NCBI GenBank assembly: GCA_028289525.1 | Contig: JANQPJ010000377.1 | Coordinates: forward strand, 1 to 45,964 | DNA from: Pirellulales bacterium | GTDB lineage: Bacteria; Planctomycetota; Planctomycetia; Pirellulales; JAGQOS01 | Direction: 5' to 3' | DNA: 45,964 bases | Shown: piece by piece, positions 1 to 45,964 of the stretch | Numbering within the stretch: position 1 is the stretch's first letter | How the letters are laid out: each line of letters begins with the position of its first letter | Notes under the pieces: generated by a model | The model's input: the letters and a program-made list of their open reading frames with translations, nothing else | The model's database searches: none | Told to the model about the DNA's origin: nothing | Made by a program: the position numbers and the translations under genes

Positions 1-1353
1 CGGTCCGGCGTCCAGCAACACCCAATCCCGGGTTGTCTCGTCCACGACAATTGCATAGCCGGCGTCTGGCAACACGGCCGCTGGCGATCCATCGGTCTCA
101 GGCAAGGCATCCCAGCGTTCGAGCCCCGCGGTCCCTAGCAACCAGTACAGTTCTTCGCCTGGCTCGACGTCGGTGGTTTTCCATTCAGGCAGATCGTAAT
201 GCACGGCTGCCAGAGATCCGAGGCCATCAAAACTCCAAAAGTCGTCAGGTTCGACTGGAATCGAACGGGCCGAATCGACATCGCCTATGGCTGGCCACCG
301 TCCGTCAGCCTGGCGAAATGCGCGGCCTGCCAAAAACGCGGTTTGCAAACATGCCTGCAACCGCTGGTCGACACCACCGGACTCTTGATCGGCGAGCGCC
401 GCCTGAACAAGAAACCCCAAGGTAAAGAAATGGTAGCCAGTGCCCTGCTCGACCGTAAATCCATCGGCATAGAACTGGCGTGGGCCATGTTCCACCAAGA
501 CTGTTCGAGCTATCTGTTGCCAAGGGGCTGCCTGATGATGGCCTGCGAGCGCTTGCCCAATCAACAACAATCCGGCCGCTTCGCCGATAAGATGATTGTA
601 AGGGCTGGAATAGAATGAAAAGTGGCGTGCGAGGTATTCGGCATGATCGACCAACGAGCCGGCAATGCGCTGGACGTCCGCTTCCTTCCAGCCGTCCCAA
701 TGCGACGACAGCCCGAGCGACCAGATCCAGGAAATTGCCCGCACCGCCACTTCCAGAGCACTGGTCCAGTTGACTCCTTCCAGCACGGGATTGGCCTCGA
801 TCCAATCGAGAATCGTCTGGCGCACCAACTGCGGATAACGTGCTTCGCCTGAAAATCGCCATGCCCGCATCAACGTGACCAGATATTGGTGCCGGCTCAA
901 TTCCCAAACGTATTTCACATCGACCGGATCTGGCAGTTCATAGATCGGCACATCGGCGTGAAACGCGCTCGGCCAACGGTAGTCGCTACGTGGGTCGCGG
1001 TGCCAATCGATTTTTGCTGGCTCGGCCAAATCGACAGGATGGCCTAACAACCGATGCTCGCCTCGCAGGATCTGTTCAGCCGCCGTACAGGCTGCTTCGG
1101 CCGTATGCTGGTAGACCATTGGCCAGCGGTTTTGAAAGTCGTCGAACTGCTGAACCGTTGTGCCTGGCAAGAGCGAAGCGGTGTTTTCTAGTAACGACAC
1201 TTCATGCAGACGATCCACTGGAACTGATTGGCCAGACTGCCGGCGCTGGTAGTCGCGACGCTCGCGGCGGAGGCGCAAGCGTTCAGCCACCCGACCTTGG
1301 ATTTCGTGGGCCGGCATGCGCCGTAATTTGCGATAAACTTGTAGCCAGTTCAT
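1..1353 (-). CDS. Heparinase II/III-family polysaccharide lyase-like protein (3' end beyond window)
   Basis: The minus strand is open from an ATG at 1353 to the window edge (451 codons, no stop), so the C-terminus is missing. The protein begins MNWLQVYRKLRRMPAHEIQG and has features of heparinase II/III-like proteins of exopolysaccharide loci: a Trp-rich helical toroid region with YVWELSRHQYLVTLMRAW, SPYNHLIGEAAGLLLIG and FTVEQGTGYHFFTLGF, then the beginning of the C-terminal beta domain (GYAIVVDETTRDWVLLDAGP). Members cleave or edit acidic polysaccharides, normally in the periplasm or outside; no clear signal peptide is visible here, which is common in this cluster-associated group. Its ATG overlaps the stop of the upstream kinase gene (ATGA), indicating co-transcription. 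Family is fairly certain; the substrate is not known. Confidence 0.85.
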   Translation of the reverse strand, partial: MNWLQVYRKLRRMPAHEIQGRVAERLRLRRERRDYQRRQSGQSVPVDRLHEVSLLENTASLLPGTTVQQFDDFQNRWPMVYQHTAEAACTAAEQILRGEHRLLGHPVDLAEPAKIDWHRDPRSDYRWPSAFHADVPIYELPDPVDVKYVWELSRHQYLVTLMRAWRFSGEARYPQLVRQTILDWIEANPVLEGVNWTSALEVAVRAISWIWSLGLSSHWDGWKEADVQRIAGSLVDHAEYLARHFSFYSSPYNHLIGEAAGLLLIGQALAGHHQAAPWQQIARTVLVEHGPRQFYADGFTVEQGTGYHFFTLGFLVQAALADQESGGVDQRLQACLQTAFLAGRAFRQADGRWPAIGDVDSARSIPVEPDDFWSFDGLGSLAAVHYDLPEWKTTDVEPGEELYWLLGTAGLERWDALPETDGSPAAVLPDAGYAIVVDETTRDWVLLDAGP

Positions 1354-2285
1354 GCCGTACTGATCAGCCTTTGAATTCGCCGGCGCACATGATGGCAAAG
1401 CCACTGGCCGTGGAGCCGTTGCTTCAAACGGTTCGGTTTGTAATAGACCAAGGTTTGCAGACGACAAACCAAGTGCCGTACCTTCATCGCCCGATACATC
1501 GGCTGCTGCCAGATGTTGTCCACTCCGAAACCGCGCAGGCAGGCTGCTTGCCACAGGCGAACTGGGTAACGGCGCCAGGGGAATTGCAAATCGAGCATTT
1601 CAAGACGGTGTGTGAGATAGGTAATATCCACCCAGGATAAGTCCAGACTGCACGTGGCAAAATCGATCGGAGTCAGCGCGAAGCCATCCCAGATCAGATT
1701 CGTTGGTCCGTAGTCGCCATGGCTCCAGCGACGCTCGCGCTGCTCTGGAGTCGACGCATCTAGCTGGCGTTTGAACCAGGCAAGCGTCTGCTCGCGTTCG
1801 GTTGCCGTCGGCCAAGAGGAACCGATTTGCCGTAATGTTTTCAGTCGCACGTCGAGATATTCGATCGGGTCTTCCGGCTCGGTGGGCAGCGTGACCGGCA
1901 CATGGCTATGGGTTTCGATACGATGTAACATCCGCTGCCAACGCCCGGCGAGAACCAATGCTCGCACACACGCGCCACGCCGGGCACGTAGGCCAGCGGT
2001 GATTAGTAACTCTTGCAGCAACGTTCCCGGCACCTCGGCCGTTACTAGCCTTGCCTGTTCTGGACTGGCCTCGACAATCCGCATGCGTCCTAGTCTTCGT
2101 GACTCGCCGACCAATGCTCCGATTTGGGCCATGATGTTGACTTCGGCAGCGGCCTGATCGCGCATGAACTGAAGATCATGTCCCCAGCCGCCATCAACAT
2201 ACTGTTTGACATAGACCGGGTGTCCATCAATCATGTCGCGCGAGATCTTGCTCGTCAGCCGGTCTTGTGTATCACCGGAGGGCAT
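1350..2285 (-). CDS. Aminoglycoside-phosphotransferase-like (APH) small-molecule kinase
   Basis: 311-residue protein. The kinase-like core shows the catalytic loop HGDYGPTNLIWDG, matching the HGDxxxxN motif of the APH/choline-kinase superfamily, followed by TPIDFATCSLDLSWVDITYL with the metal-binding Asp. The N-terminal lobe has HPVYVKQY, where the Lys could be the ATP-binding lysine. The start is placed at ATG 2285 (MPSGDTQ), overlapping the end of the amidotransferase gene by 14 bases; the frame is open further upstream, but that part lies inside the amidotransferase coding sequence and looks non-protein-like. Such kinases occur in exopolysaccharide loci next to heparinase-like genes, where they probably phosphorylate a sugar or lipid-linked intermediate; the substrate here cannot be told from sequence. 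Confidence 0.8.
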   Translation of the reverse strand: MPSGDTQDRLTSKISRDMIDGHPVYVKQYVDGGWGHDLQFMRDQAAAEVNIMAQIGALVGESRRLGRMRIVEASPEQARLVTAEVPGTLLQELLITAGLRARRGACVRALVLAGRWQRMLHRIETHSHVPVTLPTEPEDPIEYLDVRLKTLRQIGSSWPTATEREQTLAWFKRQLDASTPEQRERRWSHGDYGPTNLIWDGFALTPIDFATCSLDLSWVDITYLTHRLEMLDLQFPWRRYPVRLWQAACLRGFGVDNIWQQPMYRAMKVRHLVCRLQTLVYYKPNRLKQRLHGQWLCHHVRRRIQRLISTA

Positions 2286-4176
2286 GGGCAGGTCGATCCG
2301 TCGTGGACTGGTCGCTAATAAGTTGGTTTCGGTGCCGGTGCCACCAACGGGCAAAGAACAAGTAGCGCCAAAGCTGTGATCGCCGTCCGCGACGCCGAGA
2401 AAAGTGCTCTTCGGCCAGAGAACGCATCTCGTCGAGCTGGAAAATCCCAGCGGCTTCGATGTCGGGATCGTGCAAGGCGGCTTCCAGGTCGTCACGCAGT
2501 TCGTTGCGCAGCCACTCCTGAACCGGCGGCGAGAAGCCGCGTTTGCGTTGCTCCAACACCTCCGGCGGCAACCGATTGGCAAATGCTTGCTTCAAAAGAT
2601 ATTTGGTTTGGCCGTCGCGAATTTTCATCGTGTGGGGCAGGCTCGCGGCAAATTCGATGATGCGGTAATCGAGCAACGGAGCGCGCAACTCCAGCGAGTG
2701 AGCCATGCTCATGCGATCAACCTTCGTCAAAATATCGTCTGGGAGATAATGATGCAGGTCGAGCGCGCTGAACGGCGCCAACGGATCGCTTTGATCGGCC
2801 CCGGCCAAGGGACTTCGCAACCGGGCGTAAGTCACGCCCTGAGGAATGCCAGCGATAAAGTCGGGATGCAATAGCTCTCGAGTTTCGAGTTCGGCCGTTC
2901 CTACCGCGAAGAACTCATGGGCTCCCATCCCCAAACTACGAAAATAGCGTCTTCCCGGCGCGGAACGTGGCAACAACCGGTGGACCGCCGCCCCCACGGC
3001 TCCCGCCCCAGCCCGCACCGCACTACCCCAAGCCGGCCGAGCCATAATCTCGCGATACCGGTTATAGCCGCCAAAACTCTCATCGCCGCCATCGCCGGCC
3101 AAGGCGACCGTCACATGCTGACGCGTGAGCTGGGACACATAGTAGGTCGGAATGGCCGAGGCATCGCCAAACGGTTCATCAAAATGGTCGACCAACTGGT
3201 CAAGAATTGCAGCAGCCGAAGCTTCCACGACTAATTCGTGATGGTCGGTGCCATAGCGTTGCGAAACCGCTCGAGCATACCGCTGCTCGCTCAGGCTAGG
3301 ATCGCCAAAGTCGATATGAAACGTCTTGACCGGCGTGGCGCTCTGCTGAGCCATCAGCGCAACGATGATGCTGGAATCGAGCCCGCCGCTCAAAAAGGCC
3401 CCTAACGGCACGTCGCTAACCATCCGCATCCGCACGGCATCGGTCAACAACTCGGTAAGCCGTTCGGCCGCTTCGTGCTCGTTCACGCGATGGTCCACGT
3501 CGGTTGGTATCGTCCAATACTGATCCTGCCGGAGTTGCTTGCCTTCGATCACTAGCCGCCCGCCTGGCGGCAACTGCCATACGTTTTCATAAATCGTGAG
3601 TGGATTGGGGATGTATCCGAGCGTGAAGAAATGGCAAACCGCCTCGCGATTCAACCGGACCGGCACGCGGCCGCTGGCGAGCAAGCACTTCAGTTCCGAA
3701 CCAAACACGACTCCTTGGGGAGTTTTACAGTAGTACAGTGGCTTTTGACCCATGCGGTCGCGCACCAGTACTAAGCGACGTCTCTTGGCATCCCAAACGG
3801 CGGTCGCGAACATCCCGTTTAAATGGTTCACGAAGTCGATGCCATACTGTTCATACAAATGGACGACAACTTCTGTGTCCGAGGCGGTTGCAAACTGATG
3901 GCCTTGTGCTTGCAGTTGTTGGCGTAGCTGGTCGAAGTTGTAAATTTCGCCGTTGTGAACCGTGCAGATCGAGTGGTCTTCATTGAACACTGGTTGCGAA
4001 CCGGTATTCAGATCAATAATGCTTAAGCGTCGCATCCCCAGGCCCAGGCCTGGCGCACAATGGATCCCCTGTTCGTCTGGGCCACGATGGACGATCTGGC
4101 CGCACATCCGCTCGACCAGCAATCGGTCGACCGGGGCTTCTGCTCCAGGATCAAAAATGCCACAAATGCCACACAT
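2272..4176 (-). CDS. asnB: Asparagine synthase (glutamine-hydrolysing)-type amidotransferase, XrtA-cluster type
   Basis: 634 residues. Starts MCGICGIFDPG, so Cys2 is the N-terminal nucleophile of the class II glutamine amidotransferase domain. RRLSIIDL, NGEIYNF and a RDRMGQKPLYY segment follow. The C-terminal synthetase domain has the PP-loop SGGLDSSIIVALM, ALAGDGGDESFGGYNRY and DRMSMAHSLELRAPLLD. It should release ammonia from glutamine and amidate an adenylated carboxylate. Full length compares well with the roughly 630-residue amidotransferases found in exosortase-A-associated exopolysaccharide loci, and the neighbours (GT4 and O-ligase) support that subgroup. In this setting the likely acceptor is a uronic acid or another carboxylate of the glycan rather than free aspartate; that is inference. 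Confidence 0.9.
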   Translation of the reverse strand: MCGICGIFDPGAEAPVDRLLVERMCGQIVHRGPDEQGIHCAPGLGLGMRRLSIIDLNTGSQPVFNEDHSICTVHNGEIYNFDQLRQQLQAQGHQFATASDTEVVVHLYEQYGIDFVNHLNGMFATAVWDAKRRRLVLVRDRMGQKPLYYCKTPQGVVFGSELKCLLASGRVPVRLNREAVCHFFTLGYIPNPLTIYENVWQLPPGGRLVIEGKQLRQDQYWTIPTDVDHRVNEHEAAERLTELLTDAVRMRMVSDVPLGAFLSGGLDSSIIVALMAQQSATPVKTFHIDFGDPSLSEQRYARAVSQRYGTDHHELVVEASAAAILDQLVDHFDEPFGDASAIPTYYVSQLTRQHVTVALAGDGGDESFGGYNRYREIMARPAWGSAVRAGAGAVGAAVHRLLPRSAPGRRYFRSLGMGAHEFFAVGTAELETRELLHPDFIAGIPQGVTYARLRSPLAGADQSDPLAPFSALDLHHYLPDDILTKVDRMSMAHSLELRAPLLDYRIIEFAASLPHTMKIRDGQTKYLLKQAFANRLPPEVLEQRKRGFSPPVQEWLRNELRDDLEAALHDPDIEAAGIFQLDEMRSLAEEHFSRRRGRRSQLWRYLFFARWWHRHRNQLISDQSTTDRPAHALR

Positions 4177-4200
4177 GGTGGTCGGTTTATTTCCTCGTCG

Positions 4201-5571
4201 TTAACGAGCAGTTTCCAAAGAGTGCTCAAGTGTTTGGTTGCCGTTGGAGCCCAGACGGTCGTACCACTTAGGTTTGCGATTCTCGTTAGGTGGACCATAG
4301 TTGCGAGAATAGGCCAGGCAAAGCGCGCACACCCACCAGCCCCATTCATTGTCCATATAATCTCCGAAGAAACATGTTCCGAGCCAACCGCCCATGGCGG
4401 CGAGTGTGCATGAACCAAAGAAGGCCATCGCTTCATCACCACCTGGCTGCCGCTGGTAGTCCATCGTTCGATAACAAGCCAAACAACACCAGAAGATAAA
4501 CATCAGATGAAGTACTAATCCTTGGTAGCCCCATTCGCAAGCTTCATTGATATACCCATTGTGAACCGATCGGTTCGCGCCCAACAGCGAAGTATCCATG
4601 TACTTTCCACCAGCACGCTTAAAACCATCTCCACCGGCCCCAAAGGGGTAATCTTTTAGCATCTTGAAACCGGCTTGCCAAAACAGCAAACGTGAAGTAG
4701 CGGCCCCATCGCGTTCTTCGCCACTGACAAATGTGCTCAAAAAACGCTCCAGGATTTCGGGATCTCCCATCAGCATGAAGGCGCACGTTCCCCCTAGTAT
4801 CACTCCTAAAAAGGCTTTTTTGCGCAATTTCCCTCGAGCCGTCGAAACCAACACAAATCCTGAGAAGATGACGCTGAGAAAAGCTCCGCGACTGTTGCAT
4901 AGCAAGATGTTATTGACGATCAGCGCCGATGCCATCGCCACAACCACTTTACGAATGATTCCGTCTGTAAATAGGAGGCCTCCAACCAGCGGCAAGACCG
5001 TCACGATGGCCGAGGCCATATGATTGGCGTCGGTTGCCCCGGGCCCTCCCAAGCCCTCCAGACGCCCGGCGCGCATCGTCCCTCGATCATTCACATAGAT
5101 TTCGTACCCCCAATACGATGCTCCCAACGTAAGGGTCATACAAACGAGCATAAAATCGCGACGCGAACGAATCACCGCAACCATAATTGAAAACAGCAAG
5201 GCAAACTTTAAATACAACTTAAACGGCTTAAAGGCATGGCGGAGCAAAGGCGCTTGAGGCGCTAATACAAAGTGAACAAAAAGCACATTGATCAGCGCAA
5301 GCACAACCCAAAACAAAGCCTTTTTGCGCAGTTTATCCGACTCTTTGAACGGATAAGCGCCGGCGAGCATGGTCGCAAAGAGAGCCACCAGCCCTCCATA
5401 AAATGCCCAACGATAGTACGTCAGTCCCGCCTGCCGTCCCCACCACCACCAGGCTGGGTGTGACCAAAACGACATAAAATAGACCGGCATGCTATAGATC
5501 GGGCGTAGTGTAAACGCCGCGATCGCAAAACCAAAAAACATCACCAGCCAGACAAGCGCCGTAAGACTCAC
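4201..5571 (-). CDS. O-antigen ligase / O-glycosylation ligase-like polytopic membrane protein (Wzy/WaaL superfamily)
   Basis: 456 residues starting at GTG 5571, with an AAGG seven bases upstream. Hydrophobic segments run through most of the length (about ten to twelve), interrupted by a Trp-rich loop (FWSHPAWWWWGRQAG) and a long polar loop in the C-terminal half with FGAGGDGFKRAGGKYMD and SVHNGYINEACEWG. The H-N-x-Y/x pattern in that periplasmic loop is typical of the O-antigen ligase/polymerase superfamily, and the RAGRLEGLGGPGATDANHMA stretch resembles exosortase-A-associated putative O-glycosylation ligases. It acts in the inner membrane, using a polyprenyl-linked glycan to polymerise it or transfer it to lipid A or protein. 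Which of these it does is unresolved, because the locus also contains an ABC exporter. Confidence 0.8.
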   Translation of the reverse strand: MSLTALVWLVMFFGFAIAAFTLRPIYSMPVYFMSFWSHPAWWWWGRQAGLTYYRWAFYGGLVALFATMLAGAYPFKESDKLRKKALFWVVLALINVLFVHFVLAPQAPLLRHAFKPFKLYLKFALLFSIMVAVIRSRRDFMLVCMTLTLGASYWGYEIYVNDRGTMRAGRLEGLGGPGATDANHMASAIVTVLPLVGGLLFTDGIIRKVVVAMASALIVNNILLCNSRGAFLSVIFSGFVLVSTARGKLRKKAFLGVILGGTCAFMLMGDPEILERFLSTFVSGEERDGAATSRLLFWQAGFKMLKDYPFGAGGDGFKRAGGKYMDTSLLGANRSVHNGYINEACEWGYQGLVLHLMFIFWCCLACYRTMDYQRQPGGDEAMAFFGSCTLAAMGGWLGTCFFGDYMDNEWGWWVCALCLAYSRNYGPPNENRKPKWYDRLGSNGNQTLEHSLETAR

Positions 5572-5584
5572 AATGCGGCCTTCT

Positions 5585-6790
5585 CTATCTTAGAGTCTTG
5601 GACTCACCAGAAACTGCTGCTGGCCTTGAACCGTAGACCCCGGCTCCTAATTGGTCAGCATATAAATCTTCATACGTCTCGACCATCGTCGAGATGCGAT
5701 AACGTTCGGCGAAACGATGCAATGCGCGCTCACGCAACTCGTGACACCACGCGGCATCCGTTCGCAACTGCACAAACCCTTTCGTCACGGAATCGAGTGA
5801 GCCAGGCTGAACCACCACGCCACAGGCAGGCTCTCCGCCTACGATCAGCTGGCTGTCGCCCACATCAGTTACCAAAACCGGCAATCCAAACGCCATTGCT
5901 TCTAGCACCGACTGGCTCATCCCCTCATTCAAGCTGACGTTCACATAGGCATCCATCACCGCCAACCACGCCGCCACATCCACTTGAGGGCCGACGAAAT
6001 GAACATATGCATCGAGATTGGCCTCGGCTACTTGTTGGGCCAATCGTTGGCCTTCAGGGCCCGAGCCGACTAACACGAAATGGGCCGGCAGCCCTTGGGC
6101 CGCCAAGCGGCCTATCGCGTCGATCGCCATGCCAAAATCTTTGACCGGCGCCAATCGCCCCACACTCCCAAAGACAAAAGCGTCGTCCGGAATATTCCAC
6201 GCACTTCGCAGTGTTTCACGCGCGGGGCTAGTAACCGTCAACTCAGGCACATCGACTCCATTGGGAATCACTTGAATTTCGTTTCGCAACGGTCCACAGC
6301 GGCGCAGCATGTGCTCGCGCACAGCCTGGGCTACCGCCACCACCGCATCGGCCCGATTGAGCGCCCAACGCATGGCCATCCCACGCAGCCGCGGACGCAG
6401 GCCGCGCAACTGCAAGTCCGCCAACTCCATCCCTCGTTCCGCATGAACGTGACACGGCACGCCTGCCAAGCGTCTGGCCAGCGACGTCTCGAGCAAGGTT
6501 CCCCAATTGTGCGAATGAACTACCTGAATCTTGTGCTTGCGCAATTGGCGAGCAAACTTGCCGATCACGCGAGGATCATTACCAGGCTGCTTATTCAGTT
6601 CAATGATCTTTACATCATCGTATCGAATCCAATCGGCAGCGTCACTGTTTTTGCCCAGGCAAATAATGAAAGGCAAAAAACGCTCACGATCCAGATGGTT
6701 CGCCAAGCGAGCAATACAGCGTTCCAAACCACCCACGTGGAATGTGTGGACGATATAGGCAACACGGATGGTTTCGCTAGGTTTTGACAT
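5585..6790 (-). CDS. Family 4 glycosyltransferase, PEP-CTERM/XrtA-associated type
   Basis: 401-residue GT-B enzyme. N-terminal half begins VAYIVHTFHVGGLERCIARL with the GGLE motif of group 1 transferases and VVHSHNWGTLLE. The C-terminal donor domain has VFGSVGRLAPVKDF, HFVLVGSGPEGQRL and the E-x7-E pattern in SLNEGMSQSVLEAMAFGLPV. The combination VGGLE, 'NKQPGNDP' and 'HAERGMELADL' resembles the transferase group found in exosortase-A exopolysaccharide loci. It is probably cytoplasmic or peripheral to the inner membrane and adds one sugar to the lipid-linked repeat unit. ATG 6790 follows the stop of the upstream GT4 directly (TAA-ATG). Sugar specificity cannot be read from the sequence. Confidence 0.9.
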   Translation of the reverse strand: MSKPSETIRVAYIVHTFHVGGLERCIARLANHLDRERFLPFIICLGKNSDAADWIRYDDVKIIELNKQPGNDPRVIGKFARQLRKHKIQVVHSHNWGTLLETSLARRLAGVPCHVHAERGMELADLQLRGLRPRLRGMAMRWALNRADAVVAVAQAVREHMLRRCGPLRNEIQVIPNGVDVPELTVTSPARETLRSAWNIPDDAFVFGSVGRLAPVKDFGMAIDAIGRLAAQGLPAHFVLVGSGPEGQRLAQQVAEANLDAYVHFVGPQVDVAAWLAVMDAYVNVSLNEGMSQSVLEAMAFGLPVLVTDVGDSQLIVGGEPACGVVVQPGSLDSVTKGFVQLRTDAAWCHELRERALHRFAERYRISTMVETYEDLYADQLGAGVYGSRPAAVSGESKTLR

Positions 6791-7954
6791 TTAACGTGCG
6801 GTACTGACTGGCTGTGCCGACGAGACTCCTAGCAACTCGGCGTAGATGCTCTCAAGCTGCGAGATCATCGCTTCCATGCTGAAATGACTTCGGGCATGTT
6901 GGTTGCCTGCTTGGGCTGTGATATGACGGCGCTCGGGGTCGTCCAAATAAGCGGTAATCGCGGCAGCGACCGCCTCGGGGTCGTCAGGCGGGATCAGTGT
7001 TCCCACGCTGGGAGTACCAATGATTTCTGGAATTCCTCCCACGCGAGATGCCACCACTGCGCAGCCAGAAACCATCGCCTCGATAATCACCTTACCAAAC
7101 GGCTCTGATCGAGTAGGCAACACAAACAAATCAAACGTCCGCATCCAGCGTTCCACATCACGGCGAAATCCCATGAACTTGGCATGCTGCTCCAGGCGGT
7201 GCTGTTCGACCAATGACCGACATTCCTGCTCATAGCGATCGTCGCCTGGCGGCGCGCACCCTACCACTGCCAGCAGAGCCTGTGGGTGACGCTGAATCAC
7301 CTTCGGCATCGCATTGATCAACGTCGTCAATCCCTTGCGAGGCACCAACTGCCCCACGAAACCGATCACTGGCCGATCCTCAGCCTTCAGTTCGGCCCGA
7401 TGATCGTCGCCTTCGGTCGCGAAACGCTCCAGTTCCACGCCATTGTAGAGCGTCTGGGTTTTGGCTCGATAGCTTGGATCGTTGTAGAGCGTTGCCCCGA
7501 CGGCGTTCGACACTGGCAAAATACGCTCGGCATACCGCAACGAAAAATTGCGATGACCATGTTTGAGCGGATTGTGCACGTGGACGACCAATGGCACCTG
7601 AGTGAGATGAGCTGCAGAGGCCACGCTCGATCGCCATTTGGGGCCATTCAGATGGACCAAGTCAATGCGCTCACGGCGCAGATATCGGCAATACCAGAGC
7701 GTATCAGCAATAAAGCGCAACGGCCTCTCTTTGGTCAAACCGGTCATCGAGTGCACAAGGTGCGGAATGCCTAACTCGCGCAGTCGATCAGGCAGCGCCC
7801 CTGGCTCTGGGCAGAGGACAATCGGCTCATACCGCTCGCGGTCTAGTTGCGTGGCAAACTCCAGCAGCACCATTGAGGTGCCGCCATGGCAGGTGCTCCA
7901 AGGATTGGCCAACAGCACACGAAATGGGCGATCTGGTCTTTTATCTCGCGCCAT
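6791..7954 (-). CDS. Family 4 glycosyltransferase
   Basis: 387 residues from ATG 7954. Starts MARDKRPDRPFRVLLANPW, then CHGGTSMVLLEFA in the acceptor domain. The donor domain carries VIGFVGQLVPRKGLTTLI, ALLAVVGCAPPGDDRY and PTRSEPFGKVIIEAMVSGC, which contains the E-x7-E pair of retaining GT4 enzymes. The frame is open up to 8062, but that would overlap the upstream FkbM gene by 59 bases and adds an unconvincing Cys-rich leader, so the shorter form is preferred. It sits in tandem with another GT4 and should add one residue of the repeat unit; donor and linkage unknown. Confidence 0.88.
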   Translation of the reverse strand: MARDKRPDRPFRVLLANPWSTCHGGTSMVLLEFATQLDRERYEPIVLCPEPGALPDRLRELGIPHLVHSMTGLTKERPLRFIADTLWYCRYLRRERIDLVHLNGPKWRSSVASAAHLTQVPLVVHVHNPLKHGHRNFSLRYAERILPVSNAVGATLYNDPSYRAKTQTLYNGVELERFATEGDDHRAELKAEDRPVIGFVGQLVPRKGLTTLINAMPKVIQRHPQALLAVVGCAPPGDDRYEQECRSLVEQHRLEQHAKFMGFRRDVERWMRTFDLFVLPTRSEPFGKVIIEAMVSGCAVVASRVGGIPEIIGTPSVGTLIPPDDPEAVAAAITAYLDDPERRHITAQAGNQHARSHFSMEAMISQLESIYAELLGVSSAQPVSTAR

Positions 7955-8003
7955 CTGACGCTCTTTTCCGAGATCCAGTTTTATGTTTTCTGGCAGGCAT
8001 TTC

Positions 8004-8963
8004 TCAATTGGCCAACAATTCGGCCGGCAACTCCGCATGAGCAAACAACACATCTTCGTCACCGGCGCGCCGACTCCAATCGTCGAGCAAGGCCCAGCGC
8101 CCGCTGCCTGGCTGGCCGGCGGGGATGTAGGCTCGATAGCCCAACGCGTCCATCAAGGCGTACATCTCGGCCGACGTGCAGTCGAGCTTGGCCAAATATT
8201 CGTCAATCACTTCGCAGAGGACATAGGGTGCAGCATCGCGCAACATTTTCTCCATCCCCCGCAGGGCCAACAACTCGGCCCCTTCCACATCGAGCTTGAC
8301 GACACGCGGGACCGCGTCGAGCCCGGCAAAAAAGTCGTCTAGTCGATGCGTTAAAATCGTCTCAACATCTCCCTGGCTGATATCGGAAGCGCCGAGCGAG
8401 GTCATGCCAATATTGCTGGCCGATGCACGGTAGAGCGATAGCAAGGCTGGCTGATCGGCCAACCCCAGGCTGCACACCACCACGTTGCGAACTTGATTCA
8501 TTTCCAGATGGCGCACTAATTTGGTCAGCGCTCGCAACGACGGTTCGAAAGCAAAGATTCGCCCTTCAGGCCCTACGAGTGTCGAGGCCAACATCGAAAA
8601 ATAACCGATATTCGCGCCCACGTCGAACATCGTGTCTCCCGAGCGTAGCAAGGCTTGCAGCGTGATGGCGGTTTGTGGATCCCAATGCCCGTCGACCACA
8701 ATCGTCTTCTGCACCCGATCGCGAATTCCCAACTCCATCCGCAGGCCGGGAAACGCTTCAACTGTTTTTTGAATATCGTGCCCAAAGCCACGAAAGAGCG
8801 AAGGATACTTCGTGAAAGCCCGAGACCAGAAACCGGCTTCGCTCCGCCCAAATGGCAGATACTTGAGTCGCGCATGAATGGCCTGGCGAACCAGACGTTT
8901 GGGAATTGAAAAAGCAGACGGAATGAGTGGACTCCTTGATACTAGGCGTTTTTTAAAAAGCAC
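8004..8963 (-). CDS. FkbM-family SAM-dependent methyltransferase
   Basis: 319 residues starting at GTG 8963, immediately after the TAA of the upstream GT2; no later Met is suitable. The SAM-binding core shows MFDVGANIGYFSMLAS (motif I), IFAFEPSLRALTKLVRH (acidic residue of motif II), and RVVKLDVEGAELLALRGME, the conserved 'KxDxEGxE' segment of the FkbM family. Family members O-methylate sugars or polyketides. Set between glycosyltransferases, the probable substrate is a hydroxyl of a glycan residue or of a nucleotide sugar. This is one of two FkbM proteins in the locus. Confidence 0.88.
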   Translation of the reverse strand: MLFKKRLVSRSPLIPSAFSIPKRLVRQAIHARLKYLPFGRSEAGFWSRAFTKYPSLFRGFGHDIQKTVEAFPGLRMELGIRDRVQKTIVVDGHWDPQTAITLQALLRSGDTMFDVGANIGYFSMLASTLVGPEGRIFAFEPSLRALTKLVRHLEMNQVRNVVVCSLGLADQPALLSLYRASASNIGMTSLGASDISQGDVETILTHRLDDFFAGLDAVPRVVKLDVEGAELLALRGMEKMLRDAAPYVLCEVIDEYLAKLDCTSAEMYALMDALGYRAYIPAGQPGSGRWALLDDWSRRAGDEDVLFAHAELPAELLAN

Positions 8964-9959
8964 TTACAGGCACGAAGTCGATTTACCAGCCTTGCGCCAA
9001 CGAGCGACCCAACCTTCGTACATCATGCCCTCCAGTTTCCATGCCCGACAGCGATACTGGAGACTCAATCCCCGCTCGCCGCGTAAACGGCAGCACCATT
9101 GTTTCAAACGACATTCAACATACTCACGAGGCGCGTGATTTGGAACTCCGCCTGGCAAGCGGCGGTTCTTGAACGCCCGCGCCCGACGCAGCCGATTCCT
9201 ACCCATGTTCCGGTTCCAGCGACGAAAATACGTAATCGAAAGCCGCCGCGGATCGACCGGATGAATCACCGGCGCGGTAGGCACATAAACCGTTTTTACC
9301 TCGGCTTCCAACAACTGTACGATATATGCTGCATCGGTGCCTACGGTGATGTCGCCGCTGCCGGGGCCCACGTCTGTGCGAAAACGGCCTGCGCGGTCGA
9401 TCGCTCGACGCCGAATCGCACAATTGGCGGTCGTAATGAATGCTTGCGAAAGCATACGCTCCTCGTCCCCCAGGTCGACCTCTGGCAACGGAGCACGCAC
9501 TTTGATGGCGCGATCCAACGACAGCCACTTGGGAATCGGAGTGTTGAATTGAGGTTCAACCGGCCCTTGAAACACCTCGCCCTCTGGCCATCGCTCGACA
9601 GCCGCCCACATCTGGCTCAGCCAGTCGTCAGGCAGCAGCACATCGTCGTCTATAAACACCAATAACTCAGACCCGAACTCGTCGATCGCACGATTCCGAG
9701 CGAATCCATTGCCTTGTTGTGGCTCGAACAGATAACGAACGGCCAAGCGATCACCAAACGACTCTACTACCTGGGCTGTGTTGTCGTTCGAATTGTTATC
9801 AACGACTAACACTTCCCAATTCAAGCCCTCCAGCCCGCTCAAGTCTTGTGACGCCAGCGACTCCAAGGCCTTCCCCAGCTGCTCTGATCGGTTATGCGTG
9901 CAGATGGCAATCGACAGATCGAATAACGCTGGATTTCGCTGGCTAGGGCCTTCGCTCAC
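8964..9959 (-). CDS. Family 2 glycosyltransferase
   Basis: GT-A fold enzyme beginning LFDLSIAICTHNRSEQLGKA, with EVLVVDNNSNDNTAQVV and the metal-binding FIDDDVLLPDDW, followed by GPVEPQFNTPIPKWLS. Length is about 331 residues from GTG 9959. The frame continues upstream to a TTG at 10037 (357 residues), but that start lies in a REP-like inverted repeat, and the additional 26 residues have no family resemblance, so I prefer 9959 with low certainty; neither start has a good Shine-Dalgarno sequence. It is very like the GT2 at 12591-13508 in overall architecture, so the two may be distant paralogues. It is followed without gap by the FkbM gene. Confidence 0.85.
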   Translation of the reverse strand: MSEGPSQRNPALFDLSIAICTHNRSEQLGKALESLASQDLSGLEGLNWEVLVVDNNSNDNTAQVVESFGDRLAVRYLFEPQQGNGFARNRAIDEFGSELLVFIDDDVLLPDDWLSQMWAAVERWPEGEVFQGPVEPQFNTPIPKWLSLDRAIKVRAPLPEVDLGDEERMLSQAFITTANCAIRRRAIDRAGRFRTDVGPGSGDITVGTDAAYIVQLLEAEVKTVYVPTAPVIHPVDPRRLSITYFRRWNRNMGRNRLRRARAFKNRRLPGGVPNHAPREYVECRLKQWCCRLRGERGLSLQYRCRAWKLEGMMYEGWVARWRKAGKSTSCL

Positions 9960-10030
9960 TGTCTGGAAACTTCGTTCGTTCGGGTTGGCAACAAAGAATA
10001 GGCTTTGTCCCCAAAGGCGTTGAGTGGCAG

Positions 10031-10117
10031 AATACAAGCACGAAGCGCTAGCGAGTGAATACTGGATTTCACGGTCAAACGCGCGGCACCCATTCGCTCG
10101 CGCGTCGTGCTTGTATT
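10031..10117. repeat. REP-like imperfect inverted repeat
   Basis: Two 27-base arms at 10031-10057 and 10091-10117 face each other around a 33-base spacer; by eye 24 of 27 positions pair. The left arm starts AATACAAGCACGAAGCG and continues CTAGCGAGTG; the right arm is its near reverse complement. No ORF is convincing inside. It resembles the short 'AATACAAGC.CGAAGCG' extragenic repeats I associate with Pirellulales genomes (from memory, not searched). It lies between the sulfotransferase and GT2 genes of one operon and would form a strong RNA hairpin. Confidence 0.7.
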
Positions 10118-10182
10118 TTTCATTTAGCTTATTTTGAGACAGACCACTCGTGGTAAGTGAATCAAGCGCGTATCAATCTTGT

Positions 10183-11151
10183 TTAGCCGATCAGGTCGCC
10201 TGTCGGCAAGAGATCGTCCGAGTAGCAGTCGACGCCGACCTCGCGGACGATGCCAAGAATACGCTCGACTTGGACGGTCGAGAGCGACTCTTTCCAAAAC
10301 CGCAGCGGATCTTTTCCCGACGCAACGTTCGAGCCTCCCTGGGTGGTCTTGCTCGGCACGCCCAACTGCTGGTAAGCGCGCGCCGGCACAGGCTCGTCGA
10401 GATACTCAAAAATCCGATCAACCTCTGCTTCCCGTTCAGTCACCAGACGCTCATACGAGGTGAGCAACAACCGGTCTCGAGCCTGAATCATGGGAACCAT
10501 CGTCTGCAGTGCCCACAGAAAGGCAAAGGCCTCTTCCCGATGGCGAATACGTGCGTAGATGTCCGGCAGATGAGGAAATTCTCGCTCAATCCCCGCCGGC
10601 AAAGGATGGGTACCGACATCGACCTGACGCCACGACTTGTGACGCATCTGGGAGAGCACCACCGCACACGGATGCCGGATCATCAGCACCGTTCGCATGG
10701 GAAAATGTTCAAGCATCCAGCCCAACATCAGATTGGCGCGACAGACCTTGATCAATAGCCCTCGAAATCTCAAATACTGTCCGATCACAAAATGCTCGTT
10801 GTCAACGACCGGAACTCCTAAGTCGCGTCCTGTCACCAGGCGTTCGATGTACGCCAACTTGAGCGGTTCATCGCGACCAGGAGGTACATAGGTATGCCAG
10901 TCAAAGCCGTGCCGCTCGCAGGCTGGATTGTGGGCACGATGCAGCGGCTCCCAAACCATCGGATAGCCAGGCAACGTCCCGACAATTTCGGCCAGCCACG
11001 TCGAACCGCCTCGCCCGCTGCTGGCAATCAGAATCGTGCGTCGCGGATCGTAGTTGGGCGACACCATCCGACTCCACATCCGCAGACCGGCATGCTTGAA
11101 TGGCCGCACTAAGCGACGTTTCGTTTTAGGGCTGAGAAGAGTTTTTGCCAC
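10183..11151 (-). CDS. Sulfotransferase family protein (PAPS-dependent)
   Basis: 322 residues from GTG 11151. The PAPS 5'-phosphosulfate loop is TILIASSGRGGSTWLAEIVG near the N-terminus, and the 3'-phosphate-binding region appears as TVLMIRHPCAVVLSQMR around the middle. LTSYERLVTEREAEVDRIFEYL is typical of the C-terminal half of carbohydrate sulfotransferases. It should move sulfate from PAPS to a hydroxyl of the polysaccharide. A second, divergent sulfotransferase lies at 38631-39467, so the polymer is probably sulfated at more than one position. An 86-bp repeat sits just upstream. Confidence 0.88.
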   Translation of the reverse strand: MAKTLLSPKTKRRLVRPFKHAGLRMWSRMVSPNYDPRRTILIASSGRGGSTWLAEIVGTLPGYPMVWEPLHRAHNPACERHGFDWHTYVPPGRDEPLKLAYIERLVTGRDLGVPVVDNEHFVIGQYLRFRGLLIKVCRANLMLGWMLEHFPMRTVLMIRHPCAVVLSQMRHKSWRQVDVGTHPLPAGIEREFPHLPDIYARIRHREEAFAFLWALQTMVPMIQARDRLLLTSYERLVTEREAEVDRIFEYLDEPVPARAYQQLGVPSKTTQGGSNVASGKDPLRFWKESLSTVQVERILGIVREVGVDCYSDDLLPTGDLIG

Positions 11152-11178
11152 CGGTTGCAGTTACTTCCAACCTCGAAG

Positions 11179-11264
11179 GTTCCAAAAACCAATATCGAAA
11201 AAGAATCTGTTTTCACGGAACCAAATGAAAACCAACGTTTCGCGAGCGGTCACCGACCGCTGCT
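11179..11264 (-). repeat. 86-bp dispersed repeat, copy 1
   Basis: Identical in length and orientation to 23971-24056. The outer parts are conserved (GTTCCAAAAA at the left, and the 26 right-hand bases TTCGCGAGCG GTCACCGACC GCTGCT without a mismatch); the interior has diverged strongly. The right end contains a perfect hairpin, AGCGGTC-ACC-GACCGCT. It lies in the 164-base gap before the sulfotransferase start. Probably a mobile or recombinogenic non-coding element with a structured end; its nature is not known to me. Confidence 0.7.
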
Positions 11265-11315
11265 CCCGACACAATCCAAGCAGTTTGGAATGGCTGAACC
11301 TTTGGTTTTGCATAC

Positions 11316-12533
11316 CTACTCAGCAAGCCTAGAACGATGCAGCGTCAACAAGCGTGTCGCCACTGGTTGAGTTACTTTGAACCAATCAAACTGTTGGGCC
11401 AACTCCAAGGCGGCCGTCTCGCGTTGAGGCGCCGGAATCTGAAGATAATCCTGAATCGCCTCGGCCAGAGCAGCAACGTTTTCTGGCTCAAACAGCACGC
11501 CTGCACTAGGGTTCTCGGCCAGGATTTCTTGAAAATAAGGCAGGTTCGCGGCCACCACGCCTCGCCCGAGCGTTAATGCCGCTAATAGCGCCCCGCTTCC
11601 AGTCACTCGCCGATAGGGCAGCGCGATGATATCCGCCGCAGCCGCGAAATCGGCATACTCTTGCTGGGAAAGCGCGCGATCGACCAACACGCTACCAGGG
11701 ACTGCCTGAACTTGGGCTCGCAACCAATCGCGCTCAACCTTCGTGTGCATGCCGCCCACCAGCAGTTGCACCTGACCTTCGAGCCGCGCAACGGCCGAAC
11801 ACAAAAGATCAACCCCTTTGTAGGGTCGAATTTGCCCCAAGCATGCCACCACTGGTAGGTCGGATCGCAGCCCCAACTCCTCTCGTACCGTCTCCGGAGG
11901 CCGAGCAGCAGGAAATGTATCGGCATAGTTGCCATGAGGCATCACCACCACGTCGGCCGACGTAGGATATCGCTCTAGAAACTGAAGACGCGTCGTTTCA
12001 GCATGACAAATGACCAGATCGGCCGATTCGGCCAGATAGCGGTAGGCCTCGAAATCCGTGGGCCGTGGTGTTTCATGAGGTTCTAAGTTATGCACCGTCC
12101 ACACCACTAGCAGACCACGTTGCTTAATTTCTGCCACCTGACGGCACCAACGAGCCACTTGTCGGCGCTGATCCCAGCTCTCCAGTCTTCTACGCAAAGC
12201 GCGCAGACGAGGATAGAAGGCAAGCCTTCGAACGAACCAATGTTTGCCGCGCCAATCGGTTTCTGGCCAATGAAAATGCACCGCATCGATCGAATCGGCA
12301 TGTTCGGCCAGCCAACGGGGCTGCGCCTCCCACTGCCCAACGTGCACCACGCCATGCTCAGTGAGTGCCTGATAGAACAACTCCAAATAGGTGTTCTGCG
12401 CCTGGTGCCGAACGTTCGTTACCAGACGTAGCGTTGACGATTCGTCCGGTGCCGATTCGACATGATGCGTATAAGGAGAAATCGAGTTGGAAGGAATTTG
12501 ATTTACAGTTACACCAATGTTGAACTTCAGCAA
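11316..12533 (-). CDS. Family 4-like glycosyltransferase (GT-B)
   Basis: 405 residues if the TTG at 12533 is used; no in-frame ATG lies near the N-terminus and the start is unsure (the conserved part begins at about LRLVTNVRHQAQNTYLELFY). The acceptor domain has AVHFHWPETDW and VVWTVHNLEPHE; the donor domain has VACLGQIRPYKGVDLL, VQLLVGGMHTKV and the loop IIALPYRRVTGSGALLAALT, where Gly/Ser replace the first Glu of the usual E-x7-E motif. This pattern is seen in the group that transfers onto polysaccharide precursors with 'H-W-P' acceptor motifs. Specificity unknown. Confidence 0.82.
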   Translation of the reverse strand: MLKFNIGVTVNQIPSNSISPYTHHVESAPDESSTLRLVTNVRHQAQNTYLELFYQALTEHGVVHVGQWEAQPRWLAEHADSIDAVHFHWPETDWRGKHWFVRRLAFYPRLRALRRRLESWDQRRQVARWCRQVAEIKQRGLLVVWTVHNLEPHETPRPTDFEAYRYLAESADLVICHAETTRLQFLERYPTSADVVVMPHGNYADTFPAARPPETVREELGLRSDLPVVACLGQIRPYKGVDLLCSAVARLEGQVQLLVGGMHTKVERDWLRAQVQAVPGSVLVDRALSQQEYADFAAAADIIALPYRRVTGSGALLAALTLGRGVVAANLPYFQEILAENPSAGVLFEPENVAALAEAIQDYLQIPAPQRETAALELAQQFDWFKVTQPVATRLLTLHRSRLAE

Positions 12534-12583
12534 AAATTGTTAGCTGGCGTCGGATAAGGTTCAGGACGGCGAGTGAATCGCCT

Positions 12584-12602
12584 GAAATTGCTAAGCAATT
12601 TC
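12584..12602 (-). other. Perfect 8-bp hairpin over a stop codon
   Basis: GAAATTGC, three spacer bases, GCAATTTC. The TAG stop of the GT2 gene (12591-12593) is in the hairpin. On the transcript it would form a short AU-rich stem with no U-tract, so it is not a convincing intrinsic terminator; a processing or stability element, or chance, are possible. Confidence 0.35.
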
Positions 12603-13508
12603 TTCTTTGCCGACCGACAGTTCTCCTCGTAATTTGCTAGCGCTGATGAGATGCTCGATCCACACTTCAGGGCTAGCGGTCAGTCGCCCAAGACGATACT
12701 TCAACTCCGATTCCAGCCATGCCCGCCATAGCCAACGGGGATGGCCAAATAGCGTCGCCGAATTCGGACGCTTGTGGTATTTGCTTAGCACAACCCCCTG
12801 GCAATAATAATGGCGTCGGAGAAATTTTAACGTCTGGTGCTCAACCGGAACGTAATGCTTGACTTGGGCGTCTGGCAAATACTGGCCGTGCAGACCATCG
12901 GCCAACATCTGCCGCGCAACGGCCGTTTCCTCGCCGCCCAACCGGCCGCCTCCTTTGACGCCTAGATTCGGGTCATACCGATACCGGCGTTGCACGGCAG
13001 TACGAATCGCGTAGTTTCCGCCAAAGGGACATTTTTTGTCGGTATAAGCCATGGTCTGCTCGCCAAAATCTCGCATTCCATAGGCGGTCGCCACTCGAGG
13101 CAGGATCTTGAGAAACCAGCCGGGCGGAGTGTTGGGAAACCAGGGGATGATCGGCCCTCCGAAAAAAGAGGCCTCCGGCTCCTCTTGCATTCCTCGGGCA
13201 TAAGCCGCCAACCAGCCCAGGTCGACCTGGATGTCATCATCTGTCCAGACCAAGAGTTCGCCACAAGCAGAGTCGACTGCGCAGTTTCTTGCGTTTGAAA
13301 GACCTTGCTTCGTTTCCTGCAACCCACGTAGCGGCAACCGCTCTGTGTGCTGCTTGACTACCTCTTGGGTATGGTCGGTGCAATTGTTGTCCACAACCAG
13401 AAGCTCCCACTCGATGCCCTGGGGAATGTGCATTTCGCCCATGCGCGCCAGAGTTTGATCGAGTAGGCTGGCTCGATTCCACGTACAAATTGCGACTGTA
13501 ATATCCAT
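12591..13508 (-). CDS. Family 2 glycosyltransferase
   Basis: 305 residues from ATG 13508 (MDITVAICTWNRASLLDQTL). The nucleotide-binding region has ELLVVDNNCTDHTQEVV, the DXD-type metal site is LLVWTDDDIQV, and FGGPIIPWFPNTPPGWFL plus GGRLGGEETAVARQML provide the ED-like catalytic segment (GGEE). C-terminal residues are basic and amphipathic, suggesting membrane association. It is a GT-A enzyme similar in layout to the product of 8964-9959. Located between a GT4 and a TylF-like methyltransferase; the donor sugar is not predictable. Confidence 0.88.
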   Translation of the reverse strand: MDITVAICTWNRASLLDQTLARMGEMHIPQGIEWELLVVDNNCTDHTQEVVKQHTERLPLRGLQETKQGLSNARNCAVDSACGELLVWTDDDIQVDLGWLAAYARGMQEEPEASFFGGPIIPWFPNTPPGWFLKILPRVATAYGMRDFGEQTMAYTDKKCPFGGNYAIRTAVQRRYRYDPNLGVKGGGRLGGEETAVARQMLADGLHGQYLPDAQVKHYVPVEHQTLKFLRRHYYCQGVVLSKYHKRPNSATLFGHPRWLWRAWLESELKYRLGRLTASPEVWIEHLISASKLRGELSVGKEEIA

Positions 13509-13583
13509 GCTGTTTAGTTCGAGAGAAAACTCATCAACAAAAATTTTGTCGCCAAATTACAAGCCGTCGACCTTCAATCGCTA

Positions 13584-14399
13584 TCATTCATCCTCGGTTT
13601 TCGAGACAACTCTGCAACACACATGGGTTAAACCATAGTGCGTGTATTCCACGGAATAGCCGGTTTCAGCCAAGAACTCCTGCAGCGCTTTATACTCATG
13701 TTCTTGCCAGCCATAATACCCAATAAGCTCGTCAAAATGGATGATTGTCCCCACCTGAATCCGGTCTCGCAGGAGCCTTAATACGCAAGAAGCCGATTCG
13801 TATATGTCACAGTCAACGTCGAGAAATGCGATTTTTTCATCGTTGTTTTCTAACCACTGTGGCAGTGTGTCATCAAACCATCCTTTGTAAAGGATGACGT
13901 TGTCGTGAACGCTGGGTAACTCGCCTTTGAGATCGAATGTTCCCTTAGGAACGTATGACCAGTCACTTGGCAAACCTTCAAAGGAATCGAATCCATGAAT
14001 TTTCCTTGTAGGAAAAATCCTGGCCAATGCGTTAATCGAGCTGCCTGTATAAACGCCGAACTGCAATACCGCCCCTTCGGGAACTTCAACACTCAACGAC
14101 TTCCAAGCGCTCCTCGCGACTAGGCAATACGTGGCGTCTCTTAAATGTTCGTCAATGAAGTCATAAGTCGTGGTGGCGGCTCGGCGGTCGCGCTCGGCCA
14201 TCATCGCAATCCATCGACGGTTGGTAACCTCTCGACTGTGCAATTTTTTGTAACTAGGACGTTCTAACGCCCGAAGTTGACTTTCTGCGACAGCAGATAC
14301 CACTGCATCCAGAATGGTTTGCATTCGTCTCGTAATGCGACGTTGTATCGCATACATGAATCTCGTTACTACATTCCCTTGAGCGGGCCGCTTTCCCAT
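13584..14399 (-). CDS. TylF/macrocin O-methyltransferase-like protein
   Basis: 271 residues from ATG 14399, which has GGAGAG nine bases upstream. SAM-binding motif I is VLQFGVYTGSSINALA, followed by KIHGFDSFEGLPSDW, a TylF-family hallmark, and the metal-site segments IAFLDVDCDIYESA and TIIHFDELIGYYGW. TylF enzymes are Mg-dependent sugar O-methyltransferases acting on deoxysugars of macrolides; bacterial polysaccharide loci carry related proteins. The probable substrate is a sugar of the glycan. The ribosome binding site abuts the remains of a decayed gene (14422-14670). Confidence 0.85.
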   Translation of the reverse strand: MGKRPAQGNVVTRFMYAIQRRITRRMQTILDAVVSAVAESQLRALERPSYKKLHSREVTNRRWIAMMAERDRRAATTTYDFIDEHLRDATYCLVARSAWKSLSVEVPEGAVLQFGVYTGSSINALARIFPTRKIHGFDSFEGLPSDWSYVPKGTFDLKGELPSVHDNVILYKGWFDDTLPQWLENNDEKIAFLDVDCDIYESASCVLRLLRDRIQVGTIIHFDELIGYYGWQEHEYKALQEFLAETGYSVEYTHYGLTHVCCRVVSKTEDE

Positions 14400-14421
14400 C
14401 TTGAATTTCTCTCCATTTGAT

Positions 14422-14670
14422 CTCGCGGTAAATTCTGAGAGAGCAAACCGCTGCCCTGCAGGAATCTAGAAAACTGTTCTTTGAGCCGACTGCCATGGGT
14501 TCGAGAGTGCGGCCAAGCGAGTGGATTTACATCTTCGCCTAACTCTTCTCTCTGAACTTACAACGATCAGACCAAACCACTTATTTTACCGACAAATCAA
14601 TCTCCACGATCAACTCGCTTCAAGGTTTCTCGCAAGAGAGCAAAGCAATTACATCCAGCGTGCCTGGAAG
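14422..14670 (-). pseudogene. Decayed partial copy of the GT-like gene at 21896-22966
   Basis: This stretch in the 389-base interval before the TylF-like gene is a relic of the gene at 21896-22966. Bases 14434-14527 match 22020-22113 with about nine differences in 94 by eye; translated on the minus strand they give VNPLAWPHSRTHGSRLKEQF, versus INPLAWTHSRTHGSRLKEQF in the intact gene. Bases about 14590-14670 match about 22395-22475 (HAGCNCFAL versus HAGCDCFAL), with an in-frame TGA where the intact gene has TGC. Around 230 bases present in the intact gene between the two blocks are missing. It is therefore a non-functional remnant from duplication and deletion. Confidence 0.85.
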
Positions 14671-14676
14671 CTGGCT

Positions 14677-14799
14677 CTAGAAACCTTGATAGACAAACGT
14701 TACCTTTTCATAGCTGGCAACAATCGAGATGGTGAGGACAAACGCCACCGCTAGGCCAACCAGAGCCTCGGTGACATATCGCAAGACTTTAATTCGCAT
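14677..14799 (-). CDS. Small single-pass membrane ORF, probably a truncated gene
   Basis: 40-codon ORF: it begins MRIKVLRYVTEALVGLAVAF and has one strongly hydrophobic segment (residues about 12-29). Its ATG overlaps the last codons of the DltD-like gene (CATGCGAATTAA), so it could be translated by coupling. It ends with TAG exactly where homology to the decayed GT-like copy begins. The sequence looks like the N-terminal signal anchor of a longer protein whose remainder was lost at the recombination junction; it might alternatively be a real micro-protein of the acyltransferase cassette. I do not recognise a family. Confidence 0.4.
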   Translation of the reverse strand: MRIKVLRYVTEALVGLAVAFVLTISIVASYEKVTFVYQGF

Positions 14800-16039
14800 G
14801 GCGTTTCCTTACATCAGCTAATTTTTTAAGGATACGATGGGCCATGAAATTGGGAAGCTGCCCCGTAGCATCGCCGACGTGCTCGCGGTCTGCCAAATGT
14901 GCGTAGTCTTCCTGGCCGTCTCGATTAATCAGAAATTTCAACTCATCGCGCCAAGTGTCCGGAAACTCACCTAGAACATCGATTCGATGATTGATGTCTA
15001 GCGATTTCACCCGATCTTCCAGATATTTTGCTCGCCGAGCAACAAGCTCAGAGATTCCAGGCTTGGCCAATTCCGTATCGGACAATGGCGTGATATATAG
15101 GAAAGCAGCGGCGTTCGAATGCGTGAGAGCTGTAATGATCGAATTCAGCATCAGCTCGTTGTAAGGCGCATTCGTCATCTTGGCTGCATCGCGATGAGAA
15201 GCATAGGAAATCATCCAAGCAGGCAAGTACTTTGTATATCTCTCATACACACCACTCAGGATCCAGTAGGTATATGCGTGTCTCGACGGGTAGTAGACAA
15301 GGCGATGCTCGTGCAACTTGCGTGCTAGCCGCCCTTTTGTCCGGTTGATTGCGAAGACTTGGTCGAGTTGGCCTGTCAGCAGTTCGTTGAATTCAGGTTG
15401 AATCTGTAGGGCAAGAAACGATGGTGTAAAAATCGCTCTAACCCAATCCCTCGGTTCCGAAACGAATAGCAGCGGCAAGAGGGTGCGTGGATAGCTCCAA
15501 TTGCTGGCGATCGCCGATGCTACCATATAGTTCCTCACCAGTGGAGTTCTCACATCAAAAGACCAATATGGGTGGATTGAAAGCACTACGAAATCAGCAT
15601 CGTTGGCTAGTGCATTGCGTACGCAATGTAGACTTTCAGTAATGCGTTGAGACTCCAGAACGTAACCAAGTATGTCAATGCGGCGCTGCTCGGGCGGCAT
15701 CGCGCGCCTTACTCGGAGTGGCAAGAGATCGAAATCACCTTTGTCGAGAGGTAGCACCTGTGCATCGGATCCAGAGATCCAGGCCAGACGCATATCGCCA
15801 GATGCCGCTGGGCCTGACCGAAAGACCATAGGGTCGCCAAATGGTAATTGCATGTCAAAGAATCTGTCTGCTCGCGTTGTCGTGGTAGCAGTCAGCTTTT
15901 GGCTGAGCCAGTGTTGCCCTATCACCATGAAAACTCCGACCCATACCGCTATGCGTAGCACGGAAACCCAGGTACAGGCGACCCCCACACCAGACTGAGT
16001 GAAAAGGGATTTCAATCTGTGATTGAGCTTATCCAGCAT
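14789..16039 (-). CDS. DltD/AlgJ-like SGNH-fold partner of MBOAT acyltransferase
   Basis: 416 residues with one N-terminal transmembrane segment (about 26-43, IAVWVGVFMVIGQHWL), so most of the protein should be periplasmic. A possible block I serine is in LAWISGSDAQVLPL; AFLYITPLSDTEL fits a central strand; and EDYAHLADREHVGDATGQLP near the C-terminus could supply the Asp/His of an SGNH triad. The ATG overlaps the MBOAT stop by 11 bases, the usual arrangement of MBOAT/SGNH pairs (DltB/DltD, AlgI/AlgJ). I assign it by fold-like pattern and context, as overall similarity to DltD is not obvious. Role: accepting the acyl group from the MBOAT channel and passing it to the glycan. Confidence 0.6.
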   Translation of the reverse strand: MLDKLNHRLKSLFTQSGVGVACTWVSVLRIAVWVGVFMVIGQHWLSQKLTATTTTRADRFFDMQLPFGDPMVFRSGPAASGDMRLAWISGSDAQVLPLDKGDFDLLPLRVRRAMPPEQRRIDILGYVLESQRITESLHCVRNALANDADFVVLSIHPYWSFDVRTPLVRNYMVASAIASNWSYPRTLLPLLFVSEPRDWVRAIFTPSFLALQIQPEFNELLTGQLDQVFAINRTKGRLARKLHEHRLVYYPSRHAYTYWILSGVYERYTKYLPAWMISYASHRDAAKMTNAPYNELMLNSIITALTHSNAAAFLYITPLSDTELAKPGISELVARRAKYLEDRVKSLDINHRIDVLGEFPDTWRDELKFLINRDGQEDYAHLADREHVGDATGQLPNFMAHRILKKLADVRKRHAN

Positions 16040-17261
16040 ATTCTAGTCCGATCAGTCTTCCATAGAACATGGGGATCGCTTCCATGGGGAGTGCAAGCAG
16101 AGGAAACGTCAGAGTAACAAATAGTTGTGTAGCGCAGGCCGCGGCGATGGTGTTGAACCGAGAAGGAGCCTTCCGCTTCGCGGCGGGATGGTCTTGCCAG
16201 AGCCGATTCGCATAGAGCGCTGTTGCGTGTATCAAACCAAACAACGCTAACGGAATGCTGATATCGTGCCAAAGTGCGATTGTCATCATGGTCGCGAAAA
16301 TAGCACGAGTCTGCGTGCGCTTTCGATAGCCCCCAACGGGAACAAAAACATTCCGCTGTGCCCATCGCGTCAGACTCATATGCCAGTTTGCCCAAAACAG
16401 TTGGATGTTTGAGCGAAAATAGGGGCGATTAAAATTGCCTTGGACTCTATAACCGAACAGCCGAGCTGCACCGACAGCGATGTCGGTGAATCCAGCAAAG
16501 TTAAGATAGAAATACCAAGTAAAGAGAATCAGATGAAGCCAGACCGTAAGCGTCGGGTTAACATCCGCATACGTAAAAATTTCGCGACTCGACCGTAGCG
16601 GAAATGCCAATACATAGACCTTGGTAAGGCCGATGAAGACCAGTCCAGCACCACTGACAAATTCATCTAGCCGGAAGCGACGAGCAGCGTTACCGGAGTC
16701 GCCCAATTCACGAAACTCGACAAGTGGCCCAACAATCTGAACCGGGGCGAAAAAGCCATAAGCCAGAATCCGACTGATCGTTTGACGTGGGATGGCATCC
16801 ACATAGGTTTGAATCAATAGGTCCAGAGCGCGAAATGTAGCAAAGGAAAGCCCGAGGGGAAGAAGATAGTCTTTAATCGAGTCAATCACTCCCAAAGGGC
16901 GACAGTAAGTCCAGAGAAAGTGATGAGTAAGCAAGTTGAAAAGATTGACAAAATGAACGGGCAATAGCTTCCATGCAACTAGGGGAACTAGCAGAGCGAC
17001 AAGTGACAAGACAAAGACAACTCTTGCTATTCGCGTTCCCCTGCACCAACAGGTGACTCGATGCAGCAAGGCTACGAACAACCAAAAAGGCACATAGAAA
17101 ACCAGTAATCGTGGCGTGATTACCCCCAGTGACACCATCCCGGTAATTGCCAATAGCGCCTGCTGCCACTTGCTGACGCGTATCGCATAATACAAGGGAA
17201 GCACCAGCGCTTGAATCACCAGCAAATTAACGAAAAAGCAAATGGTTGGAAAATCTAGCAT
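16029..17261 (-). CDS. MBOAT-family O-acyltransferase (DltB/AlgI-like)
   Basis: 410 residues from ATG 17261; a TTG at 17279 is an alternative. Around ten hydrophobic segments. MBOAT hallmarks are FYLNFAGFTDIAVGAARLFG, NFNRPYFRSNIQLFWANWHM-SLTRW and the second invariant histidine in TIALWHDISIPLALFGLIHA (usual form LWHG). It is an inner-membrane channel-type acyltransferase that takes an acyl group from a cytosolic thioester and transfers it across the membrane. DltB uses a carrier-protein-bound D-alanine; AlgI uses an acetyl donor. Here a carrier-protein gene lies immediately upstream, which favours a carrier-protein donor (inference). Confidence 0.9.
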   Translation of the reverse strand: MLDFPTICFFVNLLVIQALVLPLYYAIRVSKWQQALLAITGMVSLGVITPRLLVFYVPFWLFVALLHRVTCWCRGTRIARVVFVLSLVALLVPLVAWKLLPVHFVNLFNLLTHHFLWTYCRPLGVIDSIKDYLLPLGLSFATFRALDLLIQTYVDAIPRQTISRILAYGFFAPVQIVGPLVEFRELGDSGNAARRFRLDEFVSGAGLVFIGLTKVYVLAFPLRSSREIFTYADVNPTLTVWLHLILFTWYFYLNFAGFTDIAVGAARLFGYRVQGNFNRPYFRSNIQLFWANWHMSLTRWAQRNVFVPVGGYRKRTQTRAIFATMMTIALWHDISIPLALFGLIHATALYANRLWQDHPAAKRKAPSRFNTIAAACATQLFVTLTFPLLALPMEAIPMFYGRLIGLEYAG

Positions 17262-17429
17262 GGGCTGGAATGGCTGCAATCAGGTGCGGATCGAGATTGT
17301 TGTGCAGTCAGTGCTCTGCCACACTTGCGATCGAGTCTCGTCGCTAGGATACGAATTTCTTGACCCTCCTAGAGCCGCTGGTATTGCCTGAATGCCCAGC
17401 ACGAAAGAATTATCAAGCCTGCTCGTTTC

Positions 17430-17663
17430 CTAAATATCAATGCCCTTCCCTCGTATCACCTCTCTCGCGATGCCGATAGTTCGCATCTTCATGATTTCCG
17501 CAGTCGTCAATTCCACGGCAAAAGCTTCCTCAATAGCTGAAACGAGTTCCATCGCCTTGAGGCTGTCCCATTCGTCGGTGTCCTCGGGGCCAGTCGCGTC
17601 CGAAAGTGATTCGGGACTTACGCCTAAGACTTGGGCAAATAAGATAATCAGCTTGTCCTCCAT
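17430..17663 (-). CDS. Acyl carrier protein
   Basis: 77 residues from ATG 17663, chosen because AGGAGAG lies seven bases upstream; an in-frame ATG at 17708 overlaps the VOC stop (ATGA) and is possible. Predicted four-helix carrier protein with the phosphopantetheine site in DEWDSLKAMELVSAIEEAF (Ser of DSL). The acidic N-terminus (SDATGPEDTDEW) is typical. Neighbouring FkbH-type enzyme at 19081-20871 is the obvious loading enzyme, and the MBOAT downstream the obvious consumer. About 170 bases without a gene separate it from the MBOAT start. Confidence 0.92.
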   Translation of the reverse strand: MEDKLIILFAQVLGVSPESLSDATGPEDTDEWDSLKAMELVSAIEEAFAVELTTAEIMKMRTIGIAREVIRGKGIDI

Positions 17664-17704
17664 TAGTAACTCTCCTACAGCAATAGGTAACAGGACGGCA
17701 GAGA

Positions 17705-18121
17705 TCATTCCGTCTCTAGCAACTCAACAATTCCCCAGCCGAAAATCTTGTAAAAAGAAACGTGGCGACCGCCAAAGAGGATAGCCGGTTTGCGTTCACC
17801 AAGCGGAATACATCGCAACCCTAGTGAATCGATTTCTCGTAGCGTCTGAAATAGGTTCGGTGTTTCGTAGCAGGTATGATAAATCACTTCACTCGACCTT
17901 GCTAGAATTCCGTCCAATGGACCAGGACCGTCTTCTGCTGGCTGAACGAGTTCAATCGTTGGATAAGCCAATGAAGTACACAATCGAACATAAACGTTCT
18001 GCTGCGGGTCAAAAACACGCTCGCCGTTTGCATAGCCTAGCGCCTCCAACATTCGCAGCGCATGCTGGTCTTTCTTGACAGCAAGAGCCAGATGATGAAA
18101 TGCCAGGCCTAGAAGTGTCAT
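17705..18121 (-). CDS. VOC (glyoxalase/epimerase-like) family protein
   Basis: 138 residues. One VOC unit is seen: FHHLALAVKKDQHALRMLEA at the N-terminus with the first metal-type His pair, PTIELVQPAEDGPGP with the central Glu, then VIYHTCYETPN and GWGIVELLE with the closing Glu. This resembles methylmalonyl-CoA epimerase-type members that act on 2-substituted acyl thioesters. The start overlaps the stop of the methyltransferase (ATGA), so it is made with the carrier protein and FkbH. I infer a role on the carrier-bound acid (epimerisation or other C2 chemistry); no substrate is proven by the sequence. Confidence 0.8.
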   Translation of the reverse strand: MTLLGLAFHHLALAVKKDQHALRMLEALGYANGERVFDPQQNVYVRLCTSLAYPTIELVQPAEDGPGPLDGILARSSEVIYHTCYETPNLFQTLREIDSLGLRCIPLGERKPAILFGGRHVSFYKIFGWGIVELLETE

Positions 18122-19059
18122 TTTCGGCTGAGCGAGTACGCAACATTCACGGGGAGTCTGAGAGCAACACTTTCTTCAATACTTTTTCCTTCATACGGAC
18201 ATATACACCGCTCTCGGATAATCAGCCCCGCGTCGACGATCATGGCTTCCAGGTGTTCCACACTGTTAAACAAAAAAATATGATCGACGGCAGGCGCATT
18301 GATGCAAGTGGTGACATAGATGAATGCCTGGGCATCAGCAACGCGACGAATTTCTCGCAGGAAACGTCCAGGATCCTCAACATGTTCGAGAACCTCGCCC
18401 ATAACAACGGCACTGAAGAAATCATCCTTGAATTTGTTGTCCAGAAAGTCCTCTTGTCGCAAGACGCATTCCGTCTTGCCGCTGTAGTGCTCAATCAACT
18501 GACGGGTCAATTCGATGCTCGTTTCGCTAATATCAACCGCCATGAACTCGTTGTAGGCAGACTGTTGCATCGCTTTCATTAAGTAGTAACCGTGTCCAGG
18601 GCCGATTTCAAGGTAGCTACCGCCTGCGTCGTGAGGCAGCACTTCGTCGAAAAACCTTAGCATCTGCAAGTGATTGGGCCACAGGAATGAAGTGATCGCA
18701 AGGCCGTACATGTAGCGAGACATATAAGTCTCGTCGTGATAGACCCTGTCAGCTACCTGAGCAAATGAATGGTAACGGTAATTGCCATGTTTCTTAAAAT
18801 AGACCTGCTCCCGGAGCGTATCTCCCAAGATCACAAGATAACACTCGGCGAGGAATTCTATTGAGAGCCCTTGTGATACGCAGAAACTGAGATATTGCTC
18901 CAAGTGCTCCCTTTCGGAAGGGAGGTTGGCAGCCATCGCATTATCCATAAAGCGGCGATGAACTGGATTTGCTTCCAAAATAGATGACGTGAGGCGCCTG
19001 GTGAGGGGAAACACGTCAGAACAGTCAGCATCTACATTATGCATATCGTCCATAATCAT
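18118..19059 (-). CDS. Class I SAM-dependent methyltransferase
   Basis: About 313 residues from ATG 19059 (a TTG at 19068 is also in frame). A helical N-terminal domain of about 130 residues (SEREHLEQYLSFCVSQGLSI) precedes the Rossmann core: SYLEIGPGHGYYLMKAMQ (motif I), FMAVDISETSIELTRQLI (motif II) and SAVVMGEVLEHVEDPGRFLR (motif IV/post I). It lies between FkbH and VOC genes with ATGA overlap downstream. By analogy with the methoxymalonyl-ACP pathway, where a methyltransferase modifies carrier-bound glycerate, this enzyme could methylate the carrier-bound acid; alternatively it methylates a sugar. Confidence 0.85.
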   Translation of the reverse strand: MIMDDMHNVDADCSDVFPLTRRLTSSILEANPVHRRFMDNAMAANLPSEREHLEQYLSFCVSQGLSIEFLAECYLVILGDTLREQVYFKKHGNYRYHSFAQVADRVYHDETYMSRYMYGLAITSFLWPNHLQMLRFFDEVLPHDAGGSYLEIGPGHGYYLMKAMQQSAYNEFMAVDISETSIELTRQLIEHYSGKTECVLRQEDFLDNKFKDDFFSAVVMGEVLEHVEDPGRFLREIRRVADAQAFIYVTTCINAPAVDHIFLFNSVEHLEAMIVDAGLIIRERCICPYEGKSIEESVALRLPVNVAYSLSRK

Positions 19060-19080
19060 AGTTCTCAATCGGAGGTCCGT

Positions 19081-20871
19081 CTAGGAGCTTTCTTGCTCGG
19101 AGTTCGTTGTGATGTGGCCAGGACATTTTGGAAGCTTGGCTACCGAGGCTATCCAAAAATCGTCTTCTTGCTTGAACCCATGACTCTCGAAGAAGCCTGC
19201 TACCGGTTCATTTTTTAGTGTGCGTATAAATCGCCCCGTAATATGAGTAACTCCTCTGTCACCGATGCTGCTGGCTATTCCAGAAAGAAATGCTGTATCG
19301 AGCCCACGACCTAAGACTCGACAACTCATCAGCAAGGTATCCAGATAGGCAAGCTCGCCAGATATCTCGACGATCCCAACGCCAACCAGCCCATAGTCTC
19401 CAAAACGGTCTGCGGACTTCAAGAAGAACACCGCAAATTGGTCAGATTCCATGAGGGCGGCGATCTCATCTTCCGTGCGCCGGACAGTGGTCAAATTGAA
19501 TTGATTCGTCTTATTGACCAACTGCGTAATCCGTACAAGGTGCTGTGTTTCTGCAAGTGCAATGGTCGCTTTTAGAGCAAGACTTGCTAGGAACTCGGTC
19601 TCTGACATCAACTCATTTGCTGCCTGTTCACGTACAACGGCTGCCTTGTACATCTCAGTTCGATTTCGATCTTCTGATGTCACATTCATCCGGTCGAAAT
19701 GCCGGTTGACTTTCAGGAGACTTGGCAAGTGAGCCGGATCGTCGGGCACTCGTAGACAGACTACTTCTGGACACTGAGCTTTCATCTGCTCGATTTCAAA
19801 GTCGCTGTCATCAACAAAGACAAGCGAGTCCAACCCGATATTGAGCTCGGTGGCAATCTGCTGGATATTCTGTGGCTTGGGCTCCCAGTTGATTTTTGAA
19901 GCGGCAATATGCTCTCTGTTCAACACCATGCCATCGTGACGTTTGAACACCTCCCAGACATCTTCCTCGTTGTTCTTGCTGGCCAATGCGACTAAGACAC
20001 CTTGGCTCTTAAGCAGGAGAACTTGTTTCTGGAACGCCTGAAACGCTGCACCGGGAAAGGCGTTCCCCAGGTCAATTCCTTCCACGCCTGCTTCGCCAAT
20101 GATACCTCCCCACAGGGTGTTATCGCAGTCGAGGACGATACATTTCTTGGACGCGGTGGTCAGGGCTTGCAAAATACGGTCCAGTTCACTGCCGATCAAA
20201 AGCCAAAATCCCTCGGTATATGGCTGATGGTATAACGACCACTTGCGAGCATCTTGGCACGCAGAAAGCCCAAAGTCTCGCTGCAGCGCATCTAAGTCCA
20301 GAAGCGAAACTCGCTCTAACGATGCAACTTTGTCAATCCATGCACTAAGGATTGTTCGATGAAAGAGTCCGGCGCCTTGCGGATTAGTAAGACTGCGAAT
20401 ATCCACTTCAGTATTTTGCGGGAACGGCGGAATGGATATGACAACAAGTCCTGGAAAAGTAGACCGGAGCGTGCGAACAGCGGCTTCCAGGTCGTCCAAC
20501 TTCTGGAGCGCATTGGAAAGAGCGTTGCCGTCACCTTGCACGAAGGCGGACAACTCGTCCGCCATTAGGTCATCGATTCGCCAGAGGATGCAAATAGTAG
20601 ATAGGGATGGCGGATCCTCGGATACGCCAAATGCCTGCTCCCACCCGATGCACGTTTGGAATATCTGGTTGTAGGGCGCAACCGAAAAACAGGGGACATG
20701 CCCGGAACGCACAAGCGCGTTGCCAAGATAAGGAACCAAAGGCTCCACGGTCATTGATCCGGCAAGCCCCACCGACAGACTTGCGCGTTCTGCCACCGAG
20801 CTAGATCGCTGTTGATGCAATCTCCATTCCTGTTTTTCGGTCTGCACTCGTTTGGATAGATTTTCTTGCAT
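19081..20871 (-). CDS. FkbH-type HAD-IIIC phosphatase/glyceryl-ACP synthase
   Basis: 596 residues from ATG 20871 (MQENLSKRVQTEKQEW); the frame stays open further upstream but there overlaps the DUF115 gene. An N-terminal SGNH-like region of about 230 residues is followed by the HAD domain: CIVLDCDNTLWGGIIGEAGV (about 244-263, nucleophile Asp in DxDNT), LVALASKNNEEDVWEVF and LDSLVFVDDSDFEIEQMKA. The C-terminal 170 residues look like a GNAT fold (FGDYGLVGVGIVE, ESHGF). FkbH proteins dephosphorylate 1,3-bisphosphoglycerate and place D-glycerate on a carrier protein. With the ACP gene 3' in the same operon, glyceryl-S-ACP is the most likely product. Confidence 0.9.
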   Translation of the reverse strand: MQENLSKRVQTEKQEWRLHQQRSSSVAERASLSVGLAGSMTVEPLVPYLGNALVRSGHVPCFSVAPYNQIFQTCIGWEQAFGVSEDPPSLSTICILWRIDDLMADELSAFVQGDGNALSNALQKLDDLEAAVRTLRSTFPGLVVISIPPFPQNTEVDIRSLTNPQGAGLFHRTILSAWIDKVASLERVSLLDLDALQRDFGLSACQDARKWSLYHQPYTEGFWLLIGSELDRILQALTTASKKCIVLDCDNTLWGGIIGEAGVEGIDLGNAFPGAAFQAFQKQVLLLKSQGVLVALASKNNEEDVWEVFKRHDGMVLNREHIAASKINWEPKPQNIQQIATELNIGLDSLVFVDDSDFEIEQMKAQCPEVVCLRVPDDPAHLPSLLKVNRHFDRMNVTSEDRNRTEMYKAAVVREQAANELMSETEFLASLALKATIALAETQHLVRITQLVNKTNQFNLTTVRRTEDEIAALMESDQFAVFFLKSADRFGDYGLVGVGIVEISGELAYLDTLLMSCRVLGRGLDTAFLSGIASSIGDRGVTHITGRFIRTLKNEPVAGFFESHGFKQEDDFWIASVAKLPKCPGHITTNSEQESS

Positions 20872-20938
20872 GCCTAAAATGAGTACCCCGGTCACGGCAA
20901 CAGCGGTTTTTTCTGGCAATTCAGTTGAGAAGAGTGCA

Positions 20939-21793
20939 TCAAAACAGGCTGTCAAAGTCGACGCGTTCGAATACTTCAAGCTTTCCGCCTGCGGTTGCGT
21001 TGTAAATCTTTCGCCCGTCTGCCTCGAATGCGACCTTAGCCATCTCATAGGCCCGCGCCATGCGGTTAACACGAGGGTCGTGCCAGCGATAGCCATCGCC
21101 AAAATAACGCGGATCGAAATGATTAACGTCGTCTGATCGCGAAATGATGACACTTCGTTCTTGCTCGTCTTGCTGAGACGGCTTATTGTAATGGTGGTCA
21201 AAGCCAAGCAAATAGACTTCCGACGCACCGAGATAGTAGGCAATCTGTAGATTCACATAGGTAACCGTTCCACCAGCGTACACTTTGGAAGCGCAGTTTG
21301 TTGAAAAAATCGGATGACAGTCTGAGTCATCTGGTGTATCTGCGGGACACTCAGGGTAATGTAGGATGTAATCCAGAAAAAGAGTATCCTCTGCTGGATG
21401 AATCCACTTCCTGTTAGCCTTGGGGAAGATCTTAAGCGGCCCCTTGAGTTGGTTAATTTCTGTTGCGCGGTCTTCGGCAACGAGTGTATCCTCCACCGTG
21501 TAATAGGTAGGACGGAATTTTTTGCTGTCGAAGAGAAGAAAAATCCCATTCGATGCGACCGAGATCTCCCCGCACAATTTATCTACGTCTGTTCCGCGAA
21601 GGCTGGGCCCATTTCCAATCACGAAAACACGTTTGCCTTTCGCGCTATTGTGCAAGCGAATGAGTTTGCGATCATTATGACTCAGGCCGATTCCACATTC
21701 TGCGGCACTGCGTCGCAGTTGATTCGCGATGTTCGTAATTGGATTCCACAGCGCCGACTTGAGACGCCTCACCTTATATGATTGACTTAGCAT
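20939..21793 (-). CDS. DUF115 / MptE-like domain protein
   Basis: 284 residues from ATG 21793 (MLSQSYKVRRLKSALW). The Rossmann-like start KRVFVIGNGPSLRGTDVDKL, VASNGIFLLFD and YYLGASEVYLLGFDHHYNKP are typical of the DUF115 family, related to archaeal 6-hydroxymethylpterin diphosphokinase MptE and to proteins that modify or transfer sugars in surface glycan and flagellin glycosylation loci. RPTYYTVEDTLVAEDRA and a Cys-containing FSTNCASKVYAGGTVTY follow. A direct biochemical role cannot be named; genomic placement suggests sugar or acid transfer onto the polysaccharide. The ATG overlaps a small upstream ORF (TGATG). Confidence 0.8.
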   Translation of the reverse strand: MLSQSYKVRRLKSALWNPITNIANQLRRSAAECGIGLSHNDRKLIRLHNSAKGKRVFVIGNGPSLRGTDVDKLCGEISVASNGIFLLFDSKKFRPTYYTVEDTLVAEDRATEINQLKGPLKIFPKANRKWIHPAEDTLFLDYILHYPECPADTPDDSDCHPIFSTNCASKVYAGGTVTYVNLQIAYYLGASEVYLLGFDHHYNKPSQQDEQERSVIISRSDDVNHFDPRYFGDGYRWHDPRVNRMARAYEMAKVAFEADGRKIYNATAGGKLEVFERVDFDSLF

Positions 21794-21909
21794 CAATACC
21801 CCCCAAGGTAATCATCGCCTTCCAGAAATAACGTTACAACAAAGTGTGCAGTAGAACTGGCGAGAACTTGCTCGACATGACCACCGCAAGAAAGGCTATT
21901 GCCTGACAT
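21793..21909 (-). CDS. Small ORF bridging two genes, possible micro-protein
   Basis: 38-codon ORF starting MSGNSLSCGGHVEQVLASST and ending FLEGDDYLGGY. It fills the gap between the GT-like gene (overlap 14 bases) and the DUF115 gene (TGATG stop/start overlap), an arrangement seen in coupled genes. The FLEGDD run resembles the metal-binding segment of GT2 enzymes such as FLEGDDYW at 28779-29867, so it may instead be a relic of a lost transferase. No good ribosome binding site. Weakly supported. Confidence 0.3.
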   Translation of the reverse strand: MSGNSLSCGGHVEQVLASSTAHFVVTLFLEGDDYLGGY

Positions 21910-22966
21910 CAATACGCAATCGCCGCAAGAGTTTTCGAGGTGAAAGGTCTAATAGTTTACATAGCGCGACCCACCATTGAGAACGAGATTCCGCAGAAGC
22001 TTTCGCGACAGGTAGATCCTGAGAGAGTAAATCGTCGCCCTGCAGGAATTTGGAAAACTGTTCTTTGAGTCGACTGCCATGAGTTCGAGAGTGCGTCCAA
22101 GCGAGTGGATTTATATTCTCCGCCAAACTCTCTCCCCTGATCTTGCAGCGACCCAGGTCAAACGCCAATGGAAATTCTCGAAGCATTGCCTGCGAGCGCT
22201 TCGGCAGGCGGGATGTATCAAGGCGTTGCAGGATCCCTTCCAGCTCTGAAATTGCAAACAGATTTTGATCCGAATAGCCTTCCCTACTCCAACTACGATC
22301 GTCTCCCAAATGAAAAGTCAGATGGACATCTTCCAAGTAACGAGGCTGCCGGGCGTGGGCAACAATGTTGATCATAAACGACCGGTCAAACCACTCATTG
22401 CCGATAAAGCAATCTCCAAAATCAAATCGCTCCAAGATTTCTCGCGAGAGTGCAAAGCAATCACACCCGGCATGCTTGGTTCCGCATTGTAAAAAACAGG
22501 AAACCAAGTCACTGTAATCTTTTGGCGCGGTCGCGAGGGGGGAGATCGTTCGCCGATTCGCGATCATGGCATCTGGACCGCCCTGGCTTCCCATTTCCTG
22601 GCCAATGAACTGGTAGAAGAACGGCATCACGGCGATATCGCAATTGGAATACACAATCACATCCGACTCGCAGCTCCCATTTCTCACCTCCGGGGAGGCC
22701 ATGATTTCGCGAATCAGCGGCAGCGGCCTTGGGCGTCGGAATTCTTTTAGATCGCTGGCTTTGGTCACAAGTGTTGGAGAAGCAGCAAACCCTACCGGCG
22801 TGGCGTGTGCTTCGTCGGTAAATGTGGCTGCGATAAGCTTAACGGGATTGTCAGTCTGTTGTGCAGCCCATTGCATGCTGATGGCAGTTGCAGCCTGGGC
22901 TATCCCCAATTCAGAGCAAGGCTCTGCGGGAAAAAAATTGACTACATGGGTAATTGAGCACGCCAT
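21896..22966 (-). CDS. Putative GT-A-like glycosyltransferase of unrecognised family
   Basis: 356 residues from ATG 22966 (MACSITHVVNFFP); TTG 22990 is the longer option. I do not recognise a named family. Visible features: an N-terminal strand, SDVIVYSNCDIAVMPFFYQF with an NCD-I segment in the place of a GT-A DXD, MIANRRTISPL, HAGCDCFALSREILERFDFG with a second acidic patch, and FIGNEWFDRSFMINIVAH. This order (NxDI, then H-xG-xDCF-xF, then E/D-W) is that of GT-A-like proteins with unknown donors found in surface glycan clusters. It has a decayed duplicate at 14422-14670, so the locus once held two copies. Function is inferred only from pattern and context. Confidence 0.6.
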   Translation of the reverse strand: MACSITHVVNFFPAEPCSELGIAQAATAISMQWAAQQTDNPVKLIAATFTDEAHATPVGFAASPTLVTKASDLKEFRRPRPLPLIREIMASPEVRNGSCESDVIVYSNCDIAVMPFFYQFIGQEMGSQGGPDAMIANRRTISPLATAPKDYSDLVSCFLQCGTKHAGCDCFALSREILERFDFGDCFIGNEWFDRSFMINIVAHARQPRYLEDVHLTFHLGDDRSWSREGYSDQNLFAISELEGILQRLDTSRLPKRSQAMLREFPLAFDLGRCKIRGESLAENINPLAWTHSRTHGSRLKEQFSKFLQGDDLLSQDLPVAKASAESRSQWWVALCKLLDLSPRKLLRRLRIDVRQ

Positions 22967-23150
22967 ATTAAAAATGCCAGTAGCCTGCAAAACAAGAACT
23001 CGAAGCTGAGTGGCACTTCAGCTAAATCCGAGGTCGTGTTTCTTAGCTCTACTTTACTTCACAGAGAGGAAATAGATCTCGTAACGTATTATATTGACAA
23101 ATTACCCCTGCCCATGCGCTGACTATTTAGAAGTGGTGTCACAGCGTTTC

Positions 23151-23957
23151 CTACGTCGGATCGTGTAATCGCACTCCGACGCCGCCATCGACGTGGAGAC
23201 AACTACCAGCGATAAATTGAGCCTGCTCGGAACACAAGAACAAGGCCGCCTGGGCGACTTCCTCTGGCTTGCCAATCCGATTCAGCGGATGCATGCGATC
23301 CAACTCAGCCAGCCTTTCAGGGTGATTCTCAAAACCTGCCAACAGCATCGGCGTGGCCGTCGCGCCGGGGTTGATTGCGTTGACGCGTACTCTTGGGCCT
23401 AGGTCCACTGCCATTGAACGAGTCAAGCCGACCAACGCCGATTTGCTGGTTGCGTAGCAAACGAACTCCGGCTTGGTGGCCACCGCATGGACGCTGCCGA
23501 TGTTCACCACGGCTCCCCGAGCATCTTCGAGTAACCCCAACAAGGCTTGCGTGAGAAAAAACGGGGCCAACAAATTCGTCTCCAGCGTCACGTTCCACTG
23601 GTCGAGGGCAATTTTTTCCGTAGGATTCAACAACTGAATCGCTGCGTTGTTGATCAGTCCAGCCAGCCTCAATGACCGCTCGGCAAGCGTGGCCTCAACT
23701 TCCTGAACAAATTGTTCCCGAATCTCTGAATTCTGGACCAGCTCGCGTACGTCTAGTTGGCGAAAAACATCGCACTCGGCCTTTCCCTCCTGAAGATCAG
23801 TTCCGATGACAAAATATCCAGCCTGGCGAAACTCACTGCAAAGTGCTTGGCCAATCCCGCCCAGGGCCCCAGTAATCACCACGGCGCGAGTCGGCTTTTC
23901 ATCTCGTTCATTGCATTGCGTGCTGGTGCTCAAAAATTTCTCGTCAGTCGGATTCAT
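23151..23957 (-). CDS. Short-chain dehydrogenase/reductase (SDR)
   Basis: 268 residues. Cofactor loop VVITGALGGIGQALCSEF (TGxxxGIG), INNAA near the fourth strand, catalytic Ser in VVNIGSVHAVAT and the YATSK pair (YxxxK), followed by NAINPGATATPM. It is a complete classical SDR, about the normal length with an N-terminal 20-residue extension. Located downstream of a D-2-hydroxyacid dehydrogenase and a cytidylyltransferase, it probably reduces or oxidises the same sugar or acid intermediate. An 86-bp repeat lies between this gene and the dehydrogenase. Confidence 0.88.
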   Translation of the reverse strand: MNPTDEKFLSTSTQCNERDEKPTRAVVITGALGGIGQALCSEFRQAGYFVIGTDLQEGKAECDVFRQLDVRELVQNSEIREQFVQEVEATLAERSLRLAGLINNAAIQLLNPTEKIALDQWNVTLETNLLAPFFLTQALLGLLEDARGAVVNIGSVHAVATKPEFVCYATSKSALVGLTRSMAVDLGPRVRVNAINPGATATPMLLAGFENHPERLAELDRMHPLNRIGKPEEVAQAALFLCSEQAQFIAGSCLHVDGGVGVRLHDPT

Positions 23958-23970
23958 GCAAAATTCAGTA

Positions 23971-24056
23971 GTTCCAAAAACGAAGATTTGAAAAAGCGTT
24001 TATTTTCCGCGAATCGGTAAAACTACCTGTTTCGCGAGCGGTCACCGACCGCTGCT
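23971..24056 (-). repeat. 86-bp dispersed repeat, copy 2
   Basis: Same length and orientation as 11179-11264. The last 26 bases, with the AGCGGTC-ACC-GACCGCT hairpin, are identical; GTTCCAAAAA at the other end also matches. In this copy the structured end runs into the coding region of the D-2-hydroxyacid dehydrogenase and provides its last codons and TGA stop (24042-24044), implying insertion into or replacement of the original gene end. Confidence 0.7.
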
Positions 24057-24998
24057 ACTGGCCGCCAGCAGTTCGCTCAATAAGTCTAAGGCCAAGCCAC
24101 TCGTGCGATCGACCGCTTCTTGCGTGTTCGAGGCATTATGCGTGCCAAAGATACACTTGGGGAAACGTCGCAGGCTACTTTTGCTTGGCAACGGTTCGTT
24201 TTCAAACACGTCCAATGCGGCTGAGTGGACCTGGCCGTTCGCTAACGCTTCACCCAAAGCCTGCTCGTCGATCAACGGGCCGCGCGACACGTTGACCACC
24301 CGCACTCCACGTTTGCAGCGGGCTAATAACTCGGAATCGAGCAAATGGTAATTCGCCTCGGTTAGGCTGCAACACAAAATCACGTAGTCGGCGTTCTCAA
24401 TTCCTTCAGGCCAGTTGCAAACAGCCACCGATGCCGGTAGACCAGCATCCGGCTGATAGTAGGGATCGTAGGCTTGAATGCGCATTTTCGACGCCAGCAG
24501 TCTCTCGGCGACCGCTTGGCCAATGTTCCCAAAACCGACCACTGCCGCCACCTTGTCTTTGAGCGAAATACCAACCGGCTTGGGCCATTCTCCATTCCAC
24601 ACGCCTTGACTCACCCCGACTAACTCTCTGGCCAACGCAATGACATAGGCCATCGTCAGGTCGGCCACCTCGTCGTTAAACATCCCTGGCGTATTTTTGA
24701 TGGGAATACCTGCCTGCTGGGCTCCCTCAAAATCGACATTGTCGACGCCTACGCCCCATTTCAAGGCCGCCTTCAAATGCCCGGCGGCTCCGGCGGCAAA
24801 TACCCGGGCGGTGGCCGGGTCGTCGCCAATAATCCAGCCATCGTACTCAGGCAGCCGAGCACACAATTGGTCTTCGTCGAGCACCTGAACGACCTCAGGG
24901 CAATCGGCCTTGAAATCGAGTGCCGCGATGCGATCCCGATAACGATCAATCGACCTCAACATGGGAGGACAGGTAATTAAAATCTTACGCAACTTCAA
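24042..24998 (-). CDS. D-isomer-specific 2-hydroxyacid dehydrogenase
   Basis: 318 residues from TTG 24998, which has a strong GGAGGT five bases upstream. NAD-binding core is AAVVGFGNIGQAVAERLLAS (GxGxxG); catalytic Arg in VVNVSRGPLIDEQALGEAL; Glu in LDVFENEPLP; and the His segment is GTHNAS. WGVGVDNVDFEGAQQAGIPI and NTPGMFNDEVADLTMAY are typical of the phosphoglycerate-dehydrogenase branch. The final residues SSSGR and stop come from a dispersed repeat, so the natural C-terminus may have been slightly different. Together with the adjacent cytidylyltransferase and SDR it suggests conversion and activation of a 2-keto/2-hydroxy acid. Confidence 0.9.
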   Translation of the reverse strand: MKLRKILITCPPMLRSIDRYRDRIAALDFKADCPEVVQVLDEDQLCARLPEYDGWIIGDDPATARVFAAGAAGHLKAALKWGVGVDNVDFEGAQQAGIPIKNTPGMFNDEVADLTMAYVIALARELVGVSQGVWNGEWPKPVGISLKDKVAAVVGFGNIGQAVAERLLASKMRIQAYDPYYQPDAGLPASVAVCNWPEGIENADYVILCCSLTEANYHLLDSELLARCKRGVRVVNVSRGPLIDEQALGEALANGQVHSAALDVFENEPLPSKSSLRRFPKCIFGTHNASNTQEAVDRTSGLALDLLSELLAASSSGR

Positions 24999-25019
24999 GC
25001 AACACCTCCACGCCCCGAT

Positions 25020-25721
25020 TCAATTCGATTTCGACGATTGATGTGCGGCTAAAATTTCGGCCAAGTCCCAGCCTTGCTGATCGTCGATGTCGTACGATTC
25101 GGCCGGCGGAGTTTCAAACAACAGCGGTCGGGCTCCGATGCGTGCCTGGTGCTCGGCGAAGCTAGCCTGAGAGAAGATGTAGAGGTTCGAGTTTTCTTCA
25201 AACCAGGGCTCCAAGTCTTGCGTTCTCACCAGGTTATTGGGATCGTGATTCACCGGCGAACCATCTTGCCGATAGAAGCGGGTTTGAAACCGGTTCACAG
25301 TAAACAGGCTATCGGCTGCGCCGTCGGCGATGGCCGTTCGGTATGCCTGTAATGCCTGACGAATCGTATCGGCCGAGAGCAGGGGATTGGTCGTATGCGT
25401 CATCAGGTAAGTTGCTGCCTGAACATGGGCCACATCGTCTTCCAACACGCGATTCATGCTGACCAAGTCGCCACAAATCTCCGGCTTGCGATCTCGAATC
25501 AATACCCGACCGTCGTCACGCAGGCCATGCTCGGCCAAAATGTCTCTAGCATCGGTGTTGATGACCACCAACTCGATTTCGTCGACACTCAACAGCGTAT
25601 CCAAAATCCAACGAAACAACGGCTTGCCGCAGAATTCTCGAAAGTTTTTTCCCGACACGCGCTCACTGTGTGCCTTCATCGGCAGCAGCGCCACGCAATC
25701 GAACTCAACACGATGATTCAA
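25020..25721 (-). CDS. CMP-sugar/acid cytidylyltransferase (NeuA/KdsB-like)
   Basis: 233 residues; the first in-frame start is TTG 25721, and the beginning is uncertain. The nucleotide-binding P-loop is VALLPMKAHSERVSGKNFRE, a variant of the family's LIPARxxSxRxxxKN, then GKPLFRWILDTLL, INTDA, a central MTHTTNPLLSADTIRQAL (T-x-P, nucleotide and metal region) and YDIDDQQGWDLAE, with the C-terminal IDxxxD motif. It resembles acylneuraminate cytidylyltransferases, forming CMP-acid from CTP. No NeuB-type synthase is present in the window, so the acid is probably not a sialic acid; an unusual hydroxyacid is possible. Confidence 0.85.
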   Translation of the reverse strand: MNHRVEFDCVALLPMKAHSERVSGKNFREFCGKPLFRWILDTLLSVDEIELVVINTDARDILAEHGLRDDGRVLIRDRKPEICGDLVSMNRVLEDDVAHVQAATYLMTHTTNPLLSADTIRQALQAYRTAIADGAADSLFTVNRFQTRFYRQDGSPVNHDPNNLVRTQDLEPWFEENSNLYIFSQASFAEHQARIGARPLLFETPPAESYDIDDQQGWDLAEILAAHQSSKSN

Positions 25722-25809
25722 TGTGCAAGCCTATTCTCGGTAAGTGGTCAGTAGGTGGGCTTGTTTAAATGTTTTGTTCATCCAAAAGTCTCGACCTACC
25801 AACAGCCTA

Positions 25810-26691
25810 TCACCTAGGGTAAAAATATCGTTCTTTCTCTTTATGCGAAAGTCGTCGATGGATATGGTTTCCGCGCCAGCTACCGTAAAACTGGCAGAAC
25901 CGATAGAGTGCAATGGAGTGAAAATTCCCCCACAAGCATCGCTGGCGGAGCGCGTGACTGTAATCGGATAACAACGCGGCGGTCCAATAGCGGCCCACGT
26001 CCGACACCTTCAAATGCAACTCCGGCATAATCTCTCTCAGGGCGAGCGCTTCGCGTTCAAACCGCCGCTTCACTTGGCCCCACGATTCATGGTGATAGTG
26101 ATAGACAACCGCGTTATGCACATACTGGATGTTCCAGCCGTCGGCGACCGCTCGCTTGCCAAGCTGCATGTCTTCCAAACCGGTGAGTTGCTCGTCGAAA
26201 CGATATTTTTCCCACACGGTGCGGCGCACCGCCGAATTCGCGTTGTTGAAGTAAAACGTGTTCTGCGAAGGCGTCGGCGCGTTCGGAAAATATTTGTCGA
26301 AGATTCTAGTCTCGCTGAACTTGGTCTCGGGCCCTCCAACCTGTCGTCCGTAAGTCACCCCGACCGACGGATCTTCGAATGGTCGAATCAGGCGTGCAAG
26401 CCAATAAGGGTTGGTCGGCACGCAATGGCCGCTAATGGCCACCAGCACATCACCCTGAGCGGCTTCACAGCCGAGATTCAACGAATGTCCAAAGCTGAAT
26501 TGTTCACGAGGAATGTGGACGATTTTTGCGCCGTGCGACTCGGCAATCGCTAGGGTATTGTCTTCTGAACCCGAGTCGACGACGACGACTTCCCACTGAT
26601 CTCGTTCGACCGTCTGCTCGTCGACTGCCTGGAGCAAACGAGGCAAGTACCGTGCCTCGTTGAGCGTTCGAATGATTAAGCTAGCTTGCAA
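25810..26691 (-). CDS. Family 2 glycosyltransferase
   Basis: 293 residues starting at TTG 26691 (MQASLIIRTLNEARYLPRLL). GT-A motifs: EVVVVDSGSEDNTLAIAE, the metal-site region VLVAISGHCVPTNPYWLARL (SGH in the DXD position), FNNANSAVRRTVWEKYRFDE and LTGLEDMQLGKRAVADGWNI with the ED catalytic pair. It is a rhamnosyltransferase-like type often seen in O-antigen loci; the SGHC in place of DDD is normal for that subgroup. It follows rfbA in the operon, so a dTDP-deoxyhexose donor is possible but unproven. The 88 bases downstream hold no convincing gene. Confidence 0.88.
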   Translation of the reverse strand: MQASLIIRTLNEARYLPRLLQAVDEQTVERDQWEVVVVDSGSEDNTLAIAESHGAKIVHIPREQFSFGHSLNLGCEAAQGDVLVAISGHCVPTNPYWLARLIRPFEDPSVGVTYGRQVGGPETKFSETRIFDKYFPNAPTPSQNTFYFNNANSAVRRTVWEKYRFDEQLTGLEDMQLGKRAVADGWNIQYVHNAVVYHYHHESWGQVKRRFEREALALREIMPELHLKVSDVGRYWTAALLSDYSHALRQRCLWGNFHSIALYRFCQFYGSWRGNHIHRRLSHKEKERYFYPR

Positions 26692-26712
26692 CGTTACTCG
26701 AAGTGCCTGGCG

Positions 26713-27624
26713 TCAGACCAACCGCTCTGTTTTTTTCTGATGAACTAATTCGACCAGGTATTGACCATAGGAGTTGTTCATTGCCGAACCGATTCGCATG
26801 ACGTCGTCCGCCGAAATGAACCCCATGTGCAGTGCGACTTCCTCCAGGCAAGCAATCTTGAGTCCCTGGCGTTGTTCAACCGCCTCGATAAAGCTGGCCG
26901 CCTGGTGCATCGAAGCGTGTGTGCCGGTATCGAGCCAAGCAAACCCTCGCCCAAGCGGCTCGACGTGCAACTCATTTCTTTCAAGATATACCCGGTTGAC
27001 GTCCGTGATTTCCAATTCGCCGCGTGCCGACGGCTTGATATTTTCTGCGATCTTCACGACCTGATTGTCATAAAAATATAAGCCCGGAATCGCATAAGAC
27101 GACTTGGGGCGATCTGGTTTTTCTTCCAACGAAATGGCCCGTCCGTTCCGGTCAAACTCTACCACCCCATAGCGTTCAGGGTCTTTCACGCGATAGGCGA
27201 AAATGGTTGCTCCGCGCGTTCGACTCATGGCGGCCTCTAGAATCGGCTGAAAGTTGTGTCCGTAGAAGAGATTGTCGCCTAGCACGAGCGCTACCGGGTC
27301 GGTTCCGACAAACTCGCGACCGATGAGAAAAGCCTGAGCGAGCCCTTCCGGCTTCGGTTGAACAGCATATTCGATCGTCAGTCCCCACTGGGTTCCGTCG
27401 CCCAACAGGCGTTGAAATCCGCCGATGTCGTCTGGCGTGGAGATGACCAGGATTTCACGAATGCCGGCCAACATCAACGTCGAAAGAGGATAGTAAACCA
27501 ACGGCTTGTCGTAGACCGGCAGCAGTTGTTTGCTGACGGCTTTGGTCAAGGGATACATGCGTGTACCGGAACCACCGGCTAGCACAATCCCCTTGCTACA
27601 ACGACCTGTCATTTCAATACTCAC
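26713..27624 (-). CDS. rfbA: Glucose-1-phosphate thymidylyltransferase
   Basis: 303 residues from GTG 27624 (an ATG four codons later is possible). Signature [20 protein letters not shown] followed by [18 protein letters not shown], then [32 protein letters not shown] and [15 protein letters not shown]. Forms dTDP-glucose from dTTP and glucose-1-phosphate, the first step of dTDP-deoxyhexose synthesis. The length is normal for RmlA. It lies 15 bases downstream of rfbB; rfbC and rfbD are not in the window, so the product is not dTDP-rhamnose, at least from this locus. Confidence 0.95.
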
Positions 27625-27639
27625 GTTGACGTTTCAGAA

Positions 27640-28704
27640 TCACGACCGCAGCCCCAGACGTTCGCGTTGGTAGCTACCTTTGCTGACGCGATCGACCCAT
27701 TCACGGTTTTCCAAATACCATCGCACGGTTTGTTCAATTCCGGTAGCAAAATTGAAAGACGGTTGCCAGCCTAATTCGGTGCGCAACTTATTAAAGTCGA
27801 TCGCGTAGCGCAAATCGTGTCCCGGCCGGTCCTGCACGAATTTTACCAATTGCCTGCGACTTCCGTCGGAACGCAAGCCGGCCAAACGATCGACCGTATC
27901 GCAGATCGTGTGCACGACGTCCAAATTCGATTGCTCGCAGTCACCGCCAACATTGTACACTTCGCCTGGTCGGCCACGCTCTAGAACAAGGCGCAGCGCA
28001 TCGCAATGATCTTCTACGTGCAACCAATCGCGAACGTTTTCGCCTTTGCCGTACACCGGCAATGGCTTTCCTTCGATGGCGTTCAATGTCATCAGAGGAA
28101 TCAATTTTTCGGGAAACTGGTAAGGGCCATAGTTGTTGGAGCAATTGGTAATAAGCGTGGGCAAACCATAGGTATGATGATAGGCACGCACAAAATGGTC
28201 GCTCGAGGCCTTCGAGGCCGAGTAGGGAGAATTGGGGGCATAGGCGGTCGTTTCGTGGAACTTGCCTGTTTCTCCTAACGAACCATAGACTTCATCGGTC
28301 GAAATATGCAAGAACCGGAAGCGTCGCTGACGCTCCTCAGGCAGCGTCTTCCAATATTCCAACGCGGCATCCAGTAGTTGAAATGTTCCCAGCACATTGG
28401 TCTTCACAAAAGCAGTCGGCTCGCTGATCGAGCGATCAACGTGCGATTCGGCGGCAAAGTTGACAATCGCATTGCAATCATGCTCACGCAACAAGCGACC
28501 GACCAAGTCGCGATTCTGAATGTCGCCATGCTCGAAGGTGTAGTTTGAAAAATCGGCGATTTCTCGCAGCGAATCGAGATTGCCGGCATAGGTTAACAGA
28601 TCCAGATTGATCAAGTTTCCAGACCACTCCGATTGCAGCAGTCGACGCAAAAAGGTACCGCCAATGAAGCCTGCGCCACCGGTCACGAGTACACTTCTCG
28701 CCAC
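27640..28704 (-). CDS. rfbB: dTDP-glucose 4,6-dehydratase
   Basis: 354 residues from GTG 28704 with GGGGAG seven bases upstream. NAD loop VLVTGGAGFIGGTFLRRLL, ESHVDRSISEPTAFVKTNV, the catalytic FLHISTDEVYGSLGETG (Asp/Glu) and YSASKASSDHFVRAYH (YxxxK), NCSNNYGPYQFPEKLIPL. It makes dTDP-4-keto-6-deoxyglucose. The aminotransferase at 30055-31203 is the likely next enzyme, giving a dTDP-amino-dideoxyhexose. Expected length for the family. Confidence 0.95.
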   Translation of the reverse strand: MARSVLVTGGAGFIGGTFLRRLLQSEWSGNLINLDLLTYAGNLDSLREIADFSNYTFEHGDIQNRDLVGRLLREHDCNAIVNFAAESHVDRSISEPTAFVKTNVLGTFQLLDAALEYWKTLPEERQRRFRFLHISTDEVYGSLGETGKFHETTAYAPNSPYSASKASSDHFVRAYHHTYGLPTLITNCSNNYGPYQFPEKLIPLMTLNAIEGKPLPVYGKGENVRDWLHVEDHCDALRLVLERGRPGEVYNVGGDCEQSNLDVVHTICDTVDRLAGLRSDGSRRQLVKFVQDRPGHDLRYAIDFNKLRTELGWQPSFNFATGIEQTVRWYLENREWVDRVSKGSYQRERLGLRS

Positions 28705-28778
28705 GATCGTGCTCCCCGTCTAACGTGCTAGAAAAAACTTAAAACGGCCCATCACCGACAGCCCAGGCATGCCGATTG

Positions 28779-29867
28779 CTAGCCATTCTTCTGATATCTA
28801 ATCAACCGGCCAGATATTCTCTTTATCCGCGATAGCGTCTTGCGCACAATCTGCCCCAGATGTTGAAACTCGTTGGCTAACAACCATTGAAGTCGGATAG
28901 GAAATGCCGGTTGATGAGCAACCATGATAATCCGAATCGTGCGCCAAAAAGGGAGCCATCCCAAGGAGGAACTATAATTTCTCCAAAGGCGATTCCAACG
29001 ATTTCGCAACAGCGCATCTACGTCATCTCGCCTACGATGATAAATCTGATGGTCGTTAGCAAGACCAGCCGTCCGATCGAGAAAAGCTTCGGCGTGCTGC
29101 TGGGCTGATGCGCTTTGCCATGCCCCGCCGGAGTGCAACCGGTACGCCGACATCACATCAGGTAGGAAGTCCAGACTACCATTTTCCGTAATCACAATAT
29201 CCAATAACTCGTCGCAACAATGACGAAGAAAATAATCTGGAAATACGCCAGGAATCGCGGCGCGACGTGCCATCAATGATCCCGTAGCGTATGAACTTCC
29301 AAGGTTTGTCATACATTCACTTTGTGTATAGGATCGCTGATAGCCACTCTTTCGAAAGCAATTCTTGATTTCCTTTCCATCGGAATCAATGCAAGTCGAC
29401 CGATGAAAACATGCAGCAGCGGAAGGAGTCGCCTCAAGGTAGTCTACCTGTCGCTGCAATTTTTGGCGATCAATCCAATAATCATCGCCTTCTAGAAAGG
29501 CAATGTATTTCCCCCGACAAGCCCCCAATACGGCCACGTTACAAGTTGGGCTACTGTTCATTCCAGGAATGGTGCCCCAAAGGTTTTGGTCAGCCAGTAC
29601 AACCGCCAGCCTGTCAGGGCAGGACTTCTGATATTCAAGAATGAATTCTCTTGTTCCGTCGGTCGAGCAATCATCACTGATCACCACCTCTACAGGAAAA
29701 CAGGTTTCTTGATCTAAAACACTCTCTAAGGCTTGCTGAATGTAACACCGATGGTTAAACGCCATGAGAGCCACGCTGACAACCGGCTCGCTGCACAGCT
29801 CGGGACAGCGTACTACCGAAATGTGTTGCTCGACACATCTCTGAACACGTCTTGCTAACTCAGACAT
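28779..29867 (-). CDS. Family 2 glycosyltransferase
   Basis: 362 residues from ATG 29867 (a GTG three codons upstream is in frame). GT-A motifs: VSVALMAFNHRCYIQQALES, VEVVISDDCSTDGTREFI, KYIAFLEGDDYWIDRQKLQR with the metal-binding EGDDYW, and YATGSLMARRAAIPG; HCCDELLDIVITENG precedes the LPDVMSAYRLHSGGAW segment. A basic, amphipathic C-terminus suggests membrane contact. Lying between the aminotransferase and rfbB, it may transfer the dTDP-linked amino sugar. Confidence 0.87.
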   Translation of the reverse strand: MSELARRVQRCVEQHISVVRCPELCSEPVVSVALMAFNHRCYIQQALESVLDQETCFPVEVVISDDCSTDGTREFILEYQKSCPDRLAVVLADQNLWGTIPGMNSSPTCNVAVLGACRGKYIAFLEGDDYWIDRQKLQRQVDYLEATPSAAACFHRSTCIDSDGKEIKNCFRKSGYQRSYTQSECMTNLGSSYATGSLMARRAAIPGVFPDYFLRHCCDELLDIVITENGSLDFLPDVMSAYRLHSGGAWQSASAQQHAEAFLDRTAGLANDHQIYHRRRDDVDALLRNRWNRLWRNYSSSLGWLPFWRTIRIIMVAHQPAFPIRLQWLLANEFQHLGQIVRKTLSRIKRISGRLIRYQKNG

Positions 29868-29947
29868 AAACGGCACGATCGCTATCCGAAAACCGTAGTA
29901 CGAGTTCAGAACTGAATTCCAATAGCATCATTCCTGAGCCCTGAATA

Positions 29948-29978
29948 CAAGCCCGCTGCAGGGGCTTGCAACCCTGCA
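29948..29978 (-). other. Two overlapping, mutually exclusive hairpins
   Basis: In the 187-base gap between the aminotransferase and the next gene, CAAGCCC (29948-29954) pairs with GGGCTTG (29962-29968), while TGCAGGG (29957-29963) can instead pair with CCCTGCA (29972-29978). The two stems share bases, so only one forms at a time. No U-tract follows, so it is not a standard attenuator; it also begins AATACAAGCCCG, reminiscent of the REP-like arm at 10031. Function unknown. Confidence 0.45.
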
Positions 29979-30054
29979 TCGAACTTATCAATGTAAACGC
30001 CTGGTAAGCCTGCCGATTAAATCGACACCTGTCTGCTATCAGCAAAAACACGAA

Positions 30055-31203
30055 TCAATTGAGGCCATTCACTGCTAGGCCACCTGCCATTGCATGGCGA
30101 ATGAGCTGACATATCCAGGCAATGTCCTTGACAGTAACGGCAGTACCGGTTGGCAGAACAAGGACTTGATGACATAGCCGATTGGTCTCAGGCAACCTAT
30201 CATCTGCATTAGGATAGAGAGTGCGATAGGGTTCTGCGCGATGACATCCTGGATAAAAATATCGTCGGGCAAAGACCTGTTTTGAATGCAGGAAAGTTAG
30301 CAAGTCATCACGAGAAACGGCGGAAACATCGGGATCGATCGTTGCTACCACGTACTGATAATTGCAGCGCTCTCCCTCATATCGCATTAGTGTGATCCCT
30401 AAAACCTCAGCCAAACCTTCTTGATAGGCCTCATAGTTCCGGCGGTTAACTCGCACGAATTCTTCAAGACTTTCCATATTGGTCAAGCCCATGGCGGCCG
30501 ACACTTCATGCATTTTGCCATTGATTCCAAGACCATCCACTTGATCATATCCCGCGATTCCAAAATTCCTCATGTGCCGCATCTTCTTGGCAAGCACATC
30601 GTTGTTCGTCGTGATTGCCCCTCCTTCAAACGAATTAATAAACTTGGTGGCATGCAAGCTGAACACTTCCGCATCACCGAATGTCCCTGCCATCCCATCT
30701 GAATTGGAACAACCCAATGCGTGTGCTGCGTCAAGCAATAGCCGCAGGTCATGTCGATCTACAATTTCCTGCAGGCTCCGTACATCGCACACTTGCCCCC
30801 AAAGATGGACCCCTAAAACGCCAGTCGTCTGTTTCGTAATCAAGCGTTCGACGCGGCTCGGGTCGAGGCTGTGGTTGCTGGGATGAACATCGCAAAAGAC
30901 CGGCTTAATCCCATGCCATTGCAACGCGTGAACTGTGGCTACAAAGGTAAAAGAAGGTACGATCACCTCACCGGTTAGTCCAAGTGCCCGAATAGCTATT
31001 TCCAGCCCGATCGTGGCATTACATACTGCGATACAATGTTTAACACCGATGTATTCGGCGATGTGCTGTTCAAGATCGAGCGAATAGGGGCCTTCATTAG
31101 TAAGCCAACGTGATTCCAAAATCTCATGGAGTCGTTCAAAAAAAACACGTTGATCTCCGATATTTGGTCGGCCAACATGAAACTCATTATTTCTAGAGGT
31201 CAA
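30055..31203 (-). CDS. DegT/DnrJ/EryC1/StrS-family sugar aminotransferase
   Basis: 382 residues starting at TTG 31203. PLP-dependent enzyme: WLTNEGPYSLDLEQHIAEYI, VIVPSFTFVATVHALQW, LLLDAAHALGCS (Asp contacting PLP), and the Schiff-base lysine in SLHATKFINSFEGGAITTNN. The SLHATKF form is shared with transaminases acting on dTDP-keto-deoxyhexoses (VioA/QdtB-like) rather than the His-Pro-type ArnB. With rfbA and rfbB close by, it likely aminates a dTDP-4-keto-6-deoxy sugar at C3 or C4. No ketoisomerase (FdtA/QdtA type) is visible, which favours C4. The GNAT and hexapeptide genes upstream could then N-acylate the amine. Confidence 0.9.
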   Translation of the reverse strand: MTSRNNEFHVGRPNIGDQRVFFERLHEILESRWLTNEGPYSLDLEQHIAEYIGVKHCIAVCNATIGLEIAIRALGLTGEVIVPSFTFVATVHALQWHGIKPVFCDVHPSNHSLDPSRVERLITKQTTGVLGVHLWGQVCDVRSLQEIVDRHDLRLLLDAAHALGCSNSDGMAGTFGDAEVFSLHATKFINSFEGGAITTNNDVLAKKMRHMRNFGIAGYDQVDGLGINGKMHEVSAAMGLTNMESLEEFVRVNRRNYEAYQEGLAEVLGITLMRYEGERCNYQYVVATIDPDVSAVSRDDLLTFLHSKQVFARRYFYPGCHRAEPYRTLYPNADDRLPETNRLCHQVLVLPTGTAVTVKDIAWICQLIRHAMAGGLAVNGLN

Positions 31204-31206
31204 CGC

Positions 31207-31920
31207 TCATACCCTCGAGGCGACGAAAATGTAGCCAGACACATTCAATCCGTAGAAGTCGTCCGCTTGATGCCCGACTGCCAGTGGCTTGAAAGCCGGT
31301 TTTAGCAACGCCGCCACTTGGTTCGCATCATGCGCAACCATAAAACGCACGCCGTTTCTGATCGAAAATGGGTCATCTTGAATGAGCACTGAACCATCAG
31401 GCATTTGTTTACCGGCCCTCAACACTGCATTGTGTGGATCCGGAATATTTCCAACAAAAAGCCCTCCTGGAGCACAGACTCTGCCAATCTCCTGGATGAC
31501 AGTCTCAAACTGTACCTGCTCACTCAAATAGTAAAAAGAGGAACAAGACAGGACGAAATCAAAATACCCGTTGGCATAAGGCAACGAGGTATTCCGGCCG
31601 ACACGGAAATCTACCTCCCATTCTCGCTGCGAGGCTTGTTGCTTAAGCTCATCAATCAACGTCTCGGATATCTCGCATGCGTGCACCTTAAAACCAAGAT
31701 TCATGAGAAGCGAAAGATTCCGACCATCTCCGCACCCCATATCAAGTATTCGTGCTCCGCAAAACCGACTTTTGTCGATTTTAAGTCGAGGGTAATTTCC
31801 ACCCGCAAGGGTTCGAACGACCCATTCCGTGGGATACAGAAAGGTTGATTTCTTTTCTTGATATCGCTGGACCCACTTGAGGTCCAATGATTTCGCTGAA
31901 TCTTGGGAGGGAGATTCCAT
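31207..31920 (-). CDS. Class I SAM-dependent methyltransferase
   Basis: 237 residues from ATG 31920 (GTG 31932 is also in frame). ARILDMGCGDGRNLSLLMNL is motif I, followed by VHACEISETLIDELKQ, FDFVLSCSSFYYL and GRVCAPGGLFVGNI. Its simple Rossmann domain is typical of small-molecule methyltransferases. It sits three bases upstream of the aminotransferase, which is compatible with N- or O-methylation of the amino sugar or another residue. Substrate not deducible. Confidence 0.88.
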   Translation of the reverse strand: MESPSQDSAKSLDLKWVQRYQEKKSTFLYPTEWVVRTLAGGNYPRLKIDKSRFCGARILDMGCGDGRNLSLLMNLGFKVHACEISETLIDELKQQASQREWEVDFRVGRNTSLPYANGYFDFVLSCSSFYYLSEQVQFETVIQEIGRVCAPGGLFVGNIPDPHNAVLRAGKQMPDGSVLIQDDPFSIRNGVRFMVAHDANQVAALLKPAFKPLAVGHQADDFYGLNVSGYIFVASRV

Positions 31921-31949
31921 ATTAGCGTCCACTCTTGCTGACCAGTTTC

Positions 31950-32930
31950 TTACACGGTAGAGGGAATTCGTGCCGTCGCACAGCCAAAGCCCTCCCTTCC
32001 CATGTAGTTACCACAATAAAACGCAATTAACTGATCGTCTACTTGAAGGATATTGGGGTAAGACACCATTTCCGAGTCCCAACCATCACTCGACCGAATC
32101 AGCCCGCCAAGTTGATCTTCACGGTGCCATACCTGCAAATCATCCGTCCAAGCATAACCAATCCCATATCCACGAGCCGCATTTCGAAAATCGACCCCGT
32201 GTCGATACGAAAACCACATGTGGTATCGGTCTCCCAGCGACACGACCGCTGGACGTGCTTGACATTCGTTTTCTTGAAGTGTGCTTATACAGGGATCGCG
32301 ATCTCGCTTCCAGTCGATACCATCCGAAGAAACAGCATGCTTAAGCCGATAGATAGACTCGGTACGCCCATCATGCTGCACCCATTTTGTACCGACCAGA
32401 TACCACAAGTGATAAACATCCTCGATCTGCATCACGAACGGGCTACCGTGAACGTAAGGCTCTAGTGGAGTTCGCGTTAGTATTGGCCCTTCCCCATACT
32501 TGCGAAACGTCTTTCCACCATCATTACTAATTGCAAGCCCAATCGACGAATGCCAAGGTACGCCACGGGTTCGAGCCCAGCCAACGTAGTAAATCCAGAC
32601 CTCGTTATGGTGACGAATGACACAACATGGCATCACGCCATACTGATCAAATGCTCCAACGTTTCCCAGAGGAATTATCGGGCGGTCATGCACATAAAGC
32701 ACCTTTTGCAAATTAGAACGATCCACCTCGAGAAACGTTGTGTAGCTGACATAATTTCCGTCGGAATCAGGCTTAGGCCGGCAGGCAAAGTAAAGGCGGA
32801 TGCGATCATCGAGCAGCAGAGCAGTAGGAACTTGAGCATATTGCTGCATCCATTCGTAGCGACCATCCGAGACAAAGATCTTGCCTTGTTTCTGCCACTG
32901 GAAACCGAGTAATTCTTCAGATCGATGCAT
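31950..32930 (-). CDS. Five-bladed beta-propeller, glycosidase-like protein (GH43/32-like superfamily)
   Basis: 326 residues from ATG 32930 (MHRSEELLGFQWQKQGKIF); ATG 32963 and GTG 32972 are in-frame alternatives. Repeated blades are visible: VPTALLLDDRIRLYFACR, WIYYVGWARTRGVPWHSSIG, YHLWYLVG, YHMWFSYRHGVDFRNAARGY and LIAFYCGNYMGREGFG; the second has the Trp-rich pattern of five-bladed propellers. Proteins of this kind occur in glycan loci and could bind or hydrolyse the sugar chain, but no clear acid/base pair can be assigned by eye. No signal peptide is seen, so it would be cytoplasmic; a synthetic or regulatory role is as likely as hydrolysis. Confidence 0.65.
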   Translation of the reverse strand: MHRSEELLGFQWQKQGKIFVSDGRYEWMQQYAQVPTALLLDDRIRLYFACRPKPDSDGNYVSYTTFLEVDRSNLQKVLYVHDRPIIPLGNVGAFDQYGVMPCCVIRHHNEVWIYYVGWARTRGVPWHSSIGLAISNDGGKTFRKYGEGPILTRTPLEPYVHGSPFVMQIEDVYHLWYLVGTKWVQHDGRTESIYRLKHAVSSDGIDWKRDRDPCISTLQENECQARPAVVSLGDRYHMWFSYRHGVDFRNAARGYGIGYAWTDDLQVWHREDQLGGLIRSSDGWDSEMVSYPNILQVDDQLIAFYCGNYMGREGFGCATARIPSTV

Positions 32931-33025
32931 AGTGCATTTCTGCCTGATACCTTTGAGAACCATGTTGAACACGATGGCCGCACCACTCTCGCGTCTGACT
33001 CATCACAGATGGCCTACCGAGACGC

Positions 33026-34039
33026 TTAATCGCTCAATTGTCGTTTGGCAGCGTCGCGCACTACGGCCTCCAGCCAATCGTGCATACTTTGGTTCGCGAC
33101 CTTGCGTGCCTTGTGGGCAAGTGCTTTCGTCTCATCCGTAACACCTTCTAGCTGCCCATAATAACGTGTCCAATGTGATCCCCCGCGTTCGCTCGGGATC
33201 TGAAGGTGATAATCCGCATCGGGTGGTCCTTCGGCAACGCGAAACTCGATCGTATAAAAAGCCCCCATCACAATCCACTCGACACGAACATCACGCGCCG
33301 TGACAGGAAGCGAGGCCAGCGGAACTTCACACTTGAGCAGAGGATTTGAATTCGACATAACCCGACCGAATTCGGTATCTGCCAGCCATGGCCCCAGGCT
33401 TTCGTCGCCAACAACTACCTTGCCACCAGGTTTTACGACCCTTGCTAATTCCGATAGACATCGCGGAATGTCGGCGAAGGTATTAATTCCACCAAAATGA
33501 TGAGCTGCGTCAAAAAAGTTATCTTGAAACGGTAGATAGCTGCCGTTGGCGATCGAAAACTCGACAAGCATGTCAAGGTTGCTTAGCTTTTCAATTGCCT
33601 TGTCGAGCAAAAGAGGAGTTAGTTCCTGCAGAAACAACTCACCGGAAGGCCCTAATCGCTTTGCAAGATGGAGAGCCCCGCGTCCAGTACCACAACCGAT
33701 CTCCAACACACGCGAATTTGGTTCCAGTTCTAACTGGTCAACCATCCGTTCGCGCATCTCAGCTTCACTGCACCGATAGGTAAGAAACGGCAGGGAAGCA
33801 TAGTTGTCGTAATCCTCGGCAATGCTCTCATAGGAATCACGCGTTTCGCGATCTTCTTCCGCCAACTCCTTAGGCCAGGTGAAATCTGGAATCCCGTGCT
33901 GGATTGGAAATACAGAGGAACCGGCTTTGGATTGAAAAGTTCCTGACTCGACCACGCCATCCTGGGATCGCTCGACTACCAATTCGAGAGCAGCCCCAGT
34001 TGCTGGACACCGATAATATTGCGAGGTGGATTCTTTCAT
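33026..34039 (-). CDS. Class I SAM-dependent methyltransferase with N-terminal Trm112-like segment
   Basis: 337 residues from ATG 34039. An N-terminal segment (about residues 1-60) contains YYRCPATGAALEL and SVFPIQHGIPDFTWP, resembling the Trm112p-like domain of many sugar-cluster methyltransferases, though only one Cys is present. The SAM core follows: SRVLEIGCGTGRGALHLA, FLQELTPLLLDKAIEKL, FDAAHHFGGINTF and VVKPGGKVVVGDESLGPW. C-terminal 120 residues are a lid of uncertain function. Two bases separate it from the upstream GNAT gene. Confidence 0.86.
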   Translation of the reverse strand: MKESTSQYYRCPATGAALELVVERSQDGVVESGTFQSKAGSSVFPIQHGIPDFTWPKELAEEDRETRDSYESIAEDYDNYASLPFLTYRCSEAEMRERMVDQLELEPNSRVLEIGCGTGRGALHLAKRLGPSGELFLQELTPLLLDKAIEKLSNLDMLVEFSIANGSYLPFQDNFFDAAHHFGGINTFADIPRCLSELARVVKPGGKVVVGDESLGPWLADTEFGRVMSNSNPLLKCEVPLASLPVTARDVRVEWIVMGAFYTIEFRVAEGPPDADYHLQIPSERGGSHWTRYYGQLEGVTDETKALAHKARKVANQSMHDWLEAVVRDAAKRQLSD

Positions 34040-34041
34040 CT

Positions 34042-34668
34042 TTACTTGGTTGGATCCTTCATGCCATCAGTGGTGCGCTTGTCAAACTCGCTTTCCAGCA
34101 TTTCGTATTGCATCAGATGATGCCACACGGAATTCTTTTGAAATGCCTCGCGTTCCTCTCCAACCAACCGAAAACCAAGCTTCTGAGCAACCTTGCCAGA
34201 GGACGGATTATCGCTGGCATGATAAACCATCAATTTATGAAAGCCCAGTCTCCTGAAGGCGAACGAAATCACAGCTCGAGAGCTTTCAGTCGCAAAGCCC
34301 TGCGACTGAGACTCGGGAGCAATCCAGTAGGCCAATTCGGCGCGATTCAAAACCCAAGAACGATGCCTCCGACGAACATCGATCAAGGAAACAATTCCGA
34401 TCGGTTGTTGGTTAACCAGAACGATCCAATGAAACCCCGTGCCTGCCTGATGCGCATCGTTCAAAGCTTGTACCATGCCTTGCGTTTCATCTTTGGAGCC
34501 GTGTGGTTCCCAGGCCAGGAACGTTGTGATCTCAGGATTCGTAACGTGTGGCCAGAGTCCATCAACATCAGCAACGGTTGGCGGACGTAAAGTTAATCGT
34601 TCCGTTTGGATTAAATATCCTTCGGGAAAGGTGATCTCAACTATTTTCGATGCATTCTCCGAACTCAT
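34042..34668 (-). CDS. GNAT-family N-acetyltransferase (RimJ/RimL-like)
   Basis: 208 residues. Begins with the classic LIQTERLTLRPPTVADVDGLW, followed by WIVLVNQQPIGIVSLID, the acetyl-CoA pyrophosphate loop AESQSQGFATE-type sequence (APESQSQGFATESSRAVISF) and HASDNPSSGKVAQKLGFRLVG. Transfers an acetyl group to an amine. The start overlaps the upstream gene (ATGA). Candidate substrates are the amino sugar from the DegT pathway or the amino group of a carrier-bound amino acid. Confidence 0.9.
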   Translation of the reverse strand: MSSENASKIVEITFPEGYLIQTERLTLRPPTVADVDGLWPHVTNPEITTFLAWEPHGSKDETQGMVQALNDAHQAGTGFHWIVLVNQQPIGIVSLIDVRRRHRSWVLNRAELAYWIAPESQSQGFATESSRAVISFAFRRLGFHKLMVYHASDNPSSGKVAQKLGFRLVGEEREAFQKNSVWHHLMQYEMLESEFDKRTTDGMKDPTK

Positions 34669-35348
34669 AGTTGATCGAATCCTGACATACGCAAAAACTG
34701 ATGACTATTCAATCGCCCAAAGCGTTCTGTCGGCGGAACGACAAACACTTGGCCAGCCTCAGCACATTTTGTGACCAGCGAGTTGGCCCCCAGGAAACAA
34801 TCGTCGCCAATCGTCACTCCATGGCCCACCGTGCTGTTGACGGCAAAAAAACAATTCTTACCCACCGATACAACCCCGGAAATGTTTGCACACGAAGTCA
34901 ACCAACAATTGTCTCCGATCGTTGAATGATGGCCAATCATTGCTCCTGACCAGACAAAGACGTTATCACCGAGCGTCACTCGCGGGTGAACCAACACTTG
35001 ATTCATGATGAAGCAGTTCTCACCATAAACACAATCGACCGGCAATCCCGACTGGGGGTGGACATACGACGGCAACGCATAGCCCAACTGGCGAGCCTCG
35101 GACACCTTTTTGGCCCGCAAGCCATTCAGATCTTGGTAGCCCAGAGCGACAAACATCTCAAAACGATCAGGCGGAAATCGTTCAACCACCTCGTCAAATG
35201 CCACCAACGGCAACCCTTCCCAGCTGTCGCCGGTTACATACTCCCGATCAACCGTGACGGCCACCACCTCGCGATCGCTGTGATGGCGAAAACACTCGAG
35301 CAACACCTCGGCGATCTTTCCCGTACCGAAGAGAACGACTGGCTTCAT
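34665..35348 (-). CDS. NeuD/PglD-like hexapeptide-repeat sugar acyltransferase
   Basis: 227 residues. N-terminal Rossmann-like domain (VVLFGTGKIAEVLLECFRHH) of about 90 residues, then left-handed beta-helix hexapeptide repeats (VTLGDNVFVWSG, IGDNCWLTSCANISG, VSVGKNCFFAVNS, VTIGDDCFLGANS). The HH pair in GAMIGHHSTIGD matches the catalytic His of PglD. PglD-type enzymes acetylate the 4-amino group of UDP-sugars; here a dTDP-amino-deoxyhexose is likelier given rfbAB. ATG overlaps the stop of the adenylation enzyme gene (ATGA). Confidence 0.88.
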   Translation of the reverse strand: MKPVVLFGTGKIAEVLLECFRHHSDREVVAVTVDREYVTGDSWEGLPLVAFDEVVERFPPDRFEMFVALGYQDLNGLRAKKVSEARQLGYALPSYVHPQSGLPVDCVYGENCFIMNQVLVHPRVTLGDNVFVWSGAMIGHHSTIGDNCWLTSCANISGVVSVGKNCFFAVNSTVGHGVTIGDDCFLGANSLVTKCAEAGQVFVVPPTERFGRLNSHQFLRMSGFDQL

Positions 35349-36901
35349 GATATGGAACGACTCTCCAGAGACTTTAGTAATGCAGGACGGTCAATCTTGC
35401 CGTTTTGATTCTTGGGCAGCGACTCCACTCGATTGATTCGTCTAGGCAGCATATAGTCAGGCAAAATCTTAGCGACTTCGCTACGCAGGTCACGCCCGTT
35501 GGAATCTCCTGCCATGGCCACAAACCCAACAATCTGACCCAGTCCTTCGCCTAGCTTCTGGTAGACTGCCGCTGCCTCGTCGACGCCGGTGAGAGAATTT
35601 AGGCCCGCCTCGACCTCCTCCAACTCAATGCGATAGCCCATGTGCTTGATCTGAAAATCGACACGCCCCCGGAAATGAAGCTCTCCCTGTGCATCCCGTT
35701 CGACAAGATCACCCGTTCGATAGCCAATGTCACGAAAACGACTGTGCGTGGGATTTTGGACAAAAGCAAGTGCGGTTCGCTCTGGATCGTGGTAATACCC
35801 TAGACCGACTTGAGGGCCTGTCAGAAACAATTCGCCAACATTCTTTGACGCCCCCTCGACCGGCAACAATTCATAGTCAAAGTTCGGAGCAAGCTGTCCT
35901 AACGGAGCCAAGTTTTGTTGATCCTCGAAATGCTGCTCACAGATGGTATTCGCAGAGCAGATACAAGTGCATTCTGTTGGCCCGTAGACGTTTTCGAGAT
36001 CAACCCGATCGGCATACAAGTCGAAAAGCTGGCGCAATTTGGGCTTCGGAAACCCTTCTCCGCCAAAAATGATTTTTCGAATATGTGTAAATTGCTCGCG
36101 TGTGAGCGTGCGTGCGGTAAGTAAGTATACCAACAAAGAAGGCACCGAAAACCAAATGGTGCATGCCGTATCCGTGACAATTTGCGTCAATCGTCGCGGG
36201 TCTCGGGTATCGGCGGCGGCCACTGGCACCAGTGAAGCGCCATTGAAGAGTGCGGCGTAAAAGTCGAAGACCGAATTGTCAAAATAAGGCGGGTTTACGT
36301 GCGTGAACCGATCGGCAACAGAAATCTGGAAACGCTCGGCAGCCCAGTCCACAAAATTCAACAAGCTGGCATGAGAAATTGCGGCCCCCTTGGGATAACC
36401 AGTCGAGCCGGAAGTGAACATAATGTAAGCAGGACTGCTGCCAGGAACGTTGCCCACGTGTGGCAAATCTTCCGGACAACTTGCAATGGCTGCCTGAATC
36501 CGCTCATCCAACACAATTGCCGAGCATGCCTTGGTATTAAGTGAATCGTTAAACTCCAGGTCGGCAATCGCGCTAACAATGAACTTGGGGCGACACATGT
36601 CGACAATCCGTTGCACTCGTCGCAGTGGGCTCTCTGGGTCGAGATTCGTGTAGATGATGCCCAGCTTCAAACAAGCGATCATCACGCTCAGACTTGCTGG
36701 CGACTTGTCACTAAAGAGCGCCACGACATCGCCAGGACCAAGCCCTTGATCCCGCAAGAAATGCGCTGTCTGGTTGACCAAGCCGTCTAGTTCGGCATAA
36801 GTTCGGGTCGTGCCATCTGGATAAAGCACCGCACAACGGTCGGCATGCTCGCCAACGATACGAGCGAATCGCTGGCCCAAATTGTGTTCGTAGAATCTCA
36901 T
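35345..36901 (-). CDS. Amino-acid-type adenylation enzyme (AMP-binding, DltA/NRPS A-domain-like)
   Basis: 518 residues from ATG 36901. Core motifs are in order: A3 IMFTSGSTGYPKGA (about 161-174), A4 PYFDNSVFDFY with the Asp that binds the alpha-amino group in amino-acid-activating domains, A5 ENVYGPTECTC, A7 YRTGDLV, A8 GRVDFQIKHMGYRIELEE, and A10 LPKNQNGKIDR with the catalytic Lys. It therefore probably activates an amino acid and loads it on the carrier protein encoded 0.8 kb upstream (37653-37883). It is a stand-alone A-domain with no C or TE domain, like DltA. Side-chain specificity was not derived. Confidence 0.88.
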   Translation of the reverse strand: MRFYEHNLGQRFARIVGEHADRCAVLYPDGTTRTYAELDGLVNQTAHFLRDQGLGPGDVVALFSDKSPASLSVMIACLKLGIIYTNLDPESPLRRVQRIVDMCRPKFIVSAIADLEFNDSLNTKACSAIVLDERIQAAIASCPEDLPHVGNVPGSSPAYIMFTSGSTGYPKGAAISHASLLNFVDWAAERFQISVADRFTHVNPPYFDNSVFDFYAALFNGASLVPVAAADTRDPRRLTQIVTDTACTIWFSVPSLLVYLLTARTLTREQFTHIRKIIFGGEGFPKPKLRQLFDLYADRVDLENVYGPTECTCICSANTICEQHFEDQQNLAPLGQLAPNFDYELLPVEGASKNVGELFLTGPQVGLGYYHDPERTALAFVQNPTHSRFRDIGYRTGDLVERDAQGELHFRGRVDFQIKHMGYRIELEEVEAGLNSLTGVDEAAAVYQKLGEGLGQIVGFVAMAGDSNGRDLRSEVAKILPDYMLPRRINRVESLPKNQNGKIDRPALLKSLESRSIS

Positions 36902-36909
36902 CACGAACC

Positions 36910-37656
36910 TTAAATCACCAATCCGCCATCGACTTCTAAGACGGTCCCATTGAGATAATCGTTTTCAATAATAGAGCAGACTGCTTGCAAAACATTTTCT
37001 GGCTGGCCAAGGCGTCGTAACGGAATACTCTGCTTAACGGAATCGACGATCGCCGAACTCAAGGCCGCATGCGTAGATGGAGTATCCAAAAAGCCAGGCG
37101 AAACCGCCACAAACCGCAATCCCAGCGGCCCTAGCTCCTTGGCCCAGGTCTTGGTCAAGGCAATCACGCCGGCTTTCGCGGCAGAGTACGCCGATTGCCC
37201 AGGATTGCCGCAGGCAGCAATCGAGCTAATGTTTACTACAACTCCTTTTCGCCGAAGTTGCAACATACGATCCACAACCTCGCGGGTCATATAGAATACG
37301 GAGTCGAGGTTGACCGCAATCACTCGACGCCATTGTTCGATCGGATGTAGTCGAGATTCGCGATTCAAAACATTGATTAGTGGGCTGCTATGAATGATGC
37401 CGGCATTATTCACCAGCACATCGAATCGAAATTCTTGTTCGGCTAGCTGCTCGATGGCCATCGCGACCTTCTCGGGGCTTGCGACGTCGCACGACACCCA
37501 GATCGTGTTGGTATTCGACGCACGAAGCTCGTCGTCCGGCGCTTCGATATCGAGCACCGCAACTCTGGCAGCATGCTGTGCAAAGTGCTCGACCAGCACA
37601 CGACCGATCCCCGATACACCACCAGTGATCAAGACGTGAGAATCGGAAATCTTCAT
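36910..37656 (-). CDS. Short-chain dehydrogenase/reductase (SDR)
   Basis: 248 residues from ATG 37656, overlapping the carrier protein's stop (ATGA). Cofactor loop VLITGGVSGIGRVLVEHFA, Asp after strand 2 (VAVLDIEAPDDE, NAD preference), LVNNAGIIHSSPLI, catalytic Ser in VVNISSIAACGN, YSAAKAGVIALTKTWAKEL (YxxxK) and C-terminal NGTVLEVDGGLVI. It resembles FabG-like reductases. Being between the adenylation enzyme and the carrier protein it could oxidise or reduce a carrier-bound acyl or aminoacyl group. Confidence 0.9.
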   Translation of the reverse strand: MKISDSHVLITGGVSGIGRVLVEHFAQHAARVAVLDIEAPDDELRASNTNTIWVSCDVASPEKVAMAIEQLAEQEFRFDVLVNNAGIIHSSPLINVLNRESRLHPIEQWRRVIAVNLDSVFYMTREVVDRMLQLRRKGVVVNISSIAACGNPGQSAYSAAKAGVIALTKTWAKELGPLGLRFVAVSPGFLDTPSTHAALSSAIVDSVKQSIPLRRLGQPENVLQAVCSIIENDYLNGTVLEVDGGLVI

Positions 37657-37883
37657 CCTAGGTCCGGCTTGTAGTTGCGAAGCGTGGCTCGAATGTCACC
37701 GATCTTCTTAAAGTCGGCGATTTCGTCACCCGAAAACTGCACCGCAAACGTCTCTTCTAAACGTGCAATCAGCAGCATATGCGACATCGAATCCCAGGTT
37801 GCGATATCGCGCAGCAGGAGCTCGTTGGAAACCTCGCTTGCGTTAATCGCAAACACATCAGCAATCAGTTCTTCAAATTTCAT
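37653..37883 (-). CDS. Acyl/peptidyl carrier protein
   Basis: 76 residues from ATG 37883 (MKFEELIADVFAINASEV); the open frame upstream overlaps the WbqC-like gene and is probably not used. Phosphopantetheine-attachment Ser in IATWDSMSHMLLIARLEETF, the DSM variant of the DSL motif. Helix II-III acidic residues are retained. It is the partner of the adenylation enzyme at 35345-36901 and distinct from the ACP at 17430-17663 (the two share only general carrier-protein features). Confidence 0.9.
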   Translation of the reverse strand: MKFEELIADVFAINASEVSNELLLRDIATWDSMSHMLLIARLEETFAVQFSGDEIADFKKIGDIRATLRNYKPDLG

Positions 37884-37917
37884 GAGGGCTAAGCAGTTGT
37901 TCAATCTCGTGAAAAAA

Positions 37918-38622
37918 TTAGGCAGCCAGTAAACATGCGTCCAAAGCACGCCGCAGTTCGGAGAGCGGGTTTCTCATCGCAAGATCCAAAATTGACAGCG
38001 TCGGACCAGCGGCTGGGTCGTATTGTAGCGTTAGATTCTCGAATTGAGAGTCGACAAACCGCAGGTCGATCCCCGCCTGCTGAAAACGCTCGCCATGATA
38101 CAAGGCGCGCCCACCAGGCAGGTTGACATAACCGGCTGCCCCTTCTTGCCGACAAATATCGAGAATGCGCGCTTCACCGACGAGATCTCCGTTCGGATAA
38201 CGAGATGACGTAGACTCGATTTGGACGGAGAGTTCGAGTTGCTTGGCAAGGTCCGTTAAAGACTCGCAGAGAAACTGAGAAAGGTTTCGAGTTTTCGATT
38301 CTAGAAGCTTTGTAACCCAGGGAAAAACCTGGTCGAACTGGGAAGCGTTGCGATAAGATGCCTCGATCGACCGCAACGCTTTATGGCGCCAACGGTCATC
38401 ATCCGCAATCAGAATATCACGGATTAACCGGTTTTGGCTGGCGCCAACCAACGGCAAAGTTAGCCAACGCGGCTCTCCTTGAATGAGGATTCGGTTCCTG
38501 TTGATCCAGCCGCGATTAATATAATTCACGTCATCTAACAAAATAAACTTATCGACCGAGGCCATCAGCTGAAAATAGCCAAGGTACGGCAGGAAGTACG
38601 GCTGCATAATGGCAATGCGCAT
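37918..38622 (-). CDS. WbqC-family protein
   Basis: 234 residues from ATG 38622 (MRIAIMQPYFLPYLGYFQLM), the definitive start of the WbqC family; then FILLDDVNYINRGWINRNRI and WLTLPLVGASQNRLIRDILI. The C-terminal half has GEARILDICRQEGAAGYVNL and YHGERFQQAGIDLRFVDSQF. WbqC proteins are common in O-antigen and lipopolysaccharide loci, usually near carrier proteins or acyl-activating genes, but their reaction was unclear to me. Here it follows a sulfotransferase and precedes the carrier protein. I infer it takes part in carrier-dependent acylation of an amino sugar. Confidence 0.92.
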   Translation of the reverse strand: MRIAIMQPYFLPYLGYFQLMASVDKFILLDDVNYINRGWINRNRILIQGEPRWLTLPLVGASQNRLIRDILIADDDRWRHKALRSIEASYRNASQFDQVFPWVTKLLESKTRNLSQFLCESLTDLAKQLELSVQIESTSSRYPNGDLVGEARILDICRQEGAAGYVNLPGGRALYHGERFQQAGIDLRFVDSQFENLTLQYDPAAGPTLSILDLAMRNPLSELRRALDACLLAA

Positions 38623-38630
38623 CAATGGCA

Positions 38631-39467
38631 CTAAGACATTGAATCCACGTTGAGGGACTTGGCCGACCGTTCTATAGCACCGGTCTCGCCATCCAAGATC
38701 TCATCCGCAAAGGCAAAGATCAACCATTCGTGATGACGAACCATCTTGGTGAGCTGATCGTCGAAATAGCCGTCCTGTTTTCGTTGCGAACGGTTTACCT
38801 TTTCTTTTGACTGGATGAATTGAAGATCCTGATCGTGAAAACCATGCTCCTTTAACAAAGCAACCAACTCATCCCTAAGTCGATGCGTAGCCAAAAACTT
38901 CACATCGGCTAAGGACTGCCGCAAATGAGGCCAGCTATCAAAAACAAGATCTTCGCCGAGTCGAGGAGGCTCTCGAAGGAAAAAACGTAGAAAGTCGGCC
39001 GACAGTGCCCCCAATGAAAAGCAATGGTCTGCCACTACCAATTGAGAGGTTCCGTAATACTGCTTCAGATACGCCAGAAAATCCGAAAATCTTAACGAAA
39101 GAAAGTCCGGATAGTGTTCCTGAATGGCCTCCAGGTCTGTGGGCAATGCCACCTCTTTTTTCCAATCGCCATATTCATACAAAGAGATCAGCCGGTCAAG
39201 CGGACAACGAAATACAGAAATGATTGGTAGATGTTGGTATTCCTCGGGAATTTGGGAAACCGTGCCATGCAACGTAGGTTTCCCGTATCGGGGACCACTT
39301 TCGCGCAGTTCTGGGCATTCAATTTCCTTCATAGACCGCCCACGCATCCGCCAACGCTTACGAATCGAGGCTCTATCGACGTTGTAAAGGTTATACAACA
39401 CATCTCGTACAAACGTTGAGGCCGTCTTGGGATAGGCAATCCAGACGGATGATTCCGTAATAATCAT
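38631..39467 (-). CDS. Sulfotransferase family protein
   Basis: 278 residues from ATG 39467. PAPS 5'-loop is VWIAYPKTASTFVRDVLYNL, typical of carbohydrate sulfotransferases (YPKTGST type); LHGTVSQIPEEYQHLPIISV precedes VFRCPLDRLISLYEYGD, the 3'-phosphate-binding region. Its C-terminal portion has HRLRDELVALLKEHGFHDQD. It is only distantly similar to the sulfotransferase at 10183-11151, so a different position or sugar is probable. Ends nine bases upstream of the WbqC-like gene's ATG. Confidence 0.85.
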   Translation of the reverse strand: MIITESSVWIAYPKTASTFVRDVLYNLYNVDRASIRKRWRMRGRSMKEIECPELRESGPRYGKPTLHGTVSQIPEEYQHLPIISVFRCPLDRLISLYEYGDWKKEVALPTDLEAIQEHYPDFLSLRFSDFLAYLKQYYGTSQLVVADHCFSLGALSADFLRFFLREPPRLGEDLVFDSWPHLRQSLADVKFLATHRLRDELVALLKEHGFHDQDLQFIQSKEKVNRSQRKQDGYFDDQLTKMVRHHEWLIFAFADEILDGETGAIERSAKSLNVDSMS

Positions 39468-39643
39468 GTAAGATTTCTCACGATATGCCTATTCAACTTG
39501 TGCGGCAAAGCGCTGCTGCAAAAATGTCGAACACGATAAATCTGAAAACGTCAACGGCCTTGAAAAACAAGCCTTTGGCAACGAAGCTCTCAGGCCACAT
39601 TACGGATACGGAGGCGATTTCATGACTCTTCGTGCAGACACAC

Positions 39644-40423
39644 CTACCAAGCATTCGTGCTACGGAAGATGCCGTCAGCTTTCACAAAAGCCACATCCAT
39701 TTGCCCGAGTGCCCCGTCAATAGGTCTTCGTAAAAAACTGGTGAAATCATACAGTTCATAGCCGCGCTGGTACATGAAATCAGATACCTCGCGAAAGACC
39801 GGCCAATCGTGCCGGAATGCGAAGAGCGATACCTCAAGCACAAAGAGTTCCGTTTTCCCAAATAGGCTTTCTGCACTGGCTAACGCCGACAATTCAAAGC
39901 CCTGAATGTCTAATTTTACAATGTCCGGACAAATATGTTGATTGTCTCCGAGGATGGAGTCGCCGGTCCGAGTTGGTATGACACGCGTTTCATGCATGCT
40001 ACCTCCGAGCTGCAGTAAGCTAGAGCCCATTAAATCATCGACAATAACTAGTTCCGCGTCACCGTCCTGAGCGCCAACTGCAACGCAGAGTACCTGTGAA
40101 CCAGGTACGGATTGCGCTACCCTCAAGAGATCGTCGTGGACCTCTTGCAAGGGGTCAACCAAGATGGCTGGGATATCTGGAAACACCTTCCAAACCTCGA
40201 CCGTCCAGGCTCCACGGTGAGCGCCAATATCAACGAGACCGCGCGGCTTGAACCCGATCGTCTGACAATGGCGGAGAAAAGTGGGGAGATGTCCATTCTG
40301 GTAAACCGCCTTCCGTGTCTTGGGCAAAGTTTTACCGCGTTGCGGACGGCGGCGCACCTCAAGACCGACCGCTTTGAACATTTGCTTTCCAAGATGTTTA
40401 ATATTTCTCTTCAATGCCTGCAT
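39644..40423 (-). CDS. FkbM-family SAM-dependent methyltransferase
   Basis: 259 residues from ATG 40423. GLVDIGAHRGAWTVEVWKVF (motif I), AILVDPLQEVHDDLLR (acidic motif II), and DIVKLDIQGFELSALASAES, the KLDxQGxE version of the FkbM hallmark. It lacks a signal peptide, so cytosolic. Gaps of 176 and 244 bases on either side contain no convincing gene. Likely methylates a sugar hydroxyl before export. Confidence 0.85.
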   Translation of the reverse strand: MQALKRNIKHLGKQMFKAVGLEVRRRPQRGKTLPKTRKAVYQNGHLPTFLRHCQTIGFKPRGLVDIGAHRGAWTVEVWKVFPDIPAILVDPLQEVHDDLLRVAQSVPGSQVLCVAVGAQDGDAELVIVDDLMGSSLLQLGGSMHETRVIPTRTGDSILGDNQHICPDIVKLDIQGFELSALASAESLFGKTELFVLEVSLFAFRHDWPVFREVSDFMYQRGYELYDFTSFLRRPIDGALGQMDVAFVKADGIFRSTNAW

Positions 40424-40667
40424 GTTGCTGTCTCTTGAAACTGGTCGAAGGTTGAGGAGCGATTAGTCGTACCCGAAGCTATCTACGGAAATTAGAGCGT
40501 TCAAGTAGAGGTCCGGTTGTTAATGGCTAAAAAACCACGCGTTTCATCACCCAGAAGTTTTCCTCGAAAAACTACTTGTGCTACAGAGAGGATGAACCAC
40601 GAAGACTAACTACTTGATGCAATCTGAACTTTCGGCAGTTGTGTTAGACAAATGAATTCGGAAACGG

Positions 40668-42002
40668 TCATAAGTCTTGGGCTCCTGAAAAACAATCCGC
40701 TCCATCCGCGGTGCCCATTACGTCTCGCTTCCACTGAAAATCAACGTCGAGAATTGAGGTCGACTGCAATTCGAATGAATCTAACCCCTCATGCCTTGGC
40801 TGCGCGACCCGCAACAAAAAATCTTTGCGATCGATCTTGAACAAGCAACAATTGAAGTGATCATGAATGCGTATCTGGACGGGGTAGGCACTCGGCCGCA
40901 AAGGAACCGAATTGAAATCGCAAACAAGGCGATAGGTTTCACCACCGACGGCAACGCACTCGACTGCAGATTCTAATAGACTGACTTCATGCTGCGAAAA
41001 GACTGCGACACCCAACAAAAGTTTTTCCATGTCTTCGCTGCAATGAAACACCACCTCTAATGACAGCTTCGCGCCAGGGTAAATCGCGCTATCCGGATTG
41101 TCGCAATCATAAAACCGGGCAGAATGCACCTGGACCGGCGTATCTTCTAACTCAGATATTGAGCGTCCAGGTCGCCAATGGTTTTCCAACGCTTTTGCAA
41201 ACAAATCGTCGACAACACGATTTTCGTATTGGTGGAGCGCTTCACGAGGTGGACCATCGAAAACAACCTTGCCGGTATCTAGCAGAATCGCACGATTCGT
41301 ACGGGCCATGACTTGTTCGAGTGCATGGCTAACAAGAATGGCGCTTCCACCTTCTGCCACGTAGGTTGCCAGCCGGCGAAAACATTTTTGCCGGAAAGCA
41401 AAATCACCGACAGCCAACACTTCGTCGATCAGCAAGATATCGCAATCGAAGTAGCTGGCTGTTGCGAATCCAAGCCGGGCACTCATTCCCGAACTATAGG
41501 TTCGCACCGGCGCATCGATGAATTTCTCTAATTCAGAAAAGGCAACAATCTCATCAAATTTTTGAGCGACCTCTCTTCTCTTGAGCCCCAGAATCGCCCC
41601 GTTAATATAAATATTTTCGCGGCCTGACAGCAGCGGATTAAACCCTGCCCCCAAGGCAATCAATGCCCCCACGCGGCCTCGTATCGTAATGGTGCCGATG
41701 TCCGGCTTAATCAGTCCACTTAACAGCTTCAGGAGCGTCGTCTTGCCGGCGCCGTTGCGTCCAATCAAGCCCAAGCATTCACCCTGTTGCAGATCAAAAG
41801 AGATGCCTTGGTTAGCCCAAAATTCATCTCGCCGCAACCGCTGTTGCGTCACATCTTGATTGGACAACTTCGTGACGTTTGTTTGCCGGAGCATATAGTC
41901 GCCAACAATATCCTGCACGCCATACCAAAGTGATTTCTTAAAATTGCGGCAGAATTTTTTCCCGACATTTTCACAACGAATGAGAGGACGAGCATCTTTC
42001 AT
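40668..42002 (-). CDS. wzt: Polysaccharide ABC exporter ATP-binding subunit with C-terminal extension (Wzt-like)
   Basis: 444 residues from ATG 42002; the open frame upstream overlaps wzm and has no family resemblance. Walker A GLIGRNGAGKTTLLKLLSG (about 79-97), Q-loop region GAGFNPLLSGRENI, signature RTYSSGMSARLGF (168-179), Walker B CDILLIDEVLAVGD (187-200), and H-loop ILVSHALEQ (about 222-230). After residue about 280 there is a non-ATPase domain with beta-strand pattern (LSLEVVFHCSEDMEKLLLGV), typical of the Wzt C-terminal carbohydrate-binding domain that recognises the chain end. Energises export of the finished glycan. Confidence 0.93.
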   Translation of the reverse strand: MKDARPLIRCENVGKKFCRNFKKSLWYGVQDIVGDYMLRQTNVTKLSNQDVTQQRLRRDEFWANQGISFDLQQGECLGLIGRNGAGKTTLLKLLSGLIKPDIGTITIRGRVGALIALGAGFNPLLSGRENIYINGAILGLKRREVAQKFDEIVAFSELEKFIDAPVRTYSSGMSARLGFATASYFDCDILLIDEVLAVGDFAFRQKCFRRLATYVAEGGSAILVSHALEQVMARTNRAILLDTGKVVFDGPPREALHQYENRVVDDLFAKALENHWRPGRSISELEDTPVQVHSARFYDCDNPDSAIYPGAKLSLEVVFHCSEDMEKLLLGVAVFSQHEVSLLESAVECVAVGGETYRLVCDFNSVPLRPSAYPVQIRIHDHFNCCLFKIDRKDFLLRVAQPRHEGLDSFELQSTSILDVDFQWKRDVMGTADGADCFSGAQDL

Positions 42003-42046
42003 CGGCAGTACACGATAAAAAAGGAGAACCAAGGAAGGCTCGCGCC

Positions 42047-42877
42047 TTACATCCCCATCCGAACGATTAAGTGCGGCACGGCAATCCGCAGCATAATCGT
42101 GGCAATGAATATGACCACCAGGGAACATAGAGCAATGACTACCATCGGGATCACATAGTCGGATGGACCAAGAGTGAGCCAATCGCGGGCGGTCATGAGG
42201 CACGGCATAACAGGATTCAGGCGAAGCAAGATCGCTACCCAACCTGTTTCCACGGGAGGGTAAACCACAGGGGTTAGATACATGGCAAAGCCCAACAGCA
42301 TGGTGGTGCCCCGCCCGACATCCTGATAGAGAGCCCCTAACGGGACGAGCAACATGCCAAACGCCAATGCCAACAATAGCAAGCAGAATACCGCAAATGG
42401 AAACAACAGTGCGGTCGACGGCGGCATGACCCCTGCCACCCAAAACACCGGAACGACAAGCAGTAGCCGCACGCCAAGATCAAAAAGCACCTTAACAAGA
42501 CCTGCCGCCACAAAAGCCTCGGGCGCCACCTTCAACTTCATAAAAGTTGGACGACCGGAATTGAACGATACCAACGGCTGAGAAACGGCTGAACTGAATG
42601 TTGTCCAAAGAACGGTTCCCACCATGACGTAGAGCAGGTATGGGACAGGCGTTTCAGCAACCTGAACAATCTTCTGAGAGTTCATAAACAACCAAACGCC
42701 AGTCGTCACCAGCGGGGCAGCAAAGATCCATATGTACCCCAAGTAACTCTGACGATACATCGCCTTCAGGTCGCGCATGAAGAGCGTCCAGATTAGCTCC
42801 CGAGACTTCCACACGTCGGCAAACATTTCCCGTACTAATTTCCCGAGATGCCGGAGGGGCGAGCCTGGAGAATACAC
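42047..42877 (-). CDS. wzm: Polysaccharide ABC exporter permease (Wzm-like)
   Basis: 276 residues from GTG 42877; the frame stays open about 30 codons further upstream without a good start. Starts YSPGSPLRHLGKLVREMFAD, then SRELIWTLFMRDLKAMYRQS, the hallmark of the ABC-2 polysaccharide permease family, and six hydrophobic segments (YLGYIWIFAAPLVTTGVWLF, LLYVMVGTVLWTTFSS, and others). Inner-membrane channel for lipid-linked glycan. It is the first gene of the minus-strand array, with the long divergent non-coding region upstream. Confidence 0.92.
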   Translation of the reverse strand: MYSPGSPLRHLGKLVREMFADVWKSRELIWTLFMRDLKAMYRQSYLGYIWIFAAPLVTTGVWLFMNSQKIVQVAETPVPYLLYVMVGTVLWTTFSSAVSQPLVSFNSGRPTFMKLKVAPEAFVAAGLVKVLFDLGVRLLLVVPVFWVAGVMPPSTALLFPFAVFCLLLLALAFGMLLVPLGALYQDVGRGTTMLLGFAMYLTPVVYPPVETGWVAILLRLNPVMPCLMTARDWLTLGPSDYVIPMVVIALCSLVVIFIATIMLRIAVPHLIVRMGM

Positions 42878-43196
42878 AACGCACGTTGAGTCGTGTAAAG
42901 CGTCCGGTTGGTTTTGGTCATCAGACCGATCTGTCGCAGAAATGAGTCGACGCTCTCTATTTAAATAAGAACCAACGCCAAATTTTCACGGTCGCCGATC
43001 AAGTTTGCCTCATCGCAGAATGCATTTTAACAAAAACATTTCTGCCGACCGAGCGTCCTGTCCGCGCAGACTCCGTTCCCCTGGGTTGCGCGATGCACCC
43101 GAAATACCGACAATTATGCATGCTGTCTTAGCAACTTACAAATGCTGCTAGCTCAAAAAGCAGACAAGACGACGAAACAGAATACCCCCTAAAAGC

Positions 43197-43224
43197 CGGG
43201 ACATCATTGATACACGATGTCCCG
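43197..43224. promoter_or_regulatory. Perfect 9-bp inverted repeat
   Basis: CGGGACATC (43197-43205), ten spacer bases, GATGTCCCG (43216-43224). With no U-tract it is unlikely to be a terminator; a dimeric regulator's operator about 320 bases upstream of wzm, or an RNA structure, is possible. Confidence 0.45.
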
Positions 43225-43576
43225 AGGACTTCCTTCTTGAGCACAACGCTTGAAAGCTGGCCCTAGAAAAAGAAGGAAAGTCTTTCATAACATTGGGTGA
43301 ATTATAGACCACAAATACGCATTCATCAACCATTCCATCGAACTCCAGATCCCACTAGGATAAAGCTGCCTGACAAAGGTCGAGAATCCACTACAATCCA
43401 TAATAATCTAGCCTCCCGACAGGATCTTCGAGACGCCTTAAATCGGGAGCCCTTCGCAATACAAAGCTACCCTTGCCCCGCCCCTCAACGCCCGAAGCCT
43501 CACAGAAAATATTCGACACGCCGCTCTGTCCCCAAAAATCGAATCCTGCACATCCGCCCCCCCACCATAAGTGGCT

Positions 43577-43607
43577 TTTGTCATAAGCACTTACGAATTA
43601 TGACAAA
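43577..43607. promoter_or_regulatory. Perfect 10-bp inverted repeat next to promoter
   Basis: TTTGTCATAA (43577-43586), eleven spacer bases, TTATGACAAA (43598-43607). It ends four bases before the putative -35 element of the beta-helix gene (43611), a position fitting an activator or repressor binding site. Confidence 0.55.
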
Positions 43608-43610
43608 TGC

Positions 43611-43640
43611 TTGTGACCCCCCCAGGGCTTCGAGTATTAT
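43611..43640 (+). promoter_or_regulatory. Putative sigma-70-type promoter of the beta-helix gene
   Basis: TTGTGA at 43611-43616 and TATTAT at 43635-43640, separated by 18 bases; four and five of six consensus positions match. The start point would be near 43647, leaving an approximately 260-base untranslated leader before the ATG at 43909. Confidence 0.45.
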
Positions 43641-43647
43641 AGAGCTT

Positions 43648-43687
43648 GGAAGCGCCGGGGCTTCAGGGGATCCCTGGTGCCGCTTCC
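43648..43687 (+). other. Potential 5'-leader stem-loop
   Basis: GGAAGCG (43648-43654) pairs with CGCTTCC (43681-43687), and inside it CAGGG pairs with CCCTG (43664-43676, loop GAT). It would sit at the extreme 5' end of the predicted transcript, where such structures often stabilise mRNA. Prediction by eye only. Confidence 0.4.
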
Positions 43688-43908
43688 ACAGGGAACAAGA
43701 GATGGGGAGCAGATTCACCTTCGCGAAGGCTGAATGCAGAGGAGCATGCGCGCTCTGTGTGCGGCCTGGGAGTTCTTCTTTCCCTCCGAAGAATTTTGTC
43801 CCCGCGGTTCGGCGTTACGCTACCGTGCTTGCCCAACATGACAAGGATGCTTTGTCGCTGACGCACACAGGCATCCAACCTTCGCAATTGCACCAAGGTT
43901 AATCCACC

Positions 43909-45964
43909 ATGCGATTTCCGCGTAATTTGTTTTTCCACCGCGATTCCAGACGCTTGCGCTCCAGACGCAAGTCACGCGGCGGTTCCATCACGTCGTCGGC
44001 GAAGCGACAACCGTCGCTGGAAGCAATCGAAGAACGGCTGTTGCTAACTGACTTTTTCGTCAATGACGCATCGACCGCTAATGACGAATATACGTCGAAC
44101 CCAGGCAATGATGGCAACGCAGGAACAAGCAGCAGCGCTCCCAAGGCAACACTGCAATCTTTATTGGCCGAACACGATCTTGGTCCAGGTGACACCATTT
44201 TCGTCGATACCGGGACGTATAATCTGACCTCGAACATCGTCATCACTGGTGATGACGCTGGCGTCACGATCCGCGGTCCGGTACAGGCTGGTCACGAAGC
44301 AACGTTCGATCGCAACTCGGGTGCCGCAGGCAATCGGGTTATTGAGCTCAGCGACTTAGGGAGTGATGGAGTCACACTCGACCAGCTCACACTAACCGGA
44401 GGACAGTTTGGCGTTTTTGCTAGCGCAGGATCTGACAGCGATAACATCACGATCACCAACAGCACGATCTTTGGCAACTCGGAAGTTGGTATCCAGCTCG
44501 ATGCGTCGAATGACAACGCGCACGTTGAAGGCAATATCATTCGTGACAATGGAGTTGGTGGTGTTTTCGCGACTGACGGTGCCACGGTAACGCTCAACAA
44601 CGTCTTTGGGCACACGGCGGTTGATGGTTTTGGAATTCGACTCGGCGGCGGTGCCACGGCCACCCATAACGTGGTGCATGACAACTTTGACGGGATTCAG
44701 GCAGGCTTGACAGACGTTACGGACGCCAGCGATCAGGCAGACCTCCTCGAAAACCGTGTTTTCAGCAACACGAACTTCGGCATCCGAGCCGACCAATCAA
44801 GCGTGGTCGAAGGCAACGTGGTCTATTCAAACGCTGTCGGAATCCAGGCCGAAGCGTTCAACACCGGCAACCCGTTCACCGGGTCGATCTTGCGCAACAT
44901 CGTCTATGCCAACTCGACCCATGGCATCGTGCTGAACGAGGCCGATAATGCCGAAGTGCGGGGGAACACCGTGTTCCAACCGACAGGCGATGCCGTCCAC
45001 CTCGAAGGCGGGTCGCAGAACGTTGAACTGCGAAACAACATCTTGGAGGTTGAATCGGGCTTCAACGTCTTTCTCGCCACCGACAGCCAAACCGGGTTTC
45101 AAAGCAACCATAACCTGTTCCAGACGACCGGAACCGGCTCATTGGCAAATGTCGCAGGCACCACCATCACTTCGCTGAACATTTGGCGCAATACGCTAGG
45201 AGTCGACCAGAACAGCATCGTCGATGACCCACTGTTTGTCGACCGGGATGGGGCAGATGGGCAACTCGGCGCCGCCGGCGGCAGCGATGGATTCGACGAC
45301 GACTTCCACTTAATGAGCACCGAAGGTCGGTTCACCGGTTCGCTAGCGCCAGTGCTCGATGAGAACTTGCTGCCTACGTTCTTGGCCGTTGTTGAGATGA
45401 CCGATGGAGTCTCGTCGCCAGCAATCGATCTCGGGGATCTGAATGACAGTTTTGCCCTGGAGCCGACCCCGAACGGCAATGCGATCAACTTGGGAGCCTA
45501 TGGGAACACGGCTCAAGCCTCGAAGAGTCCTGCCTCGTTCCTACGGCTGCTCTCGCCCAACGGCGGCGAAGAGTTTATGGCCGGCCGCAACATCCTGATT
45601 CGTTGGATTTCCGATTTGCCTGGCGCAGATGGTCTGGTGAGAATCGAGTTGCTCGACAATGGTGCGCCGGTGGGCACCCCAGTCACCGTGGCCACCAACA
45701 ACGACGGTGAGTTTATTTGGAACATCCCTTCTGATCTGGCGCCTGGTGCCAATTATACCTTGCGCATTACTCATACGACCGATGGTTCGCTGGTCGACAC
45801 CAGTGACGCGCCGTTTGAAGTGCTCCCGGCCACCAACGAGTTCTTCGTGAACGACGGCTCGACCGCCGGCGACGAATACACGTCGGCCGTTGGCAGCTTT
45901 GCCAACTCGGGTCTCACTGCCGACCGTCCGTTGCCGAGCATCGCCTCGGTGTTAAATCTCTACG
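43909..45964 (+). CDS. Giant right-handed parallel beta-helix surface protein (N-terminal part; 3' end beyond window)
   Basis: Open from ATG 43909 to the window edge (685 codons). Residues 1-36 are very basic (RDSRRLRSRRKSRGG), then LEAIEERLLLT (37-47), the export-associated signature of planctomycete secreted giant proteins. From about 48 to 510 come many beta-helix coils with N/D-rich turns (NITITNSTIFGNS, HNVVHDNFDGIQAG, GNVVYSNAVGIQAEA, RNNILEVESG), the architecture of polysaccharide lyase/adhesin-type proteins. About 540-640 looks like a Ser/Thr-type KNH/Ig-like domain (FLRLLSPNGGEEF, IRWISDLPG). At residue 644 EFFVNDGSTAGDEYTS repeats the DFFVNDASTANDEYTS of residue 48, so a module of about 595 residues is starting again. 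Likely exported or cell-surface. Confidence 0.88.
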   Translation, partial: MRFPRNLFFHRDSRRLRSRRKSRGGSITSSAKRQPSLEAIEERLLLTDFFVNDASTANDEYTSNPGNDGNAGTSSSAPKATLQSLLAEHDLGPGDTIFVDTGTYNLTSNIVITGDDAGVTIRGPVQAGHEATFDRNSGAAGNRVIELSDLGSDGVTLDQLTLTGGQFGVFASAGSDSDNITITNSTIFGNSEVGIQLDASNDNAHVEGNIIRDNGVGGVFATDGATVTLNNVFGHTAVDGFGIRLGGGATATHNVVHDNFDGIQAGLTDVTDASDQADLLENRVFSNTNFGIRADQSSVVEGNVVYSNAVGIQAEAFNTGNPFTGSILRNIVYANSTHGIVLNEADNAEVRGNTVFQPTGDAVHLEGGSQNVELRNNILEVESGFNVFLATDSQTGFQSNHNLFQTTGTGSLANVAGTTITSLNIWRNTLGVDQNSIVDDPLFVDRDGADGQLGAAGGSDGFDDDFHLMSTEGRFTGSLAPVLDENLLPTFLAVVEMTDGVSSPAIDLGDLNDSFALEPTPNGNAINLGAYGNTAQASKSPASFLRLLSPNGGEEFMAGRNILIRWISDLPGADGLVRIELLDNGAPVGTPVTVATNNDGEFIWNIPSDLAPGANYTLRITHTTDGSLVDTSDAPFEVLPATNEFFVNDGSTAGDEYTSAVGSFANSGLTADRPLPSIASVLNLY

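Follow-up and report, generated by a model that had tools for sequence, protein, structure and literature searches.

The window analyzed here is the whole stretch of 45,964 nucleotides of contig JANQPJ010000377.1 from a Pirellulales bacterium, and contains on its minus strand a surface-polysaccharide locus (2272–42877) with glycosyltransferases, Wzy_C, an ABC exporter, dTDP-sugar genes and a cytidylyltransferase. Within this locus, seven genes (14677–20871, minus strand) are found in the order FkbH, methyltransferase, VOC protein, acyl carrier protein (ACP), short MBOAT, SGNH-like protein and DltX-like peptide. Six of them (14789–20871) had been described in the original prediction as contiguous and overlapping or nearly abutting, and all six are present; the spacings from the FkbH gene to the SGNH gene (12, −4, 41, 168 and −11 nt, in order) show that neighbors abut or overlap, the ACP–MBOAT pair (168 nt) being the exception. 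The observation was thus real yet incomplete, as the seventh gene, which starts within the SGNH gene, had been missed.

The FkbH-type HAD-IIIC protein (596 aa; 19081–20871, minus strand), the proposed glyceryl loader, reaches 309 bits against TIGR01686, well over the cut-off of 146.65 bits, with the expected DxDNT motif at residue 248 and SCR at residue 516; its only sequence relative in the PDB is 3slr. Members of the FkbH family load a glyceryl group from 1,3-bisphosphoglycerate onto an ACP, and FkbH, ACP and O-methyltransferase are a classic set in polyketide clusters. The adjoining SAM methyltransferase (316 aa; 18118–19068, minus strand; Methyltransf_11, 58 bits, 1.7e-15; GPGHG motif) may act as an acyl-ACP tailoring O-methyltransferase; its homologs adjoin FkbH in the loci L070, L074, L075 and L076, with GxGHG, EVLEH and N..A.DH invariant. 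The VOC protein (138 aa; 17705–18121, minus strand; Glyoxalase_4, 48 bits, 1.7e-12) is a candidate acyl-ACP epimerase: its four metal ligands (H10, E57, H82 and E133) are all kept, and are invariant in five cassette VOC proteins, while the match to the methylmalonyl-CoA epimerase model TIGR03081 is weak and under its cut-off. Between the VOC and MBOAT genes lies that of the ACP (77 aa; 17430–17663, minus strand), which matches the PP-binding family (PF00550, 36.6 bits, 5.5e-9) and carries the anticipated DSL site at residues 33–35.

The short MBOAT acyltransferase (410 aa; 16029–17261, minus strand; PF03062, 69 bits, 4.3e-19) possesses both of the histidine motifs ascribed to it, with His294 and His332 aligning with the catalytic histidines of DltB, and its only PDB matches are DltB structures (6bug and 8jem). 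Its C-terminus is GLEYAG, with no fused shuttle hexapeptide. Nonetheless, it is not a DltB equivalog: it scores 116.5 bits against TIGR04091, whose cut-off is 375 bits and which does not discriminate among MBOATs under that value. Since ordinary MBOATs score higher (one reaches 196.7 bits), DltB HMM scores were dropped as proof of membership.

The gene overlapping that of the MBOAT codes for an N-terminally anchored protein of 416 aa (14789–16039, minus strand), originally called DltD/AlgJ-like. The overlap is confirmed, and the SGNH assignment lies at the edge of detection: no match was found in Pfam or NCBIfam, and the evidence comes from profiles, alignment columns and a low-confidence model. 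Of five profiles for the SGNH partners of MBOATs, three rank the protein above all 842 decoys, and its G90, P318, D384 and H387 fall on near-invariant columns, with Asp92 in the column of the nucleophilic Ser of its relatives and Ser91 adjacent to it. AlphaFold produced a pLDDT of 36 from the single sequence, and of 49 (pTM 0.47) with a 10-row alignment; the top fold matches of this low-confidence model were the SGNH esterase Axe2 and DltD (E ~0.07–0.12). No close homolog was detected by tblastn in 147 relatives, nor on plasmids. The protein is a putative, very divergent SGNH/DltD-like protein and the proposed terminal transferase.

The seventh gene (14677–14799, minus strand) encodes a 40-aa microprotein with one TM helix, ending at its very C-terminus in FVYQGF, which fits the acyl-shuttle motif FXYXXF of DltX (PMC12148441) and is the sole match among 575 small ORFs of the window. 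When 1.62 Mb were scanned for FXYXXF, 13 out of 15,138 small ORFs matched, and all 11 matches with a TM segment sit in MBOAT cassettes. A separate shuttle adjoins a short MBOAT in the window and in L075, L076, L082, L087, L088, L104 and L113, and a strict rule holds in FkbH-MBOAT loci: every short MBOAT is accompanied by a separate shuttle peptide, and long MBOATs carry a fused one. A further rule, by which FkbH-linked systems would avoid Phe after the shuttle Tyr, was refuted, as many FkbH-linked MBOATs end in FIYFQF; this tail is also common among MBOATs without FkbH, and therefore does not reveal the donor.

The neighborhood recurs widely. A survey drew 80 FkbH loci from 85,000 species, with a bias toward cassette-type FkbH, and an MBOAT was found within 4.5 kb at 48 of these loci (46 of them also with an ACP), spanning at least 11 phyla; further out from the sampled loci, a single MBOAT was found in 564 kb. 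A chance arrangement is thus discarded, and the conserved FkbH, ACP, MBOAT and SGNH neighborhood without polyketide synthases that the original prediction proposed to look for does exist. Four loci display FkbH-MBOAT synteny in the phylum of the window (the window itself, L074, L075 and L076), L075 having all seven components (ACP-VOC-methyltransferase-FkbH-MBOAT-shuttle-SGNH); the same synteny appears on pSymB of S. meliloti, and Stutzerimonas and Paraburkholderia are further hosts of the cassette. A lack of conserved synteny, one of the refuting conditions of the original prediction, is thereby answered. Methyltransferase, VOC and MBOAT are found together again in L138 and L145. The ACP SMb20651 of S. 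meliloti was considered as the ACP of its cassette and ruled out, since it is paired with the AMP ligase SMb20650. Ordinary MBOATs in the phylum of the window lack an adjoining ACP, except for two short ones linked to AMP ligases.

On the MBOAT tree, the window MBOAT forms a long branch whose nearest neighbors are two AMP-ligase-linked short MBOATs. Its place is uncertain: the AU test gives p = 0.23 for a grouping with the main FkbH clade of separate-shuttle type, and p = 0.08 for one with the AMP-ligase MBOATs.

Taken as a whole, we consider the cassette to be probably (roughly 0.78) a carrier-protein-dependent surface acylation system of Dlt-like build, charged by FkbH. Judging from its family, FkbH would load glyceryl from D-1,3-bisphosphoglycerate onto the ACP, and the VOC and methyltransferase proteins might tailor the acyl group, e.g., to L-glyceryl and/or O-methyl-glyceryl. 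By analogy with DltB and DltX, the MBOAT would take the acyl group from cytoplasmic acyl-ACP and transfer it onto the Tyr of the shuttle FVYQGF; the SGNH protein, by analogy with DltD, would receive it from the shuttle and esterify the polysaccharide of this locus. No description of such a cassette was found in the open literature, where the two matches for FkbH together with MBOAT concern aeruginosins instead.

Among known systems, Dlt (DltX-DltA-DltB-DltC-DltD), responsible for the D-alanylation of teichoic acids, shares with the cassette the carrier protein, a short MBOAT without fused motif, a separate one-TM peptide ending in FXYXXF and, putatively, an SGNH-type partner (PMC12148441). The differences are the loader (adenylating DltA in the former, FkbH in the latter), the extra VOC and methyltransferase genes and the position in a polysaccharide export locus, besides the MBOAT score far under the DltB equivalog cut-off. 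A Dlt-like layout with an FkbH loader is well supported by the PKS-free FkbH-ACP-MBOAT-SGNH synteny and by the DltX-like gene; the idea that FkbH stands “in place of DltA” holds for function and position, but does not extend to the MBOAT as a DltB equivalog. O-acetylation by PatA/PatB or AlgI/AlgJ/AlgX also employs an MBOAT and SGNH pair and an acyl-Tyr shuttle hexapeptide, yet it relies on acetyl-CoA as donor and on a fused C-terminal motif, without carrier or microprotein (PMC12148441). The FkbH-ACP loading of polyketide and tetronate clusters has in common with the cassette FkbH, a discrete ACP and sometimes a methyltransferase; the cassette lacks ketosynthase and tetronate enzymes, and has an MBOAT as partner instead.

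The MBOAT and SGNH proteins might alternatively constitute an ordinary acetyl-CoA O-acetyltransferase, with FkbH and ACP serving an unrelated acyltransferase of the locus, e.g., an N-acyltransferase. GNAT and hexapeptide transferases are indeed present in the polysaccharide locus, although their genes adjoin their own ACP and AMP ligase; many FkbH-linked MBOATs share their C-terminal motif with FkbH-free ones, and the MBOAT tree, with 8 changes, shows repeated origins of the FkbH linkage and rejects the monophyly of FkbH-linked MBOATs. FkbH, ACP and MBOAT are nonetheless direct neighbors in many phyla, and the carrier with a separate shuttle is the Dlt arrangement, whereas non-Dlt MBOAT/SGNH pathways, including acyl-CoA systems, have neither carrier protein nor DltX-like peptide (PMC12148441), making this explanation improbable.

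That the AMP-binding ligase at 35345–36904 charges the cassette ACP as the true DltA analog, FkbH having another role, appears very unlikely. This ligase and a second ACP belong to the same locus, and the phylum has short MBOATs that are linked to AMP ligases and come with shuttle peptides, including the two nearest to the window MBOAT; against it, the ligase, the sole one of the locus, lies ~15 kb off and adjoins its own ACP (37689–37874) and an SDR gene, FkbH occupies the place of the DltA-type loader inside the cassette, and AMP ligases are rare in FkbH loci with an MBOAT. Slightly less credible still is the production by FkbH, VOC and methyltransferase of a methoxymalonyl-type polyketide or fatty-acid extender for a synthase elsewhere. 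The polyketide-cluster precedent and the occurrence of tetronate-type FkbH loci on plasmids speak for it, but the contig of the window has no ketosynthase, the matches in the genome being ORFs of single-domain size (395–499 aa) on other contigs; dehydrogenases of the methoxymalonyl route are absent from the cassette, and none of the 80 sampled FkbH loci had a PKS ketosynthase within 6 kb.

FkbH-charged acylation would draw on glycolysis rather than on amino acid adenylation, and the carrier and DltX-like peptide are found here in Gram-negative lineages, and across at least 11 phyla, in contrast with their description in Dlt only (PMC12148441). A broader reading, to which we give even odds taken as a whole, is that carrier-dependent MBOAT-shuttle-SGNH machines form a widespread modular class beyond Gram-positive D-alanylation, where the loader (FkbH or AMP ligase) would be interchangeable, the shuttle Tyr fused or separate, and the acyl group set by tailoring genes, either VOC and methyltransferase or MaoC and SDR (which would suit lactyl); its FkbH-charged members would supply the so far unexplained glyceryl, methyl-glyceryl and lactyl esters found on bacterial surface polymers, the L-glycerate of gellan being one example, and VOC would turn D-glyceryl into L-glyceryl. 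If FkbH-charged acylation is right, the origin of glyceryl-type, and perhaps lactyl-type, polysaccharide esters would be explained, and a gene signature to locate such polymers would become available; the loader and tailoring genes could also serve as exchangeable modules when polysaccharides are engineered. Gellan gum bears an L-glycerate substituent (Kuo et al., 1986, as cited in PMC4432689), and is thus a bacterial exopolysaccharide with the acyl group predicted here; FkbH-MBOAT cassettes are present in sphingomonads (L141 and L158), and the connection between both is offered as a lead only.

On the minus strand of the window, the cassette encodes, in transcription order, FkbH (596 aa; 20871-19081), a methyltransferase (MT; 19068-18118), a VOC protein (18121-17705), an ACP (17663-17430), an MBOAT (17261-16029), an SGNH-like protein (16039-14789) and a 40-aa shuttle peptide (14799-14677), with successive intergenic gaps of 12, -4, 41, 168, -11 and -11 nt. 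The original prediction of a contiguous six-gene cassette is borne out for all six genes (gaps of -11 to 168 nt), and had not reported the seventh ORF. For FkbH, the start at 20871 was preferred; the longer frame given by the ORF finder runs into an upstream gene encoding an MptE-like protein (20939-21796, minus strand). This gene and that of a sulfotransferase-like protein (10183-11151, minus strand) lie within the polysaccharide locus surrounding the cassette, where many surface-polysaccharide genes are found (glycosyltransferases, a Wzy_C protein, dTDP-sugar enzymes and an ABC exporter). A second acyl module of the locus (34042-37874, minus strand) comprises an ACP (37689-37874), an SDR, an AMP-binding ligase, a hexapeptide transferase and a GNAT, and probably draws on another acyl-ACP to N-acylate an amino sugar.

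The shuttle ORF starts within the final codons of the SGNH gene, preceded by an AAGGA Shine-Dalgarno-like stretch, and its product, MRIKVLRYVTEALVGLAVAFVLTISIVASYEKVTFVYQGF, shows a positively charged N-terminus, a single hydrophobic helix and FVYQGF at the exact C-terminus. This hexapeptide fits FXYXXF, given in PMC12148441 as the motif of the DltX peptide of D-alanylation, whose Tyr shuttles the acyl group from DltB to DltD; according to that paper, MBOAT/SGNH pathways other than Dlt have the motif fused onto the MBOAT itself and possess neither a carrier protein nor a DltX-like peptide. The peptide is the sole motif match among the 575 small ORFs of the window. With a relaxed motif, 13 of 15,138 small ORFs matched in 1.62 Mb of fetched sequence; 11 of these also possess a TM segment, and all 11 sit in MBOAT cassettes.

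FkbH-linked MBOATs fall into two classes: the long ones (at least 461 aa) carry the hexapeptide fused at their exact C-terminus, whereas it is missing from the short ones (390-416 aa), which are adjoined by a separate peptide, ending in FVYQGF in the window and in FLYQGF (L075), FIYAGF (L076), VIYQKF (L082), FIYFAF (L087), FVYTGF (L088), IVYQNF (L104) or VLYQSF (L113) in comparison loci. Planctomycetota MBOATs without FkbH nearby (455-508 aa where the reading is complete) end in F[ILV]YFxF; as a control, the phylum's MBOATs lacking FkbH showed no ACP within 1.5 kb, except for two short ones belonging to AMP-ligase systems. A separate peptide likewise accompanies short MBOATs whose loader is an AMP ligase (FWYQEF, FLYGVF and FTYLNL in L034, L035 and L036, respectively). 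These three loci of the same phylum are Dlt-like, combining an ACP and an AMP ligase with a short MBOAT and its separate shuttle peptide; an SGNH partner was recognised in L034 and L036. Locus L033 (5315-7635, plus strand) encodes a short MBOAT, a shuttle peptide (FIYIDF) and an SGNH protein, and no ACP, AMP ligase or FkbH was detected in its 15 kb stretch.

An FkbH relative occurs in 23 of 294 genomes of the phylum, and besides the window an MBOAT adjoins it at three further loci (L074, L075 and L076). L075 contains all seven components (ACP-VOC-MT-FkbH-MBOAT-shuttle-SGNH), and L074 (4048-17715) two FkbH cassettes facing each other, MT-VOC-MT-FkbH-ACP and MT-SDR-FkbH-ACP-MBOAT-SGNH, the latter with a MaoC-like gene ahead of it. 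An FkbH alignment scan of 84,980 species, one genome each, gave at least 80 loci; the 80 listed are those nearest to an FkbH itself from such a cassette, and are thus a biased sample. Among them, an MBOAT lies within 4.5 kb of FkbH in 48, spanning at least 11 phyla; 46 of the 48 also contain an ACP and none a PKS ketosynthase. The proposed search for FkbH, ACP and MBOAT neighbourhoods lacking PKS did find them recurring. The remaining 564 kb of the listed loci, beyond 4.5 kb, hold a single MBOAT. MT and VOC accompany the MBOAT again in Chitinophaga (L138, FkbH-MT-ACP-VOC-MBOAT-SGNH) and Pseudodesulfovibrio (L145, FkbH-ACP-MT-VOC-MBOAT-SGNH), and the order on Sinorhizobium meliloti pSymB is VOC-MBOAT(FLYQGF)-SGNH-ACP-FkbH. 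On pSymB of the reference strain S. meliloti 1021 (L071, 9209-11091), FkbH is read in two frames with a break near residue 361, either a real frameshift or a sequencing error; it is intact in strain ml46 (L068). FkbH-linked MBOATs do not form one clade, and the eight changes on the tree indicate that the association of FkbH with MBOATs arose repeatedly. For the MBOAT of the window, a long branch, the AU test rejects neither of two placements: it may group with the FkbH clade that has separate shuttles (p 0.23) or lie close to the MBOATs linked to AMP ligases (p 0.08).

FkbH-family proteins transfer a glyceryl group from 1,3-bisphosphoglycerate to an ACP, and as a member of this family the cassette FkbH would yield glyceryl-ACP. 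The VOC protein and methyltransferase would tailor the bound acyl group, which the MBOAT would pass to the Tyr of the shuttle peptide, on the model of DltB/DltX and with support from the gene architecture, and the SGNH protein would then move it onto polysaccharide. This whole FkbH-ACP-MBOAT-shuttle-SGNH route is the most likely reading, with the product of the surrounding locus most likely the acceptor. The cassette appears Dlt-like in its working; it nevertheless falls outside the DltA and DltB-equivalog criteria and is therefore not a Dlt member. The SGNH-like protein had no match in database searches. Five profiles were made from some 50 proteins that partner MBOATs at other loci; with three of them it topped all 842 decoys, at small scores (6 to 10 bits). 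In one alignment its G90, P318, D384 and H387 agree with near-invariant columns, but Asp92 stands at the column of the nucleophilic Ser, with Ser91 adjacent. Foldseek with a low-confidence model (pLDDT 49) placed SGNH enzymes first, Axe2 and DltD (7dxm, 3bma), none significantly. The protein reads as a divergent SGNH/DltD-like one.

A VOC-fold metal site (H10, E57, H82, E133) is invariant in the VOC proteins of five cassettes, that of the window bearing a weak likeness, under the family cut-off, to methylmalonyl-CoA epimerase; the methyltransferases share GxGHG, EVLEH and N..A.DH. We infer C2 epimerisation and O-methylation while the acyl group is on the ACP. In several other cassettes (e.g., L074), a MaoC-like protein occurs together with an SDR instead, which by analogy would fit conversion of glyceryl to lactyl by dehydration and reduction. 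Glyceryl and lactyl groups of exopolysaccharides are known chemically (PMC4432689, in which L-glycerate in gellan is cited), as is a di-O-methylglyceric acid derivative on Campylobacter jejuni flagellin sugars (PMC3958885). No paper linking FkbH to MBOAT surface acylation was found in the open-access literature searched; an earlier description may exist in subscription papers or patents. On a Paroceanicella plasmid (L070, 7988-16022), ACP-FkbH-MT-VOC adjoins an LpxL-like acyltransferase and mprF, so that the same acyl-ACP module may there feed lipid rather than polysaccharide. On a Niveispirillum plasmid (L069, 8416-11458), FkbH-ACP is followed by a WcbI-type putative transferase, a possible alternative acceptor route for FkbH acyl groups.
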